Assembly: GCF_001457775.1 (NCBI RefSeq)
Contig: NZ_CYSG01000003.1
Location: 124,001-188,000, forward strand
DNA length: 64,000 bases
Reading direction: 5' to 3'
Source of the DNA: Phaeobacter sp. CECT 5382
GTDB taxonomy: Bacteria; Pseudomonadota; Alphaproteobacteria; Rhodobacterales; Rhodobacteraceae
The translations under genes and the position numbers were made by a program. The first letter of the stretch is position 1. Each line of letters starts with the position of its first letter. The notes under the pieces are model-generated. The model was not told where the DNA came from. It ran no database searches and saw nothing but the letters and a program-made list of their open reading frames with translations. Positions 1-64,000 of this stretch are shown here, piece after piece.

Positions 1-60
1 ATTCTCAGCGTCTACTTCTTTCCGACCGGTGTCGTGGGCCGCTTGCGAGGGGATCGGTAG
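1..60 (+). CDS. C-terminus of a LivM-type ABC permease (partial)
   Basis: The window opens inside a reading frame that ends with the residues ILSVYFFPTGVVGRLRGDR and a TAG stop at 58-60. A hydrophobic run followed by F-F-P-x-G-V-V-G and a basic tail is the usual end of LivM-type permeases of branched-chain amino acid or urea ABC importers (established family feature). Only 19 codons are visible, so the substrate cannot be told. A hairpin at 148-182 probably ends this transcript. Confidence 0.6.
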   Translation: MLSVYFFPTGVVGRLRGDR

Positions 61-147
61 GGTCACGACTCGTGTCAAGGGCCGCAAATGCAGCCGTGCG
101 AACAGCGCGGTTTACCCTTGACGCGCCCACCTTCAAGACAATCGTAA

Positions 148-182
148 AAGGCCATCACGGCAGACCTGTCCCTGATGGCCTT
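148..182 (+). terminator. Putative terminator hairpin after the permease gene
   Basis: Ten-base arms AAGGCCATCA and TGATGGCCTT enclose a 15-base loop. A short A run lies on the 5' side and a pyrimidine-rich tail on the 3' side. It lies 88 bases after the permease stop codon, between two converging genes. The T tract is weak. Confidence 0.5.
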
Positions 183-210
183 CTCAACAAAGATCTGTCT
201 TTCTGTCTTG

Positions 211-280
211 GCGCCGCGCAGCGGCGCCGGGCCCAACGAAAATTCGGGGATCTTTGATCCACTGATTTTGGGCGGGAGCC
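211..280 (+). repeat. Dispersed structured repeat, copy 1
   Basis: Hairpin GCGCCGC-GCA-GCGGCGC is followed by the core CGGGCCCAACG. A second hairpin GGATC-TTT-GATCC lies within an AAAAT/ATTTT outer pair, and the element closes with GGGCGGGAGCC at 270-280. The same parts recur at 17999, 28462, 47272 and 56941. It sits between the converging permease and DUF4139 genes. I do not recognise it as a named element. Confidence 0.75.
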
Positions 281-299
281 CCCCGTTTGACTGGTGACC

Positions 300-1952
300 T
301 CAGCGCAGCAGTTTGCCCTCGGGCCAGCTCATTTTGGTATCCAGGCGGATCACGCGATCCTCTCCAGGGGCCAGGTCGAACTCCCAGGCCAGGATTCCAC
401 GTTGACGATCAACATTTTCCTCGTTGGGAGCGGGCCGCGCGCTCCAGGTGATCTCCAACTCTTCCTGCTCGGTATAGGGAACCCGATCGATCAGGCGCAC
501 TGGCCAATTTTTGCCCGTCAGGTTCTCCACGGAAATCTCAACTGTTTCCTCTTGCTGGTTGCTCCGCGAAATCATCCCGCGTTCACCTTCGCTTTTTTGC
601 AGCACATCGCGTGTAAGGCGTAAGCCCCGGATGGCCCCAAAGCCCAGCTCAGCCTCCTGCCCCGCTGCAAGCCCTGCGAAGGAACTAAATGTGACCAGTT
701 TGCCATCGACAAAATGTGGCACCCAATCGGCGGCCAACAGATCCTCGGCAAAGGTATTGGTGAATTTGGCCACCCGATACGCAGTCTCATCGCGCGCAGG
801 TACCGCAACTGCTGTGACCTCGACCCCGGTTTCCAAACTGTCCATATCCAGTCGCAAAATATCTGCGCCCGATGCAATCGTGACCGGATGTTCAAAATGA
901 TAGGTCACCCCCGGCCCGCTGGTATCGGCGCCCCAGCTTGCCCCTGCAGCGTCTTCCATGATGACCGGTTCCGCCATCGGTGCCGGAACTGCGGCTTCGG
1001 CATAGTCCCCCAGCGCAAGCGTGCGTTGTTTGGCTTGCGGGCGCGGATCAGTAATGCGGCGCAACACTGGTGACAAATGCGAGGGCGCGCCCTGTTCTCC
1101 CGGTTGCTGGGTCGAGATCGTCAGATCCACCGCCTCCCAGTTCTCACCTGTCTGCTGTGTCACCCCAAAGGCGCGCTGCAGCGAAACCTTGGCATCCGCA
1201 CCTGTGGTCAGGTGCCATTCATAATTCGGCTCCGAATAGACCTCACCTTCGGAGAAATACCGCAGCACCAAGGCCCCTGCACCGGCCTCGGGCACATCCA
1301 CCTCAATCGCCAGATAGAGCCGATCCTGATCTTCGCGGGCAATCGCCTCCAAGGTTTGCCGCGCGGCAGCCAGTTCCTTTTCCAACGCCTCCAGCCGGTC
1401 TTCTATGTTGCGTGCACGGGTCTGGGCCGCCAGCGCCTGCTTGCCTGCCGTGTCGGCTTCGGCTGAAATCATCCGGGCAATATCGCGCAGGGTATCGGGT
1501 CCTGCATCGGCCAGACCTTCGTTGCTGCCCAGCTGTTCCAGAAAGCCAATCGCCGTCCTGGCCGCAGCGGCCTCACTGCGGGACTGAGCCGCCTCATCCT
1601 GCACCGCTTGGATACGGGTTTCGATCTCTTTGATCGTCATCTCGGCAGCAATCACCTCGGGATCATTCCCGTCGCGGGGCGGCACGCCGTCTTCGCGAAA
1701 CAGCAGCGCTGTCTGATCGGCTCCGGTCAGGTCGATCTGCAGCGTCGAAAGATCCGCAGTTCGTGGAATATTGCTCAAAATCAAACGGTGGTGACCCGCA
1801 GGCAGATCAAGATCCGCACGGCGGGTGATTTCTGCCGCCTGCGGAAACACTGTGACTTCGGCGACCCGACTGGTGACCGCAATATCATCGGCCCAGACAA
1901 AAGACGCCGCAGAACTGGCCAGGATGGAAAGAAGGGAAAGGGAAAGGCGCAT
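300..1952 (-). CDS. DUF4139 (MuiA-like) exported coiled-coil protein
   Basis: A 550-residue protein. The chosen ATG starts a clear signal peptide, MRLSLSLLSILASSAASFVWA, so the 27 codons open upstream are left out. The N-terminal part (about 25-120) is beta-rich and fits DUF4140. Residues about 110-220 are a charged coiled coil rich in Glu and Arg. The rest is a beta-rich DUF4139 domain. Relatives are called mucoidy inhibitor MuiA, but no biochemical activity is established. It is predicted to act in the periplasm or outer envelope. Repeat copy 1 lies just beyond its 3' end, and no operon partner is evident. Confidence 0.8.
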   Translation of the reverse strand: MRLSLSLLSILASSAASFVWADDIAVTSRVAEVTVFPQAAEITRRADLDLPAGHHRLILSNIPRTADLSTLQIDLTGADQTALLFREDGVPPRDGNDPEVIAAEMTIKEIETRIQAVQDEAAQSRSEAAAARTAIGFLEQLGSNEGLADAGPDTLRDIARMISAEADTAGKQALAAQTRARNIEDRLEALEKELAAARQTLEAIAREDQDRLYLAIEVDVPEAGAGALVLRYFSEGEVYSEPNYEWHLTTGADAKVSLQRAFGVTQQTGENWEAVDLTISTQQPGEQGAPSHLSPVLRRITDPRPQAKQRTLALGDYAEAAVPAPMAEPVIMEDAAGASWGADTSGPGVTYHFEHPVTIASGADILRLDMDSLETGVEVTAVAVPARDETAYRVAKFTNTFAEDLLAADWVPHFVDGKLVTFSSFAGLAAGQEAELGFGAIRGLRLTRDVLQKSEGERGMISRSNQQEETVEISVENLTGKNWPVRLIDRVPYTEQEELEITWSARPAPNEENVDRQRGILAWEFDLAPGEDRVIRLDTKMSWPEGKLLR

Positions 1953-2136
1953 ATGAAATCTCAATCTGATGATAGAAGGCTTTGATTTTGGAAGCAGGGA
2001 GAGAACCCGGCTTTTGGACCAGCTCAATAACACTCATAGTAGAGGGTGTAGTCTCCGGCAAAAGCAAGAGTTGCCACAGGATGCCGGACAGGCAATTACC
2101 AGCCGAACGCGCAGATACGGGTCGAAATCTGGCGCC

Positions 2137-2173
2137 TGAAAAAACAAAAACGGCGCCATTCTGGCACCGTTTT
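2137..2173 (-). terminator. Rho-independent terminator after the 2240-2617 gene
   Basis: The stem AAAACGG-c-GCCA / TGGC-a-CCGTTTT has a TTC loop. On the minus strand it is followed by a long T-rich tail (TTTTTGTTTTTTC). It lies 67 bases after the stop of the unknown gene and is a textbook intrinsic terminator. Confidence 0.85.
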
Positions 2174-2239
2174 GATCCACTGCGGCGCAACCAAAATCAG
2201 GTCGGCCAAAGGTACTATCTCAATCTTTGAAACGCAGGT

Positions 2240-2617
2240 TCAGTGCTGCGCCGCATCCATGTTTGCCACCAGGCGGGTTGGGGCTTTGCGCACCGGCAAT
2301 ACCCGCTTGAAACGCTGTTCCAGATCTTTGGAAGGGAAACCCAGAAAGCCGCAGGTGCAGATTTTGACATGGCTCTGGGCATCAAACAGATGCATATGGC
2401 CTTTGGCCCGCTTCATGTAAAAGCCCTTGTCCTGCAGTCCGCTGCGCAGCTCTGACCAGGTCTTGGCGCTTTGGAAATTTGGCGTCAGCAGAATACGCAG
2501 CTGGATTGCCATTTCGGTGTCCATACGGCGCTGGTCGCTGGCGCTGGACCAAGCCGTCTGCTGCATGGCGGCCTCACCGGTCGTCTGTGTTTCGCGTTCA
2601 AAGTCCTTCGAATACAT
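2240..2617 (-). CDS. Conserved-looking protein of unknown function, 125 residues
   Basis: I do not recognise a family. The protein is soluble and mixed alpha/beta, with no signal peptide or membrane segment. A CTCGF motif near residue 90 is the only paired-cysteine site and does not make a full zinc site alone. The start is backed by an AAAAGGGAACGTGAG ribosome-binding region. It has its own strong terminator at 2137-2173, so it is probably monocistronic or the end of a short transcript. It lies downstream of asd on the same strand but beyond asd's own terminator. Coding character matches its neighbours. Confidence 0.7.
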   Translation of the reverse strand: MYSKDFERETQTTGEAAMQQTAWSSASDQRRMDTEMAIQLRILLTPNFQSAKTWSELRSGLQDKGFYMKRAKGHMHLFDAQSHVKICTCGFLGFPSKDLEQRFKRVLPVRKAPTRLVANMDAAQH

Positions 2618-2686
2618 AGCTCACGTTCCCTTTTCAAATCCCACTCTCAGGATATTGGGTTTTGTGGCCAGATTTGGGCAGCCCTG

Positions 2687-2723
2687 CAAAAGAATGAGGG
2701 CCGCCTCTTGCGAAGCAGCCCTC
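2687..2723 (-). terminator. Terminator after asd
   Basis: On the minus strand GAGGGC-TGC and GCG-GCCCTC form a stem around a TTCGCAAGAG loop, followed by ATTCTTTTG. It starts 23 bases after the asd stop codon. Confidence 0.7.
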
Positions 2724-2745
2724 CTATCCAAAAGTGTAAAAAGCT

Positions 2746-3768
2746 TTAGCCTTTTTTGAGCACTTCGCGGCCCAGAAGTTCGGCAATTTGTACAGCGTTC
2801 AGGGCAGCGCCCTTACGCAGGTTGTCGCTGACGCACCACAGGTTGAGACCGTTATCAAGCGTGGAATCCTGACGTATCCGGCTGATAAAAGTGGCAAAAT
2901 CACCAACGCATTCAACCGGCGTCACATAGCCGCCGTCTTCGCGTTTATCGATCACCATGATGCCGGGCGCCTCGCGCAGGATGTCGCGGGCCTCGTCTTC
3001 GTCGAGATGGTCTTCTGTTTCAATATTGATCGATTCAGAGTGACCAACAAAGACCGGAACCCGCACGCAGGTGGCCGTTACCTTGATCGAAGTGTCGATA
3101 ATTTTCTTGGTTTCGGCGACCATTTTCCACTCTTCCTTGGTGGAGCCGTCGTCCAGAAAGACGTCAATGTGCGGAATCACATTGAAGGCGATCTGCTTGG
3201 GGTACACCGTCGGCGGCACTTCTTTGGTCGGGTTGTAGATGGCTTTGGTCTGCTCCCACAGCTCATCGATCGCATCCTTGCCCGAGCCGGAAACCGACTG
3301 GTAGGTCGAAACCACAACGCGCTTGATCTTGGCCCGGTCATGCAAAGGCTTCAGCGCCACAACCATCTGCGCAGTGGAGCAGTTGGGGTTGGCGATGATA
3401 TTTTTCTTGGCATAGCCGTGAATCGCCTCAGGGTTCACCTCAGGCACGATCAGCGGGATATCGGGGTCGTAGCGGTAGAGCGACGAGTTATCGATCACCA
3501 CACAGCCTGCCTTGGCGGCCTTTGGCGCGTAGATCTTGGTCGCGTCAGATCCCACGGCAAACAGCGCCATGTCCCAGCCGGTAAAATCAAAGGTGTCGAG
3601 ATCCTGGGTCTTCAACGTTTTGTCGCCGAACGTCACCTCGGTTCCCAGCGATTTACGGCTGGCCAGAACGGCAACCTCATCCGCAGGAAACTGGCGCTCT
3701 GCCAGGATGTTCAACATTTCGTGGCCCACATTGCCTGTGGCGCCAACGACGACGACGCGATAACCCAT
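2746..3768 (-). CDS. asd: Aspartate-semialdehyde dehydrogenase
   Basis: Catalyses NADPH-dependent reduction of L-aspartyl-4-phosphate to aspartate semialdehyde, the branch-point step to lysine/diaminopimelate, threonine and methionine. The 340-residue length is normal. The N-terminal Rossmann motif GATGNVG is at residues 9-15, and the catalytic cysteine Cys130 lies in ANPNCST. The sequence YQSVSGSG further on is also typical. Two hairpins precede it: CCGGCC-TTAT-GGCCGG at 3788-3803, in its leader, and a CCCCT/AGGGG pair near 3827-3844. No leader peptide or riboswitch is visible. Confidence 0.95.
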   Translation of the reverse strand: MGYRVVVVGATGNVGHEMLNILAERQFPADEVAVLASRKSLGTEVTFGDKTLKTQDLDTFDFTGWDMALFAVGSDATKIYAPKAAKAGCVVIDNSSLYRYDPDIPLIVPEVNPEAIHGYAKKNIIANPNCSTAQMVVALKPLHDRAKIKRVVVSTYQSVSGSGKDAIDELWEQTKAIYNPTKEVPPTVYPKQIAFNVIPHIDVFLDDGSTKEEWKMVAETKKIIDTSIKVTATCVRVPVFVGHSESINIETEDHLDEDEARDILREAPGIMVIDKREDGGYVTPVECVGDFATFISRIRQDSTLDNGLNLWCVSDNLRKGAALNAVQIAELLGREVLKKG

Positions 3769-3847
3769 TTTGTTTCTCCAGTATCACCCGGCCTTATGGC
3801 CGGCTGGGGTCTCTTATAGGCAAATCCCCTGTAAATAAAGGGGCTGC

Positions 3848-5020
3848 TCAGTCCAGGCTGTCGCGGCTGAACAGATAAACCACACAGCCAAGCGCCAAAG
3901 CCAGCGCAAAGAAGCCAAAAATGGCCAGATAGGGCGCAGCGGGGTCACCTCCGGCCATGCTGCCATGCAGCCTTCCTGAGGCAAACTGCATGATTCCCAC
4001 GCCACCAATGCCAAAGAAGTTGAGCAGGGTCACACCACGTCCCACCAGATGCGGCGGCACAAAAGCACGGCCATGGGCGATCACCACCGGGAAAGAGCCG
4101 CCAAGAAACCCGACAACCGCCATCACCGCAATCGGCATCCAGACGGGCGCGCCTGTCACCGCGACCAGCCCAAGCATTGCCAGAACTCCCAGCGCATTGC
4201 CGCCAAAGATCACCCATTTGCGGCTGCCAAAGATCCGATCCAATGGCCCGTATACAAATGTCCCCACCACCATGGCCGTGCCCATAACCAGGGTCGCCAG
4301 GCCGATCTGGTTGGTATCCATGCCATAGACATCACTCAGATAGGGTCCAATCCACAGCCCCCGCAGCGCGCCAGATGGCGCATAGCAGACAAACATCAGG
4401 GGAAAGATCGCCCAGAGCGTCGGCATTTTCAGCAGATCCAGCACCGACCCGCGCTGCCCACCTTCGGGTTTTTCGGGATCCTTGACGGTAAAAAAGATCC
4501 CCAGAGCCACCAGTGTTGAGGCCACCGCCAGGCCCAAAAGTGTACCACGCCAGCCAAACAGATCCACCGCCAACGCCGTCGGATAAGAAGCCACAAGATT
4601 ACCCACCGAGCCCATGCCCAGCATCAAGGCCGCCAGAGTGGCAAAACGTGCCACCGGATACTGGCGCGCAAAGATATAGTAAGAGGCCATCAGAACCGGC
4701 GAACAGCCGATCCCGATAAAGAACATAGCCATGCTGACATGAAAGGGGCTGGTGGCCAGGGCAAACACCCCGGCACCGCCCGCGCCACCCAGCAGCAGCA
4801 GCCACGACGCCGTCTGGCGCGGCCCGATATGGTCCAGAGCCCAGCCCACCGGCAGCTGCATCGCCGCAAATGACAAAAACCACATGCCCGACGCAAAGGC
4901 GAGATCATCCGGGGCAGCGCCAATATCTTGGCCCAGAACACCCGCCAACACGGCCAGAAAAGCCCGGAAAAACTGGCTCAGCACGTAGGCCAGACACAGC
5001 ATGATCAATCCTGCCTGCAT
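3848..5020 (-). CDS. MFS transporter
   Basis: A 390-residue integral membrane protein with about 12 hydrophobic helices. The start at 5020 was chosen because AAGGGGAGGG lies just before it and translation begins directly in helix 1 (MQAGLIMLCLAYVLSQFFRA). The 17 codons open upstream lack such a site. The loop after helix 2, GWALDHIGPRQTA, matches the major-facilitator signature region. The substrate cannot be inferred. It is divergent from the DUF3095 gene and upstream of asd on the same strand, with 79 bases between them. Confidence 0.85.
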   Translation of the reverse strand: MQAGLIMLCLAYVLSQFFRAFLAVLAGVLGQDIGAAPDDLAFASGMWFLSFAAMQLPVGWALDHIGPRQTASWLLLLGGAGGAGVFALATSPFHVSMAMFFIGIGCSPVLMASYYIFARQYPVARFATLAALMLGMGSVGNLVASYPTALAVDLFGWRGTLLGLAVASTLVALGIFFTVKDPEKPEGGQRGSVLDLLKMPTLWAIFPLMFVCYAPSGALRGLWIGPYLSDVYGMDTNQIGLATLVMGTAMVVGTFVYGPLDRIFGSRKWVIFGGNALGVLAMLGLVAVTGAPVWMPIAVMAVVGFLGGSFPVVIAHGRAFVPPHLVGRGVTLLNFFGIGGVGIMQFASGRLHGSMAGGDPAAPYLAIFGFFALALALGCVVYLFSRDSLD

Positions 5021-5244
5021 CAGTTGCCCTCCCCTTTGGATTTTTATTGTCTTTTTTGTTTGCACAGCCACAGTTCATGAGATGCTCATGAACTGTCACA
5101 TGTCCGCGACGCGAGCTTGCATATCTGGCATCGGGGTACAATTGTTTTACGGAACAGGATGGGTAACGCTGCGTAAACAATTCTGCGCAACCCCCTCGCG
5201 GCAAACGGCTGCAAAGCCGGATATCGCCTGACCAAAGGGACACG

Positions 5245-6402
5245 ATGACACAAACTGCAACCTCCGAGGTGTTTTACCAAAGCCTGCCGCAGCAACCGGA
5301 TTTCGTCGGGCTGGCCAGCCCGGAAAACTATACGCCCCTGCCCGATGACTGGCTGATTTGCTGCAGCGATATCGTTGATTCCACCGGCCTGATCGCGGCG
5401 GGCAAATACAAGACTGTCAACATGATCGGCGCTTCGGTGATCGCCGCCATGCAGAACGCATTGGATGGCGCTGGGTTTCCCTATGTCTTCGGCGGTGACG
5501 GCACTTCTTTTGCGGTGCCGTCTCAGCAGGCAGATCTGGCCCGCATTACGCTGGCACGGCTGCGTCACTGGGTGCAGCAGGAATTCGGCATTACCCTGCG
5601 CGTCGCCGCAGTGCCTCTGACCGAGATCCGAGCGCAGGGCCTGGATGTTGCCGTGGCGCGCTTTGCCGTCTCTGCCAATGCCGATTATGCAATGTTCGCC
5701 GGTGGCGGCATCAGCTGGGCAGAGGCCCAGATGAAACAAGGCCGTATCGCAATTGCCGATTGTGCCGAAGAGACGCCACCGGATCTGACCGGGCTGTCTT
5801 GCCGCTGGAACACGATCCCGGCCCGCAACGGTTTGATTCTTTCACTGGTCATTCAGTCGGATCCAGCAACGAATCCGGCACGGTTCACTGCACTCTGCGC
5901 CAGGATCCTGGCCTTGGCAGACGGTCTCGACCGCAGAGGCCATCCTGTCCCTCTTGAAGGCCCGGGCATCGCGCCTCTGCCCGATGGGCTAGATATCGAG
6001 ATCCGCCTGACCCGTGGCACAGCTCCCCTGTTCTGGAAGCGAGCATATACATGGGCCTCTGCGGGATTTGCCAGCTGGCTGTTTCGTCACAATCGCACCA
6101 TGGGGCAGTTTGATACCGCCCATTATATGCAGGTGATGGGAGCCAATTCGGACTATCGCAAATTCGACGATGGACTGAAGATGACACTGGACTGCACGCC
6201 TGAGATCCGCGACCGGATCGCCACTATTTTACAAGAGGCAGAAGCCAAGGGAGAGGTCCGGTTCGGTCTGCATGAGCAGGATGCGGCGCGACTCACCTGC
6301 ATCGTGCCCTCCGCCAGCCGCGATGATCACGTGCATTTTGTGGATGGCGCCGCGGGGGGGTATACCCGCGCCGCCTCCGAAATGGCTAAAATGCCAACTT
6401 AA
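5245..6402 (+). CDS. DUF3095 protein with a cyclase-like palm
   Basis: A 385-residue cytoplasmic protein that I assign to DUF3095. Near residue 41 it carries SDIVDSTGLI and near residue 90 VFGGDGTSFAVP. The spacing and chemistry resemble the metal-binding DxxxST and GGD turns of class III nucleotide cyclases and GGDEF palms. No signal peptide or membrane segment is present. Whether it makes a nucleotide product is unknown, and the function is not established. Its stop codon is four bases from the end of the convergent carbonic anhydrase gene. The start ATG follows AAAGGGACACG. Confidence 0.75.
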   Translation: MTQTATSEVFYQSLPQQPDFVGLASPENYTPLPDDWLICCSDIVDSTGLIAAGKYKTVNMIGASVIAAMQNALDGAGFPYVFGGDGTSFAVPSQQADLARITLARLRHWVQQEFGITLRVAAVPLTEIRAQGLDVAVARFAVSANADYAMFAGGGISWAEAQMKQGRIAIADCAEETPPDLTGLSCRWNTIPARNGLILSLVIQSDPATNPARFTALCARILALADGLDRRGHPVPLEGPGIAPLPDGLDIEIRLTRGTAPLFWKRAYTWASAGFASWLFRHNRTMGQFDTAHYMQVMGANSDYRKFDDGLKMTLDCTPEIRDRIATILQEAEAKGEVRFGLHEQDAARLTCIVPSASRDDHVHFVDGAAGGYTRAASEMAKMPT

Positions 6403-6406
6403 CACA

Positions 6407-7057
6407 TCAGACCTTCTGGAAGCGCACCGCCTCGGGGTCATAGCATTCCAGCCCGCCTTCTCCGATATCTGTCCACAGCCCGTGCAAGCTAAGCGTCCCC
6501 TCATTTACGGCATCCGAAATGAAGGGGAATGTCATCAGGTTTTCCAGAGAGGCAACAACCGCCTGCCGCTCAAACTGGCGGGCCTGATCGATCGGGTCAG
6601 CGATATCCGCGACACTCTCGAACTTGGGCTTCAGGATATCCATCCAACGTCCGACGAAACTGGATTTCTCTTCCAGAGCCGGCGCATTTCCTTTGCACAT
6701 GTCGATACAGCCCTGCACACCGCCACATTGCGAATGCCCCAAGACAATAAGGTGCGCTACTTTCAATGCAGTAACGGCATATTCGATCGCCGCCGAGGTG
6801 CCATGGTGATCCCCGTCAGGAGCATAGGGCGGCACCAAATTGGCGATATTGCGGTGAATAAAGAACTCTCCCTGGTCGGCGCCAAAGATCGAGGTCACAT
6901 GCACGCGACTGTCGCAACAGGAGATCACCATGGCCCGGGGGCGCTGCCCTTCGGTCGCAAGACGGCGGTACCAGCCTTGGTTTTCGGCGTATGAGGTCGC
7001 CTTCCAACCGTGATAACGGGTGATCAAATAGGTGGGTAGAGGTTTGGCAAATTCCAT
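6407..7057 (-). CDS. Beta-class carbonic anhydrase
   Basis: Interconverts CO2 and bicarbonate in the cytoplasm. With the start at 7057 the protein is 216 residues, normal for the family. That ATG has CAGGGG at good spacing, while an in-frame ATG nine bases earlier is too close to it. Zinc-site residues are visible: Cys48-Asp49-Ser-Arg51, His108 and Cys111 in GHSQCGG. The Asp-Arg pair that gates the active site is intact. It is convergent with the DUF3095 gene with a gap of only four bases, so transcription of the two may interfere. Confidence 0.93.
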   Translation of the reverse strand: MEFAKPLPTYLITRYHGWKATSYAENQGWYRRLATEGQRPRAMVISCCDSRVHVTSIFGADQGEFFIHRNIANLVPPYAPDGDHHGTSAAIEYAVTALKVAHLIVLGHSQCGGVQGCIDMCKGNAPALEEKSSFVGRWMDILKPKFESVADIADPIDQARQFERQAVVASLENLMTFPFISDAVNEGTLSLHGLWTDIGEGGLECYDPEAVRFQKV

Positions 7058-7234
7058 GAGTGGCATCCCCTGAGTTAAGTTCTGGCGGTGCTGATACCCT
7101 GCATTGTTAGCAAATTCGAGAGATTTGCACAGTCTGGCGGAAACCTTTTGACAACCAGTGGCGGTCAAATTGGCTTCGTGCCGTGGGGGCATATAGAATT
7201 TAGGGTGAATGTGGTGGCTAATATACTCACTGTT

Positions 7235-7594
7235 ATGCGAACAGAAAACGTCCGGATGGATCCGGACAAACTGAGCGAATTATACGCTCAACTAGGCGAA
7301 GCTGGTGCCGAAGACGTTGTCTGCCGCGCCATCGAAGAGCTGGCCGTGCGACTGACGCATTGCGAGCGGCTCTGGCGGCAGGACAACATGCCGGATCTGC
7401 GCAAGAACGCGCGATCCCTGATTGCCATTTCCGACCAGATCGGCATGAGCACGATGGCGCAGATTGCGCGGGATGTGACCGTCTCGATCGACAGCGAGGA
7501 TCCACCTGCGGTGGCTGCTATTCTATTCCGCCTGCTGCGCGTTGGGGAGCGCTCACTGACGGCGGTCTGGGATCAGCAGGATCTGTCGGTCTAA
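7235..7594 (+). CDS. Small helical protein, possibly Hpt-like
   Basis: A 119-residue acidic, almost wholly helical protein. The start MRTENVRMDPDKL was chosen by composition, because the open frame upstream to 7088 does not look like protein. Helices rich in Leu, Ala and Glu (ELYAQLGEAGAEDVVCRAIEEL, then RSLIAISDQIGMSTMAQIAR) resemble the helical bundle of histidine phosphotransfer proteins. The usual HxxKG phosphosite is absent, so phosphotransfer is not supported. It diverges from the carbonic anhydrase gene. Function unknown. Confidence 0.65.
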   Translation: MRTENVRMDPDKLSELYAQLGEAGAEDVVCRAIEELAVRLTHCERLWRQDNMPDLRKNARSLIAISDQIGMSTMAQIARDVTVSIDSEDPPAVAAILFRLLRVGERSLTAVWDQQDLSV

Positions 7595-7796
7595 ATCTTG
7601 CGAAACTCCTTTTTTCAAAGGAGATAGCACTCAAAAAATTCTCAATGGTGCCCCCTTGTGGGGCAACATTTGTTTTGTGCAAAGAGTCCGAAGCCCGGAT
7701 CTGCAAATTCTCTTTGCGGATTGATCAAGCAGGGCTTGCAGGCAGCTGGGGCGCGGATACTCTAGTGGCACCTCGTGCCTCACCGGAGTTTCCTTT

Positions 7797-9200
7797 ATGA
7801 CCCCTCGCTTTGCTGCAGTTTCACCCTCAACGATCCCACTTGTTCTGATAGCGCAGGATCAACTGGAGGCCTGGCTAAGCGACCAACCACAGCCCTTGCA
7901 GGCCTGGGTCAGGCTGAACGGATTCACCGCAGCCTGCGGTCAGGCGCTGCTCATTCCCGATGCCGCAGGGCGCGCGACTCAGGCGCTTGCCGGATATGGC
8001 ACTGCAGCCCAGCGCAGCCGCAAGCGGTTCGTTCTGGCAGCTGTGGCCGAAAAGCTGCCAGCCGGGTGCTATCAGCTGCAATTTGACGCAAATGCCTTGG
8101 AGACTCCTCTCTCTGACGAAGCTCTGGCGACAGAATGTCTGGGCTGGTTGCTGCATCACTACCAGTTTGAACGCTACAAATCCGGCAAGGCCCGTTCTGC
8201 CGAACTGGTGGCACCTGAGAGCGTTGATGCCAGGGCAATCGAATCGCTGGCTGCTGCCGAATGTCTGACCCGCGATCTGATCAACACGCCTGCTGCGGAC
8301 ATGGGTCCGGACCAGCTGGAACAGGCAGTACACGATCTGGCAGCAGAATTTGACGCCTCCGTCGGAGTCACCATCGGCGAAGACCTGTTGGACGCAAACC
8401 TTCCGTTGGTTCACACTGTTGGCCGCGCCTCGGACCGCGCACCGCGCCTGATCGACATGCAATGGGGTAGCACCGGCCCCAAACTCGCCCTGGTGGGCAA
8501 GGGGGTCTGTTTTGATACCGGCGGGCTCAACCTCAAACCCGGCGCCAGCATGGGTCTGATGAAAAAGGACATGGGCGGGGCTGCCAATGTGCTGGGACTG
8601 GCGCGCATGATCATGGCGGCAAATCTGCCCCTCCAGCTGCGGGTGCTGATTCCGGCCGTAGAAAATGCCGTGGCCGGCAACGCCTTTCGCCCCGGTGATG
8701 TACTACCTTCGCGCAAGGGGCTGACGGTGGAAATCAACAATACCGATGCCGAGGGCCGTCTAGTGCTGGCCGACGCGCTGACCCTGGCCGATGAAGGAGC
8801 CCCTGACCTGGTGATCTCGATGGCAACTCTGACCGGCGCGGCCCGCGTTGCTGTTGGCCCGGACCTGGCTCCTTTTTACACTGATTTTGATGCCGATGCA
8901 GCGGCGCTGTCTACAGCGGCCAGCACACAATCGGATCCTGTCTGGCGCATGCCCTTTCATGCTCCTTACGAAACCATGATCGAGCCGGGCATTGCCGATC
9001 TCGACAATGCCCCCTCGGGCGGCTTTGCCGGATCAATCACCGCAGCACTGTTTCTGCGCCGGTTTGTCGGCGACAGCCGCTACATGCATTTTGACATCTA
9101 CGGCTGGATGCCCAATGCGGCCCCCGCGCGCCCCAAAGGCGGGGCCGCCCAGGGCCCCCGCGCGCTGTTTGCAGCTCTGCCCACCCTGCTGGATCTGTGA
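7797..9200 (+). CDS. Leucyl aminopeptidase family (M17) protein
   Basis: A two-metal aminopeptidase that removes N-terminal residues from peptides in the cytoplasm, 467 residues. The C-terminal catalytic domain carries GKGVCFDTGG (Lys235, Asp240), MKKDMGG (Asp258) and NTDAEGRL (Asp317, Glu319, Arg321), all the metal and catalytic residues expected of M17. The N-terminal 150 residues are divergent, as is usual. Its stop overlaps the start of the NlpC/P60 gene in GTGA, implying translational coupling. The two probably act in peptide and murein-peptide turnover (inference). Confidence 0.92.
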   Translation: MTPRFAAVSPSTIPLVLIAQDQLEAWLSDQPQPLQAWVRLNGFTAACGQALLIPDAAGRATQALAGYGTAAQRSRKRFVLAAVAEKLPAGCYQLQFDANALETPLSDEALATECLGWLLHHYQFERYKSGKARSAELVAPESVDARAIESLAAAECLTRDLINTPAADMGPDQLEQAVHDLAAEFDASVGVTIGEDLLDANLPLVHTVGRASDRAPRLIDMQWGSTGPKLALVGKGVCFDTGGLNLKPGASMGLMKKDMGGAANVLGLARMIMAANLPLQLRVLIPAVENAVAGNAFRPGDVLPSRKGLTVEINNTDAEGRLVLADALTLADEGAPDLVISMATLTGAARVAVGPDLAPFYTDFDADAAALSTAASTQSDPVWRMPFHAPYETMIEPGIADLDNAPSGGFAGSITAALFLRRFVGDSRYMHFDIYGWMPNAAPARPKGGAAQGPRALFAALPTLLDL

Positions 9201-10036
9201 GCCCGACGATGAACGATTCTCGCCGGACCGCCGCCAATGCCCGTGTCTGCGCCGCCGATCTGGCCGCGCAGTTCCCCGACCTGAAGCCGGTGTTGGGGAC
9301 TACTGCACGGATCGCGCTGCCAGTGGTGGACCTGCTGCGCCGCCCCGATGGCCCCCGTGATCGCCAGCTTTTGTGCGGTGAAGCCGTGACTGTCTTTGAT
9401 AACATTCAGGGATGGGCCTTTGTTCAGGCCGCCAAAGACGCCTATGTCGGCTACCTGCCCACAGATGCGCTTGCTCCAGCACAGGACGCGACCCACTGGG
9501 TCAGCGCCGCCGCCAGCCATGCCTATTGCGAGGCGGATTTCAAATCACGCGACCGCTGCGGGCTTAGCTTTGGCAGCCTTGTCCGGGTCACACGCAATGA
9601 CCCACGCTTTGCCGCCACCGATCAAGGGTTTATCCCGCGGGTGCATCTGTCGCCCATCGGTCAATATGAAGCCGACCCAATAGCCATCGCCGAGCGTTTT
9701 CTCGGCACGCCGTACCTTTGGGGCGGCAACAGCCGTTTTGGCATTGATTGTTCCGGGCTGGTGCAGGCGGCATTTCTCGCCTGCGGCATCCCCTGCCCCG
9801 GCGACAGCGACCAGCAGGAGGTCGAATGCGGCCTGCGCCTGCCCGTCGATAGCCCCTATCAACGCGGCGATCTTCTGTTCTGGAAAGGGCATGTGGCACT
9901 GGTGCGCGATGCCGAGACACTGATCCACGCCAATGCCTATGCCATGGCCGTCGCCATTGAGCCCCTGCAGGCTGCCATCTTCCGCATTGCCGAACAGGGT
10001 GACGGGCCCGTCACCGCGCATAAACGCCCAGGTTAG
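9197..10036 (+). CDS. NlpC/P60 cysteine peptidase with SH3-like domains
   Basis: A cell-wall peptide hydrolase of family C40 (gamma-D-Glu-meso-Dpm type, by family). The C-terminal domain has the triad Cys185 (FGIDCSG), His232 (WKGHVAL) and His244. Residues about 30-150 form two SH3-like segments. No signal peptide is seen, so it may act on imported or recycled murein peptides. The GTG start overlaps the stop of the M17 gene; an in-frame ATG at 9209 is an alternative. A short TGG-rich gap separates it from the convergent DUF2794 gene. Confidence 0.88.
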   Translation: MSPTMNDSRRTAANARVCAADLAAQFPDLKPVLGTTARIALPVVDLLRRPDGPRDRQLLCGEAVTVFDNIQGWAFVQAAKDAYVGYLPTDALAPAQDATHWVSAAASHAYCEADFKSRDRCGLSFGSLVRVTRNDPRFAATDQGFIPRVHLSPIGQYEADPIAIAERFLGTPYLWGGNSRFGIDCSGLVQAAFLACGIPCPGDSDQQEVECGLRLPVDSPYQRGDLLFWKGHVALVRDAETLIHANAYAMAVAIEPLQAAIFRIAEQGDGPVTAHKRPG

Positions 10037-10085
10037 GTTCGCCTCTCCATCCTATGGAGAGGCTATGCACAGCCTCTAGAGCGGT

Positions 10086-10430
10086 CTAATCTACCGCCCG
10101 GATCAGCTTGCGTTCGAGCACCCGTAGCACCGCCTTGAGGTCCGTGCCGCGTTTCAGCACCTGCCCGTCCATGCCCACCACCGAGTACTGCCCCTGACGA
10201 TTGCGCAGCTTGGGGTTTTTCTCGATCCGATAGAGCGGATATTCGGCGGTGCGACGAAAAATCGAAAACACTGCCAGCTCGCGCAGGCAGGAAATGCCAT
10301 AATCGCGCCATTCGCCAGCCGCCACCATGCGGCCATATAGTGACATGATCACCGACATCTCGCGCCGGTCAAAGGCCACCTGTTGCGGGATTGGTCCCCC
10401 CTGCGAGGGCTGCATCTGGTCAAAGCTCAT
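10086..10430 (-). CDS. DUF2794 protein
   Basis: A 114-residue protein typical of alphaproteobacteria and annotated as DUF2794. Visible family features are FDRREMSVIMSLYGRMV near residue 20 and YRIEKNPKLRNRQGQY. The start at MSFDQMQPS was chosen over an upstream ATG six codons earlier because the family begins there. The function is unknown. It is the third gene on the minus strand after the ArsR-type regulator and the CutA-like protein, 58 bases beyond the latter, so all three may share a transcript. Confidence 0.85.
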   Translation of the reverse strand: MSFDQMQPSQGGPIPQQVAFDRREMSVIMSLYGRMVAAGEWRDYGISCLRELAVFSIFRRTAEYPLYRIEKNPKLRNRQGQYSVVGMDGQVLKRGTDLKAVLRVLERKLIRAVD

Positions 10431-10488
10431 AGTCAAACGTCGCGCCAAAGCCTGCCGAGATCAAGGGGTTTGCGAAAATTGTGAGGCT

Positions 10489-10938
10489 TCAGCGATGCGC
10501 GGCAGGCACCCAATCGGCGGATTTTTGGTTCCAGAATCGATTGGGGTTGTCTTCATCCATCCCCCGCACGTGGCAGCTGCGCTGCGCCGGGATCAACTGG
10601 ATCACCGGCTCTTCATAGGGGTGAGCGTGGTAGATCGCCGTGATCAGTGATTGCAGGGCGGCGCCCGATTTGGCCACAAATACCTGCAGCTCAACGCAGG
10701 CGACCTCTACCGCGACCTCCGTTGCCGCATTGCGCGCCCCCGGACGCGACCGGAACTGCTGCACCCCGGCGCAGGTGGTAAAAGCGACCTGATCATAATC
10801 TCCCCAGCCCAGAGGCTCTACCGCCAGCATCGCCATCAGCACCCGACCTGCGGCCTGCTGTGGCACCTGTACCAGCACACGCGTTCCCTGTTGCAGCGTA
10901 AACCGGGACGCAGCAGTGACTGTGTTGTCTTCACCCAT
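10489..10938 (-). CDS. CutA1/NIF3-like domain protein
   Basis: 149 residues. The segment LITAIYHAHPYEEPVIQLIP near residue 100 resembles the PII/CutA1-like insert of NIF3/YqfO proteins. The metal-binding NIF3 lobes themselves are absent. That suggests a free-standing trimeric ferredoxin-like fold of unknown role. Its ATG lies eight bases inside the end of the ArsR-type regulator gene, so translation is coupled and the regulator may control it. The ligand, possibly a metal or small molecule, is inference only. Confidence 0.65.
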   Translation of the reverse strand: MGEDNTVTAASRFTLQQGTRVLVQVPQQAAGRVLMAMLAVEPLGWGDYDQVAFTTCAGVQQFRSRPGARNAATEVAVEVACVELQVFVAKSGAALQSLITAIYHAHPYEEPVIQLIPAQRSCHVRGMDEDNPNRFWNQKSADWVPAAHR

Positions 10939-11632
10939 CGATCAGCTCCTGGCTGCGCAGTCCCAGAATCTCTTCCAGCGCGCGGCTTCCCGGCCCCGTC
11001 AGAACCAATCCGCGCTTATGAGCGTTGCGTTTCACCCAAGCCCGCTCAAAGGCATGGGTCAGGATCTGCCGCCCCAAAGCCCCCGCGACATGCAGGCGGC
11101 GTTCCGTCCAATCCATGCAGGGGCGCGCAAAGGGCTGACGACTATCGGCCACCGAGGGGTTTTGCGGCAGGCTCACGCCCAGGTTATGCCAGGCCGCATC
11201 GGCGCAGGCGCGAAAGCCGCCGTTTTCCTCGACCAGCATACCGCGCTCAAGGAACCGCGTGGTCATCGCCACCGCCAATGGCCCGGCCAGATGATCATAG
11301 CAGCTGCGCACCTGGGCAATCTCGCCGGCCTTGCGCCGCTGAGCCTGATGCAGATGGCTGCTGGGCGCGATCGCAGCAAGCTGTTCCAGCACCCCGGCGA
11401 CCTCGGCGTTGGCAAGTCGGTGAAAAACACAACGGTCTCTTTTTTCTGCCAGAACCAGCCCGGCATTTTGTAACATGCGCAGATGCGCCGTCGCGGTCTG
11501 GGCGGTGATCCCGGCGGCCGAAGCCAGCTCCTTGTTGGTGAAAGAGCGCCCCTCCATCAGCTCACAGAGCATCCGGGTGCGGCTGGCATCACTCAAGGCC
11601 TGACCAATGATATCAAAACGTGGTGTTGTCAT
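10931..11632 (-). CDS. ArsR-type winged-helix transcriptional regulator
   Basis: 233 residues. The N-terminal 80 form an ArsR-like winged helix; the recognition region ITAQTATAHLRMLQNAGLV is typical. The long C-terminal part contains CYDHLAG near 110 and CMDWTERRLHVAGALG near 175, conserved in the larger ArsR-like regulators of proteobacteria. Several cysteines and histidines could bind a ligand, but the effector is unknown. It overlaps the CutA-like gene by eight bases and lies 88 bases downstream of imuB on the same strand. Confidence 0.85.
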   Translation of the reverse strand: MTTPRFDIIGQALSDASRTRMLCELMEGRSFTNKELASAAGITAQTATAHLRMLQNAGLVLAEKRDRCVFHRLANAEVAGVLEQLAAIAPSSHLHQAQRRKAGEIAQVRSCYDHLAGPLAVAMTTRFLERGMLVEENGGFRACADAAWHNLGVSLPQNPSVADSRQPFARPCMDWTERRLHVAGALGRQILTHAFERAWVKRNAHKRGLVLTGPGSRALEEILGLRSQELIDG

Positions 11633-11720
11633 GCAGTGACGTTAGCGTGCAAAGACCCGCCTGCCCAAAGAATTCCCTTCGTCACAGGGCGAAGTATCAT
11701 CTGACCGCAAACGAAGCCCA

Positions 11721-13460
11721 TCAGGCAAAGGATCCCTGACAAAACCACCCCGGCGACAGAGCACCCCCATGAGCAAAAAACAGCCAGAGCCGCGCGCCAG
11801 AACCGGTCACCACCACCCAGTAGTCGCGCACGCCACTGCGCCAATTCGGATCCTCCAGCCACCATTGCGGTGCGATCCGTTCCGGCCCCTGTGCTTCGGC
11901 CAGATCCCAGTCCCGCCCGCGCCAGCGAAACCTTGCGGGCAGGCGCGGATGCAGTGGCGCATGTACCAGTTCCGGCTGCCACAACAACAGCGGGCGCGGA
12001 TGCGGCGCCACCGGCCAGTCTGTTGCGGGCTCCGACCAGGCTGCTGACAGCACCTTGGCGGTTTTTTCAGGAATATGGGTGTCGACCGGGTGCAGCCGGG
12101 TGATCTGATCAAGACCAACCCGCGCGCCCAGACGCCCGACAAGATCCTCCAGCGCGCTTTCATCGCCGCCTCTGCGTGCCTCGGCAGCGGCCCCCGCCTG
12201 CAATGGCCCCGCCTGAGTGCGGGCATGGATCGGCTCGACCAGCAGCGCCTCAAGGCGCAGCATTTCAATGCCATAGCCCGCATCAATCTCTTCCAGCTTC
12301 ATCTCCAGCAGGGGCAGGATACGGGCCGGATCCCGGCTGGGCCGCGCCAGGGTGAGACTGAGCATCTGCACATCCTGATCCACCCGGTGCGCCTCCAGGC
12401 GCAGCGCGCGCAGACCCTTACCGCGGTCTTCCAGCCGGGCACAAAGCCGGGGAAGCATTCGCTCCAGCCCCGCCAGCACGTCCTCCTTCAGCCCGATCGG
12501 TTCCGGCAGGCTGAGGCGGGCGGCAAAATGATCCTGTACGCGCTGTGGCGAGACCGGTTCAGGGGCTGCGCCCATGGCCTGATCCAGTCTCAGTACTAAA
12601 CCGCGCCCAAAGCGGCGCGCCAGGCTGGCGCGGGGTTGCCCCAGCAGATCCCCAATCCGCCTAAGCCCCAACCGGTTGAGCTGCGCCACGGTCGCGGCCT
12701 CTAGCCGCAGAGCCGCCACCGGCAGCGAAGCCAGCGCGCCATAGTTTTGTCCCGGTGGGGCGATGCGGGCAATATCCGGTGGCAGGGCAGCCGTCTGCGG
12801 CGCCAGACCGCCCCGGGTCCAGTGGCGCTGTTTCCCCTTCTGGATCAGCACCTGATTACGCGGATGGCCCTTTTGCACATAGCCCAGACTGCTGCTCTTT
12901 GGCTGAACCGGGACGGCGGCACGGGCGCGGGTGGCACGTGCCTCCTGATCGATGGCAGCGCCAGACCGGCTTGGTTCCGGTGCGGCCCCGGCAAACCGCG
13001 CCAGGGCCCAGGCGGCTCCCAGGCTATCCGCCAGCCCCATCTGCAGGCTTAGCCCCATCGCGCCACAATCCGCCTCGATCCGGGCGAGCAGGGCTTCTTC
13101 GCCGCCAAAAAGATGTGCACAGCCCGTCAGATCAAGCACCAGGCCATCAGAGCCATCTTCTGCAACCCAGGGCGAAAACTGCCCGGACCAGCGCCGCAAG
13201 GCGGCCAGAAACCCGGTCTCTGCCGACAGGTTTCGACTGCGCACGATAAGCTGCGCACAGATGGCATGAGCATCGCGCAGCCCTTGACCACGGTGCAGCC
13301 CCGCATCTTCGGCAACCTGATTTAACGCAGAAATAACCTGTCTGTTCGACACTTCCTCCACAATTGCCAAGGGCCCGGTCAAACCACCCCGCGCATCCCG
13401 CAGCACCCGCTCGGCGCCAAGCCGCGGAAACCAGAGGGATAAGATGCGGCGATGAGACAT
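11721..13460 (-). CDS. imuB: ImuB, catalytically inactive Y-family polymerase
   Basis: A scaffold for SOS mutagenesis that brings DnaE2 to the beta clamp (established for the family). 579 residues from the chosen ATG. The N-terminal LSLWFPRLGAER stands where active Y polymerases carry their first metal-binding Asp, so the active site is lost, as usual in ImuB. The thumb and little-finger regions follow, and the C-terminus (WWLEDPNWRSGVRDYWVV) fits DUF6504. Residues about 185-225 hold a low-complexity insertion. A LexA box lies 69 bases upstream. No imuA is adjacent, and dnaE2 is 31 kb away. Confidence 0.9.
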   Translation of the reverse strand: MSHRRILSLWFPRLGAERVLRDARGGLTGPLAIVEEVSNRQVISALNQVAEDAGLHRGQGLRDAHAICAQLIVRSRNLSAETGFLAALRRWSGQFSPWVAEDGSDGLVLDLTGCAHLFGGEEALLARIEADCGAMGLSLQMGLADSLGAAWALARFAGAAPEPSRSGAAIDQEARATRARAAVPVQPKSSSLGYVQKGHPRNQVLIQKGKQRHWTRGGLAPQTAALPPDIARIAPPGQNYGALASLPVAALRLEAATVAQLNRLGLRRIGDLLGQPRASLARRFGRGLVLRLDQAMGAAPEPVSPQRVQDHFAARLSLPEPIGLKEDVLAGLERMLPRLCARLEDRGKGLRALRLEAHRVDQDVQMLSLTLARPSRDPARILPLLEMKLEEIDAGYGIEMLRLEALLVEPIHARTQAGPLQAGAAAEARRGGDESALEDLVGRLGARVGLDQITRLHPVDTHIPEKTAKVLSAAWSEPATDWPVAPHPRPLLLWQPELVHAPLHPRLPARFRWRGRDWDLAEAQGPERIAPQWWLEDPNWRSGVRDYWVVVTGSGARLWLFFAHGGALSPGWFCQGSFA

Positions 13461-13528
13461 GGTGGAGCACAGGTTACGAGAAAAAAAACGGGTCTGATTA
13501 TGGAGAAACAACAGATGATTCAGCACAT

Positions 13529-13543
13529 GTTCCTTATTTGTTC
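13529..13543. promoter_or_regulatory. LexA box (GTTC-N7-GTTC)
   Basis: The sequence GTTC CTTATTT GTTC exactly fits the direct-repeat SOS box known for alphaproteobacterial LexA. It lies in the 146-base gap between the divergent imuB and cytochrome c'-like genes, 69 bases before the imuB start and 64 before the cytochrome start. imuB is a standard member of the LexA regulon, which supports the call. Confidence 0.8.
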
Positions 13544-13606
13544 CAATCTTTCGATTCGGTCAATCCCCGGCTTTTCACCAGTTTCCCTGTCAAAAAGGTC
13601 CAAGCT

Positions 13607-14095
13607 ATGAGCCTTCGAAAAATAACCCCCTGGCGGTCAGCTCTGCTCTTTGCAGCCCTGGTGCTGACACTTGGGATCTTTGGCGTTGGCCTGCAGGCCA
13701 GCGGCCAGATCACCGACAAACATGTCAAAGACCGCGTGACGCTGATGACCAGTCAAAAGGCCGCCCTCACTCTGCTGAGCGATATGGTGGCGGGGCGCAC
13801 GGTATTTGATGCCCCCCGGGCAAAGGCTGCACGGCGCACACTCATCGGCACCACAGGCCGCATTGCCAAACGGTTCAAGAAACAGCGCATGGACCCCAAT
13901 TCACATGCCCGCACCGAGATCTGGCAGCACTGGGATGATTTCGAACACCGCGCAGAGACCGCGCGACAAAGTGCAAAGCAGATCAACAGCAAGTCCCTAT
14001 CGGGACTGCGCCGCACCGTCCCCGCAATGATGCAGGCCTGTTTCAGCTGCCACCAGACCTATCGCAGCACGCCCAATGCATTTGTCACGCACTAG
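13607..14095 (+). CDS. Cytochrome c'-like monohaem protein
   Basis: 162 residues. A membrane-spanning signal or anchor at about 10-32 (SALLFAALVLTLGIFGVGL) is followed by a helical domain and a haem site CFSCH at residues 145-149 near the C-terminus. That is the layout of cytochrome c'/c556, periplasmic four-helix bundles that bind NO or carry electrons. The start was placed at MSLRKITPWRS because the frame upstream runs across the LexA box and imuB. It is divergent from imuB. Any SOS control is speculative. Confidence 0.8.
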   Translation: MSLRKITPWRSALLFAALVLTLGIFGVGLQASGQITDKHVKDRVTLMTSQKAALTLLSDMVAGRTVFDAPRAKAARRTLIGTTGRIAKRFKKQRMDPNSHARTEIWQHWDDFEHRAETARQSAKQINSKSLSGLRRTVPAMMQACFSCHQTYRSTPNAFVTH

Positions 14096-14218
14096 GTTGC
14101 TTAAACCACTCGTCTCTTTCCCAGCAGCTGATCTCAGCAGCTTCTGTCCACGACCATCCACAGGCAGGTTCTAAATCAGCCCCCCGGAAGACGTCCTGTC
14201 ATGCCGGAGGGAAAGCAA

Positions 14219-15301
14219 TCAGACCTCGACTGCCAGTTTTCCAATGGGGTGTGAACAGCAAGCCAGGATATATCCCGCCTCAATGTCATCCTCCGAGATG
14301 CCGCCATTGTGCACCATATGCACCTCACCGGCGGTCTTTTTCACCTTGCAAGTGCCACAGACCCCAAAGGTGCAGCCGGAAGGGATATTGAGCCCCGAAG
14401 CACGCGCCGCCGCCAGAACCGTATCGGTTTCGGAACATTTGGCAGTCACCCCGGACAGGGCAAAACTGATTTCCGCACTGCTGTCATCATCCAGAACCAC
14501 ATCATCAAGATCCGGCTGGTCTGCCGCGCTTTCGACCGGCGCGCCAAAGCTTTCCTGATGATACTTCTCCATATCAAAGCCCAGCCCCGCCAGCGCATCG
14601 CGCACCGCCTGCATGAAGGGCTCAGGGCCGCAGCAATAGACTTCACGCTCCAGATAGTCCGGGGCCATCAGCCCCAGCATCAACTGGTTGAAGAGACCCT
14701 GGTAGCCACTCCAAGGACGATAGAGATCCGGCTCTTCGATCACGAATTTGAGATCCAACCCCGGCATCCGGCTGGCCATATGTTCCAGGCGCTGGCGAAA
14801 AATGATCTCGGACGGGCGCTTGGCACAGTTGATAAAAACCACATCCAGATCTTGGCCTTCATCCCACATGCAGGTGGTCATCGACATCATCGGGGTGATG
14901 CCGGAGCCGGCAGAGATGAGCAGGAATTTACCGGCAGAACTGTTTGCATTGGTGAACAGGCCCGCAGGCCCCAGCGCCTTGACCCGCATGCCCGGCCGCA
15001 GGCTGTCCAGCATCCAGCGGGTGCCGATACTGTCTGCCTGCGCCTTGGCGGTTATGGTGATCGACCGAGGCCGCGACGGCGAGGAGGAAATCGTATAGGT
15101 GCGATGCACAACACCACCCGACTGTACCGGCGCCGGGATCTCCAGCGTCAGGAACTGACCCGGCTGGTAGTCGAACAAGGCCCCAGAAGGCGCACGGAAC
15201 GAAAAGCTCGCCGTATCGGGCATTTCAGGCACCACAGATACGCATTCCAGCATTTCGCTGTCCTGCCAGGCGCTACGTTTGTTTGTCTCCAGATCTTTCA
15301 T
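14219..15301 (-). CDS. gbcB: Glycine betaine demethylase reductase component
   Basis: Passes electrons from NAD(P)H through FAD and a 2Fe-2S cluster to the Rieske component. 360 residues. An FAD/NAD ferredoxin-reductase module (HRTYTISSSPS near 70, GSGITPMMSM near 135, CCGPEPFMQAV near 225) is fused to a C-terminal plant-type ferredoxin with the C-x4-C-x2-C ... C cluster pattern (GCTFGVCGTC, LACC). The ATG at 15301 has GGAG at good spacing. A GTG at 15310 overlaps the gbcA stop and is the alternative. Co-transcription with gbcA is near certain. Confidence 0.85.
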   Translation of the reverse strand: MKDLETNKRSAWQDSEMLECVSVVPEMPDTASFSFRAPSGALFDYQPGQFLTLEIPAPVQSGGVVHRTYTISSSPSRPRSITITAKAQADSIGTRWMLDSLRPGMRVKALGPAGLFTNANSSAGKFLLISAGSGITPMMSMTTCMWDEGQDLDVVFINCAKRPSEIIFRQRLEHMASRMPGLDLKFVIEEPDLYRPWSGYQGLFNQLMLGLMAPDYLEREVYCCGPEPFMQAVRDALAGLGFDMEKYHQESFGAPVESAADQPDLDDVVLDDDSSAEISFALSGVTAKCSETDTVLAAARASGLNIPSGCTFGVCGTCKVKKTAGEVHMVHNGGISEDDIEAGYILACCSHPIGKLAVEV

Positions 15302-15306
15302 CGGGC

Positions 15307-16852
<1,546 letters not shown>

Positions 16853-17044
16853 GAACCTAGCCAGTTTACGCAGGCAGGATCGCTTGATTGCGACTAGGAT
16901 AAACGAAGAAAAGACATGCAGGAAAATTGCGAAAATTAGTCTCTGATACAGGTAAAAGAGTGAGAAATAGCCGAATTTCATCACAGCGCAGCCCGGAAAC
17001 GACCCCTCTCCTTCCAGACACGTCTGGCAAGCTGACCTACCGTT

Positions 17045-17668
17045 TCAATCGCAGGTCGCGTAGCGGGCCAGAAAGGTTTCGACAGCGCCATCAATGACTC
17101 TGTTCCGTTCTGTTTCGCTAAAGTTGGCATCAATCTTGAACAACAGGCGCGGCACCAGATCCACGTGGCAAAGCTCGGCAAACTGATCCGCCGCAAGGTC
17201 GAAATCCTGGACGCGCAGCTCTCCCTTGGCCGTCGCCTTGATCAGGTAATCCCTGATCTTGCCACGGACCAACATGGGACCGCTTTCATAGAACTGCCGA
17301 CCCAGATCCGGGAAACGATCTGCCTCGGCGACGCAGATGCGAAACATCCGGATGCCAAATTCGGACAGGCTGATCGCCAGAATATGCTGAGCCGCTGCCC
17401 GCAGAACCTCCCGGGGGCTGCAACAGGCAGATGTCAGATCCATCGGCGCATCTGCCTGGCGGGCACATTCACTGCGGGCCACTTCCATGAACAACAAGCG
17501 TTTGTCGGAGAAATAGCTATAAAGCGTGGCCTTGGAGACCCCGGCTGCACGGGCAATATCATCGACGCTGGCACCCTCGAACCCATCCGCCATGAAGACC
17601 TCGCGTGCGCCCTCAAGAACCTGATCGAATTTGCGACCGGTGCGCAGAATGCTGGCTTGCTCGTTCAT
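17045..17668 (-). CDS. TetR/AcrR family transcriptional regulator
   Basis: 207 residues. The N-terminal HTH (GASVDDIARAAGVSKATLYSYF, about residues 30-52) is diagnostic. The C-terminal ligand-binding domain is of the AcrR-like type with two or three cysteines. An AAGGAAC-like site is absent, but GAGGAACCTC precedes the ATG. It is divergent from the AEC transporter and upstream of the gbcAB riboswitch on the same strand. A pair of 17-base tandem repeats in the divergent gap is a candidate operator. The effector is unknown. Confidence 0.88.
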   Translation of the reverse strand: MNEQASILRTGRKFDQVLEGAREVFMADGFEGASVDDIARAAGVSKATLYSYFSDKRLLFMEVARSECARQADAPMDLTSACCSPREVLRAAAQHILAISLSEFGIRMFRICVAEADRFPDLGRQFYESGPMLVRGKIRDYLIKATAKGELRVQDFDLAADQFAELCHVDLVPRLLFKIDANFSETERNRVIDGAVETFLARYATCD

Positions 17669-17937
17669 GAGGTTCCTCGAAACGCTGGCGGCAGTAGGCC
17701 CCTACTCTAGCCGAGAATGTGCCGGTTCAACAACTCTCTCATCGCGGGGTTTGCATCACTAGCCGTTGATCGCGTGTATTTTTCATTGTCTTTGTCATTG
17801 TCTCTCGTTGCAGGCCTGTACCTGACTGAAGCCCTGTAGCCCCGTGTGCAATCAGGCGGGCGGGCCCGGCGCCGTACTATCGCACGGCGTGCGCCCAGAT
17901 CACGCCAAACCCGCGCCTTTGCAACACGCGTGAAAAT

Positions 17938-17971
17938 TGGAAACGACATGTCCATGGAAACGACATGTTCA
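17938..17971. promoter_or_regulatory. Tandem 17-base repeat, candidate operator
   Basis: Two adjacent copies of TGGAAACGACATGTCCA (second copy TGGAAACGACATGTTCA) occur in the gap between the TetR regulator and the AEC transporter. The first carries the palindrome GACATGTC. Position and repetition suggest a binding site for the divergent regulator. This is inference. Confidence 0.4.
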
Positions 17972-17998
17972 AATGGCCAGTCTAATTGCTAGTGTCAC

Positions 17999-18071
17999 CG
18001 CCGCGCGTCAGCGCGGCGCCGGGCCCAACGGGAGGAAGGCATCTAAGATGCCCAAACGACGGGCGGGAGCA
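17999..18071 (+). repeat. Dispersed structured repeat, copy 2
   Basis: Hairpin CGCCGCGC-GTCA-GCGCGGCG is followed by CCGGGCCCAACG. A second hairpin GGCATC-TAA-GATGCC lies at 18038-18052, and GGGCGGGAGCA closes the element at 18061-18071. It lies in the gap between divergent genes, 80 bases before the AEC transporter start. Confidence 0.8.
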
Positions 18072-18150
18072 CCCGGCTCAAAAACCTCGACGCATGCGCA
18101 AACCACAATCCGATCTTGCCTTTTCACCCAGAGCCGCTACCAATCTGGAA

Positions 18151-19080
18151 ATGGTCGATATTTTCTTCAGAACCCTGCCCTTCTTCGCAATCATCGGCCT
18201 TGGATACTGGGCCGGGCGCACGCGGTTTTTCACCGAAGAGGCCACGGCCTATCTGACCAAATTTGTGTTTTTCTTCCCGCTTTCGGCGATGATCTTCCGC
18301 TTTGCCGCCAACTTATCTTTTGCCGAGATTTTCGACCCGCGCTTGGTACTGGGCTATCTAGGTGGAACACTGGCGGTCTATCTGCTGGTTACGCTTGTCG
18401 CGATCCTGCGCGGGCTGGACATGCCCACTGCTGCGGTCGAGGCGCAATGTGCCGCGATCGGCAATGTCGGCTTTCTGGGGCTGCCAATGATGGCCATGCT
18501 CTTTGGCGAGGCCTCCATCGGGCCGATGATGGTCGTGCTGAGCGTTGATCTCGTGGTGTTTTCATCGCTTATCGTGATCCTGATCAATCTCGGCAGAGGG
18601 TCGGGATTGGGTCTTGCCACCCTGCGTCTGGTCGCTCTGGGACTGCTGCGCAACCCGATGATCCTAGCAATTTGTGCCGGGCTGATCTGGTCTGCCGCCG
18701 AAGTGCCGATCCCGGTGCCGATGAACGACTTCCTGTCAATTTTGGGCGGCGCAGCTACACCGGGTGCACTGTTTGCCATCGGGGCATCGCTGGCCTCTAA
18801 ATCCGCCGAACGTATGCAAATCGCGCTTTGGCTCAGCTTTGCCAAACTGGTACTGCATCCCGCCTTTGTCGCCGTAAGCCTGCTCTTCCTGCTGCCTGTC
18901 GCGCCGTTTTCTGCAACGGTTGCCATTGCCGCTGCGGCCCTGCCGGTAGCGGGCAATGTCTACATGCTGGCGCAGCACTACGGTGTTGCACCGCATCGCG
19001 CCTCGGCGGCGATTCTGGTCTCGACCATCATCTCCATTCTGACCGTTCCCATGGTGATTTCCTGGGTTTCCACACTCTGA
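18151..19080 (+). CDS. AEC family transporter (auxin efflux carrier-like)
   Basis: 309 residues with about ten hydrophobic helices in two halves. AIGNVGFLGLPMMAMLFG near residue 95 and the matching PVAGNVYMLAQHYG near 270 are the paired Asn-containing motifs of the AEC/bile-acid transporter fold. The start MVDIFFRTLPFF follows CTGGAA. The open frame upstream runs through repeat copy 2 and is rejected. The substrate is unknown; family members move small carboxylates or auxin. The TetR gene is divergent and may regulate it. Confidence 0.85.
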   Translation: MVDIFFRTLPFFAIIGLGYWAGRTRFFTEEATAYLTKFVFFFPLSAMIFRFAANLSFAEIFDPRLVLGYLGGTLAVYLLVTLVAILRGLDMPTAAVEAQCAAIGNVGFLGLPMMAMLFGEASIGPMMVVLSVDLVVFSSLIVILINLGRGSGLGLATLRLVALGLLRNPMILAICAGLIWSAAEVPIPVPMNDFLSILGGAATPGALFAIGASLASKSAERMQIALWLSFAKLVLHPAFVAVSLLFLLPVAPFSATVAIAAAALPVAGNVYMLAQHYGVAPHRASAAILVSTIISILTVPMVISWVSTL

Positions 19081-19213
19081 TTGCACGCTGCGTCAGGCAA
19101 TTCAGCTTTTTGTAACGCGATTGCCGCAAAAACAGATCCAGCTGCCGCGCCTCCACTGGACCCGCGCGCCGCCGACAGGTAGCGATAAGGCAACCATATT
19201 TAGGAGCCTCACC

Positions 19214-20047
19214 ATGGAAACCGTCTCGGAAAACAAAGCCTTTGGTGGCCAGCAGGGTGTCTACCGTCACAAAAGCGCCGTCACCAATTGCGATATGACC
19301 TTTGGCCTGTTCCTGCCCGAAGAAGCACAGGATGGCCCAGTGCCTGTCCTGTGGTATCTCTCTGGCCTGACCTGCAACCATGAAAACGCCATGACCAAGG
19401 CAGGCGCCCAATCCTGGTGCGCCGAGCAGGGCATTGCCATTGTCTTTCCCGACACCTCGCCGCGCGGCGAAGGCGTCGCCGATGACGCCGCCTATGATTT
19501 GGGCCAAGGCGCTGGTTTCTACGTGAACGCGACGCAAGCCCCCTGGGCGCCGCACTTCCAGATGTGGGACTATGTGGCCGAAGAGCTACCTGCCCTGCTC
19601 GGCGAGAATTTCGCCATTGACCTCAACCGCCAGGCCATCACCGGCCATTCCATGGGTGGTCATGGAGCCCTGACCCTGGCGATGAACCTGCCCGGGCGCT
19701 TTCGCTCAGTGTCGGCCTTTGCGCCAATCTGCAATCCCACAGGTGCCGACTGGGGCCGCAAGCAGCTTTCGGCCTACCTTGGCGATGACGAAACCAACTG
19801 GGCCAAACATGACGCATCGCTCCTGATGCGCGAAAAAGGCTTTGACGGCCCTATTCTGGTCGATACCGGCACCACCGACCAGTTCATCGACCTGCTACGC
19901 CCCGAAGCGCTGGCAGCAGCCGTGGCGGAAAAGCGTCAGGAGGCCATCCTGCGCCTGCAGCCGGGCTATGATCACAGCTATTTCTTTGTGTCCAGCTTCA
20001 TGGAAGATCACGTCACCTTCCACGCCGAAGCTCTGTATCGGGACTAA
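19214..20047 (+). CDS. fghA: S-formylglutathione hydrolase
   Basis: Hydrolyses S-formylglutathione to formate and glutathione, the second step of glutathione-dependent formaldehyde oxidation. 277 residues, normal for the family. It is an alpha/beta hydrolase with Ser146 in GHSMGG, Asp in TGTTDQF and His in GYDHSYFF near residue 252. The motif LSGLTCNHENAM is characteristic. It opens a run of seven closely spaced plus-strand genes. The glutathione-dependent formaldehyde dehydrogenase is not in the window. It may clear formaldehyde made by GbcAB nearby (inference). Confidence 0.93.
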   Translation: METVSENKAFGGQQGVYRHKSAVTNCDMTFGLFLPEEAQDGPVPVLWYLSGLTCNHENAMTKAGAQSWCAEQGIAIVFPDTSPRGEGVADDAAYDLGQGAGFYVNATQAPWAPHFQMWDYVAEELPALLGENFAIDLNRQAITGHSMGGHGALTLAMNLPGRFRSVSAFAPICNPTGADWGRKQLSAYLGDDETNWAKHDASLLMREKGFDGPILVDTGTTDQFIDLLRPEALAAAVAEKRQEAILRLQPGYDHSYFFVSSFMEDHVTFHAEALYRD

Positions 20048-20050
20048 GTC

Positions 20051-21559
20051 ATGACAACTCCTACAACCTCGACCATGACAGATTTCGACTACGACTATGA
20101 TCTTGTCATCATCGGATCCGGCCCCTCGGGGCGGACCGCTGCCATTCAGGCCGGCAAACTGAAACGCCGGGTCCTGGTCATTGACCGGGCAGACCGGCTG
20201 GGCGGTGTTTCGGTACATACCGGAACCGTGCCGTCCAAAACCCTGCGTGAAACCGTGCTCAACCTTTCTGGTTGGCGCGAGCGCAGCTTTTATGGCCGTT
20301 CCTACCGGGTGAAAGACCAGATCGCCGCCGAAGACCTGAAGGCCCGGCTGCATATGACGCTGGATCACGAGGTCGACGTGCTGGAACACCAGTTCAACCG
20401 CAACCACGTGGAATGGCTGGCGGGTCTGGCCAAATTCATCGGCCCCAACGAGGTCGAGGTCGCCACCGAGGCCGGCGACACCACCCGGATCACCGGCGAG
20501 AAATTCCTCATCGCAACCGGGACACGCACGTACCGGCCAGACGATGTACCTTTCAACGGCAAAACCGTTGTCGACGGCGATGAGTTCCTCGATATGGCCT
20601 CGATCCCGCGCTCCCTGATTGTGGTTGGCGCCGGCGTCATCGGCGTGGAATATGCCACCATGTTTTCGACCCTGGATGTACGCGTCACCCTGATCGAACC
20701 CCGCGATAGCTTTCTGGACTTCATCGACAGCACCCTCATTCAGGACTTCACCCATCAGATCCGCGAAAACGGCGTTGATCTGCGCCTTGGTGCCGCCATC
20801 GACAAGATCGAAGACGCCGGCAGCCATATCGAGGTTTCACTGAACAACGGCCGCCACGTGCGCGGGGAAATGCTGCTGTTTGCGGCCGGGCGCATGGGCA
20901 ACACCGATGGGCTGAACCTCAAATCTGTTGGGTTGGAAACCGATCATCGCGGGCGCCTCAGCGTCGAGCGCAAAACCTATCAGACTGCGGTGCCGCATAT
21001 CTACGCCACCGGCGATGTGATCGGGCATCCCTCACTGGCCTCGACCTCCTTGCAGCAGGGCCGCGTCGCCGCCTGTCACGCGCTGGAGACCCCAACCCTG
21101 CCGGAAAGCCCTTGGTACCCCTATGGCATCTATTCGGTCCCGGAAATGTCCACCTGCGGCATGTCCGAGGAGGAGCTGCAGGAGCGTGGCATCCATTATG
21201 AAATCGGCGTTGCCCGTTTCCGCGAGACCTCGCGCGGCCATATCATGGGGCTGGAACACGGCATGCTGAAAATGCTCATCAGCCTCAAGACCCGCCGGGT
21301 TCTGGGCGTGCAGATCGTCGGCGAAGGCGCAACCGAACTCATCCACATTGGCCAGGCGGTGATGAACCTGCAGGGCACCGTGGACTACTTTGTGCAGAAC
21401 ACCTTCAACTACCCGACCCTGGCCGAAGCCTACAAAATTGCCGGGTTGGACGCCTTTAACCGGATGCCGATCCCGGATGAATTCAAGGCGAAAAAACCGA
21501 CCACGAAGGCTAAGGCCGAACCCGCCAAAGACAGCGCTAGCAAAAAGGCCGCCAAGTGA
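20051..21559 (+). CDS. sthA: Soluble (Si-specific) NAD(P)+ transhydrogenase
   Basis: A flavoprotein that transfers hydride between NADPH and NAD+ in the cytoplasm. 502 residues. It has the FAD-binding [10 protein letters not shown] near residue 20, an NAD-binding [13 protein letters not shown] near residue 195, and the dimerisation domain at the C-terminus. Where disulfide reductases have the redox C-x4-C, this has [12 protein letters not shown], which marks it as SthA rather than lipoamide dehydrogenase. The last 20 residues are a Lys/Ala-rich tail. It starts three bases after fghA and overlaps the next gene in GTGA. Confidence 0.92.
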
Positions 21560-22014
21560 GCGCGCTGTATATCGATGCGGATGCCTGCCCGGTCAAAGAA
21601 GAGGCCGAGCGGGTGGCCACCCGCCATAAGATCAAGATGTATGTGGTCTCCAACGGTGGCTTGCGCCCCTCGCGTAACCCGCTGGTGGAAAATGTGATCG
21701 TCGATCAGGGGGCAGATGTCGCCGACATGTGGATCGCGGACCGCTGTGGTGCGGGCGATGTTGTGGTGACAGGCGATATACCCCTGGCCGCCAAATGTAT
21801 CGAGGCCGGTGCCCAGGTGCTGCGCCACAACGGTGAGCGTTTCACCCCGGCCAATATCGGCCAGCAGCTGGCGATGCGCGATCTGATGGCAGATCTGCGC
21901 GCCGCAAACCCGCTTGGCGCAGGCGGCTCTGGCAAAGGGTTCACAAAAGCAGACCGCTCCCGCTTTCTGGACTCGCTAGAACGCGAAATCCGCGCCGCGA
22001 AAGCCCACGGCTAA
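21556..22014 (+). CDS. YaiI/YqxD (DUF188) family protein
   Basis: 152 residues. [12 protein letters not shown] near residue 5 and [17 protein letters not shown] near residue 70 are the acidic motifs of DUF188, a PIN-like nuclease fold. The aspartates would bind metal, but the substrate is not known. The GTG start overlaps the sthA stop (GTGA), with AAAAAGG as the ribosome-binding site inside sthA. Confidence 0.9.
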
Positions 22015-22224
22015 ATCACCACTTCGCCAGGCTGATCAGGGGTCACAGGCTGAATGAGGCGTGTTTGAAGGGCAAAATGCTCCCTCAAACCGCTTCTCAG
22101 CAAAAACCAAAACCTCTGCCACCAGAGGCACGGCAAAATCTTTTCTACGCCTTCCCACCTCCACCCATTGCCCCAGCCCAATATTTGCGCGATGCATCGG
22201 GGTGTATTTCAACGGGAGGCATTG

Positions 22225-23187
22225 ATGAGCGACACCATGAAGGTCAGCCTCCTCGGGCTGTTTGCCGCCGCAGGGTCTGCCATCTGCTTCTCCATCATCG
22301 ACGTCATCGTCAAGTTTTTATCCGGCGACTATCCACTATATCAGGTGGTACTGCTGCGCTCGCTGGTGGCAATGCCGATCCTGCTGTTGATCATCGTGCC
22401 GCTTGAAGGCGGTTATCACGTGTTGCGCACCCGCCAGCCCAAACTGCACCTGATCCGCTGTTGTGCTGTGCTCTTTGCCAATATCTGCTTTTACACCGGG
22501 CTGGCCGTTATGCCGATTGCCGATGCCGTGGCGATTGCCTTTGCCACGCCGCTGATCGTCACCACATTATCGGTGTTCCTGCTAGGTGAGCGCCCCGGCC
22601 CTTGGCGCTGGAGTGCGGTGGCTGTGGGCTTTCTCGGGGTGCTGATCATCATGCGTCCCGGTCCCGGCAGTTTTCAGGCTGCAGCCCTGCTGCCGTTTTT
22701 TGGCGCCTGTGGCTATGCCACGCTGCATGTGCTCACCCGGCGTGCAGGCGGGGCCGACAGTGCGGCCGCCCTGTCGTTTTACCCATCAATGGCATTCCTC
22801 ATTGTCAGTGCTTTGGTGGGGATCACCACGGGCGATGGCCGCTTTGCCGCTGGCGACAATGCTGCGGTGGATTTCATCCTGCGCGCCTGGGTCTGGCCCG
22901 CACCCGGTGATTGGTGGCTATTCGTCGCCCTTGGGCTGACGGCCTCGATCGGGGGCTATATGGTGAGCCTTGCCTATCGATTATGCGAAGCCGGGCTGGT
23001 CGCACCCTTTGAGTATATCGCCATGCCCATGGCGGTGCTCTGGGGTATATTGGTCTTTCAGGAATGGCCTGATCTGCAGGTCTGGCTGGGATCAGCCTTG
23101 ATCATTGGCGCCGGTCTTGTTTCTGTCTGGCGAGAGACCCGCAACAATCGCCCCGTCAACCGTCCCAGACCCCGTTCTACAGGCTAG
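22225..23187 (+). CDS. EamA/DMT family transporter
   Basis: 320 residues with about ten transmembrane helices arranged as two EamA repeats. The first half ends in VGFLGVLIIMRPG, a hallmark of the family; the second ends in ALIIGAGLVSVWRE. A strong GGGAGG precedes the ATG, so the 19 codons open upstream are not included. The substrate is unknown; relatives export amino acids or metabolites. The gap to yaiI is 210 bases, so a separate promoter is possible. Confidence 0.88.
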   Translation: MSDTMKVSLLGLFAAAGSAICFSIIDVIVKFLSGDYPLYQVVLLRSLVAMPILLLIIVPLEGGYHVLRTRQPKLHLIRCCAVLFANICFYTGLAVMPIADAVAIAFATPLIVTTLSVFLLGERPGPWRWSAVAVGFLGVLIIMRPGPGSFQAAALLPFFGACGYATLHVLTRRAGGADSAAALSFYPSMAFLIVSALVGITTGDGRFAAGDNAAVDFILRAWVWPAPGDWWLFVALGLTASIGGYMVSLAYRLCEAGLVAPFEYIAMPMAVLWGILVFQEWPDLQVWLGSALIIGAGLVSVWRETRNNRPVNRPRPRSTG

Positions 23188-23200
23188 GAAGATCCGCACC

Positions 23201-23821
23201 ATGAGCATTCAAGCAGTCGTCTATGATATCGGAAATGTGCTGATCGAATGGGATCCGGAGCGCTTCTATGATACTCGCTTTGGTGCTGAAAGGCGCAAAC
23301 GTCTGTTTACCGAGGTCCCCCTGCACGAGATGAACCTTGGCCTGGATCGCGGCGATCCCTTTCGTGAATCGGTCTATGCGCTGGCCGATCAGCACCCAGA
23401 GTGGCGCGAAGAAATTCGTCACTGGCATGACAGCTGGCTGGATTTCGCCCATACCGACATTCCGCAATCCGTCCGGATCCTACGCCGCCTGCGGGCAAAA
23501 GGCGTGCCGGTCTTTGCCCTCAGCAACTTTGGCATTGGCACCTTCGAGGTCGCGCTAGGGGCCTATCCGTTTCTGGGGGAGTTCGACCAAGCCTATATTT
23601 CAGGGCACTTGGGCTGCATCAAACCGGATGCTGAAATCTACCGGCATCTGGAACAGGGGGCAGGCCTGTCCGCAGACCGGCTGCTGTTTGCCGATGATCG
23701 CCCGGAAAATATCGAAGCCGCCGCCGCACGCGGTTGGCAGACCCATCTTTTCACCACCCCCGAAGGCTGGGCCGCGCGCCTGGTCGACGCCGGGCTGCTA
23801 ACCCCCGAGGAGGCCGCATGA
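23201..23821 (+). CDS. HAD-superfamily hydrolase, YihX-like
   Basis: 206 residues. Motif I is YDIGNVLI with the nucleophile Asp9. The position two residues on is Gly, as in YihX-type sugar phosphatases and HAD-like dehalogenase relatives. Motif II is ALSNF, motif III GCIKPDAEIY, and motif IV FADDRPENI. The helical cap lies between motifs I and II. The substrate is probably a phosphorylated metabolite. The ATG follows the EamA stop by 13 bases, and the stop overlaps the next start in ATGA. Confidence 0.87.
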   Translation: MSIQAVVYDIGNVLIEWDPERFYDTRFGAERRKRLFTEVPLHEMNLGLDRGDPFRESVYALADQHPEWREEIRHWHDSWLDFAHTDIPQSVRILRRLRAKGVPVFALSNFGIGTFEVALGAYPFLGEFDQAYISGHLGCIKPDAEIYRHLEQGAGLSADRLLFADDRPENIEAAAARGWQTHLFTTPEGWAARLVDAGLLTPEEAA

Positions 23822-24735
23822 GCATTCCCTTTATCACCTTTGAACAGGGCGAGGCCCTGCTGGATTGGGTCGAATTCACCGAAGCACTGGCGCAGGGGCA
23901 CAGCCTGCCCAAGGCAGAAATCGGCGACACTTTCCTGTACCGCGATCCTGATACCCTACTCAGCCGCTCTGCCTGGATTGATGGCATGGGACTGGCAGTG
24001 AAAACTGCCAATATCTTTCCGCGCAACCACGATGCAGGCAAGCCAATGATCAATGGCTCGGTCTGTCTCTATTCAGATCTCGACGGCACGCTTGAGGCAC
24101 TGGTGGATTTTCATCTGGTGACCAAGTGGAAAACCGCAGGTGACAGCCTGCTGGGCGCGCGGCGCCTTGCCAATCCAGACAGTCGCGAGATCCTGATCGT
24201 CGGCGCCGGCACCGTGGCAGGTTCTTTGATCGAGGCCTTTGGCACGGCTTATCCGTCGGCGCAGATCCGGGTCTGGAACCGTACCACCTCCAAGGCTGCA
24301 GAATTGGCGACTGCCTACCCAGGCACCAAGGTCGCAGATGATCTGCAGGCTGCCGTTGGCGCGGCAGATATCATCATAACTTCCACCATGTCGTCAAATC
24401 CGGTGGTTCTGGGCGACTGGCTGCGCCCCGGCCAGCACCTGAACCTGATTGGTGCCTATCGCCCTGACATGCGCGAAACCGACGACGCCTCGCTGACACG
24501 GTCGCAAATCTATTGCGACAGTCGCGATACCACGCTGGACCATATCGGCGAATTCAAGATCCCATTGGCCGAGGGCGTGATACAACCCAGCGACGTGTTG
24601 GCGGATTTCTATGCTCTGGATCAGTTTCCCAGCTATGATCCCACGGCCATCACCCTGTTCAAGAACGGTGGCGGTGCTCATCTCGACCTGATGACCAGCC
24701 ACCATATTCTGGAGAAATGGAAAGCCAGCGCATGA
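23818..24735 (+). CDS. Ornithine cyclodeaminase/mu-crystallin family protein
   Basis: 305 residues. Lys62 in VKTANIFP is the conserved active-site lysine of the family. The Rossmann motif GAGTVAG is at residues 129-135. Members include ornithine cyclodeaminase, alanine dehydrogenase and cyclic imino acid (1-pyrroline-2-carboxylate) reductases, and sequence alone does not choose among them. It is coupled at both ends by ATGA overlaps, with the HAD hydrolase before it and the alpha/beta hydrolase after it. Confidence 0.85.
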   Translation: MSIPFITFEQGEALLDWVEFTEALAQGHSLPKAEIGDTFLYRDPDTLLSRSAWIDGMGLAVKTANIFPRNHDAGKPMINGSVCLYSDLDGTLEALVDFHLVTKWKTAGDSLLGARRLANPDSREILIVGAGTVAGSLIEAFGTAYPSAQIRVWNRTTSKAAELATAYPGTKVADDLQAAVGAADIIITSTMSSNPVVLGDWLRPGQHLNLIGAYRPDMRETDDASLTRSQIYCDSRDTTLDHIGEFKIPLAEGVIQPSDVLADFYALDQFPSYDPTAITLFKNGGGAHLDLMTSHHILEKWKASA

Positions 24736-25679
24736 CCTGGCTGCTTCTGATCCCATTGTGCCTTGCCGTCATTGTCATCGCGCCACTGCTGCGCGAGCTG
24801 CGGCGCAGGACAATGGGACCAGAGGCGCGCACGCTGGCGCCCGGGGAGTTTGCCCCGCTGTCACGCGGCGTGACCCATTACCGGTGGATCGGCCCCCGGC
24901 GCGGCCCCATTGCGGTTTGTGTGCACGGGCTGACTACGCCCTCTTTTGTTTGGGGCGGGCAAGAGCAGGGATTGGCAGCAGGACTGGCAGAGCGCGGTTT
25001 TCGCGTGCTCTGCTATGATCTTTACGGGCGCGGGTTTTCCGACCGTCCCGACGGGCTGCAGGACCGGACTTTTTTTGTCGACCAGCTACAAGAGCTGCTC
25101 GACCATCAGGACGTCCGGGGGGATTTTTTTCTGATCGGCTATTCGATGGGCGGCGCCATTGCCACCGCCTATGCCTCTGCGCATCCAGACCGGGTGCGCG
25201 AATTGGTGCTGCTGGCCGCCGCAGGTCTGAAGACCAATCCCGGCAGACTTGCCACCTTCATCCGCAGCCAACGCCCGCTTGGCGACTGGCTGATGATGGC
25301 GCTCTATCCCCGGCTGCACATCCGCGGCACCGAAGCGGAACGCAGCCTGCCATCATCCGTTCCCAACATTGTCGACCTGCAGCAGGCCGAGTTGAAATAC
25401 AAAGGCTTTGTCCCCGCCGTCCTGTCATCGCTACGCGGTATCCTGAACGAGGATATGGGCCCAGATCTGCGCCATATCCACCGCCAGGGTGTCCCCATTC
25501 TGGCCATCTGGGGAGAGGCAGACGATGTCGTTCCTGTCAGCTCCGTCGGGCGGCTGACCGAACAGGCGCGCTCTGCCAGACAAGAGGTGATCAGCGATGC
25601 GGGCCATGGCCTGCCCTACACCCATACCAAAGAGGTGCTCGCGATCCTAGACGCCAACCACCGCCGCGGCCTTGAGTGA
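24732..25679 (+). CDS. Membrane-anchored alpha/beta hydrolase
   Basis: 315 residues. An N-terminal hydrophobic helix (LLLIPLCLAVIVIAPLL) probably anchors it in the inner membrane. The fold carries the oxyanion motif HG at about 65-66, nucleophile Ser138 in GYSMGG, an acid in WGEADDVVP and His in DAGHGLPYTH. The substrate is unknown. Its ATG overlaps the cyclodeaminase stop. It is the last gene of the fghA-led run. Confidence 0.88.
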   Translation: MTWLLLIPLCLAVIVIAPLLRELRRRTMGPEARTLAPGEFAPLSRGVTHYRWIGPRRGPIAVCVHGLTTPSFVWGGQEQGLAAGLAERGFRVLCYDLYGRGFSDRPDGLQDRTFFVDQLQELLDHQDVRGDFFLIGYSMGGAIATAYASAHPDRVRELVLLAAAGLKTNPGRLATFIRSQRPLGDWLMMALYPRLHIRGTEAERSLPSSVPNIVDLQQAELKYKGFVPAVLSSLRGILNEDMGPDLRHIHRQGVPILAIWGEADDVVPVSSVGRLTEQARSARQEVISDAGHGLPYTHTKEVLAILDANHRRGLE

Positions 25680-25802
25680 CGGTGCGAAGAGTGATGGCGC
25701 GAAACAGCGCGGCCTGACGTTGAGCCATCCCCCCCAACAGGTCGCATAGGCGCACAAGTCACGTCACAGCAAAAAGCTTCCACGGCTGAGGTCAGGCTAT
25801 GT

Positions 25803-27047
25803 TCAGGCCGCCGCAGCCTGCGGTGACGGCTCCCGTACCGGCAGATGCACCACCGCGCTGAAGGCACCAACCGCGACACCGATCCACCAGACAAAGGTGT
25901 AATCACCATAGGCGTCATACATCCGCCCGCCCAGCCAGACGCCCAGAAAGCCGCCCAGCTGATGACTGAAGAACACAATACCATAAAGCGTGCCCATATA
26001 GCGCAGCCCGTAAAGATGCGCGATCAGGCCGGATGTCAGCGGCACCGTTGCCAGCCAGAGCGAGCCCATGACCACGGAAAAGATGATCACGCTTGTTGGG
26101 GTGATCGGCATCAGAATAAACATCGACGCGACCACTGTGCGGGCGGCATAGATCGCCGCCAGCAGGTATTTCTTGCTGTAGCGATTGCCCAGCCAACCAG
26201 CGAACAGCGTACCACCCACATTGGCCGCCCCGATCAGCGCAATAGACAGCGCCCCCAGTGCCGAGGTCGAGGTGATACCGATACTATAAAGCGCCCCGCC
26301 CGGCAGGATCGGCCCGCACATCTCGGTGACAAAGGCGGGGAAATGCGCCGTTATGAAAGCCAGTTGATACCCACAGGAGAAAAAGCCCAGAAAGATCAGC
26401 GTAAAGGACGGGTCCCTGAAGGCCTGCTTGAGGATCTGCCCCATGCTCGCCTCAAGTTCTGCCTTGCTGGCGGGGGCAGCGGGCGCGCGCATCAGCGGCA
26501 GGGTCAGGATCAGGGCAAGGACTGCGCCGGCAAAGACCATAAAGACCGACTGCCAGCTCATCATCGACAGCAGGAATTCCGCAGTCGGCGCCCCCACGAT
26601 CTGCCCTGCAGACCCGGCGGCCGTGACAATCGCCAGCGACATTGACCGGTTCGCATCCGAACTGGCCCGTCCTACCACTGCCAGCACCACGCCAAACCCG
26701 GTACCCGCGATGCCAAAACCCACCAGCCATTCATAGGCTTGCATCTCAAACGGCGTCGTAGCCCCTGCGCTCAGCACCAGCCCGGCGGCATAGATGATAG
26801 CACCCAGAATGATAGCCTTGCGGTCGCCAAGTTTCTCTGCCAGCGCGCCAAAGATTGGCTGACCAATGCCCCAGGCCAGATTCTGGATCGCAATCGCCAG
26901 CGAAAACTCTGCCCGCAGCCAGCCGAATTCCTCGGCGATTGGGATCTGAAACACCCCAAATGAGGCCCGCACGGCAAAGCTCGCCATGATAATAACGCAG
27001 CCGACAATCAGCACGGGGGTGAACAGAGGTGTGGCGGTGCGAGGCAT
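25803..27047 (-). CDS. MFS transporter
   Basis: 414 residues with 12 predicted helices. The loop after helix 2 reads FGALAEKLGDRKAI, the major-facilitator signature region. The start MPRTATPLFTPV was preferred, since GGAGAAATACGC lies before it. The arrangement resembles oxalate/formate or monocarboxylate antiporter relatives, but the substrate is open. It converges on the alpha/beta hydrolase gene and is divergent from zapE, with a 233-base AT-rich gap that should hold both promoters. Confidence 0.85.
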   Translation of the reverse strand: MPRTATPLFTPVLIVGCVIIMASFAVRASFGVFQIPIAEEFGWLRAEFSLAIAIQNLAWGIGQPIFGALAEKLGDRKAIILGAIIYAAGLVLSAGATTPFEMQAYEWLVGFGIAGTGFGVVLAVVGRASSDANRSMSLAIVTAAGSAGQIVGAPTAEFLLSMMSWQSVFMVFAGAVLALILTLPLMRAPAAPASKAELEASMGQILKQAFRDPSFTLIFLGFFSCGYQLAFITAHFPAFVTEMCGPILPGGALYSIGITSTSALGALSIALIGAANVGGTLFAGWLGNRYSKKYLLAAIYAARTVVASMFILMPITPTSVIIFSVVMGSLWLATVPLTSGLIAHLYGLRYMGTLYGIVFFSHQLGGFLGVWLGGRMYDAYGDYTFVWWIGVAVGAFSAVVHLPVREPSPQAAAA

Positions 27048-27280
27048 GCGTATTTCTCCAAACAAGAGCACCAAGCCTCAGGCAGAAATTAGCCGCGGTC
27101 AAATCAAGAATTTTGCTTGCATAGTTAAGAGTATTTGATGTGACAAATTCATCCTCGCAATAACGTTGTGTTACAGCTCAGCTTTCTTCGTAACCAGAAA
27201 GCAGCGCGCAAATCCTCGAATGGGGCTTAAACATCACAGCCCGACTTTTCATCGAAGCCCTTGCAGGTTAAGCCTCTGTC

Positions 27281-28357
27281 ATGACCGATCTCAGCACGCT
27301 TTACACCCAAAAGATTGCCACAGGCGATCTGCGCCCCGACCCTGCACAGCAGGCGGTTCTGCCGCAGTTCGATCGGATATCGACTGGGCTAAAGGCCGAG
27401 CCAGTAAAACGCGGGTTGTTCCGGCGTGCCAGCCCGCCACCAGCGCCCAAGGGGCTGTATCTTTGGGGCGGCGTCGGCCGCGGAAAATCCATGCTGATGG
27501 ATCTGTTTGTCGACAGTCTGGGCGATATCCCTGCGCGCCGGGTGCACTTTCATGCCTTCATGCAAGAGATCCACACCAAGATGCATGAGGCCCGCGAACA
27601 AGGTGTGCAAGACGCCCTCGCGCCGGTCGCCGCCGAGGTTGCCGCCACTGTCAGGGTGTTGGCCTTTGATGAAATGCAGATCACCGACATTACCGATGCG
27701 ATGATCGTGGGCCGCCTGTTTGAGGCTCTGTTTGCCGCCGATGTCTGCGTGATCACCACCTCAAACCGGCTGCCGGACGAGTTGTATAAAAACGGCCTCA
27801 ACCGGCAACTGTTCTTACCGTTCATCGATCTCATCAAAGAGAAGATGGAAGTCTGGGAAATGGTCAGCCCCGTAGACTATCGCCAGGACCGTCTAAAGGG
27901 CAGCGAGGTCTATTTCGCCCCGGCAGACGCGGCGGCGCGGGCCAGTGTTCAGTCGATTTGGGAAGACCTGTCCGGGGGTGACGCCCAGCCTTTGACACTG
28001 GAAGTGAAAGGCCGTGAAGTCACCCTGCCCGCCTTTCGAAATGGTGTTGCCCGTGCTGCGTTCTTTGACCTGTGTGGCAAGATGCTGGGGCCGGGCGACT
28101 ATCTCGCCATTGCCGAAGAAGTAAAAGTATTGGTTCTGGAAGACATCCCCCGGCTGTCGCGCAGTAACTTCAACGAAGCCAAGCGTTTTGTCACCCTGAT
28201 CGATGCGCTTTACGAAGCACAGGTACGGCTGATCTGTTCTGCCGCCGCCCAACCCGAATTTCTATATGTCGAAGGCGATGGGGCCTTTGAATTTGAACGG
28301 ACTGCCAGTCGTCTAAGAGAGATGCAGGACAAGAATTGGGGCCAGGACAGCATCTAG
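27281..28357 (+). CDS. zapE: ZapE/AFG1 family ATPase
   Basis: 358 residues. The P-loop GGVGRGKS is at 63-70 and the Walker B LAFDEMQI near 127. The arginine-rich sensor region ITTSNRLPDELYKNGLNR is typical of AFG1/ZapE. In Escherichia coli ZapE helps constrict the Z-ring under stress, and the mitochondrial relative handles misfolded respiratory subunits. It is monocistronic here, and repeat copy 3 lies about 100 bases after its stop. Confidence 0.92.
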   Translation: MTDLSTLYTQKIATGDLRPDPAQQAVLPQFDRISTGLKAEPVKRGLFRRASPPPAPKGLYLWGGVGRGKSMLMDLFVDSLGDIPARRVHFHAFMQEIHTKMHEAREQGVQDALAPVAAEVAATVRVLAFDEMQITDITDAMIVGRLFEALFAADVCVITTSNRLPDELYKNGLNRQLFLPFIDLIKEKMEVWEMVSPVDYRQDRLKGSEVYFAPADAAARASVQSIWEDLSGGDAQPLTLEVKGREVTLPAFRNGVARAAFFDLCGKMLGPGDYLAIAEEVKVLVLEDIPRLSRSNFNEAKRFVTLIDALYEAQVRLICSAAAQPEFLYVEGDGAFEFERTASRLREMQDKNWGQDSI

Positions 28358-28461
28358 TCTGTTCTGCGCCAAGCGATACAGCCAAAACATAGTAGGGGCG
28401 CTGCCGTCTGTGTTTGCGACACATTCAATCGGGGTATGTCCAGCCAGATGAAATCCAGCCA

Positions 28462-28533
28462 CGCCGCGTCAGCGGCGCCGGGCCCAACGGGTGAGAAACA
28501 TTCTGCAAGAATGTTGCGAGATGGGCGGGAGCC
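28462..28533 (+). repeat. Dispersed structured repeat, copy 3
   Basis: Hairpin CGCCGC-GTCA-GCGGCG is followed by CCGGGCCCAACG. A long second hairpin AACATTCT-GCA-AGAATGTT lies at 28497-28515, and GGGCGGGAGCC closes the element. It lies between the converging zapE and folC genes. The hexamer AGCCAC occurs at both borders (28457-28462 and 28530-28535). Confidence 0.82.
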
Positions 28534-28565
28534 ACTACTTGCCTGACTCAGCTTGCCGGACCTAA

Positions 28566-29840
28566 TCAGCCGTTTTCGCGCAGGATATGACCCGCAAGAT
28601 ACAGCGAGCCACAGATCAGCACGCGCGCCGAAGGGTCTTTGGCGAGGATCGCCGCAAGCGCCTGAGCCGGACTGTCAGCCGTTGAGGCCGCAATGCCCAC
28701 CGATGACGCTGCCGCCTCCGTCTCTTCAGCGCTGAGCGTGTTGACCTCATCCGGGATCGACACGGCTGTCAGGCTTTCGACCTGGGTCGCCAATGGCGCC
28801 ATATAGCCGCTGACATCTTTAGTATTGAGCATCCCGCAGATGAGATGGGTCGGACGTTTGGGCAGGCTGGCAAGAACCTCAGCGAGAGCGAGCCCTGCTG
28901 CTGCATTATGCCCGCCGTCCAGCCAGAGCTCACCGTCACCAATCGCGCTGACCAGTGGTCCGGTTTTCAGCCGCTGCATGCGGGCGGGCCATTCGGCGCC
29001 TGTCATGGCGGCCTCGCAGGCCACCTCATCCGCACCCAAATAGCGCAGAACCGCCAGCGCGGCACCAGCATTCTGAACCTGGTGTGCACCCAGCAGGGCT
29101 GGCAGGGGCAGATCCAGCAAACCGCGCTCGTCCTGGAAAACCAAACGTCCCCGCTCTTGGCTCACGTGCCACTGTTGACCATAGGCAATCAGCGGCGCAC
29201 CCAGACGCGCGGCAGTGGCCTCGATCACTTCCATCGCTTCGTCGGGTTGCGGGCCGACAACCACGGGCACGCCGCGCTTGATGATCCCGGCCTTCTCAGT
29301 CGCAATCTTTGCCAGTGTGTCGCCAAGGAACTGCTCATGATCAATGGAGATCGGAGTGATCACCGTGATTTCCGGGCGCGCGACCACATTGGTCGCATCC
29401 AGCCGCCCGCCAAGCCCCACCTCGAGCAGGGTGTAATCCGCCGGGGTTCGGGCAAAGGCGAGCAGCCCTGCGACCGTGGTGATCTCGAAGTAGGTGATAT
29501 TTTCGCCGCCATTGGTGGCGTAGCATTCATCCAGAATCTCCGTCAGCTGCGCCTCGGAGATCAGCTCACCTGCGAGCCGGATCCGTTCATGAAAGCGCGC
29601 CAGATGCGGCGAGGTATAGGCATGCACGGATTTGCCCCACCCCTCGATCCCGGCGCGGATCATGGCCTGGGTTGATCCTTTGCCATTGGTGCCTGCGATA
29701 TGGATCACCGGCGGCAGCGTTTCCTGCGGATTGTCCAGGCGTTCCAGCAAGCGCCAGACCCGATCCAGCGTCAGATCAATAATCTTTGGGTGCAGTGCCA
29801 GCATTCGGGCGAGAATGGCATCGGATGTAGACTGGGTCAT
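28566..29840 (-). CDS. folC: Bifunctional folylpolyglutamate/dihydrofolate synthase
   Basis: Adds glutamate to dihydropteroate and to tetrahydrofolate. 424 residues, normal length. The P-loop IAGTNGKGSTQAM is near residue 47, and YTSPHLARFHERIRL near 75 and VGLGGRLDATNVV near 142 are signature motifs. DGGHNAAAG near 310 is in the C-terminal glutamate-ligase domain. It follows accD on the same strand, separated by a terminator, and the accD-folC order is common in proteobacteria. Confidence 0.95.
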   Translation of the reverse strand: MTQSTSDAILARMLALHPKIIDLTLDRVWRLLERLDNPQETLPPVIHIAGTNGKGSTQAMIRAGIEGWGKSVHAYTSPHLARFHERIRLAGELISEAQLTEILDECYATNGGENITYFEITTVAGLLAFARTPADYTLLEVGLGGRLDATNVVARPEITVITPISIDHEQFLGDTLAKIATEKAGIIKRGVPVVVGPQPDEAMEVIEATAARLGAPLIAYGQQWHVSQERGRLVFQDERGLLDLPLPALLGAHQVQNAGAALAVLRYLGADEVACEAAMTGAEWPARMQRLKTGPLVSAIGDGELWLDGGHNAAAGLALAEVLASLPKRPTHLICGMLNTKDVSGYMAPLATQVESLTAVSIPDEVNTLSAEETEAAASSVGIAASTADSPAQALAAILAKDPSARVLICGSLYLAGHILRENG

Positions 29841-29872
29841 GGTGTTGGCTCACTCGCGGGCAGGAAATGAAC

Positions 29873-29910
29873 ATTGAAACGCAAACGGCCCGCCCTGGTC
29901 AGGCGGGCCG
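29873..29910 (-). terminator. Terminator between accD and folC
   Basis: On the minus strand CGGCCCGCC and GGCGGGCCG pair around a seven-base loop and run into TTTGCGTTTC. It lies between the accD stop and the folC start, so folC probably needs read-through or its own promoter. Confidence 0.8.
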
Positions 29911-29930
29911 ATCAGTACAGGCTAAAGGGA

Positions 29931-30875
29931 TCAGCTTTCCGCTGCGGCGGCTTCTGCGGCATCCTTGGCGTCATTCGCGGCCTCTTCACTCGCATCCGGA
30001 GCGGGCAGGTCGCCAACGATCTGCGGTGGCAGCCCCATCAGCATACGGATGATGGTGATCAATTCACCACGCATCTTGGTGCGCGAAATTACCCGGTCCA
30101 GCATACCGTGATCCAGCAGGTATTCCGCGCGCTGAAAGCCTTCGGGGAGCTTTTCGCGGATGGTCTGTTCAATCACGCGGGGACCGGCAAAACAGATCAA
30201 CGCGTTGGGTTCAGAGATATGCACATCCCCCAGCATCGCGTAGGACGCGGTGACGCCCCCGGTTGTCGGATGGGTCAGCACAACGATATAGGGCAGATTG
30301 GCCTCTTTCAGCATCTGCACGGCCACGGTTGTCCGGGGCATCTGCATCAGCGACAGAATACCTTCCTGCATGCGCGCGCCACCCGCAGCCGAGAACAGCA
30401 CCAGCGGGCGTCCCAGTTTCACGGCTTCTTCTGCGGCGGCAACGATAGCATTGCCGACATACATGCCCATGGAACCACCCATGAAAGAGAAGTCCTGAGC
30501 GGCGGCAATGATTGGTGTGCGACCGATTTCACCGGCAGCCACCAGCATAGCCTCTTTTTCATCAGTCTTTTTCTGCGCCGCCTTCATGCGGTCGGGATAT
30601 TTCTTCTGATCACGGAACTTCAGCGGATCCGCAATCGGTTCTGGCACCGAAACCTCGGTAAAAACGCCACCGTCAAACAGCGCGGCAAACCGGTCGCGCG
30701 GCGTGATATGCATGTGATGGCCGCAATTGGTGCAGACATTCTGATTTTCGCTCAGCTCGCGGTGAAACAGCATGGTGCCGCACTCAGAGCATTTCTGCCA
30801 CAGGTTCTCGGGCACTTCGCGGCGCGAAAAGATCGAGTTGATCCGCGGGCGGACGTAGTTGGTGATCCAGTTCAT
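29931..30875 (-). CDS. accD: Acetyl-CoA carboxylase carboxyltransferase subunit beta
   Basis: The beta half of the carboxyltransferase that makes malonyl-CoA for fatty acid synthesis. 314 residues. The N-terminal zinc ribbon uses Cys29, Cys32, Cys48 and Cys51. The crotonase-fold body includes [18 protein letters not shown] and [16 protein letters not shown]. The C-terminal tail of about 30 residues is rich in Ala and acidic residues. No operon partner lies upstream other than the CPBP gene 62 bases away. Confidence 0.96.
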
Positions 30876-30936
30876 ATCATGCCTCTATCGGGGGCCGGTT
30901 TGATCCCCAGATAAGGCGCATTGATTGGAATTGCAA

Positions 30937-31827
30937 TCAGCGGCGTATCGCCAGGCGTGCCACCAGCCAGGAGACCAGCATCATGGCGCAGTCGACCAAC
31001 ATCCAGGGGCGCAGATGTTCAGTGTCAGACATCTCATAGGGGAGCAGATACAGCCCCAGACCAGAAAGGCTGCTGGGAGAGGCAAACACAAGCAGAGCCA
31101 CTATATTGTTGAAAAAATGCACCGCGATAGCAGGCCCCAGCGTGCCCGCCCGCGCGGTGAGATCCGCCATCAACAGACCAAAAGCCATGGCCCAGAGACA
31201 AATCAGGACAGCATTTTCGCCCGCCTCGATCGGCATGTAATGTGCCAAACCAAACAGCAGTGAAGGGGCCACAAGCCAAAGCAACGGTGAGCGAAAGCGG
31301 GCCGCCAGAGCCTGTTGCAGGTAGCCCCGAAAAACGATCTCTTCGGCGCCGGTCTGGATGAGAACCGCTGCCAGTGACAGAGGCAAAAGCCCCAGCCAGT
31401 GCCCAAATTCCAGATTGGGAACCAGCGGCAGGCCTAGGGAATAGGGCGGCAGCAACAGCACTGCAAAAGCCAACACCAACAAGAACGAAAAGACCCTGCG
31501 GAACTGGCGAACCAACAGCCCCATCGGCCCAATCACGCTCTGCAAAGAGCGCTGCTGAAACCATCGTGCCGCCAATGCCACCCCGAGCACCAGAAAGGCG
31601 AAACTAGCCAGCAACACCAGCATCGCTGGCGGATTTCCACCATCAATCAACCCCTCTATCCAGGCCCCCTCCGCCAGATTCAACACCAGCAGGAATGTTA
31701 CACTGGTCAGAGCATAGCTCACCGCTGCAATCAGCCCGACGCCCAACAAAAGCCGCCAGATTTGCGGTTTGGGCCGGGCCGGTGCAACGAGCGCCTCGTG
31801 GGCGCCATAGGCAAGGTTATCTACCAT
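30937..31827 (-). CDS. CPBP family intramembrane metalloprotease
   Basis: 296 residues with about eight membrane helices. EEIVFRGYLQQ near residue 180 carries the Glu-Glu and Arg of the CAAX-protease/bacteriocin-processing (CPBP) motif 1. GLAHYMP and AVHFFNNIVAL supply the histidines of the later motifs, so it should be catalytically intact. Substrate unknown. The start at 31827 overlaps the end of the ABC-like gene by 11 bases; an ATG at 31839 is an alternative. Translational coupling to the 1062-residue ABC-like protein suggests a shared job. Confidence 0.85.
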   Translation of the reverse strand: MVDNLAYGAHEALVAPARPKPQIWRLLLGVGLIAAVSYALTSVTFLLVLNLAEGAWIEGLIDGGNPPAMLVLLASFAFLVLGVALAARWFQQRSLQSVIGPMGLLVRQFRRVFSFLLVLAFAVLLLPPYSLGLPLVPNLEFGHWLGLLPLSLAAVLIQTGAEEIVFRGYLQQALAARFRSPLLWLVAPSLLFGLAHYMPIEAGENAVLICLWAMAFGLLMADLTARAGTLGPAIAVHFFNNIVALLVFASPSSLSGLGLYLLPYEMSDTEHLRPWMLVDCAMMLVSWLVARLAIRR

Positions 31828-34800
31828 TTTTGGCGTCATGTTTGGGGTCCGCCTTTTGCTGCGTATTCCCGGCGACCTCATCAAAGGTAGCGCCTTCAGG
31901 CAAGCCCGCCTCGCCCGCAGAAGCAGGCTCAAAATCAGATAATGGATCGGGTGCGGCATCATGCACGGAATCGCGCATCGATCCGCTTAGGGACACCAAA
32001 TGACCCGCCACCGTTTCCAACAATTGCATGGCGACCCCGGCATCGCTTTCGATCACCGCGCGATATTCTTCGGCTCCGATGCGCAAGAACAGACAGTCCT
32101 CGGCAGCACGCAGATCCAGCTCGCGTGGCTGGCGCAGGATCACTGCCAGATCACCGATCAACCGCCCCGGCTCCACCACTGATATGGGCTGCTCTCCCGG
32201 AGCGACCCCAGACCAGAACAGTTCTGCGCGCCCCTTCAGGCAAAGATAGACCGCATCCCCCATTTCACCTCGGGCAAAGACCAGATCCCCCTGTGCCACG
32301 GGATGCCATTGCGCCGAAAACGCCAAAAGCCGCTGGTTGCGCGCATCCAGTCGCGCAAAAAGCTCTGCGCGGGCGATTTCCTCGAATTTCTGACGAAAAT
32401 CCTCAGCGGCCAGGTCTTCGGGGCTGCCGCTGGAGCGGCGGTCCACCCCATCGATACGCCCGTCCCGGATCTCGACAAACAGGTCATAGCGTTCGGGATG
32501 GGCGAATTCTTCCTCCATAAAGATCATGGTCGTGGTCGGCATCAGGTCACGCAGGCGGTCGCGGGTGCGCAGTCGGCTTTCGGAATCATGACTGGCCAAA
32601 GCGCGATCCAGAATCAACACATCCGGCCGCTTGATGGCCGCCCGCGTAAAGGCTGCGCGCTCACGAAACAATGGATCCAACAGCGCGCCACCGAGACCGG
32701 TTGGCAGGTCATAAAGGATCAACGCCAGACGTTTTTTCAATCCGTAAGCTGCCAAAACCTCTGCAACCAGCGCCTCGACCTGATTGCCCTTTTCCCCGGC
32801 CCGCGTCGATATCTTTCCATAGAGCGCGTTTTCCAGAACCGACAGGCGTGGAAAGAAGCCCTCTGGTGTGAGCGGACGGAACAATCCTTCGGAGCGGGCC
32901 GTCAGGGTAGCGGCACTGGCGGCGCGAATGCGCAGGATGCGTCGCTTGAAATCTTCTGGAAAACCGGGGCCGATCTGTTCTGCGGACAACAGAAAGGGCA
33001 CTGTCATCAGCACCGCGCGGGCCTCATCCGGGAGCTCTGCCTCCCCCTTTTCACTATAAAGTTCAGCGGCCTTGCACAGGCGGCAATACAGATCTTCGTC
33101 AATGCCAAGACGCTGAAACAAAGGGTGGTCGAAATCTTCGCGGCCGAAAGTTTTGATCAGGGTTTCCGCCACTCCAAGGCCGATGCCCAGGGTTTCCGCG
33201 CTAAGGTGTTGCTCGCGGATCACCTGATGAAACAGGCTGCCCGGCAACATCAGCTCCTCTGGAAGGATCTCTCGCGCGGGCGAGGCGAAGAGAATATTGC
33301 CCGCCAGCGGCATCGCTGGATTAAAAACCTCCGGTTCAAAATGGTAGACCACGCCGTCCAGCCCTGCCCGGCGCAGACGTTTTCGGATCAATGGCCGCAG
33401 CCGAATGATATGGTCTTTCAACGCCTGATGGTTGCCCTCCGGCAGTTTGGCACGCAGGGTCCGCTGGAATATTTGCTCATCAACTCCCATGGCTTCGACC
33501 AGTTGAAACCACCAATCGCGCAAATCCCCTTCGGAGCCCAGCCCCGCAAGGGCCGGGTTGACCCAATCTGCGGTCAAAAGATCAGGGCTGTTGCCGGTCC
33601 GCCGAGCCTCGTCCATCTGGCGCAGCGCATCATCCGACGGGTCAGCCAGACTGGGCGTGCTGCGCAATGGCATCAGGATATTGTCCCCAAGCGAGCCCGA
33701 AAACAAATAGGGCTGCGCAGAGGCATACCCAACCCGCGCGGCAAGGACCCCCTGATGCAGCGCTTCCAGCCGGTGCCCCGCCAGTGTGATCGAACCACGG
33801 CTGGGCAGCACCTCTCGGGTCAGCAACTGCCCCAGGGCAGCACGTTCGGCGTCGTTGCTGCTTTTGACCGCGACCCGTGCGCGTGCGGGGATGGTGAGCG
33901 ACAGATCCTCTAGGATCATATTGCCATCGGCATCACGCAGCGAGACATTGCGAAACACCAGATCCCCGCGCAGGTGCGGCAGAGTTGTGGGCGCCCCGTC
34001 CAGCAGATTGGCATCAATCATTCCCTTGGGAGCAAAGCGACTGGTCATCACTTTCCAGCGCAGCCCCATGTCCTGCACCTGATTGTAATAGGTCAAAAGC
34101 TCTTTCCAGGGCGCCGAAAGGTCCTTGTAGGCAGCCAGCCCCGCCACCAATGCGCCGACCGTGATCTCTCCCCTGATCGCCAGAACACCACCTGCCGAGT
34201 AATAGACAAAGGGTGTCATATGCCCGATCAGATTGTTGAGGAATTTCATGAAGTATTTCTTGTTGTAGATCCGGCGGCGGATCTCGAACAGACGTCCCAA
34301 CCGGTCAGAAATCTGCGCCAGACGATACCGCCAGCCGCCGTTGCCACGCAGATCGGATATCCCGGCGGCGGTCTCGCCTATCTCTGCGGCCAGGGCGCGC
34401 ACTTCCTGGATCCGGTCCTTGTTCAGCAGGTTGATCTGGCGCTGCAACATCGGTATCAGCCAGGCCTGTAGCGGGATCAGCGCAATTGAAACTAGCCCAA
34501 ACCAGACGCTTTGTGCAAACAGGAAGGCCACGATGGTCAGCATCTGTCCCGCCTGAAACACCGGCTGCGCCAGCGCATCCCCCATCAACCCGCCCATCGG
34601 CTCACTTTCGGACGTGATCATCGACACCAGCTCACCCTGGCTGGTGGTGCGAAAGTAGGGTTTCGGAAACCGGATCATCCGGTTGATCAGACTATAGCGC
34701 AGGCGCCGCAACAGGCGCTCTGCCACCACACCTTTGGCCGTATTGAGCCGCATCTTCAGCAGTCCCGCCAGAACCACCGCAGCCAGAAAGGCAAAACACA

Positions 34801-35005
34801 GCACCAAGAGGTAGTCCACCTGAGACATCTCTGTGCCCAGGACCACGACCTGAGGCTCTGCTGCACCAATGGCGTCATTGATGATCCGCTTGGGCAGCTC
34901 CAACGACGCATAAAGAAACGGAAAGGTCAGCAGGGTCAGCGCCAAAAGGCCAAGTTGCTGACGCTTGGAATAACGCCAGATAAATGAAAACAGCGTTGGA
35001 GGCAT
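31817..35005 (-). CDS. ABC-exporter-like protein with degenerate ATPase and cNMP-binding domain
   Basis: 1062 residues. Residues 15-310 are an ABC exporter membrane domain. An ATPase-like domain starts near 346, but where a Walker A should be it reads VAVKSSNDAERAALGQL (379-394), with no GxxGxGKS. Walker B is VLILDR with Arg801 in place of the catalytic Glu, and the LSGGQ region reads PTGLGGALLDPLF. About 265 residues (450-715) are inserted, with two further Q-loop-like segments near 558-573 and 713-730. Residues about 900-1005 form a cyclic-nucleotide-binding fold. The start at MPPTLFSFIW was chosen over 31 upstream codons. It overlaps the CPBP protease gene. Confidence 0.82.
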   Translation of the reverse strand: MPPTLFSFIWRYSKRQQLGLLALTLLTFPFLYASLELPKRIINDAIGAAEPQVVVLGTEMSQVDYLLVLCFAFLAAVVLAGLLKMRLNTAKGVVAERLLRRLRYSLINRMIRFPKPYFRTTSQGELVSMITSESEPMGGLMGDALAQPVFQAGQMLTIVAFLFAQSVWFGLVSIALIPLQAWLIPMLQRQINLLNKDRIQEVRALAAEIGETAAGISDLRGNGGWRYRLAQISDRLGRLFEIRRRIYNKKYFMKFLNNLIGHMTPFVYYSAGGVLAIRGEITVGALVAGLAAYKDLSAPWKELLTYYNQVQDMGLRWKVMTSRFAPKGMIDANLLDGAPTTLPHLRGDLVFRNVSLRDADGNMILEDLSLTIPARARVAVKSSNDAERAALGQLLTREVLPSRGSITLAGHRLEALHQGVLAARVGYASAQPYLFSGSLGDNILMPLRSTPSLADPSDDALRQMDEARRTGNSPDLLTADWVNPALAGLGSEGDLRDWWFQLVEAMGVDEQIFQRTLRAKLPEGNHQALKDHIIRLRPLIRKRLRRAGLDGVVYHFEPEVFNPAMPLAGNILFASPAREILPEELMLPGSLFHQVIREQHLSAETLGIGLGVAETLIKTFGREDFDHPLFQRLGIDEDLYCRLCKAAELYSEKGEAELPDEARAVLMTVPFLLSAEQIGPGFPEDFKRRILRIRAASAATLTARSEGLFRPLTPEGFFPRLSVLENALYGKISTRAGEKGNQVEALVAEVLAAYGLKKRLALILYDLPTGLGGALLDPLFRERAAFTRAAIKRPDVLILDRALASHDSESRLRTRDRLRDLMPTTTMIFMEEEFAHPERYDLFVEIRDGRIDGVDRRSSGSPEDLAAEDFRQKFEEIARAELFARLDARNQRLLAFSAQWHPVAQGDLVFARGEMGDAVYLCLKGRAELFWSGVAPGEQPISVVEPGRLIGDLAVILRQPRELDLRAAEDCLFLRIGAEEYRAVIESDAGVAMQLLETVAGHLVSLSGSMRDSVHDAAPDPLSDFEPASAGEAGLPEGATFDEVAGNTQQKADPKHDAKNGR

Positions 35006-35235
35006 GGCCGGTCCTTGTGGCATAAAAGCTGCATGGTGAGGTCTTGGCCACGGTGGTGCCACGGTGGTGGTTGCCGAAACCGGCAGGAATCGAGTCACTG
35101 TGCAAAAACCTCGCGACGGTATGCACTGAAACGGGCAAAGACAAGGTAATCCAGTTCACGCTCGTTCACACTTGCTCTGACCGTTCAACAGAATTATTGC
35201 GCTGGCAACAACGACAGCCCCCAAAGAGCGGGGCG

Positions 35236-36183
35236 ATGGAGGGCGGCCCTGTGGCCATGAAATCAAGCGGTTTGGCACTGAAAGCAGAAACGTCCCTGTT
35301 GCAGCAATGCGACGCCCCCCCGGATCCGGCTGCGTCTCTCTCGGTCGCAGGCCCGGCCACGCGCTTTGCCCACGGGCTGCGTTTGGGCGCCTTGGTCGGA
35401 CTCATCGGTCTTGCTGGCTGTACGCAATCGTCTAACTCGGGATTTTCCTTTGCGGCCCAGAGCGGGCAATATGACTCCGATCTTGCAGCCGCCGGAAAAT
35501 CCCGGGCAGAATTTTCAAATGGCTCTGTCATTCTGGTTGCCCCGCCCGGTCACTGCATCGACACCTCGATGTTGCGACAGGATGCCGAGGGCGGCTTTGC
35601 GCTGTTGCCACGTTGCAACCTTTTGCAAGGCAGCAGCTGGTTTGGCAGAAACCGTGCGGCTGTCATCACCGCCACCATCGGCAAGGCCACCAGCCCCGGA
35701 GCCCCCAGAACCGCCGATATTGCGCGGACCGCTCAAGGCGCCAAACTGCTGTATTATGACGACAAGGGTGTTTTGCCATTGGTGCGGCTGAACTGGCCCG
35801 GTCACAGCACCGCAGGCGGCTCGGGTGCCAGCCCAGAACACTGGCGCGGTGCCTTTGTGTTGAATGATCATCTTGTCCTGCTGGCGCTCTACGCGCCTGA
35901 AGGCAGCAATCTGTTGGGACGCGCTGGGGCTGATCTGCTTACGGAAATGACCCTGCGCAGCCTGAAAGCAAGCACAGCCACCATCGGTGCAGCCACCATC
36001 GACACCGGCGCAAATCTCCCCCCTTCCGCGCCTGCTGCGGCGGCAAAACCTGACACGGATCTGCGCCCCAAGACGCGGCCAGAAGCGCGAAACGCTAATT
36101 CCCAAAGGCACAGCAGTGAAAAACCAGCCGTCTCCGGCGAAAAACTCTCGTGGCGAGAGCGGATTGCCGGTTTATTTCAGTGA
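35236..36183 (+). CDS. Predicted lipoprotein of unknown function
   Basis: About 315 residues. LGALVGLIGLAGC is a lipobox with the lipidated Cys near residue 61 from this start, preceded by an unusually long n-region of about 45 residues. ATGs at 35236 and 35257 are both possible. The mature part has a beta-rich domain of about 190 residues with paired cysteines (CIDTSM, RCNLL), then a Pro/Ala-rich linker and a basic C-terminus ending in SWRERIAGLFQ. I do not recognise the family. It is divergent from the ABC-like gene, so the two may share a promoter region. Confidence 0.65.
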   Translation: MEGGPVAMKSSGLALKAETSLLQQCDAPPDPAASLSVAGPATRFAHGLRLGALVGLIGLAGCTQSSNSGFSFAAQSGQYDSDLAAAGKSRAEFSNGSVILVAPPGHCIDTSMLRQDAEGGFALLPRCNLLQGSSWFGRNRAAVITATIGKATSPGAPRTADIARTAQGAKLLYYDDKGVLPLVRLNWPGHSTAGGSGASPEHWRGAFVLNDHLVLLALYAPEGSNLLGRAGADLLTEMTLRSLKASTATIGAATIDTGANLPPSAPAAAAKPDTDLRPKTRPEARNANSQRHSSEKPAVSGEKLSWRERIAGLFQ

Positions 36184-36343
36184 CCCGACCCGGCTAGATT
36201 GGCCATAGTTTCGGCGGCGTCAGCTCCGGTTGTTTTCGGAACACGCACAACAAAGCGCTCCGGGCTATGTTTTTGGCCAGGATCAGTTGAACAATGCGCC
36301 GAGGCAGAAGGCCCGGGCAAGACAAAGGTAGCAAAAACGCGAT

Positions 36344-37105
36344 ATGGGCGGTTTTCTAAACAAGCTGTTTCACCGGGGCAGTCTGCGTCGCTGGCACCGC
36401 GACGCGGCCCGGGCGAGCACCACCTCGCTGCCGATGCTGCGCCAGCAGCGCAATCAGGCCCGGCTTCTGCGCAACCAGCTGAACCGTCTGATCCACATTG
36501 CCGATGGCCGTCTTGCCCTGCCACATATCGGATCGTCCTTCTTTCCGCGGCCGCATGGCACCGACTGGTCCTGGCGTCCCGAACTGTGGCGCGGCCCCCT
36601 GCCTGTTCCCGGCCTGTCCTCGGTCCCGTCAAAATCGCAACTGGGCGAAGAAATCACCCTGTTCCACGATTGCGATATATCAGAACTGACCCTGCGCCAG
36701 TTGCGCAACAGCCGCGAAGAAGACCTGGCGCCCTTTGGTTTACGAATGGATGTCTTCCAGTTTGACGGCTCTTTCCTGTCACTGGTCATCGACCTGCCGA
36801 CCAGCGCCTGCGACGGCCTGACCCGACAACATCTCCTGCGTGTCGATTGCATTATTGAAACCGAAAAACCGATCGAGGTCTTTGCCCGTCTCAATATTCG
36901 CCACGGTCCCAATACAGAGCAACTGGTCCGTGAGTTTCCACTGGGTGAGAAAAATGTATCGGTTGAATATGATCTGGCCTATTCCAACCTGAACGAAAAG
37001 CGCATCGAAAAGATATGGCTCGACCTGATTTTTGAAGCCCCCGACATGAACCAGGTCATTCTGCGTGACCTGACCTTTGCCCGCCACCGTCGCGCCAATA
37101 TCTGA
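36344..37105 (+). CDS. Uncharacterised Rhodobacteraceae-type protein (possibly DUF6478)
   Basis: 253 residues, soluble. A basic N-terminal third (about 1-50) rich in Arg and Gln (RQQRNQARLLRNQLNRL) could be a short coiled coil. It is followed by a beta-rich domain with PRPHGTDWSWRPELWRGPL near residue 68 and a jelly-roll-like C-terminus. I associate it loosely with DUF6478 from memory and am not certain. No signal peptide. The next gene starts 40 bases on and is probably co-transcribed. Confidence 0.65.
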   Translation: MGGFLNKLFHRGSLRRWHRDAARASTTSLPMLRQQRNQARLLRNQLNRLIHIADGRLALPHIGSSFFPRPHGTDWSWRPELWRGPLPVPGLSSVPSKSQLGEEITLFHDCDISELTLRQLRNSREEDLAPFGLRMDVFQFDGSFLSLVIDLPTSACDGLTRQHLLRVDCIIETEKPIEVFARLNIRHGPNTEQLVREFPLGEKNVSVEYDLAYSNLNEKRIEKIWLDLIFEAPDMNQVILRDLTFARHRRANI

Positions 37106-37144
37106 CCCTACCACAAACTGAACCCCAATGATGAGTGAACCGAG

Positions 37145-37525
37145 ATGAGCGATTTGACCGTCACCAAAATACGTTTCGGCAATGGCACCTGGGAAGGGGT
37201 GGTCCAGAACGCCAAAGAAAGCGGTCTGGCCCCAGATATTCAGGTGATGTTTCAGGACCAGCCACTGGACGGGGTCGCGATCAGCGAAGGCAGTGCGGCC
37301 GATGAGTGGCTGTTGCGGATCACTGTACCTGCCCATGCCATTGCCGATGGGGTACAGACTTTTGTCATCACCGAGGGCGGCAGCAGTGATCAGAAACTCG
37401 CAAGCTTTTCCCTGATCGCAGGCGAGGCCGCTGCCGACGACATGCGCGCCGAAATCGAACTGCTGCGCGCTGAGCTCGACATGCTGAAACGCGCGTTTCG
37501 CCGTCATTGTCTGGAAACGACTTAA
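37145..37525 (+). CDS. Small beta-domain/coiled-coil protein of unknown function
   Basis: 126 residues. The first 90 look like a compact beta sandwich (TKIRFGNGTWEGVVQ, VQTFVITEGG). The last 30 (AEIELLRAELDMLKRAF) are a strong heptad coiled coil that would drive oligomerisation. I do not recognise the family. It follows the 36344 gene at 40 bases and is followed by the convergent ada gene. The two unknown proteins may form a complex (inference from spacing and coiled coils). Confidence 0.7.
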   Translation: MSDLTVTKIRFGNGTWEGVVQNAKESGLAPDIQVMFQDQPLDGVAISEGSAADEWLLRITVPAHAIADGVQTFVITEGGSSDQKLASFSLIAGEAAADDMRAEIELLRAELDMLKRAFRRHCLETT

Positions 37526-37581
37526 CTCTCGAAACCACCTGAAGTCGGCCCCCACCAGACTGCCCACCGCTTGGTTGTGAG

Positions 37582-38646
37582 CTAGGCCAGCATTTTGTCC
37601 CGGTAGCTGGTTTCAATCTCGATCAGGCGCTGCTTGCGCCACAATCCTCCGCCATAGCCGGTCAGACTGCCATCGGCAGACAGGACACGGTGACAGGGAA
37701 TGACCACAGCAATCTGGTTGCTGCCATTGGCCCGCGCCACTGCGCGCGTTGCTGTCGGGCGGCCCATGTCGCGGGCAATCTGCGAATAGCTGCGCGTCTC
37801 TCCAGCCGGGATTTCCAGCAGATAGCGCCAGACATCGCGCTCAAAGGCGGTGCCATGCAGCGCCAGCGGCGTATCAAAACGCGCTGCTGATCCTGCAAAG
37901 TAGCGTGACAGTTCATCGGCGATCCGCTGGGTCGGTGCCGGTCGCCCAAAGCCGATACCGCCGGGCTGTGCTTTTTGCAGACGGATCATCTCGCGCGGCA
38001 GCGCCTTGCGATCAGCGAATTCCAACAAGTGCAGCTGATGCTGGCAGCTGATGGCGATCATCGCCCCTAGTGGGGTGTCGATCCAATCTGCCAGAAGCAG
38101 CGCATCTTTGCGAAAACTTCCCGGCGACATTCCAACAAGGCGAGCAAAGGCGGCCCGAAAGGCCGACGGGCTGTCAAATCCCGCATCAATCTGTGCCGCG
38201 ATCACCGGCTCTCCCGCTGAAAGCGCGGTAAAGCCCTCGCGCAGGCGGCGTTGTCGCGCCATTTCCAGAAAGGTCATGCCAAAATGGCGCTTAAAAGCGC
38301 GCCGCACGGTGGACAGATCATAGCCCAGCTCCACCAGATCCCCTTCGCGCCAGCGGTGTGTCGGACGCGCCTCAAGCGCGTCAATCAAGGGCTGTACCAT
38401 GGGGTCATCGCCCGCAGCGGCCTTGAGCGGCTTGCAGCGTTTGCAGGCACGAAACCCCGCCTCGATGCATTCACCGGGGCTGGCAAAGAACTGGCAGTTT
38501 TCGAACTTGGGATTGCGGGCCGGGCAGCTTAGACGACAGAAAATGCCGGTGGAAGACACGCCAACATAGGCGCGCCCTTCATAAGCCGCATCGCGGCTAC
38601 AGAGCGCTTGGTACAGGGTTTGGGAATCAGGCAGGTCAAACATCAT
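37582..38646 (-). CDS. ada: Ada: methyl-DNA repair protein and transcription activator
   Basis: Accepts methyl groups from DNA phosphotriesters and O6-methylguanine and activates the adaptive response. 354 residues. The N-terminal zinc domain has Cys37, Cys41, Cys68 and Cys71, matching Escherichia coli Cys38/42/69/72, of which the first is the methyl acceptor. An AraC-type HTH follows at about 85-185. The C-terminal methyltransferase has VVIPCHRV with the acceptor Cys near 322. All active residues are intact. No alkB or alkA is adjacent. Confidence 0.95.
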   Translation of the reverse strand: MMFDLPDSQTLYQALCSRDAAYEGRAYVGVSSTGIFCRLSCPARNPKFENCQFFASPGECIEAGFRACKRCKPLKAAAGDDPMVQPLIDALEARPTHRWREGDLVELGYDLSTVRRAFKRHFGMTFLEMARQRRLREGFTALSAGEPVIAAQIDAGFDSPSAFRAAFARLVGMSPGSFRKDALLLADWIDTPLGAMIAISCQHQLHLLEFADRKALPREMIRLQKAQPGGIGFGRPAPTQRIADELSRYFAGSAARFDTPLALHGTAFERDVWRYLLEIPAGETRSYSQIARDMGRPTATRAVARANGSNQIAVVIPCHRVLSADGSLTGYGGGLWRKQRLIEIETSYRDKMLA

Positions 38647-38755
38647 TGCAACAGACTAGCCAATCCAAATGCCCTGGGTCGCCGGTTTCCGGGCGTTAAT
38701 GTCAAAACATCCGCGAGAAACCACGGCCGCCTGCCGTTCTTGACAAGAACCTGGA

Positions 38756-39841
38756 TCATCGTCCTGTTTTTTTATTGCGCTTCTGGACCGCGCGAATGGT
38801 CTTTTGCAGGGCTTTCCCACTGGTTTTACGATCTGCCAGCGAGGCGGTATTGAACCTCTCTTCTGCAGCCAACTTGTTCCAACGCTCCAGCCGGGCCTGT
38901 TGAACCTCTCCACGTTTGATCGCCGCTGAGATCGCGCAGCCTGGCTCGCTTTCATGTTTGCAGTTGCGGAATTTGCACTGGCTTGCCAGCTCTGCCAGAT
39001 CCTCGAACAGATCGGCAATGCCGCTTTCGGCTTCGGCCATCTGCAACTCGCGCATGCCGGGCGTGTCCATCACGGCGCAGCCATTTGGCAAAAAGCGCAT
39101 ATGCCGATAGCGCGTGGTATGGCGCCCCCTGGCATCATCTTCGCGGATTTCGCCGGTCTCGGCGGTCTCCTTGCCAAACAGCGCATTGACCAGAGTAGAT
39201 TTGCCCACCCCTGACGATCCCAGAAAGACCAGCGTCTGACCCGGCTTGCACCAAGGTGCGAGCTGCGCGCGCGCCGCATCACTTTTGGCATTGATCAGCA
39301 GCACAGGCACCCGCGCCGAAATAGTCTTGGCCTGTTCCACATAGGGAGTGGGGTCGTCACAGAGGTCGGGTTTGGTGAGCAGGATTACCGGTTCCACCTC
39401 GGCCTCAAAGGCCAGGGCGATATAGCGTTCGAGCCGGGCGAGGTTGAAATCAAGGTTGCAAGACGTGACGATAAAGCTCGTGTCCGCATTGGCCGCAATC
39501 AGCTGGATACTGCGGTCATGCCCAGGCGCACGGCGTTTGAACAGGCTTTTACGCTCCAGCACCCGGCTGGCGGTGGGCAGCACCCGATTTAGCAGCAGCC
39601 AATCCCCAACAGCCGCCTGCATCTTGGGGGGCAACAGCATATCAATACTCTCACCCTGAACCCGCAGACCGCTGCGATGCGCCTCGACCACGCGCACCGG
39701 AGGTGTTTCTTCCAGGTCGTCATCAATCACCTGTTGGGCAAAGAAGGGCTGCCAGCCAAGCTTTTCCAGCGCGCTCAACTCCTGTTGCGGCGCATCAGAG
39801 CCACCAGCAGGTGACAGAAATTGGGAATAGTCCCGGGTCAT
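38756..39841 (-). CDS. rsgA: Ribosome small subunit-dependent GTPase A
   Basis: A late 30S assembly GTPase. 361 residues. An OB fold comes first, then a circularly permuted GTPase: the G4 motif TKPD (156-159) comes before G1 GSSGVGKST (208-216) and G3 DTPG (259-262). The zinc knuckle uses Cys289, Cys294, His296 and Cys302. The C-terminal tail is strongly basic (QKRNKKTGR), fitting RNA contact. It stands alone between ada and ctpA. Confidence 0.95.
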   Translation of the reverse strand: MTRDYSQFLSPAGGSDAPQQELSALEKLGWQPFFAQQVIDDDLEETPPVRVVEAHRSGLRVQGESIDMLLPPKMQAAVGDWLLLNRVLPTASRVLERKSLFKRRAPGHDRSIQLIAANADTSFIVTSCNLDFNLARLERYIALAFEAEVEPVILLTKPDLCDDPTPYVEQAKTISARVPVLLINAKSDAARAQLAPWCKPGQTLVFLGSSGVGKSTLVNALFGKETAETGEIREDDARGRHTTRYRHMRFLPNGCAVMDTPGMRELQMAEAESGIADLFEDLAELASQCKFRNCKHESEPGCAISAAIKRGEVQQARLERWNKLAAEERFNTASLADRKTSGKALQKTIRAVQKRNKKTGR

Positions 39842-39969
39842 TTTGGCTCTGCTTTCATCAATCCGCCGCCACCGGGCGGCATTTGCGCCCTAAGAAACAC
39901 AAATGACAGCGTGACTAAAGCCCTCTGTGCAGGTGACAGCGCAGCATCCGGCAGGGGTACAAGGCCAAA

Positions 39970-39991
39970 GACCGCCCCTTTCGGAGCGGTC
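39970..39991 (-). terminator. Terminator after ctpA
   Basis: On the minus strand GACCGCTCC-GAAA-GGGGCGGTC forms a nine-pair stem with a stable tetraloop, followed by TTTGGCCTTG. It lies 56 bases beyond the ctpA stop codon. The T run is short. Confidence 0.65.
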
Positions 39992-40046
39992 CTTGTATTG
40001 TTTTGCGGTTTAAACCAGGGAATCCTCCCCTGGAGACCCTGGCCAG

Positions 40047-41384
40047 TTATTGTTTTGGCCCCAGAGCAACCAGACCTTTGAGAATATCGATGGCATAGGC
40101 CAGCTGGTAATCCTGCTCGCGCAGTTCCGCAGCTTTCTCGGCCTTGGTGCGGTCCTCTTCGATCTGGCGGATTTCATCCTCGGTCAGGCTGTCATTGTTG
40201 AGACTGCCGCGCAGGTCCGCCTCAGAGCGGGTACGACGTGCATTGCTCTCTTCTTCGGCCTCGGCTTCAGGTTTGCGACGGGGCTGCTCAACAACGATGT
40301 CTGGCGAAACACCCAGAGCCTGGATCGAGCGGCCCGAGGGTGTGTAATAGCGCGCCGTGGTCAGGCGCATCGCGCCTTCACCGCGCAGTGGCATCACGGT
40401 CTGGACCGAGCCTTTGCCAAAGCTCTTGGTGCCGACAACGATGGCGCGACGATGATCCTGCAGTGCACCAGCCACGATTTCCGACGCCGAGGCCGAACCG
40501 CCATTGATCAGAACAACGATGGGCTTGCCACCGGACAAATCACCGGGAATGGCGTTGAAGCGTTCGCCGTCTTCAGGGTTGCGACCGCGGGTCGAAACGA
40601 TCTCACCACTGTCGAGGAAGCTGTCAGCCACCTTGATCGCCTGCGTCAGCAAACCACCGGGGTTGTTGCGCAGATCCAGCACGATACCGTTCACGTTTTC
40701 CATGCCACCGGCCTCTTCGACCTGCTTTTTCAAGCCGGATTCAAGATTAGGCGTAGTCTGATCGTTGAAGGTGGTGATCCGCAACACAACTGTGTCGCCT
40801 TCGGTGCGAGCACGGACTGCCGTCAGCTTGATCGTGTCGCGAATGATCGAAACGTCAAAGGGCTCGCCCTCGCCTTCGCGCACCACGGTGATCACGATCT
40901 CGGATCCAACCGGACCGCGCATCAAATCCACGGCTTCGTCCAGCGACAGGCCAAGGACGCTTTCGCCATCCACATGGGTGATGAAATCACCCGCTTCCAT
41001 GCCTGCTTCATCTGCCGGGGTGCCATCGATGGGCGAGACAACTTTGACAAAGCCCTCTTCTTGAGTGACCTCGATGCCAAGGCCGCCAAATTCACCACGG
41101 GTCTGCACCCGCATGCTGGCGGCATCATCCGGCGACAGATAGCTGGAATGGGGATCAAGCGAAGCCAGCATGCCGCCGATCGCCGCTTCGATCAGCTCTT
41201 TTTCGTCAACGTCTTCGACGTATTGGGCGCGGATGCGCTCAAAGATGTCCCCAAACAGGTCAAGCTGTTCGTAGACTGTCGTTTCGCGTGCCGTTTCCTG
41301 TGCCAGCAAAGGCCCGGCCACATAGGTTGTTGCAACAATGCCGGCCAGCGTGCCGCCGATAGCGGCCATGGCAAATTTTCTCAT
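40047..41384 (-). CDS. ctpA: S41 family C-terminal processing peptidase
   Basis: A periplasmic serine protease that trims envelope proteins and murein hydrolases. 445 residues. The signal peptide/anchor is at about 3-25 (AMAAIGGTLAGIVATTYVAG), a PDZ domain at about 90-170, and the S41 catalytic region has Ser in GGSASASEIVAGAL and Lys in GTKSFGKGSVQT. The start ATG at 41384 has AAGG before it; an in-frame GTG lies five codons upstream. The gene overlaps the end of envC closely. The gpmI-envC-ctpA order is usual in Rhodobacteraceae, where CtpA and EnvC both act on cell-wall remodelling. Confidence 0.93.
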   Translation of the reverse strand: MRKFAMAAIGGTLAGIVATTYVAGPLLAQETARETTVYEQLDLFGDIFERIRAQYVEDVDEKELIEAAIGGMLASLDPHSSYLSPDDAASMRVQTRGEFGGLGIEVTQEEGFVKVVSPIDGTPADEAGMEAGDFITHVDGESVLGLSLDEAVDLMRGPVGSEIVITVVREGEGEPFDVSIIRDTIKLTAVRARTEGDTVVLRITTFNDQTTPNLESGLKKQVEEAGGMENVNGIVLDLRNNPGGLLTQAIKVADSFLDSGEIVSTRGRNPEDGERFNAIPGDLSGGKPIVVLINGGSASASEIVAGALQDHRRAIVVGTKSFGKGSVQTVMPLRGEGAMRLTTARYYTPSGRSIQALGVSPDIVVEQPRRKPEAEAEEESNARRTRSEADLRGSLNNDSLTEDEIRQIEEDRTKAEKAAELREQDYQLAYAIDILKGLVALGPKQ

Positions 41385-41391
41385 GAGACCT

Positions 41392-42546
41392 TCATCCACC
41401 TTTTCCGGTGTCGAACCATGTTTCAGGATCCACCGGGCTGTTGTCCATTCTGACTTCTATATAGAGCGTTTCTGTTCGGTCTGTGCCACCCCCTTCACCA
41501 CTAAGTGACAAAATGGCACCAGCCTGCGGCGAATTTCCTCCCATCAGGCCGACCGGGGTGCCGCCGGGGATTACTTCACCCGCGTTGCCGTAAACCTCTG
41601 CCAGCCCTGACAGAATAAATAGGGTGTCAGGCTGCGGTTCAAGAATCACCACATTGCCCAGATCCAAGAGTGGACCGCGATAGCGAATTGTCGCCGCCGT
41701 TGGCGAGATCACAAGTGCGCGCGGACGCGCCGCGATCAGCACGCCGGGCCGAGCAATGCCAGCCGCATCGCGCTGGCCAAACCGGCGCAGCATCAGGCCC
41801 TTGACCGGCAGATCGATGTCGCCGCGCAGGGCTGTGACATCCGCTGTGGTGGGGGCAATAGCTCCGCCAGCGATTTCCGCCAGCCCACTGGCAAAGCCCG
41901 AAAGGGTCTCGGTCGAGGCAATCAAAAGAGCGGTACGGATCGGATCAGCTGTAAACCGGCGTGGCAGATCGGTCCGGTCAGAAATTGCTTTTGACAGCGC
42001 AGTGCGCGCCTCCTGCACCCCACTGAGCCCGTCCTGCAAGGTGCCAGAGGCGCTCTGCTGCAACATGCGCAGGGTCTGCACCTCTTCAAGATCCATGCGC
42101 AGAACTTCTGCCCGGGCATAGAGCCCCGGTGTGACCTCAGCCACCATCATCGCAGAGCGTGCAGCCCCCAACGGCCCCGAAGGGTGCAGCATCAAAACCG
42201 GCGGCGCCGAGGTTTCAATGGTCTGCAAGATGCCCAGCAGTTCAGAGACCTCATCTTCGCGGGCGTTGAGCTGCGACAAAAGCAACGTTTCGCGCCGCGC
42301 AACCCGACGCAGGCCTTCGCGCATCGCCCCTAGCCCCGCCTCATAGGCGCGTACCGTCTGGGTCAGGGCCTTGACCCGATCACGCGCGCTTTCTGCGGCC
42401 TCCAGCTGCAGCGTTGCTGCTTCCAACTCCTGAGCTGCGGCGCGCGCAGCCTCGGCGGGTTGTTGCTGGGCCATCAGCTGCAAGGGCGCGAGCGTCAGTG
42501 CCAGCAGCAACGGCAACAGCAACAACCCGGGGGCAGTTCTTATCAT
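41392..42546 (-). CDS. EnvC-like murein hydrolase activator
   Basis: 384 residues. The signal peptide is at 1-26, followed by a long coiled coil (about 28-110) rich in Ala, Glu and Arg, then a C-terminal LytM/M23-like domain from about 250. The zinc-binding HxxxD and HxH motifs of active M23 enzymes are not seen, which is the mark of EnvC-type activators of amidases rather than enzymes. Its start overlaps the gpmI stop by four bases, and ctpA starts just past its end, so the three form one transcript. Confidence 0.87.
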   Translation of the reverse strand: MIRTAPGLLLLPLLLALTLAPLQLMAQQQPAEAARAAAQELEAATLQLEAAESARDRVKALTQTVRAYEAGLGAMREGLRRVARRETLLLSQLNAREDEVSELLGILQTIETSAPPVLMLHPSGPLGAARSAMMVAEVTPGLYARAEVLRMDLEEVQTLRMLQQSASGTLQDGLSGVQEARTALSKAISDRTDLPRRFTADPIRTALLIASTETLSGFASGLAEIAGGAIAPTTADVTALRGDIDLPVKGLMLRRFGQRDAAGIARPGVLIAARPRALVISPTAATIRYRGPLLDLGNVVILEPQPDTLFILSGLAEVYGNAGEVIPGGTPVGLMGGNSPQAGAILSLSGEGGGTDRTETLYIEVRMDNSPVDPETWFDTGKGG

Positions 42547-44060
42547 GAAAGAAGGCTCTCTCCGGTCATCTCGTCGGGTTTGGGCAGATCCATCAAGTCT
42601 AGCAGGGTTGGGGCCAGATCCGCCAGACGGCCATTGCGCAAACTGGCATCTTTGGGGCCACCCACCAGCACCAGCGGCACCAGATTAGTGGTATGAGCCG
42701 TATGTGCGCCACCGGTTTCGGGATCGACCATTAACTCGCAATTGCCGTGGTCCGCAGTAACCAGCATGGCACCGCCGACTTCTTTCAAGGCTGCGACCAC
42801 CTTTGCCAGCCCCTGATCCACCGCTTCGCAGGCTTTGATTGCAGCTTGGATATCGCCGGTATGGCCGACCATGTCGGGGTTGGCGTAATTGGTGACGATC
42901 AGATCATAACCTGCCTTGATGGCGCCGACGAATTCTTCGGTCACTTCCGGCGCGCTCATCTCCGGTTGCAGATCATAGGTCGCAACCTTAGGCGATTTCG
43001 GCATCGCGCGGTCTTCGCCAACCTCAGGCTCTTCTTTGCCACCGTTGAGAAAGAAGGTCACATGCGGGTATTTCTCGGTCTCGGCCAAACGGAACTGGCG
43101 CTTGCCCTGTTTGGCAACCCATTCGCCAAGCGTGTTGACCAGCTGCGCCTTGGGATAGACCGTGGACATATAGGCGTTGTGGCCCTTGGAATATTCCACC
43201 ATGCCCAAAAGGGCCGCCAGTTTGGGGCGTGGGCCGGTGTCGAAATCGGCAAAATCCGGCTCGCCAATGGCACGCAGGATCTCGCGCGCGCGGTCCGCCC
43301 GGAAGTTGAGGCAGAAGAACCCGTCGCCATCACGCACACCCTCGTAGCCGCGAATGACGCTGGCCCCGATGAATTCATCCGTTTCCGACTGGTTATAGGC
43401 ATGGGTCACCGCGTCATGGGCATCCGCCACAGGACGGCCTTCGCCTTTGATCATCGCATCATAGGCCTCGCTCACGCGCTCCCAGCGGTTGTCGCGATCC
43501 ATGGCAAAATAGCGGCCTGTCACTGTTGCCACCTTGGCACCACGCGGCAGCCCTTCTTTCAGCTGTTCAAAATAGCCATAGGCCGATTTGGGTGCCACAT
43601 CCCGACCATCTGTGATGGCATGTAGCCAGACAGGTACGCCGGCATCTGTGATTGCGCGGATCGCCGCCAGAATGTGACTGATATGCCCATGCACGCCCCC
43701 ATCCGAAACCAGCCCCATAAGATGCGCCGCACCGCCGGTTTCTTTGAGCTTGGCGATAAACGCCTGCAGAGTTGCATTCTGCGCAAATGAGCCATCTTCG
43801 ATCGCCAGATCAATCTGCCCCAGATCCATCGCCACCACCCGGCCAGCGCCGATATTGGTATGACCCACCTCGGAATTGCCCATCTGCCCCGTTGGCAGGC
43901 CAACGTCTGGCCCATGGGTAATCAGGCGCGCCTGAGGCCCCGCCGCCATCAAGGCATCAAAGGTTGGCGTATTGGCCAGGTAGGGCGCGTTGGCTTCGCC
44001 GGGTGCCGCACTGCCCCAGCCATCAAGAATGCAAAGGACGACGGGTTTGGGCGTGGACAT
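42543..44060 (-). CDS. gpmI: 2,3-bisphosphoglycerate-independent phosphoglycerate mutase
   Basis: Interconverts 3- and 2-phosphoglycerate in glycolysis and gluconeogenesis using manganese. 505 residues, normal. The metal site begins with Asp14 in LDGWG, and the phospho-acceptor is Ser63 in MGNSEVGH. Further ligands are in NYANPDMVGHTG and TADHGNCE. It is the first gene of the gpmI-envC-ctpA operon. Confidence 0.96.
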   Translation of the reverse strand: MSTPKPVVLCILDGWGSAAPGEANAPYLANTPTFDALMAAGPQARLITHGPDVGLPTGQMGNSEVGHTNIGAGRVVAMDLGQIDLAIEDGSFAQNATLQAFIAKLKETGGAAHLMGLVSDGGVHGHISHILAAIRAITDAGVPVWLHAITDGRDVAPKSAYGYFEQLKEGLPRGAKVATVTGRYFAMDRDNRWERVSEAYDAMIKGEGRPVADAHDAVTHAYNQSETDEFIGASVIRGYEGVRDGDGFFCLNFRADRAREILRAIGEPDFADFDTGPRPKLAALLGMVEYSKGHNAYMSTVYPKAQLVNTLGEWVAKQGKRQFRLAETEKYPHVTFFLNGGKEEPEVGEDRAMPKSPKVATYDLQPEMSAPEVTEEFVGAIKAGYDLIVTNYANPDMVGHTGDIQAAIKACEAVDQGLAKVVAALKEVGGAMLVTADHGNCELMVDPETGGAHTAHTTNLVPLVLVGGPKDASLRNGRLADLAPTLLDLMDLPKPDEMTGESLLS

Positions 44061-44156
44061 GTCAAAGCTCCGGGGCGTGCAATAGTGAAGACGTTGCCAG
44101 CGTTGTAGCGGCTTGATGCACTGGGGTGAACCGCCTTCCTGTCACAGTTGGCGATA

Positions 44157-47123
44157 TCAGTGTTCTCCTGCCGACCTGTTTAGCCCTTTGGACATTGTTT
44201 CAGTTCTCTGGATTTCAGCTCTCTGGGTTTCAGCCCCTGGCGTCAACAGGTGCCGCAGCAGTGCGACCGGATGCGCCTTGAGCGACAGGCGCATGGCGAC
44301 ATAATCCTCGACCACCTCTTCCCCCACAGTCATCTGCGGCAGGTGAGCCTCTGGCTCCTGAATGCTCTCGCCTTCCATTTCGCGCGCAAACAGCGGTAGC
44401 GGTTTCTTGGCGGTGATCGCCTTGGCCGCCCACAGCGCCTCGCGCCGATTGAGACCCAGCGCGGCAAAGGCATCCGCCTCGGCCAGCCGGGTGATCACCG
44501 GCGGGTTCAGGCCCGCACGGCGCCACAGATCCTCGACCTCCATGTAGCCATTACCGCGCGCGGCGGTCAGCCAGCAGGCATCGTCCTCGCTGAGGCCTTT
44601 GATTTGGCGAAACCCCAACCGCAGGGCCAGATCACCCTGGCCGTCCGGCTCCATCACATTGTCCCAGTAGCTGGCATTGATACAGATCGGGCGCACCGTC
44701 ACCCCGTGTTCGCGGGCGTCGCGCACGATCTGGGCCGGGGCGTAAAACCCCATCGGCTGGGAATTCAGCAAGGCGCAGGCAAACAGGCCTGGATGATGGC
44801 ATTTGATCCAGGCCGAAGCATAGACCAGCAACGCAAAACTGGCCGCATGGCTTTCGGGAAACCCGTAGGAGCCAAAGCCTTCGATCTGGGAAAAACAGCG
44901 CTCGGAAAACGCATCATCGTAGCCGTTTCGCTTCATGCCGCGCAAAAACAGGCTGCGGAATTCGCTCACATTGCCATGGTTTTTAAAGGTCGCCAGTGAG
45001 CGCCGCAAACGGTCCGCCTGTTCCGGCGTGAAATCCGCCCCGACCATGGCGATCTGCATTGCCTGCTCCTGAAACAAGGGCACGCCCAGGGTCTTGCGCA
45101 GCACCGCCCCCAGGGCATCGGAAGGGTACTCGACGCTTTCTTCACCATTGCGACGGCGAATATAGGGATGCACCATATCGCCCTGAATGGGACCGGGGCG
45201 CACGATGGCCACCTCGATCACCAGATCATAGAAATTGCGCGGCTTCATCCGTGGCAGAAAGTTCATCTGCGCCCGGCTTTCGACCTGAAACACCCCAAGA
45301 CTATCGGCCCGGCACAGCATGTCGTAAACTGCTGGATCATCAGGCGGCAAAGTGGCCAGATCATAATCCAGTCGGTGATGCTGGCGCATCAGGTCAAAGG
45401 CTTTGCGAATGCAGCTAAGCATACCAAGGCTCAGCACATCCACCTTGAGAATGCCCAGCGTGTCGATATCATCCTTGTCCCAGCAGATCACCGTGCGCCC
45501 CTCCATGCTGGCATTCTCAATCGGCACCAACTCGTCCAGCCGCCCATCGGTGATGATGAAACCGCCCACATGCTGGCTCAGGTGACGCGGAAAGCCGATG
45601 ATCTGCTGCACCAGCTCCAATGTCTGACGCAGACGCCGCGCCGTGGGATCGAGGCCAATTTCGGTCAAACGCTGCGTGGTGCTGCCAGAGCGGTCAAAAC
45701 CGCCCCAAAGCTGCGAGGACAGCGCGCCGATAGTGTCTTCCGACAGGCCCATGGCACGACCCACCTCGCGAATGGCGCGCTTGCCACGATAGTGGATCAC
45801 CGTTGCGCACAGCCCGGCTCGGTGGCGCCCGTAACGCTCATAGATCCACTGGATCACTTCTTCGCGGCGTTCATGCTCAAAATCCACGTCGATATCGGGG
45901 GGCTCATCGCGGGCCTCGCTGACAAAGCGTTCAAACACCATGGTGCCCATCTCGGGGCTAACCGAGGTGACGCCAAGCGCGTAGCAGGTGACCGAATTGG
46001 CAGCCGAGCCGCGGCCCTGACAAAGAATGCCGCGAGACCGGGCAAAATCAACGATGTCATGCACTGTCAGGAAGTAGGGCTCGTACTTCAGCCGGGCAAT
46101 AAGGGCGAGCTCATGCTCCAGCATGGCGCGCACCTTGGGTGGCACCCCGCCTGGATAACGCCAGATCAGCCCAACCTCAGACAGGCGCCGCAGGCGGGCA
46201 GTTGGGCTTTCGCCGTTCAGACCCTCATCCGGGTAGTCATAGCGCAGCTCGTCCAACGAAAAACAGAGCTTTTGCGCCAGGGCTCCGGCCTCTGCGACAG
46301 CCTCTCCGTAGTCCTTGAACAAATGTTTCATCTCAGCTTGGGAGCGCAGACGCTGCTCTCCGTTAGTCAGGGCAGCCCGTCCCAGATCCTCGACCCGGCA
46401 GCGCAGGCGGATGGCGCTCAGCACATCCGCGAGACGGCGCTGGCAGCCGTGATGCATGCGTGGGGCCGCACTGGCCAGAAGCGGCAGTTTCAAGGTCCGC
46501 GCCGCCGTCGCCAGATGGGCGAAACGCGCCCTGTCTCTGCCATCATAACGCGGAGCGATCAGCAGATGCATCCTGCCAGCAAAGCGGCGCGTCAACGCCT
46601 CGATATGTGGGGCCCAACCATGCGCGCCGCCAGGATCCTGCAGCGCCTGTGGCAGCAAGAGCAAGTGGAGACCTTCGGCGTGCTCCAGAAGATCTGCCAA
46701 GCAGAGCTGACATTGCCCCTTTGGCGCCCGCAACCGGCCAGTGGAAATCAGGCGCGCAAGCCGCCCCCATCCCGCGCGATTCTGTGGCAGTGCGATCACC
46801 GCTGGCGCATCCGCCAAAATCAGCCGGGCCGCCGGAATCAGCCGCAGGGTTGCATAAACCGGAAAAGACGGCGGCGGCACTATATGATCAGGGCATGGTG
46901 GGCCAATCGCTGCATTGCGCTGGTCCCAGGCTCGCCGCTCGCGCACCCGGCGGGCAATATCCAGACACTCAGCATGCGCCCGCACGATGCCAGCTACGGA
47001 ATTTTCATCGGCAATGGCAATCGCCTCCAACCCCAGCATCAGAGCACGGTGCACATAATCCTCGGGGTGCGAGCCCCCGGTGAGAAACGTGAAGTTGGAC
47101 AGACAGGAGAATTCGGCAGGCAT
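44157..47123 (-). CDS. dnaE2: Error-prone DNA polymerase DnaE2 (ImuC)
   Basis: The translesion polymerase of the SOS mutasome. 988 residues from the chosen start MPAEFSCLSNFTFL, where the family begins; the 100 open codons upstream cross intergenic DNA. The PHP domain is degenerate, with Ser and ADENS in place of histidine-rich metal motifs, as is common in DnaE2. Polymerase aspartates are intact in PPDIDVDFEHERR near residue 380. A LexA-like site lies just upstream. In related bacteria it forms a cassette with imuA and imuB; here imuB is 31 kb away. Confidence 0.92.
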   Translation of the reverse strand: MPAEFSCLSNFTFLTGGSHPEDYVHRALMLGLEAIAIADENSVAGIVRAHAECLDIARRVRERRAWDQRNAAIGPPCPDHIVPPPSFPVYATLRLIPAARLILADAPAVIALPQNRAGWGRLARLISTGRLRAPKGQCQLCLADLLEHAEGLHLLLLPQALQDPGGAHGWAPHIEALTRRFAGRMHLLIAPRYDGRDRARFAHLATAARTLKLPLLASAAPRMHHGCQRRLADVLSAIRLRCRVEDLGRAALTNGEQRLRSQAEMKHLFKDYGEAVAEAGALAQKLCFSLDELRYDYPDEGLNGESPTARLRRLSEVGLIWRYPGGVPPKVRAMLEHELALIARLKYEPYFLTVHDIVDFARSRGILCQGRGSAANSVTCYALGVTSVSPEMGTMVFERFVSEARDEPPDIDVDFEHERREEVIQWIYERYGRHRAGLCATVIHYRGKRAIREVGRAMGLSEDTIGALSSQLWGGFDRSGSTTQRLTEIGLDPTARRLRQTLELVQQIIGFPRHLSQHVGGFIITDGRLDELVPIENASMEGRTVICWDKDDIDTLGILKVDVLSLGMLSCIRKAFDLMRQHHRLDYDLATLPPDDPAVYDMLCRADSLGVFQVESRAQMNFLPRMKPRNFYDLVIEVAIVRPGPIQGDMVHPYIRRRNGEESVEYPSDALGAVLRKTLGVPLFQEQAMQIAMVGADFTPEQADRLRRSLATFKNHGNVSEFRSLFLRGMKRNGYDDAFSERCFSQIEGFGSYGFPESHAASFALLVYASAWIKCHHPGLFACALLNSQPMGFYAPAQIVRDAREHGVTVRPICINASYWDNVMEPDGQGDLALRLGFRQIKGLSEDDACWLTAARGNGYMEVEDLWRRAGLNPPVITRLAEADAFAALGLNRREALWAAKAITAKKPLPLFAREMEGESIQEPEAHLPQMTVGEEVVEDYVAMRLSLKAHPVALLRHLLTPGAETQRAEIQRTETMSKGLNRSAGEH

Positions 47124-47134
47124 GAGAGTACAGT

Positions 47135-47149
47135 ATTCTTGTTTTGTTC
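47135..47149. promoter_or_regulatory. LexA-box-like site before dnaE2
   Basis: ATTC TTGTTTT GTTC differs at one base from the alphaproteobacterial SOS box GTTC-N7-GTTC. It ends 12 bases before the chosen dnaE2 ATG. If real, it must overlap the promoter, and the messenger leader would be very short or absent. Matching gene function supports it. Confidence 0.6.
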
Positions 47150-47271
47150 TCATGACGAGTCCCATGGCAATTCCCAACGGCTTCTTACGCCTTGCCTTAC
47201 GACCCTGTTTCTGACCTGAGCACAAACCTAGCCGACAACCAGCCCGCGCTTCGGTTAGACAGATACGCCCC

Positions 47272-47354
47272 GCGCAGCACTCCACAGGAGGGCTGCGCGC
47301 CAGGCCCAACGGGTGGATGGCGCATCTTTGATGCACCATCACCGGGCGGGAGCC
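47272..47354 (+). repeat. Dispersed structured repeat, copy 4
   Basis: Hairpin GCGCAGC ... GCTGCGC with a 13-base loop (longer than in the other copies) is followed by GCCAGGCCCAACG. The second hairpin GATGG-c-GCATC-TTT-GATGC-a-CCATC lies within GGT/ACC, and GGGCGGGAGCC closes the element. It lies in the gap between the divergent dnaE2 and DUF1203 genes. The inner stem is the longest of the five copies. Confidence 0.8.
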
Positions 47355-47454
47355 CCCGCTGCAGCTACACCCAAATGCGCATGATTCGGATCGCCCGCTC
47401 AAGGCACTTTGGGCAAATGTCATGGAAGTACGCCAAAATCACAAAGGAAAGCCG

Positions 47455-47919
47455 ATGCCCAGAATCACTGCTCTGCCCACCGATCTAGTCCGACAGGTAC
47501 AAAATGGCGGATCAGACGCCCATGGCCAGATCCCCGAACGCGTCATCGCACAGGGAAGCGCCAACCCCTGTCGTCACTGCCTGCGCTACATACCCGAAGG
47601 TGCCGAGATGCTGATCCTCGCCCTGCGCCCCTTTCCTGCGGCCCAGCCCTATGCCGAAACCGGCCCGATCTTTCTTTGCGCTGCCCCCTGCGCCCGTCAC
47701 GTGGGACCGGAGCTGCCCGAGATCTTGCAAGACTCTCCGGACTATCTGATCAAGGGCTACAATACAGAGGATCGTATCGTTTACGGCACCGGTCTGGTGG
47801 TGCCACAGGACGCAATGATGCAGCAGGCCGCAACAATCTTTGACGACCCACGTGTCGACTACATTCACATCCGGTCCTCACGCAACAATTGCTACCAGGC
47901 CCGTATCGACAAATCTTGA
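47455..47919 (+). CDS. DUF1203 protein
   Basis: 154 residues. CRHCLRYIPEGAEMLIL near residue 40 and HIRSSRNNCYQARI at the C-terminus are typical of DUF1203. The cysteine pair at CRHC and the later CAAPC could bind metal. No signal peptide. The ATG at 47455 follows AAAGGAAAGCCG; 11 upstream codons are excluded. Function unknown. Confidence 0.82.
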   Translation: MPRITALPTDLVRQVQNGGSDAHGQIPERVIAQGSANPCRHCLRYIPEGAEMLILALRPFPAAQPYAETGPIFLCAAPCARHVGPELPEILQDSPDYLIKGYNTEDRIVYGTGLVVPQDAMMQQAATIFDDPRVDYIHIRSSRNNCYQARIDKS

Positions 47920-48021
47920 AGCCGCCAAACAGAGTGCAGTCTGCGTAAAAGCACTGCACTCTCGACACGAGCACTCTCAACACAAAAAAGTACCGCAAGC
48001 GATATATATTAAAGGGGAAAA

Positions 48022-48097
48022 TGGGGCGACTGATGGGGATCGAACCCACGACAACCTGGACCACAACCAGGGGCTCTACCACTGAGCTACAGCCGCC
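48022..48097 (-). tRNA. tRNA-His (GTG anticodon)
   Basis: On the minus strand the sequence folds as a full cloverleaf. There is an encoded G-1 opposite C73, acceptor stem GCGGCTG/CAGTCGC, then U8-A9, D arm GCTCAGTGGTAGAGC, anticodon arm CCTGG-TTGTGGT-CCAGG with anticodon GTG, T arm CGTGGGTTCGATCCCCATC, and an encoded 3' CCA. G-1:C73 is the identity element read by most bacterial histidyl-tRNA synthetases. hisS lies 388 bases away, upstream on the same strand, with its terminator between. Confidence 0.96.
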
Positions 48098-48355
48098 GCA
48101 ATTGGGGGAGTACTAGCCCAGGTCCAAACCATTGTCCATACATTTTCGAAGGCTATTTCCACCAATGTGAAAAGATTTTCACGCCCCTACTGACGCAGGC
48201 AAAATCACATTGTTTCAGATAGATAAGGGAAATCTGAACATCGTCGGCCTTCCTGTGGCACCCATCTCCGATCAAAACCGTCCTGTTTCCTGCGATTCTC
48301 TCAAGCCTCCTTCGACATCAGGCCTTGTAGAAATCAGCCCCAGTAGAAATCGGGC
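48098..48355. other. Gap between tRNA-His and the hisS terminator
   Basis: I see no open reading frame of protein character and no RNA fold here. The strand facing the tRNA should hold its promoter, but I cannot pick a convincing -35/-10 pair. Confidence 0.4.
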
Positions 48356-48387
48356 ATAAAAAAACAGGCCATGGGATATGGCCTGTT
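48356..48387 (-). terminator. Terminator after hisS
   Basis: On the minus strand AACAGGCCAT and ATGGCCTGTT pair perfectly around a five-base loop and run into seven T residues. It is a textbook intrinsic terminator about 100 bases after the hisS stop. Confidence 0.9.
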
Positions 48388-48484
48388 CCTTGATCCTGTC
48401 ATTTTGCGCCGACGGCCTCCGCAAACCCGACCCGATCCAATCCGACCCGGCAAACCCGCTCAGCCCTGTAAATCAGCCCTGTAA

Positions 48485-49807
48485 TCAGCCCTGTGGCGTC
48501 CCGGAGAAACTGCCCAAATCCACGCTTTGCTGATCACCGGTTTCCATATTCTTCAGGAACGCGGCTCCGTCGCGGATAATCCAGACAAAGGGAATACCCT
48601 TGTTGTTGGCATATTTCAGCTGTTTGTCCAGCTTGGCCACACCAGGCAGAGTTTCGGCGTTCCAGCCCAACTGGCGCAGTCTGGCGGCTGTCGCCGTCAG
48701 GGTGCTGTAGTTGTCCGGCGCGTCGCTCGCAACCAGCACCTGTGTTGGCGTTTTGCGGCCCACATCCAGCAAACCCTCTTTCAGCAGCTTGGTAAAGATC
48801 CGGGTATGGCCGATCGAGATCCCAACACCGGGCAATTTACGGCGCATGAAAGATCCCACGAGGTTCTCATACCGCCCGCCGGCACAAATCGACGGATAAT
48901 CCGGAAAATCGATGAATTTGGCCTCGTAGACCACACCGGTATAGTAATCGAACCCACGCGAAATCGACAGATCACCCAGGATCTCGACCTGTTCAGGTCG
49001 GCTTTTCTCCACGCTTTCCAGCGTGTCGCAGAGCTGCTGCTGGCCTTCGCGAATGTGGTCATTCATCAGCCCCAGACGCGCCAGACCGTTTTCAATATCG
49101 CCCGCATTGCCGCGGATCTGCGAAAAGGCGATGCAGGTATCGATACCCGCCTGATCCAGCTCTAGCTCGGTGCTCAGACGCGTTGACAACTGTTCGGTTG
49201 TCAGCTTGTCCACCTTGTCGAGGATACGCGCCAGCAGGGTCGCATCCGCAAGGCCCAGCGCTTCACCGAGACCATTCATCAGGCGACGGTTGCTGACCTG
49301 AAACCGGACCGGTCCGGTTTCCAGCAGACCAAAGGCGGCGGCTGCGATTTCCAGCATCTCACCATCATAGGCCAACGAGACACTTTCGCTATCGATCACA
49401 TCGATATCGCATTGGGTGAACTCGCGAAAACGCCCTTCTTGCGGGCGTTCGCCGCGCCACGCGCGCTGCATCTGATAGCGCTTGAACGGAAAGGTCAGCT
49501 GGCCGTGGTGCTTGGCAACATAGCGCGCGGTGGGCACGGTCATGTCATAGTGCAGGGCATATTTCGCCTTGCTGTCACCGTCGTCAGCCAGACGGCGCAG
49601 CGCGTAGATCTCTTTGTCGACATCTTCGCCCTTGGCGGCAAGGGTTTCGACCTTTTCGACCGAAGGCGTTTCGATGCTAGCATAGCCATAGCTTTCGAAC
49701 AGCTTAGAGAGCTGGTTGAGCCATTTCAGTTCAACATCGCGCACCTCGGGGGTGTATTCCGGAAAGCCGCTGATCGCAAAATCAAGCTTCGTTTTTGCCT
49801 TCACCAT
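48485..49807 (-). CDS. hisS: Histidyl-tRNA synthetase
   Basis: Charges tRNA-His. About 440 residues from the start MVKAKTKLDFAISGF; the 29 codons open upstream are basic and poorly protein-like. Class II motif 2 is visible in RYQMQRAWRGERPQEGRFREF and motif 3 in GVGISIGHTRI. The histidine-binding loop GLDISRGFDYYTG-type motif appears as LSISRGFDYYTG. The C-terminal anticodon-binding domain is at about 345-440. The stop codon lies in a triple 10-base repeat (see findings). hisZ and hisG are not adjacent. Confidence 0.94.
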   Translation of the reverse strand: MVKAKTKLDFAISGFPEYTPEVRDVELKWLNQLSKLFESYGYASIETPSVEKVETLAAKGEDVDKEIYALRRLADDGDSKAKYALHYDMTVPTARYVAKHHGQLTFPFKRYQMQRAWRGERPQEGRFREFTQCDIDVIDSESVSLAYDGEMLEIAAAAFGLLETGPVRFQVSNRRLMNGLGEALGLADATLLARILDKVDKLTTEQLSTRLSTELELDQAGIDTCIAFSQIRGNAGDIENGLARLGLMNDHIREGQQQLCDTLESVEKSRPEQVEILGDLSISRGFDYYTGVVYEAKFIDFPDYPSICAGGRYENLVGSFMRRKLPGVGISIGHTRIFTKLLKEGLLDVGRKTPTQVLVASDAPDNYSTLTATAARLRQLGWNAETLPGVAKLDKQLKYANNKGIPFVWIIRDGAAFLKNMETGDQQSVDLGSFSGTPQG

Positions 49808-49936
49808 CTGGATATACTCCGCGTCGCTATCAATAGGTCTGTATTTTGGGGTCGCGCGGTGAATAGCACGCGCGCGCGCAATTGCAACCTGCAAGCCCTC
49901 ATCCCCAGCCCGCCCCAGTCTGGGATCAGTCTGTGA

Positions 49937-50869
49937 TCAGACGCCTTTGGCCGTCAGCGCCAAAAAGACGTCCTCGAGATCCGCCTCGGCGGTTTTGACG
50001 TCCCGGATCGAAATGCCTGCCGCACGGACCGCCGCCAGAACCTGTTCGGCGCTGGTCTCATTGCCATGATAGCGCAGCAGCACCGCGCCGTCGTCACGCA
50101 GCTCGGATGTAATACCTGGCCCCTGCGGCAGGAGCGTGACCGGGCTGGCGGGATGTACCACCATGGATTTGGCATCCAAGCGTCCCAGCAGATTGGCGGT
50201 GCTGTCGCGCGCCACCACTTCGCCCTGGTTGATGATGGCGATCTCGTCGCACATCTCTTCGGCCTCTTCCAGGTAATGCGTCGTCAGGATGATGGTCATG
50301 CCCTGCTGGTTCAGCTTGCGGATGTTCGCCCAAAGCATCTGGCGCAACTCGATATCCACCCCTGCTGTAGGCTCGTCCAGCACCAGAATATGCGGATGAT
50401 GCACCAGTGCTTTGCCCAGCAGCAGGCGCCGCCGCATGCCGCCAGACAGGGTGCGGGCATAGGCATGCGCCTTATCCGTGAGGCCGATCATTTCCAGGAT
50501 CTCGTCGCTGCGGCGTTCCGGTTTTGGCACACCATACAGCCCCGCCTGCACCTCCAACGCGCCGCGCGGAGTGAAGAACGGGTCCAGGTTCAGCTCCTGT
50601 GGCATCACTCCGATGGCAGCGCGACTTTGGCGGGGATTGGTATCCTGATCAAAACCCCAGATGGTGACCTTACCGGATGTTTTGCGCACCAGACCCGCCA
50701 TGATGTTGATCATGGTTGATTTCCCGGCGCCGTTGGGCCCCAGCAGACCAAAGACGGATCCGCGTGGGATGGTCAGATCAATGCCTTTCAAAGCATGCTT
50801 TTCGGGCTGGCCTTTGCTGCCTTTGTAGGTTTTGCGCAAGCTTTCGATACGGATTGCCTCATCTCTCAT
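49937..50869 (-). CDS. ABC transporter ATP-binding protein (ABC-2 type), no linked permease
   Basis: 310 residues. Walker A GPNGAGKS is at 44-51, signature LSGGMRRRL near 142, Walker B LVLDEPTAGVD near 165 and the switch His in TTHYLEEAEEM. The C-terminal 90 residues match the extension of ABC-2-type drug or polysaccharide exporters (YadG-like). No membrane permease is next to it: hisS follows and a divergent small gene precedes. It must pair with a permease elsewhere (inference). Confidence 0.9.
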   Translation of the reverse strand: MRDEAIRIESLRKTYKGSKGQPEKHALKGIDLTIPRGSVFGLLGPNGAGKSTMINIMAGLVRKTSGKVTIWGFDQDTNPRQSRAAIGVMPQELNLDPFFTPRGALEVQAGLYGVPKPERRSDEILEMIGLTDKAHAYARTLSGGMRRRLLLGKALVHHPHILVLDEPTAGVDIELRQMLWANIRKLNQQGMTIILTTHYLEEAEEMCDEIAIINQGEVVARDSTANLLGRLDAKSMVVHPASPVTLLPQGPGITSELRDDGAVLLRYHGNETSAEQVLAAVRAAGISIRDVKTAEADLEDVFLALTAKGV

Positions 50870-50951
50870 TGCAGCTCTTGCCCCCGGATTTTGCATCAGA
50901 CATACATGGTTCCAACATGCGCCTAGCCGAAAACCGAGAGGACTGCCAGCG

Positions 50952-51134
50952 ATGACCATCCAAGCGCCCGAAACCAAGATCGTTGATACCTACCGCGTTG
51001 CCTGCGACGGCGGCGAAGGCGCACTGGGCCATCCCCGGGTCTACCTGCAGATCCCAGAGGACGTAGGTTTCGTGGAATGCCCCTATTGCGACTGCAAATA
51101 CATCCACAAAGATTTCGCTGACAACGCCGAGTGA
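50952..51134 (+). CDS. NDUFS6-like zinc-finger protein
   Basis: 60 residues. Cys18, His27, Cys43 and Cys46 (VACDGG, GHPRVYLQI, ECPYCDCKY) match the zinc site of the NDUFS6/13-kDa accessory subunit of complex I, which alphaproteobacteria share with mitochondria. It would sit on the peripheral arm near the quinone module. The start follows a weak GCCAGCG. It is divergent from the ABC ATPase gene and far from any nuo cluster in this window. Confidence 0.88.
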   Translation: MTIQAPETKIVDTYRVACDGGEGALGHPRVYLQIPEDVGFVECPYCDCKYIHKDFADNAE

Positions 51135-51582
51135 TCCTCACTTAAGACACAGCGCCTTTGCTGTGCGGCCTCTGGCACGCCTGCGCAGAGTTGCAGGTTG
51201 GCTGAAAACACCTTCATCCACGTCGGCCATCCACGTCGGCGAAAGTTTTTCGTAGCTTTTTCTCGTAGCTTGCTGAACGCAGTTCTGGGTTTCAGGACTG
51301 CGTTTACGTGCCAGTGGTTATGAGTCTGTGGTCTGATCCGGTCCATCGCGATGGACCAAATGCGCAGACTGCGGTATCCTATTGTACGGCCCTGCACCAT
51401 ATTTCGAGTCGCAGGGTCATCTTTTTTCGACGCTGCGTGTAGATGCCTCATTATTTCATGAGTGCTGACGCTTTGGTTTTCTGCCTCTGACCCAGCTCCG
51501 GTCTGCTTCGGTCTGCCTTTCGTCCGCCCGCAATCTGCCTTCCGTTTGGCCAGCGTCACCCTTGTTTGTGAGTTGTTTTTGC
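51135..51582. other. Long gap with short tandem duplications
   Basis: About 450 bases with no credible gene. CACAGC-GCCTTT-GCTGTG at the left could be a weak terminator for the zinc-finger gene. A perfect 13-base tandem repeat CATCCACGTCGGC is at 51215-51240, followed by an imperfect one built on TTTTTC(TC)GTAGC at 51246-51269. The rest should carry the promoter of the HTH-hydrolase gene. Confidence 0.5.
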
Positions 51583-53319
51583 ATGACCGATCTATTGCCC
51601 ACGAAAGAGCGTGAAGAGGCCCAGACCTCGCTGATCCAGGCGATCTATGAGGTCGCGATCGACCCCAATGTCTACGACAAGCTGGTTGATCTCTGGGGGA
51701 GGCATTTGTTGGCCACATTAGGCGAGGACCTGCAGACCCCGCAGGATTTGTCACCCGTGGTGGCACAGCATCTGTTGCGCGCCTTTGAAATTCTCAACCG
51801 GCTGGGACGTCAGGAGCAGGCACAGGCGCCAGCGCAGCCAAAATCAGATCGCGCCGAACTGCGTCTCTCGCAGAGCGGCGAAATCCTCGACACCAGCCCG
51901 TTGGCGACCGAAGTCCTGGGCGCCGCCCCACAAGGGTCGGTCTTTGATCTGGCGCTCTCCTCAGAAAGTGCAGCCCGCCTGCGTCTGGAGATTGGTGGCA
52001 AGAAGGCCAGCGCCCTCGCCAGTAACGCCGCCGATGACGCCGCCAGCGAGATCTATGTGTTTTTTACCAAAGGCGACAAACACCCCTATCCGATGGTGCG
52101 CGAGCAGCCAGCTGAAGGCGGGACCGGGCAAGACTTCATTCTGGCTGGCCTGCATAACAAATGGACCGAGGCCCATGATCAGATCCTGCGGAAGATGTTC
52201 GGCCTTACTGACGCCGAGACCCGCGTTGCCCGCGAGCTGCTGACCGGCGCCACCCTGCCGGAAATTGCCGCCACCACCGGGCGGTCGGTGGATACACTGC
52301 GCACGCAGCTCAAATCTATCCGCCGCAAGACCTATACTTCGAACCAGCAACAACTGGTGCGTATCATGACGGGGCTGGAAACCTTGATCAAAACCAGCAG
52401 CATGTCCAGCAACAGCAGTGACAGAACCGATCACCATTTCATTTTGCCAGACGGGCGCAAAATGGCCTATCGCTGCTTTGGGCCGGAACAGGGACAGCCC
52501 TGCCTGTTTATACACAACATGCTGAACGGACCCAATTTTCCCGATGCCTTGATCCCTGAAATCCACCGGCTGGGTCTGCGCCTGATCTGCCCCATTCGCC
52601 CCGGTTTTGGCAGCAGCGACCCGGATCCCGTCTCCAGACGCCACCCGCGCGAAGCCCCGGATCGCTTTTGCGCCGATATGAGCGCCTTTCTGAAACATCT
52701 GGGGCATCGTCGACTGGTCGCCATCGGCCATATGTCCGGCGCTGTTTTTGCCTTTCGGCTGGCGCAACTGCATCCCAAGCTGATCACCGGGGTATTCAAC
52801 ATTTCCGGCGCGGTGCCGCTCACCGATATGGGCCAGATCCGCGCCATGCACTATCGCCAGCAGATCATGGCCCTCACCGCCCGGTTTACTCCGCGCATGC
52901 TGCCGACACTGCTGCGGGCCGGCATCGCCCAGATCGATGCAGGCGGGGTCGAAGCCTTTTTGAACGCGCTCTATCGCCAGGGTACCCCTGATCGCGCTAT
53001 TGCCGAGCATGCCGAACACCGCGACATCCTGTTCACGGGGTTTCGTCAGACCGTCCAGCAGGGACATTGGAGTTTTGCCATCGATTCCCATCACGTGGTC
53101 CGTGACTGGTCGCGCTATTGTGCCTTTCTGGCACAGCCGGTGATTCTGATCCATGGCACGGCCGACCCCGTGGTCACCGAGGCCAGCGCCCAAAGCTTTG
53201 CGGCCCGCATGGGGTTTCAGTTTCACAGCTACAGTGATGTTGGCCAACTGGTACTCTACCAGCAAAGCCGCGACGTGCTGCAGCGGCTTAAACAAATGGC
53301 CAGCGCAACGCTTGAATGA
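51583..53319 (+). CDS. LuxR-type HTH fused to an alpha/beta hydrolase domain
   Basis: 578 residues from the start MTDLLPTKER. Residues 1-190 form an N-terminal helical/PAS-like sensor region. Residues about 203-265 are a LuxR/GerE helix-turn-helix (LTDAETRVARELLTGATLPE, then IAATTGRSVDTLRTQLKSIR). Residues about 283-575 are an alpha/beta hydrolase with Ser385 in GHMSGA and Asp528 in HGTADPV. The catalytic His position reads SDVGQLVLYQ, with Gln555. So the domain is probably a ligand sensor rather than an enzyme. No partner operon is visible. A small membrane protein gene follows 103 bases later. Confidence 0.85.
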   Translation: MTDLLPTKEREEAQTSLIQAIYEVAIDPNVYDKLVDLWGRHLLATLGEDLQTPQDLSPVVAQHLLRAFEILNRLGRQEQAQAPAQPKSDRAELRLSQSGEILDTSPLATEVLGAAPQGSVFDLALSSESAARLRLEIGGKKASALASNAADDAASEIYVFFTKGDKHPYPMVREQPAEGGTGQDFILAGLHNKWTEAHDQILRKMFGLTDAETRVARELLTGATLPEIAATTGRSVDTLRTQLKSIRRKTYTSNQQQLVRIMTGLETLIKTSSMSSNSSDRTDHHFILPDGRKMAYRCFGPEQGQPCLFIHNMLNGPNFPDALIPEIHRLGLRLICPIRPGFGSSDPDPVSRRHPREAPDRFCADMSAFLKHLGHRRLVAIGHMSGAVFAFRLAQLHPKLITGVFNISGAVPLTDMGQIRAMHYRQQIMALTARFTPRMLPTLLRAGIAQIDAGGVEAFLNALYRQGTPDRAIAEHAEHRDILFTGFRQTVQQGHWSFAIDSHHVVRDWSRYCAFLAQPVILIHGTADPVVTEASAQSFAARMGFQFHSYSDVGQLVLYQQSRDVLQRLKQMASATLE

Positions 53320-53422
53320 AAACGCCCCGGTTTTCGCAAAAACCCCCCATCCCTACCCCATCGGGGGTATGACGGCGCGCCAAGGCTCTGACTAACCTCC
53401 GGCATTGTTTACGGAGTTAATT

Positions 53423-53767
53423 ATGCGAGATTTCATTTCCTTTATTCAGGGTTACCCTCAAATCCTGCAAGTCATTGGTGTATTTGGATTTTCATTGTAC
53501 ATCACAGTCTTCACCTTGCTGCAGACCGGGCGTATTTGCGGCAATAGTATCGGCTATACCTGCTTTGTGGTGACTGCCGCCTCCTGCGTTTTGATCAGCC
53601 TTGTCACCGCCTTTAACCTTGCCGCCTTTCTGATCCAGTCCAGTTATGTTTGCATCGGGCTGTTTGGTTTGGCGCGGCGTTTTGTGATCCGGCGGATGCA
53701 CCAGACCCGCTATCACCCTGCGCCGATACGGCAATCCTTTGCTGCCGCCATGCGCCAGTCACGATAG
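53423..53767 (+). CDS. Small membrane protein, CBU_0592-like
   Basis: 114 residues with three hydrophobic helices. The layout GVFGFSLYITVFTLLQTGRI then ASCVLISLVTAFNLAAFLIQ then VCIGLFGLARR matches the CBU_0592-like membrane domain, whose function is unknown. The start at MRDFISF follows GGAGTTAATT. The last codons and stop lie in a 14-base tandem duplication (53754-53781). Confidence 0.75.
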   Translation: MRDFISFIQGYPQILQVIGVFGFSLYITVFTLLQTGRICGNSIGYTCFVVTAASCVLISLVTAFNLAAFLIQSSYVCIGLFGLARRFVIRRMHQTRYHPAPIRQSFAAAMRQSR

Positions 53768-53863
53768 GCCAGTCACGATAGGCCTTCACGACATCATCGT
53801 CGTCAGGGCCACCTACCTCAGGGCCAATTTTCCGTAGACGATCTCTCCACCTGGCCCTGTGCC

Positions 53864-53902
53864 CTGCCCCGGCGGTTTTACCTCCTGCCGGGGCAGGTTT
53901 TG
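53864..53902 (+). terminator. Terminator before polA
   Basis: CCTGCCCCGGC and GCCGGGGCAGG form an 11-pair stem with a 13-base loop, followed by TTTTG. It follows the small membrane protein gene and would separate it from polA. Confidence 0.8.
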
Positions 53903-54028
53903 CACCTGCGCGTCTCGGGTCACCTCGTACCCCAGCAACAAACTGACAACGACGGGAATGGCAATTGCCCTCGGATGCCGGATCACCGATAACGGAGGTC
54001 ACACGCGCAACACCCGGAGCATCAGGCC

Positions 54029-56836
54029 ATGAGCGAGACCAAATTCGGCAAAGGCTGCCATCTGCATTTGATCGATGGCTCAGCCTTCATTTTTCGCGCT
54101 TATCATGCGCTGCCGCCGCTGACGCGTAAATCCGACGGGCTGCCCATTGGTGCCGTCGCCGGGTTCTGCAACATGCTGCACCGCTATGTCGAAGGCAACA
54201 CAGGCCCGGATGCACCAACTCATGCAGCGGTGATCTTTGATCATCCCGGCAAAAATTTCCGCAACGATCTTTACGATCTCTACAAAGCTAATCGCCCCCC
54301 CACCCCGGAGGATCTGCGCCCGCAGTTCCCATTGACCCGCGATGCCACCCGCGCCTTTAATATCGCCTGCAAAGAGGTCGACGGGTTCGAGGCCGATGAC
54401 ATCATCGCCACCCTCGCCCATCAGGCCCGCGATGCCGGTGGTCGCTGTACCATTATTTCCTCCGACAAGGATTTGATGCAGCTGGTTGGTGGCGGCGTCG
54501 AAATGCTGGATGCGATGAAAAACAAACGCATCGACAGTGAAGGTGTCGTGGAAAAATTCGGCGTTGGCCCCGACCGGGTGGTGGATGTGCAGGCTTTGGC
54601 TGGCGACAGCGTCGACAACGTACCAGGTGCGCCGGGGATCGGCATCAAAACCGCAGCACTGCTGATCAACGAATTTGGCGATCTCGAAAGCCTGCTGAAC
54701 CGCGCCGAAGAGATCAAACAGCCCAAGCGCCGCCAGACCCTGATCGACAAGCGCGACCAGATCGAGATGTCAAAACAGCTGGTACAGCTCGATTGCAATA
54801 TGGATCTGGATTTCACCATCGAGGATCTGGAGGTTCTGGACCCTGACCCCGAGGCGTTGCTTGGCTTTTTATCGGAGATGGAGTTTCGCACCCTCACCAA
54901 GCGGATTTCCGACCAGCTGGGCGTAGAAGCGCCGGTCATTCCTGAGACCACAGGACTGGGCAACTCGGCCACAGCAGAAGCGCCAGAGGCCGTCGCTTTT
55001 GACGCCGAAAAATACGACTGTGTGCGCGACGCGGCCTCTCTGCAAGGCTGGATCGACCAGATCATCGAACGCGGTTATGTCGCGGTGGATACCGAAACCA
55101 CCGGCCTCGACTCAATGGTGGTGGATTTGGTTGGCATCTCACTCTGTGTGGAGCCCGGCCAGGCCTGTTACATCCCACTGACTCACAAACAGGGCGGCGA
55201 TGATCTGTTTGGCGGCGAGGGCCTTGCCGAGGGGCAGATGCCGCTGGAGCAGGCGCTTGCGATGCTAAAGCCAGTGCTTGAGGATCCCGCGATCCTCAAG
55301 ATCGGCCAGAACATGAAATATGACGCCAAGATCCTCCACCGCTATGGCGTTAAAGTTTCCCCCATCGATGACACCATGTTGATGTCTTATGCGCTACACG
55401 CCGGTGAGCATAATCACGGCATGGATATCCTGTCAGAGCGCTATCTCGATCACAAACCAATCCCGATCAAACCCCTGCTGGGCACCGGCAAATCCGCCAT
55501 TACCTTTGACCGGGTGCCGATCAAAGATGCGGTGCCCTATGCGGCCGAAGACGCTGATGTCACGCTCCGGTTGTGGCAGCATTTCAAGCCCGAACTGCAC
55601 CGGGTCCGGGTCACCACCGTGTATGAAACCCTGGAACGCCCGCTGGTGCCGGTGCTGGCCGAGATGGAGATGAACGGTATCAAGGTCGACCGCGACACTC
55701 TCAGCCGGATGTCCAATGCCTTTGCCCAGAAGATGGCCGGGCTGGAGGCAGAAATTCACGAACTTGCCGGCCAAAGCTTCAACGTCGGCTCTCCCAAACA
55801 GCTGGGTGAGATCCTGTTTGACAAGCTGGAACTGCCCGGCGGCAAGAAGGGTAAAACCGGCGCCTACGCCACGGGTGCTGATATCCTAGAAGATTTGGCC
55901 ACCGAACATGACCTGCCGGCCCGTGTGCTAGATTGGCGTCAGCTGAGCAAGCTGAAATCCACCTACACAGATGCCCTACAAGACCATATCAACCCCGAAA
56001 CAGGCCGGGTGCATACGTCTTATATCCAAACCGGGGCCAACACTGGCCGGATGGCGTCGTCTGATCCCAATCTGCAGAATATTCCCGTGCGATCCGAAGA
56101 AGGGCGTCGGATCCGCGAAGCCTTTATTGCTGAGCCAGGCAATGTGCTGCTGAGCCTCGACTATAGCCAGATTGAGCTGCGCATTCTTGCGCATGTCGCA
56201 GGTATCGACACGCTCAAGCAGGCCTTTGCGGATGGGCTTGATATTCACGCAATGACCGCCTCTGAAATGTTCAATGTGCCGATGGAAGAGATGACACCGG
56301 ATATCCGCCGTCAGGCCAAGGCAATCAACTTTGGCGTCATCTACGGTATTTCCGGCTTTGGTCTGGCGCGGAACCTGCGTATCCCCCGGGCCGAAGCACA
56401 GGGCTTTATCGACCGCTATTTTGAGCGCTTCCCGGGTATTCGTACCTATATGGATCAGACAGTGGAATTCGCCAAAGAGCACGGCTATGTGCAAACGCTG
56501 TTTGGCCGCAAAATCCACACCCCCGAAATCGCTGCCAAAGGCCCACGTGCGGGTTTCGCCAAACGTGCGGCCATCAACGCGCCAATCCAAGGCACCGCCG
56601 CCGATGTGATCCGCCGGGCCATGGTGCGGATGCCCCAGGCCATCGCGCATCTGCCTGCCCGAATGTTGCTGCAAGTCCACGACGAACTTTTGTTCGAAGT
56701 ACCCGAAGCTTCGGTGGAGGAAACCATCGAGACTGCGCGTCGTGTGATGGAAGGTGCCGCCGACCCGGCCGTTCACCTTGATGTGAAACTTTCTGTAGAT
56801 GCAGGGCAGGGCAGCAACTGGGCCGAGGCGCACTAA
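54029..56836 (+). CDS. polA: DNA polymerase I
   Basis: 935 residues, all three domains present. The 5'-3' exonuclease is at about 1-300 (DGSAFIFRAYHALPP, GFEADDIIATLA). The 3'-5' proofreading domain is at about 330-520 with an intact DTETTG (Asp and Glu). The polymerase domain from about 550 has motif A DYSQIELRILAHVAG, motif B RRQAKAINFGVIYG and motif C QVHDELLF. It is monocistronic, and repeat copy 5 lies about 100 bases beyond its stop. Confidence 0.97.
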   Translation: MSETKFGKGCHLHLIDGSAFIFRAYHALPPLTRKSDGLPIGAVAGFCNMLHRYVEGNTGPDAPTHAAVIFDHPGKNFRNDLYDLYKANRPPTPEDLRPQFPLTRDATRAFNIACKEVDGFEADDIIATLAHQARDAGGRCTIISSDKDLMQLVGGGVEMLDAMKNKRIDSEGVVEKFGVGPDRVVDVQALAGDSVDNVPGAPGIGIKTAALLINEFGDLESLLNRAEEIKQPKRRQTLIDKRDQIEMSKQLVQLDCNMDLDFTIEDLEVLDPDPEALLGFLSEMEFRTLTKRISDQLGVEAPVIPETTGLGNSATAEAPEAVAFDAEKYDCVRDAASLQGWIDQIIERGYVAVDTETTGLDSMVVDLVGISLCVEPGQACYIPLTHKQGGDDLFGGEGLAEGQMPLEQALAMLKPVLEDPAILKIGQNMKYDAKILHRYGVKVSPIDDTMLMSYALHAGEHNHGMDILSERYLDHKPIPIKPLLGTGKSAITFDRVPIKDAVPYAAEDADVTLRLWQHFKPELHRVRVTTVYETLERPLVPVLAEMEMNGIKVDRDTLSRMSNAFAQKMAGLEAEIHELAGQSFNVGSPKQLGEILFDKLELPGGKKGKTGAYATGADILEDLATEHDLPARVLDWRQLSKLKSTYTDALQDHINPETGRVHTSYIQTGANTGRMASSDPNLQNIPVRSEEGRRIREAFIAEPGNVLLSLDYSQIELRILAHVAGIDTLKQAFADGLDIHAMTASEMFNVPMEEMTPDIRRQAKAINFGVIYGISGFGLARNLRIPRAEAQGFIDRYFERFPGIRTYMDQTVEFAKEHGYVQTLFGRKIHTPEIAAKGPRAGFAKRAAINAPIQGTAADVIRRAMVRMPQAIAHLPARMLLQVHDELLFEVPEASVEETIETARRVMEGAADPAVHLDVKLSVDAGQGSNWAEAH

Positions 56837-56940
56837 CCCCACCGAATTTGTTCGCTAAAAAGGCAGGGTTCCCGCGCGCTGCAGTCCATCACCGAGATCG
56901 GCGCCAAGACTAACCCGGACGCCTGCTAGGCAGAGCTACC

Positions 56941-57014
56941 GCGCCGCGCGAAAGCGCGGCGCCATGCCCAACAAAGGCGTGACATCCCTTGGGATGTTGC
57001 CGATTTGGCGGGAG
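56941..57014 (+). repeat. Dispersed structured repeat, copy 5 (divergent)
   Basis: Hairpin GCGCCGCGC-GAAA-GCGCGGCGC is followed by CATGCCCAACA (two changes in the core). The second hairpin pairs GGC-x-TGACATCCC with GGGATGTTGCC, and TTGGCGGGAG closes the element. A 10-base direct repeat AGAGCTACCG borders it (56932-56941 and 57013-57022). It lies between the converging polA and DUF2798 genes. Confidence 0.72.
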
Positions 57015-57079
57015 AGCTACCGGCAGCCTCTCCAAAAAATGCACAGGGCAGAATCTGGTGCGCGGGTGTAGCCTCTTTG

Positions 57080-57316
57080 TTAGCCCCGCTGCGAAGGTTT
57101 TACGAATTTCCCAACCCAGTTTCGCACGACAGGTGACGCCACCAGAACAACGCAGAACGCAATTGGCCACCCAAACATCCAGGCCTCCAACCAGACTGAG
57201 AGGGTCTGAGCTCCCACTCCAACATTTTTCAACGCAGCGACAAGCGTCACGATGCAAGACATCAACCCCGATAGGATCAGGCTGACAACAGCAGGTGCGA
57301 AACGGGCAGGGATCAT
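57080..57316 (-). CDS. DUF2798 small membrane protein
   Basis: 78 residues with two hydrophobic helices, SLILSGLMSCIVTLVAAL and WPIAFCVVLVASPVVRNWV, the layout of DUF2798. The MIPARFAPAVVSLILSGLMS opening is typical of the family. Function unknown. It faces polA across repeat copy 5. Confidence 0.8.
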   Translation of the reverse strand: MIPARFAPAVVSLILSGLMSCIVTLVAALKNVGVGAQTLSVWLEAWMFGWPIAFCVVLVASPVVRNWVGKFVKPSQRG

Positions 57317-57422
57317 GGCAAAGGCTTCCGATTAGAATGGCAATCACCAGACAAATACATTCCAAAAAGAGAATGTAAATATCACTCTGCCAACTCTCTG
57401 ACCAAAATCTGAAAGGCCCGCC

Positions 57423-58175
57423 TTATCCCATCCAGGCGAGACTATCCTCAGTACGCTTGGTCGATGGCGTATATTCGGCACTCACCCAGCCTTGATAGCC
57501 GCTGGCATCAATAGCCTGAAACAGCGCGTCAAAATCGACCGGGCCGGTTCCCGGCTCACAACGGCTGGGGGCGGCACCGATCTGGACATGAACCGCCCTA
57601 TTGCCAAAGCTCTCCCAGACCTGCGCGGCGTCACCGTGGATCATCTGGGCATGATAGGCGTCATACTGCAGACCAACATTTGGCCGATTCACAGCGTCCA
57701 GAATCTCTGCTGCCAGATTATAGTCATCCAGAAAATACCCGGGCTGATCCCCGGTATTCAGCGGCTCGATGGTGAACTGCTGTTCCGGCGCGCGATCCGC
57801 AGCCCAACGCAGATTTTCGACAAATGTCTCCTGCGCCTCATCGCCCTTGGCATAGCCCGCCATGATATGAATGGCTCCTGCCCCCAGCACGTCCGCATAG
57901 CGCAACACCCGCCGAATATCGCGCTGAAAGCGATCGCTGCCGCCAGGCTGTGCCGCATAGCCCGGTGTGCCGCCTGTGTAGTTGGGCGGAGGTGCATTGA
58001 TCAGCAGCAGCTCGAGATCATGACGCAGCAGCGCCCGCTTGGTCTCTTTTGCGGCCAATTCATAGGGAAACAGGATCTCCACCGCCTTAAACCCTGCGGC
58101 GGCTGCCGCAGAAAAGCGTTCCAGATAAGGTAGTTCGGCAAAAAGCATCGAAATATTCGCCGCAAATCTTGGCAT
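57423..58175 (-). CDS. hyi: Hydroxypyruvate isomerase-like TIM-barrel protein
   Basis: 250 residues. A xylose-isomerase-like TIM barrel of the Hyi/OtnI group that isomerises hydroxypyruvate or 2-oxo-tetronate. Visible features are MPRFAANISMLFAELPYLER at the start, the metal and substrate region IEPLNTGDQPGYFLDD near 137, QYDAYHAQMIHGD near 177 and VSAEYTPS at the end. It probably feeds glyoxylate or tartronate metabolism, but no partner gene such as glxR is next to it. Confidence 0.88.
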   Translation of the reverse strand: MPRFAANISMLFAELPYLERFSAAAAAGFKAVEILFPYELAAKETKRALLRHDLELLLINAPPPNYTGGTPGYAAQPGGSDRFQRDIRRVLRYADVLGAGAIHIMAGYAKGDEAQETFVENLRWAADRAPEQQFTIEPLNTGDQPGYFLDDYNLAAEILDAVNRPNVGLQYDAYHAQMIHGDAAQVWESFGNRAVHVQIGAAPSRCEPGTGPVDFDALFQAIDASGYQGWVSAEYTPSTKRTEDSLAWMG

Positions 58176-58330
58176 TCTGGAGATCTCCTGTCTGTCTGTA
58201 CCCTTGGTCTAGCTTCGCTCGGCAACTGCGCCAAGCAGAGAAAACAACGCATTTTTTCTAACAATTTGCTGAAACAGAGATGCCAGATCCAGATTTTTTC
58301 AGATCCCGGTTTCGCAGAAAACGCCTAGTC

Positions 58331-58936
58331 TCAGCTCTCGGGTAGCTCCTGCGATGGAATCACCGGAAAGAAAACGCCACCGGACCACAGTCCGAACCAG
58401 CCATCATGATGCACGCCAAGATCCACCAGGCGGTAAAAGCTTTTGCGATCAATCAGCGCTTCCAGATCCGCACGCACCAGCACATAGGGCGATGGCTCGC
58501 CGGTCTCGGGGTCGCGTTCAACGCGAATCGGATGCGCCGCCCCGGCCTGCATCTGATCCCCGACATGGGTGGTAAAGGTGAGGGTCTGCGCAGCACCGCT
58601 GCCATCGGCCTCAAAATCCACCGCAACAAAGGGCGCATCATCCACGGTAATGCCGACCTTTTCCACCGGCGTGACGAGGAAATACTTGCCGTCTTCGCGC
58701 TTCAGAATCGACGAGAACAGCTTGACCAGCTCAAAACGTCCGATGGGGGTCCCAAGGTAAAACCAGGTGCCGTCGCGGGCAATCCGCATATCCAAATCAC
58801 CGCAAAAAGGCGGGTTCCACAGATGCACCGGCGGCAATCCGCCTTTGCCCGCAACCTTGCCTGCCGCATTTATCGACGCCGCAAGCCCATCTGCTGATGG
58901 TGTCACAGTTTTTTGTCCACTCATTGTTTTTGCCAT
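58331..58936 (-). CDS. DUF1285 protein
   Basis: 201 residues. The block PPVHLWNPPFCGDLDMRIARDGTW-type opening near residue 33 and FYRLVDLGV near the end mark DUF1285. The start MAKTMSGQK follows GAGAG. A longer open frame upstream is antisense to moxR and rejected. It diverges from moxR with a 52-base gap, so the two share a regulatory region. Function unknown. Confidence 0.83.
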   Translation of the reverse strand: MAKTMSGQKTVTPSADGLAASINAAGKVAGKGGLPPVHLWNPPFCGDLDMRIARDGTWFYLGTPIGRFELVKLFSSILKREDGKYFLVTPVEKVGITVDDAPFVAVDFEADGSGAAQTLTFTTHVGDQMQAGAAHPIRVERDPETGEPSPYVLVRADLEALIDRKSFYRLVDLGVHHDGWFGLWSGGVFFPVIPSQELPES

Positions 58937-58988
58937 TTCTCTCAACCGCGATACACTAAGATCATATATGCGCCGTGAAAGGAATGTC

Positions 58989-60004
<1,016 letters not shown>

Positions 60005-60008
<4 letters not shown>

Positions 60009-60907
60009 GCAATCGCACCGGATCAGCGGCTGCAACAGCGCCTTTGCCCCTGCGTGAACGCGCAGAGTCAGAGGCCAGCGCACTGCCGCCGCTTCTGGTG
60101 CAGGCGCAGCAGCTGGCGGGATCGGTGCTCAGCGGTGAACACGGGCGCAGGCGGGCCGGACTGGGTGATGATTTCTGGCAATACCGCCCTCTGCAACAAG
60201 GGGACAGCCGCCGCATGGTGGATCACCGCCGTTCTGCCCGCGGAGATCTGCAATTTGTTCGGGAGCGGGAGCTCCAGATTGCCCAGACCGTGCATCTATG
60301 GGTGGATCAGGGGGCCTCGATGCGCTTTGCCTCAGCACCGGGTCTGCCACAAAAGATCGACCGGGCGCGCCTGTTGGGCCTGGCGCTGTCGATCCTGATG
60401 CTGCGCGGCGGTGAACGGGTTGGCCTCACAGGTGGGTCCCTGCCGCCCAGACGCGGCAATCAGCAAGTCCTGCGTCTGGCCGAAGCCTTCGGCCAAGACA
60501 ACACCGAAGACTACCAGCCCCCTGAAGACCGCGCCATGGCACCGCACGCTCGCGCCCTGTTCATATCAGATTTTCTTGGGCCCTTTGATGCGCTGGAACG
60601 CGCCCTATCCAAAGCGGCTGATCGTGGTGTACGTGGCGTCATTCTGCAGGTTCTGGATCCCGCCGAAGAACAGTTTCCCTTTGCCGGGCGCACCCGCTTC
60701 GAAAGCGTCACAGGGACGTTCAGTCACGAAACCCTCAAGGCTTCCGCGCTACGGGATCGCTATCTTGACCGGCTCGCGGCGCGTCGTGATGCCCTGGAAA
60801 GGCTTTGCCGGGCCGCCGGCTGGCGCCTCGGTCAGCATCACAGCAATGACAGCGCGCTCAGCGCCCTGCTCTGGCTCTACCACGCCATGGATCGGAGCGC
60901 CTCATGA
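60005..60907 (+). CDS. DUF58 protein
   Basis: 300 residues. The block GDDFWQYRPLQQGDSRRM followed by SARGDLQFVRERE and a VWA-like strand HLWVDQGASM marks DUF58. The usual Asp-Trp near the block is Asp-His here. It is cytoplasmic with no membrane segment and is coupled on both sides by ATGA overlaps. It is the likely binding partner of the MoxR ATPase. Confidence 0.9.
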
Positions 60908-63732
60908 TTGAGTTGGCCGGTATAGGCTTTGCCAGCCCCTGGCTGCTGCTGGGGCTCTTGCTTCTGCCGCTGCTGTGGATTTTGCTGCGCGCCGTGCCGC
61001 CAGCACCCAAACGGCAGGTCTTTCCTGCCGTCACCCTGCTTTTGGGGCTTTCTGATTCCGACAGCCAATCCGACCGCACGCCCTGGTGGCTGCTGTTGTT
61101 GCGCTGCATTGCTGTCGCCGCTGCGATCATCGGCTTTGCCGGACCAGTGCTGAACCCCGACAAGACCAGCAGCGCTTCCGGGCCTTTGTTGGTCGTACTT
61201 GATGCCTCCTGGGCCGGGGCCCAGAATTGGCAGGCCACGCAAGAGCAAATCTCAATGCGACTGGATGAGGCCGCCGCTGCCAACCGTCGCGTCGCCCTGC
61301 TGCAGCTGAGCCGCCCAACAGAGATCCAGTTTCTCGCGGCCACTGCTTGGCAACAGCAACTGCCCGGCGTGATGCCCATGCCCTGGCAACCCGGTCCACA
61401 ACAGATCCGTTCCAGCCTTGATCAACTAGGCAAGATCCCCGGCGACTTTGACACGCTTTGGGTCAGTGACGGGCTCAGCTATGAAGGGCAGGAGAGCCTC
61501 ACCCAGGCTTTGGTCGCACGCGGCGCTGTCACCGTTTTGAGCAGTGGCCTGCCGGTCTATGGCCTGCTGCCCGCTCGCTATGTGGATGGGGTGCTTGACC
61601 TTACTGTTTTGCGCAGTCAGCTCGCCACCGGGGTGCAGACTGACAGCGTCACACTTCTGGCACGCGGGCGCGATCCCAATGGTACCCAGCGCAATCTGGC
61701 GCAGATCACGGCGACCTTCGCGCCGCAGGCAGTGCAGGCCGTGGCTCGTCTCAGCCTGCCAGCCGAGTTGCGCGCCCGCATCGACAGGTTCGAAATTGCC
61801 GGTCAACGCTCTGCCGGCGCTGTTGGCTTGAGCGATGACAGTCTGCGGCGGCGTGAGGTCGCGCTGATCAGTTCTGGTGCGGCGGACGAAGGTCTGGCGC
61901 TGCTGTCCCCGCTGCATTATCTGCGTAAGGCTTTGGCCCCCAGCGCTGATCTGCTCGAAGGCAGCTTGGGGGATCTGCTGCCCGCCAACCCCGATGTGAT
62001 CATTCTGGCCGATGTTGCCCGGCTGTCTCCCGATTTAGAAACCAACCTCACGGATTGGGTCCAAGACGGCGGCTTGCTGGTGCGGTTTGCCGGGCCCAGA
62101 CTGGCTGCCAGCGATACCGCCCGCGACACCGAAGAGCCCCTGATGCCCGTGCGCCTGCGCATCGGAGGCCGCAGCATTGGTGGCGCCATGAGCTGGGGCG
62201 AGCCCAAGACTCTGGCGCCTTTTGCGGAAGGATCACCTTTCTTTGGCCTCGGCATTCCGGAAGAGGTTTCCGTCGCCTCGCAGGTGGTGGCGCAGCCAGA
62301 TCCCCAGCTCGCCGATCGTGTCATTGCCGCGCTCGACGATGGCACCCCGTTGGTCACCCGCAAGCCGCTGGGCCAGGGGCAAGTGGTACTGTTTCACGTC
62401 ACCGCCAATGCGGAATGGAGCAGCCTGCCGCTGTCCGGTCTATTTGTTCAAATGCTGGAGCGGCTGGCAGTGTCTTCTGCGACAAAACCACCCGAGGCAC
62501 GCAGCCTCGAAGGCACCAGCTGGCAGCCGATTTCTGTGCTAGATGGGTTTGGCCGCAGCACCGAAGCTGCAACCCTGCCCGGTGTCGCAGGCCCCGATCT
62601 GGTCACCGCCCAGGTCGGCCCGGCCTTGCAACCAGGTCTCTATGCAAGCGAAGACCGTCGTCTGGCCCGCAGTGTTTTGCGCGCAGGTGACAGCCTCTCT
62701 GTCGCCAGTTGGGGAAGCGGTGTCAGCTTGACGGGATATAGTGCCGTCCGGGAGCAGCCTCTAACCGGAGCCCTTCTGGGGCTCGCACTTGCCCTGCTGG
62801 CTTTGGACATCATTGCGACCCTGCTGATCACCGGCCAGCTTGTGCCACCACGCCCGGTTGCCATGATCGCCACACTTGGTCTGGGCCTTGCATTCGCCCT
62901 GTCAACGCCAAGGCCTTTGCTGGCGCAAAACAGCTCCCCCCCCCCGCAGACCGAAACGGTGACTGAAACGCAAAGCCCGGCAGAACATGTCGACCGCGCT
63001 GCCGAGCTTACTCTGGCCCATGTCCTCACCGGGGATGCACGCGTGGACCGGGTGGCACTGGCCGGGTTGCGTGGCCTGTCGGACACCCTGTTTTTTCGCA
63101 CCTCGGTCGAGCCATCGAACCCGGTAAGTCTGGATCTTGAACGCGATGATCTCGCGCTTTATCCGCTGCTCTACTGGCCGGTCACAGCGCGCCAGCCGCT
63201 GCCTTCGCCCGCAGCCTACGACCGGCTGAATGGCTATCTCAGTTCTGGCGGCATGATCCTGTTTGACACGCGCGATGCCGATCTTGCCAGCACCGGGGCC
63301 ACCAGTGCTGCGGCACGCCGCCTGCAGCAACTGGCACTGCCGCTGGACATTCCCCCGTTGGAGCCAGTGCCGGGCGATCATGTTCTGACCCGCGCCTTTT
63401 ATTTGTTGCAGGATTTTCCCGGTCGCCATCCCCGCGGACCTCTCTGGGTCGAGGCCGCCCCGGCGGATGCGCAGCAGATCGAAGGCATCCCGTTTCGCGA
63501 TCTCAATGATGGGGTGACACCTGTGGTCATTGGCGGCAATGACTGGGCCTCGGCCTGGGCAGTGGACCGCGACGGACGTCCCCTGCTGCCGGTCGGGCGC
63601 GGCTATTCCGGCGAACGCCAACGCGAGCTGGCCTACCGCTTTGGCGTCAATCTGGTGATGCATGTGCTCACCGGCAACTACAAGTCCGATCAGGTCCATG
63701 TTCCGGCCCTGCTGGAACGGCTGGGGCAATAG
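60904..63732 (+). CDS. BatA-N/DUF4159 membrane protein
   Basis: 942 residues. An N-terminal BatA-like segment has two membrane helices (about 12-30 and 62-82). A VWA-like periplasmic or cytoplasmic domain follows, starting at LLVVLDASWAGAQ near 97. There are two helices near 620-665, and the C-terminal DUF4159 domain is at about 700-940. The VWA metal motif DxSxS is replaced by DASWA, so metal binding is doubtful. It is in the moxR operon and probably its substrate or membrane partner. Confidence 0.85.
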   Translation: MIELAGIGFASPWLLLGLLLLPLLWILLRAVPPAPKRQVFPAVTLLLGLSDSDSQSDRTPWWLLLLRCIAVAAAIIGFAGPVLNPDKTSSASGPLLVVLDASWAGAQNWQATQEQISMRLDEAAAANRRVALLQLSRPTEIQFLAATAWQQQLPGVMPMPWQPGPQQIRSSLDQLGKIPGDFDTLWVSDGLSYEGQESLTQALVARGAVTVLSSGLPVYGLLPARYVDGVLDLTVLRSQLATGVQTDSVTLLARGRDPNGTQRNLAQITATFAPQAVQAVARLSLPAELRARIDRFEIAGQRSAGAVGLSDDSLRRREVALISSGAADEGLALLSPLHYLRKALAPSADLLEGSLGDLLPANPDVIILADVARLSPDLETNLTDWVQDGGLLVRFAGPRLAASDTARDTEEPLMPVRLRIGGRSIGGAMSWGEPKTLAPFAEGSPFFGLGIPEEVSVASQVVAQPDPQLADRVIAALDDGTPLVTRKPLGQGQVVLFHVTANAEWSSLPLSGLFVQMLERLAVSSATKPPEARSLEGTSWQPISVLDGFGRSTEAATLPGVAGPDLVTAQVGPALQPGLYASEDRRLARSVLRAGDSLSVASWGSGVSLTGYSAVREQPLTGALLGLALALLALDIIATLLITGQLVPPRPVAMIATLGLGLAFALSTPRPLLAQNSSPPPQTETVTETQSPAEHVDRAAELTLAHVLTGDARVDRVALAGLRGLSDTLFFRTSVEPSNPVSLDLERDDLALYPLLYWPVTARQPLPSPAAYDRLNGYLSSGGMILFDTRDADLASTGATSAAARRLQQLALPLDIPPLEPVPGDHVLTRAFYLLQDFPGRHPRGPLWVEAAPADAQQIEGIPFRDLNDGVTPVVIGGNDWASAWAVDRDGRPLLPVGRGYSGERQRELAYRFGVNLVMHVLTGNYKSDQVHVPALLERLGQ

Positions 63733-63740
63733 GCGCGACA

Positions 63741-64000
63741 ATGACTCAAACCCTGCTCTTTGATCCGCTGCTGCCCTGGCCTATCTTGTGGGTACTGGCT
63801 GGGTTTGCGCTCATAACAATTGCACTGGCCGCCTGGCGTCAGCTGCCCGGCTGGGGGCTGCGTGGCCTGGCTGCACTCTGTCTGCTGGCGACCCTCATGG
63901 GGCCTTTGGCGCAAAACGAGACCCGGGCACCGCTCAGCGATATCGTTTTGGTCGTCGTCGATGAAACCGCCAGCCAGAAGCTGTCCACCCGTCCCGTGCA
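63741..64000 (+). CDS. Membrane protein of the moxR operon (partial, right edge)
   Basis: The start ATG follows the DUF4159 gene by eight bases. The visible 86 residues hold two hydrophobic helices (WPILWVLAGFALITIALAA and LRGLAALCLLATLMGPLA), then ALSDIVLVVVDE-like sequence that could begin a VWA or glutamine-amidotransferase-like domain. It runs off the window. In similar operons the last gene encodes a large VWA/GATase-like membrane protein. Confidence 0.75.
   Translation, partial: MTQTLLFDPLLPWPILWVLAGFALITIALAAWRQLPGWGLRGLAALCLLATLMGPLAQNETRAPLSDIVLVVVDETASQKLSTRPV

Follow-up and report, generated by a model that had tools for sequence, protein, structure and literature searches.

We found that a gene in the window, by which we mean the whole 64,000-nucleotide stretch of Phaeobacter sp. 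CECT 5382 DNA that was analysed, encodes a protein with the membrane domain of an ABC exporter, a nucleotide-binding domain (NBD) whose catalytic residues have been replaced, two additional copies of the NBD helical subdomain, and a C-terminal domain of the cyclic-nucleotide-binding (CNB) type. Relatives of this protein are linked to a set of glycan genes. The association points to a glycan exporter or a regulator of one, and we place about even confidence in an ATP-independent role for the protein as exporter or gate in a conserved alphaproteobacterial glycan pathway. The features of the gene, and of the gene downstream of it, are as follows:

31817..35005, - strand: whole gene, ABC-exporter-like pseudo-ATPase with a CNB (cNMP_binding) domain, 1062 aa
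34016..35005, - strand: membrane domain (ABC_membrane), residues 1-330, by Pfam
33668..33970, - strand: first NBD piece, residues 346-446, by phmmer to PDB exporters
33830..33877, - strand: lost Walker A RVAVKSSNDAERAALG, residues 377-392, with GxxxxGK[ST] in 0/50 close sequences
33431..33706, - strand: helical-subdomain repeat 1, residues 434-525, by hhalign with repeat 2
33131..33352, - strand: helical-subdomain repeat 2 (extra copy), residues 552-625, by hhalign with repeat 3
32678..32881, - strand: helical-subdomain repeat 3, residues 709-776, by profile comparison
32435..32680, - strand: second NBD piece, residues 776-857, no LSGGQ in the signature region, by phmmer and alignment
31970..32419, - strand: CNB (cNMP_binding) domain, residues 863-1012, by Pfam and modelled fold
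32105..32167, - strand: altered phosphate-binding cassette GRLIGDLAVILRQPRELDLRA, residues 947-967, by alignment
30937..31839, - strand: Rce1-like/CPBP membrane protease, by Pfam (E 1.6e-16)

The ORF runs from an ATG at 35005 to a stop at 31819..31817 on the - strand and contains no internal stops. The longest possible ORF opens at a GTG upstream of this ATG; the ATG is the start common to relatives, and M1 was invariant in 45 aligned sequences. Pfam placed ABC_membrane (PF00664) at residues 41-291 (E 4e-20), which bears out the exporter membrane domain of the preliminary description, and cNMP_binding (PF00027) at residues 904-989 (E 2e-12, above the cut-off). The ABC_tran match was limited to residues 366-465 and fell under the cut-off. 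These three families alone appeared in the Pfam scan to E 1, in which neither SbmA_BacA nor a C39 peptidase domain was found. The structure model kept the NBD and CNB folds, and its TMD part was of low confidence. Pairwise dN/dS was 0.01-0.07 in the membrane domain, which is among the most conserved parts of the protein, and was low in every domain of the protein family except the tail. Public records name relatives merely as 'ABC transporter transmembrane domain-containing protein', and in the open-licence PMC literature we found no paper on this ABC protein family.

Using phmmer against PDB chains, the NBD aligned as two pieces, the first ending at residue 446 and the second starting at about residue 754; about 280 residues separate the two pieces of the window protein. 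PCAT1 was among the exporters matched, and modelled residues 346-857 superposed on a GlcV-type NBD (rmsd 2.4 over 142). Motifs were counted in a close set of 50 full-length sequences, consisting of the window protein and 49 relatives. The loss of the P-loop lysine and of a recognisable LSGGQ, both reported in the preliminary description, extended to the entire set, as neither GxxxxGK[ST] nor LSGG occurred in a single one of its 50 members. In Walker B, 38/50 kept the Asp (D800). At the following site, 801, where alignment confirmed that the arginine first described (R801) occupies the position expected for Glu, the close set carried K (25), R (10), H (5), N (5) and others (5). The H-loop position, which alignment puts at 832, held no His in any sequence; a His one residue further on, at 833, was present in 32/50, the window protein not being one of them. 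Alongside D800-R801, the second NBD piece carries a D-loop SHD and E831, the invariant neighbour of the H-loop site, and other residues are fixed at or adjoining the Walker A and LSGGQ sites across the close set. A decaying gene, frameshift or assembly artefact could produce missing motifs. The loss is not an error, because all 50 sequences share it, the replacements are fixed (several are invariant) and dN/dS is low outside the tail; a frameshift or sequencing error, which the preliminary description had named as a possible cause, is thereby excluded, and the probability of decay or artefact is negligible. These alignments give good support to the view that the window protein probably does not pump by means of its own ATPase.

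A wider set of at least 128 loci was taken from the class-search matches listed, with the Walker A region visible in 127. Left out of it were the window's own genome with its loci L060 and L075-L083, the TMD-only loci L114-L118, L073 (a duplicate of L213), L124-L133, and fragments in G139, G178 and G324. Some genomes contribute two loci, and four loci (L179, L194, L203 and L212) are truncated or split. Among the matches listed, 116/128 wider relatives were unfused and 12 were fused; a cNMP-type ORF was in the locus of 106 of these 116 unfused relatives, 90 by a strict downstream rule and 16 where the cNMP ORF overlapped or was longer. Homologues with a standard Walker A, which the preliminary description looked to as evidence against its reading, proved marginal: among the matches listed, GK[ST] was present in 6/127 wider relatives showing the region, and this does not undo the motif loss within the window clade. 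Unfused relatives among the matches listed kept the Walker A Lys in 75/115 cases and the catalytic Glu in 68/113. In 73/112 of them, also among the matches listed, Walker A Ser/Thr was exchanged for Asp/Glu together with Walker B Asp for Asn/Ser, a two-way count with no covariation test in which few rows hold the ancestral states. The Lys and Glu kept by unfused relatives, along with the NBD fold retained in the model, would suit a protein that is still powered by ATP, either through non-canonical ATP binding or by pairing with an unlinked canonical half-transporter. We consider this distinctly unlikely, given that the window clade has neither Walker A nor LSGGQ nor the catalytic Glu, that the type-2 paralogue, complete in L123 from a related genome, is also without a P-loop, and that no canonical half-transporter was seen beside the gene between positions 27 and 40 kb in the window.

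The insert in the NBD holds two additional helical-subdomain copies, amounting to an internal triplication. Comparison by hhalign gave a probability of 95.2 (E 2.8e-8) for repeat 1 against repeat 2 and of 98.7 (E 2e-16) for repeat 2 against repeat 3. Insert residues 625-709 fall between repeats 2 and 3, outside either copy. When folded alone, the insert had a mean pLDDT of 89.7; its best match in the PDB by Foldseek had an E of 0.43, and a second comparison (VIA) reached a best Z of 2.6. The insert was also considered as a foreign domain, which was rejected: Foldseek and VIA recognised no known fold, and the profiles gave helical-subdomain copies instead. An unrecognised insert fold does not prove a new fold.

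The C-terminal CNB domain, likewise anticipated in the preliminary description, was recovered by Pfam and by its model, which matched Crp/PKG/PKA CNB domains with a Z of about 17 (e.g., rmsd 1.9 over 136 aa). From this domain, a cAMP- or cGMP-gated channel or sensor had been proposed in place of a pump. The probable lack of a drive by the protein's own ATPase agrees with one half of that proposal. The other half, gating by cAMP or cGMP, would be favoured by the likeness of the fold to cGMP/cAMP-binding domains, by an invariant cassette Arg (R961 in 50/50 close sequences) and by six class III cyclase matches in the window's genome, but in the window clade the cassette Glu is replaced by Asp (D952 in 50/50) and the small residues after the Arg are lost, positions 962-964 reading x-[LMF]-[DN]. 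In relatives whose cNMP protein is separate, that protein retains the canonical form, GE..R[TS]A[TS]. Because the window clade departs from this form, support for gating by cAMP or cGMP is weak, and we regard it as quite improbable. A separate cNMP protein occurs in Rhizobium etli (WP_004679746). Also against gating by cAMP or cGMP, HetC, another ABC exporter with a CNB-type domain, was reported to bind ppGpp through that domain but not cAMP (PMC10986499).

A TMD tree was built from 88 rows, comprising 12 fused class-set forms, 11 other fused forms, the window protein, 59 unfused forms and 5 TMD-only relatives. The unfused rows (59/112 untruncated) were 55 chosen at random plus the undrawn rows among six named ones. 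The fused forms made one clade, which is consistent with a single fusion event. TMD-only relatives were considered as part of the same branch and rejected, as they fell into two deep long-branch groups on this quick tree and their placement is unsure. Named relatives include rhizobia and Azospirillum. Tentatively, the whole alphaproteobacterial exporter family may have been leaving ATP catalysis in stages, ending in an ATP-independent ligand-gated flippase for a conserved surface glycan. Unfused members would have exchanged Mg-binding residues, a triplicated helical subdomain and a separate cNMP-type partner; after one fusion, the window clade would have shed its catalytic motifs and remodelled the two nucleotide sites, and the TMD-only relatives would be a further step. 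If true, ABC exporters within one family would grade naturally from near-canonical to ATP-dead, and how an ABC membrane domain can work without ATP would become testable.

The glycan genes form a conserved alphaproteobacterial operon of six genes: two for GT28-like and two for GT4 glycosyltransferases, one for a histidine phosphatase and one for a deacetylase-like protein. Orthologues of GT28a, the operon's first glycosyltransferase, and/or of GT4a adjoined 91/116 unfused relatives, among the matches listed. Across 385 Alphaproteobacteria genomes, the ABC gene and GT28a were both present in 123, ABC only in 6, GT only in 4 and neither in 252, a co-occurrence for which the Fisher test ignores phylogeny; GT28a was found in about a third of the genomes sampled. 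Neither GT28a nor GT4a adjoined the window gene (own-genome locus L060) or, within flanks of 1.5-3 kb, any of the fused forms in the class set (0/12, among the matches listed). The six-gene operon is present in the window's genome, on another contig. That the operon is limited to unfused forms, as the first count of 0/12 fused had it, is contradicted by three Sulfitobacter plasmid records. In all three, a window-type protein (54% identical) follows an operon-like gene run whose annotation and order match those of the window genome's operon (3/3), and in S. dubius the six operon genes are 52-70% identical to those of the window's genome. A Granulosicoccaceae MAG (L045), with GT28b and PDA upstream, partly counters an unfused-only operon as well. 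Because relatives sit in or beside this sugar-polymer operon, we favour a glycan exporter or gate.

The CPBP protease gene has candidate start codons that fall inside the last part of the ABC gene. It is the next downstream ORF in 32/48 close loci, in roseobacter relatives only. As a general partner it was rejected, being found at those 32/48 loci and missing from Moritella, Granulosicoccus and some roseobacter loci. The pairing of close roseobacter relatives with this protease does bear on the main rival reading, a non-transporting regulator or scaffold that couples the CNB signal to the glycan machinery or to another membrane enzyme. Both nucleotide sites being altered under purifying selection, and the class-set fused forms lying away from the operon, would also fit such a role. 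We judge it unlikely, however, with the membrane domain among the most conserved parts of the protein and no further exporter or flippase annotated inside the operon at the three Sulfitobacter loci.

As a glycan exporter or gate, the protein would be a homodimer of ABC-exporter fold that has abandoned ATP hydrolysis and serves a glycan pathway. Its membrane domain would pass a glycan or lipid-linked glycan intermediate across or out of the inner membrane, driven by a substrate gradient, a proton gradient or coupling to glycan synthesis. On the cytoplasmic side, gating may fall to the CNB-type domain and the dead NBD with its three helical-subdomain copies, which together would sense a partner protein or a small ligand. 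The existence of TMD-only relatives and the proton-driven ABC fold of SbmA speak for this reading. The finding ties a poorly annotated exporter to a conserved, uncharacterised glycan operon.

Compared with type I/ABCB-like exporters (MsbA, PCAT1, TmrAB and McjD), the window protein has the same membrane domain and NBD fold, but has no Walker A, no LSGGQ and no catalytic Glu, and adds a triplicated helical subdomain and a C-terminal CNB domain. CFTR and SUR are cases in which the ABC exporter fold was made into a gated channel or regulator, with at least one working nucleotide site kept, and SUR is the receptor precedent for a non-transporting ABC regulator; neither is known to have a CNB domain, whereas the window protein does. 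SbmA is not known to have an NBD. The SbmA/BacA (SLiPT) membrane domain is reported to be of ABC fold and run by the proton gradient instead of ATP, and SbmA imports peptides (PMC13316013). Set against SbmA/BacA, the window protein keeps a dead NBD together with a CNB domain, its family context is a glycan operon, and a proton drive would be putative. HetC of Nostoc PCC 7120 is reported to be a PCAT in which the cNMP-type domain is N-terminal and needed for function; it also has a C39 peptidase, and its catalytic Glu is essential (PMC10986499). HetC and the window protein are alike in being ABC exporters that bear a cNMP-type domain, and they differ in that the CNB domain of the window protein is C-terminal and comes without a peptidase or a catalytic Glu.

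The gene for the ABC-exporter-like protein lies in a genome of 4.1 Mb in 56 contigs and was delimited as follows.

Window gene: ATG at 35005, stop at 31819..31817, minus strand, 1062 aa

Pfam recognized a membrane domain (ABC_membrane, residues 41–291; TMD) and a C-terminal cNMP_binding domain (904–989; CNB), and an ABC_tran match over 366–465 fell below the Pfam threshold. A CPBP/Rce1-like membrane protease is encoded at 30937–31839 of the window, and its possible start codons lie within the 3' end of the ABC gene; this protease was the next downstream ORF at 32 of 48 close loci.

The catalytic site of the nucleotide-binding domain (NBD) was compared across the window clade, the close full-length relatives that carry the CNB domain in the same chain (fused). 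Scanning genome contigs yielded 51 loci, of which 49 had an open frame >900 aa, for a set of 50 sequences including the window protein. None of the 50 matched the Walker A pattern GxxxxGK[ST] or contained LSGG. Position 801 was occupied by K (25), R (10), H (5), N (5), or other residues (5). The D-loop S-H-D was retained (S and H in 50/50, D in 49/50). Site 832, which aligns with the H-loop His, was D in 36/50 and H in 0/50, and the adjoining E831 was present in all 50; a His stood one position past the aligned site, at 833, in 32/50, where the window protein has Glu. Pairwise dN/dS, where computable, was 0.01–0.23 across all domains and 0.4–1.6 in the 50-residue tail. Decay of the site was ruled out by the conserved replacements across the 50 sequences and the low dN/dS outside the tail; taken with the missing motifs, the fixed residues therefore indicate a catalytic site that was replaced and maintained.

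A class search (E ≤ 1e-20) found relatives of the window ABC protein in 129 of 385 alphaproteobacterial genomes, and 128 loci among the matches listed were analysed (12 fused, 116 unfused). A cNMP-type gene lay directly downstream at 90 of the 116 unfused loci under a strict rule, and at a further 16 such a gene overlapped in the locus. In unfused rows the Walker A Lys position was K in 75/115 and R in 35/115, the residue after it was D/E in 95 and S/T in 5 of 115, and the Walker B Asp position was Asp in only 15/113 (N 58, S 28). An acidic residue after the Lys was paired with N/S at the Walker B position in 73/112, an apparent exchange of Mg-binding residues in these relatives (L084–L113, L134–L213). 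Walker A GK[ST], D-E, and the His occurred all together at one unfused locus, L088. The entire family is therefore unusual, with the window clade as its extreme. Fused forms occupied one side of a branch in a quick TMD tree (SH-aLRT 96), and a GK dipeptide persisted among them only in L071 and L108, the first to branch off.

Several other members were noted. The window's own genome has a second fused pseudo-ATPase copy (L129:6910–9286, contig C22; 44% identical), which is cut at the contig end and has a full-length relative, L123. A member on Sinorhizobium meliloti Rm41 pSYMB (L219; 47% to the relative L107), in a record that carries no annotation, might serve to study the family genetically. 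Five TMD-only relatives from the class search (L114–L118) had open frames of 361–425 aa with natural stops, and the ORFs listed in their surroundings showed no NBD. On roseobacter plasmids, TMD-only relatives (L217:5773–7077 and L218:5773–7077) sit in a copper operon of TolC, copper oxidase, copper-binding protein, azurin-like protein, the TMD-only protein, and cytochrome c; the L217 protein has 434 aa with ABC_membrane and no NBD.

The phosphate cassette of the CNB domain was also altered. Of the 106 separate cNMP proteins, 102 have the cassette Glu and all 106 the Arg; T/S stands next to the Arg in 105, and Ala one position further on, also in 105. The fused forms L065, L068, L069, L071, L072, and L108 still read GE...R[TS]A. 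The window clade instead has G-D-L...R-x-[LMF]-[DN], so this clade has changes at the CNB site as well as at the ATP site. Six class III cyclase matches in the window's genome suggest that the organism probably makes cyclic nucleotides; their binding by the window-clade CNB domain is doubtful.

The family was linked to a conserved, uncharacterised glycan operon. At 91 of 116 unfused loci an orthologue of its glycosyltransferases GT28a or GT4a was present, divergent to the ABC gene in most of those inspected. In the window's own genome the operon lies on contig C13 (L128:5594–11678) and comprises GT28a, GT4a, GT4b, a histidine phosphatase, GT28b, and a deacetylase-like gene. Pfam supported the two GT28-like genes (Glyco_tran_28_C), the GT4s (Glycos_transf_1), and the phosphatase (His_Phos_1); the last gene had no Pfam match, and its Sulfitobacter orthologue is publicly annotated 'polysaccharide deacetylase family'. 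In all three Sulfitobacter plasmid records examined, from four Sulfitobacter rows among the matches listed, a nucleotide-sugar dehydrogenase, six like-annotated genes in the same order, and a window-type ABC gene followed on one strand. The six S. dubius genes were 52–70% identical to those of C13, and its ABC protein lacks the P-loop. The operon was absent near the ABC gene in two other roseobacter records examined. Rhizobium etli has the order GT, GT4, GT, ABC, cNMP protein. Over the same 385 genomes, GT28a (E ≤ 1e-40) was found in 127; both genes occurred in 123, ABC only in 6, GT only in 4, and neither in 252 (Fisher 2e-87, a statistic that ignores phylogeny). G252, from the window's own family, lacks both. 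All ten other genomes with identified fused forms contained GT28a, which was not adjacent to the fused ABC gene within the short flanks covered. An Opp/Yej-like peptide importer was observed near the own-genome operon (L128:15948–18975), with permeases 66–69% and SBP 56% identical to those of Azospirillum, where the importer adjoins a fused ABC gene; in Rhizobium etli it lies upstream of the GTs (L214:1–5118 and L215:10167–16148 for these two organisms).

We put at about even chances that the window protein exports the glycan-operon product, or serves as its gate, without using ATP; we infer a homodimer and gating. Two systems offer precedents: SbmA has an ABC-fold membrane domain able to run on the proton gradient (PMC13316013), and HetC (PMC10986499) is an ABC exporter showing that a CNB-type domain may be indispensable and that cAMP is not necessarily its ligand. 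The main rival, a non-transporting regulator, seems rather unlikely.

The full-length model had a mean pLDDT of 68.7, with a poor membrane part; residues 346–857 aligned with NBDs (VIA; GlcV, rmsd 2.4 over 142) and 863–1015 with CNB domains (VIA; Z about 17). Against PDB sequences, the NBD match was split, one piece reaching residue 446 and the other beginning at about 754. The stretch between them (445–770), modelled separately with 37 sequences, reached a mean pLDDT of 89.7, and a structure search of the PDB recognised no relative. Family profiles of residues 434–525, 552–625, and 709–776 matched one another (second vs. third, probability 98.7, E 2e-16; first vs. second, 95.2, E 2.8e-8; first vs. 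third, 72.1, E 3.4e-5); remaining pairs among nine profile segments gave at most 5.1%, with the CNB segment, at only 9 usable columns, providing no control. The three repeats share [ST]-h-x-[ED]-N-[LI]-L-F-G and, after it, a helix that terminates in G-L-x-x-x-h-x-x-x-G. This Q-loop-to-signature unit is present as a single copy in an ordinary NBD, whereas the window protein has three.
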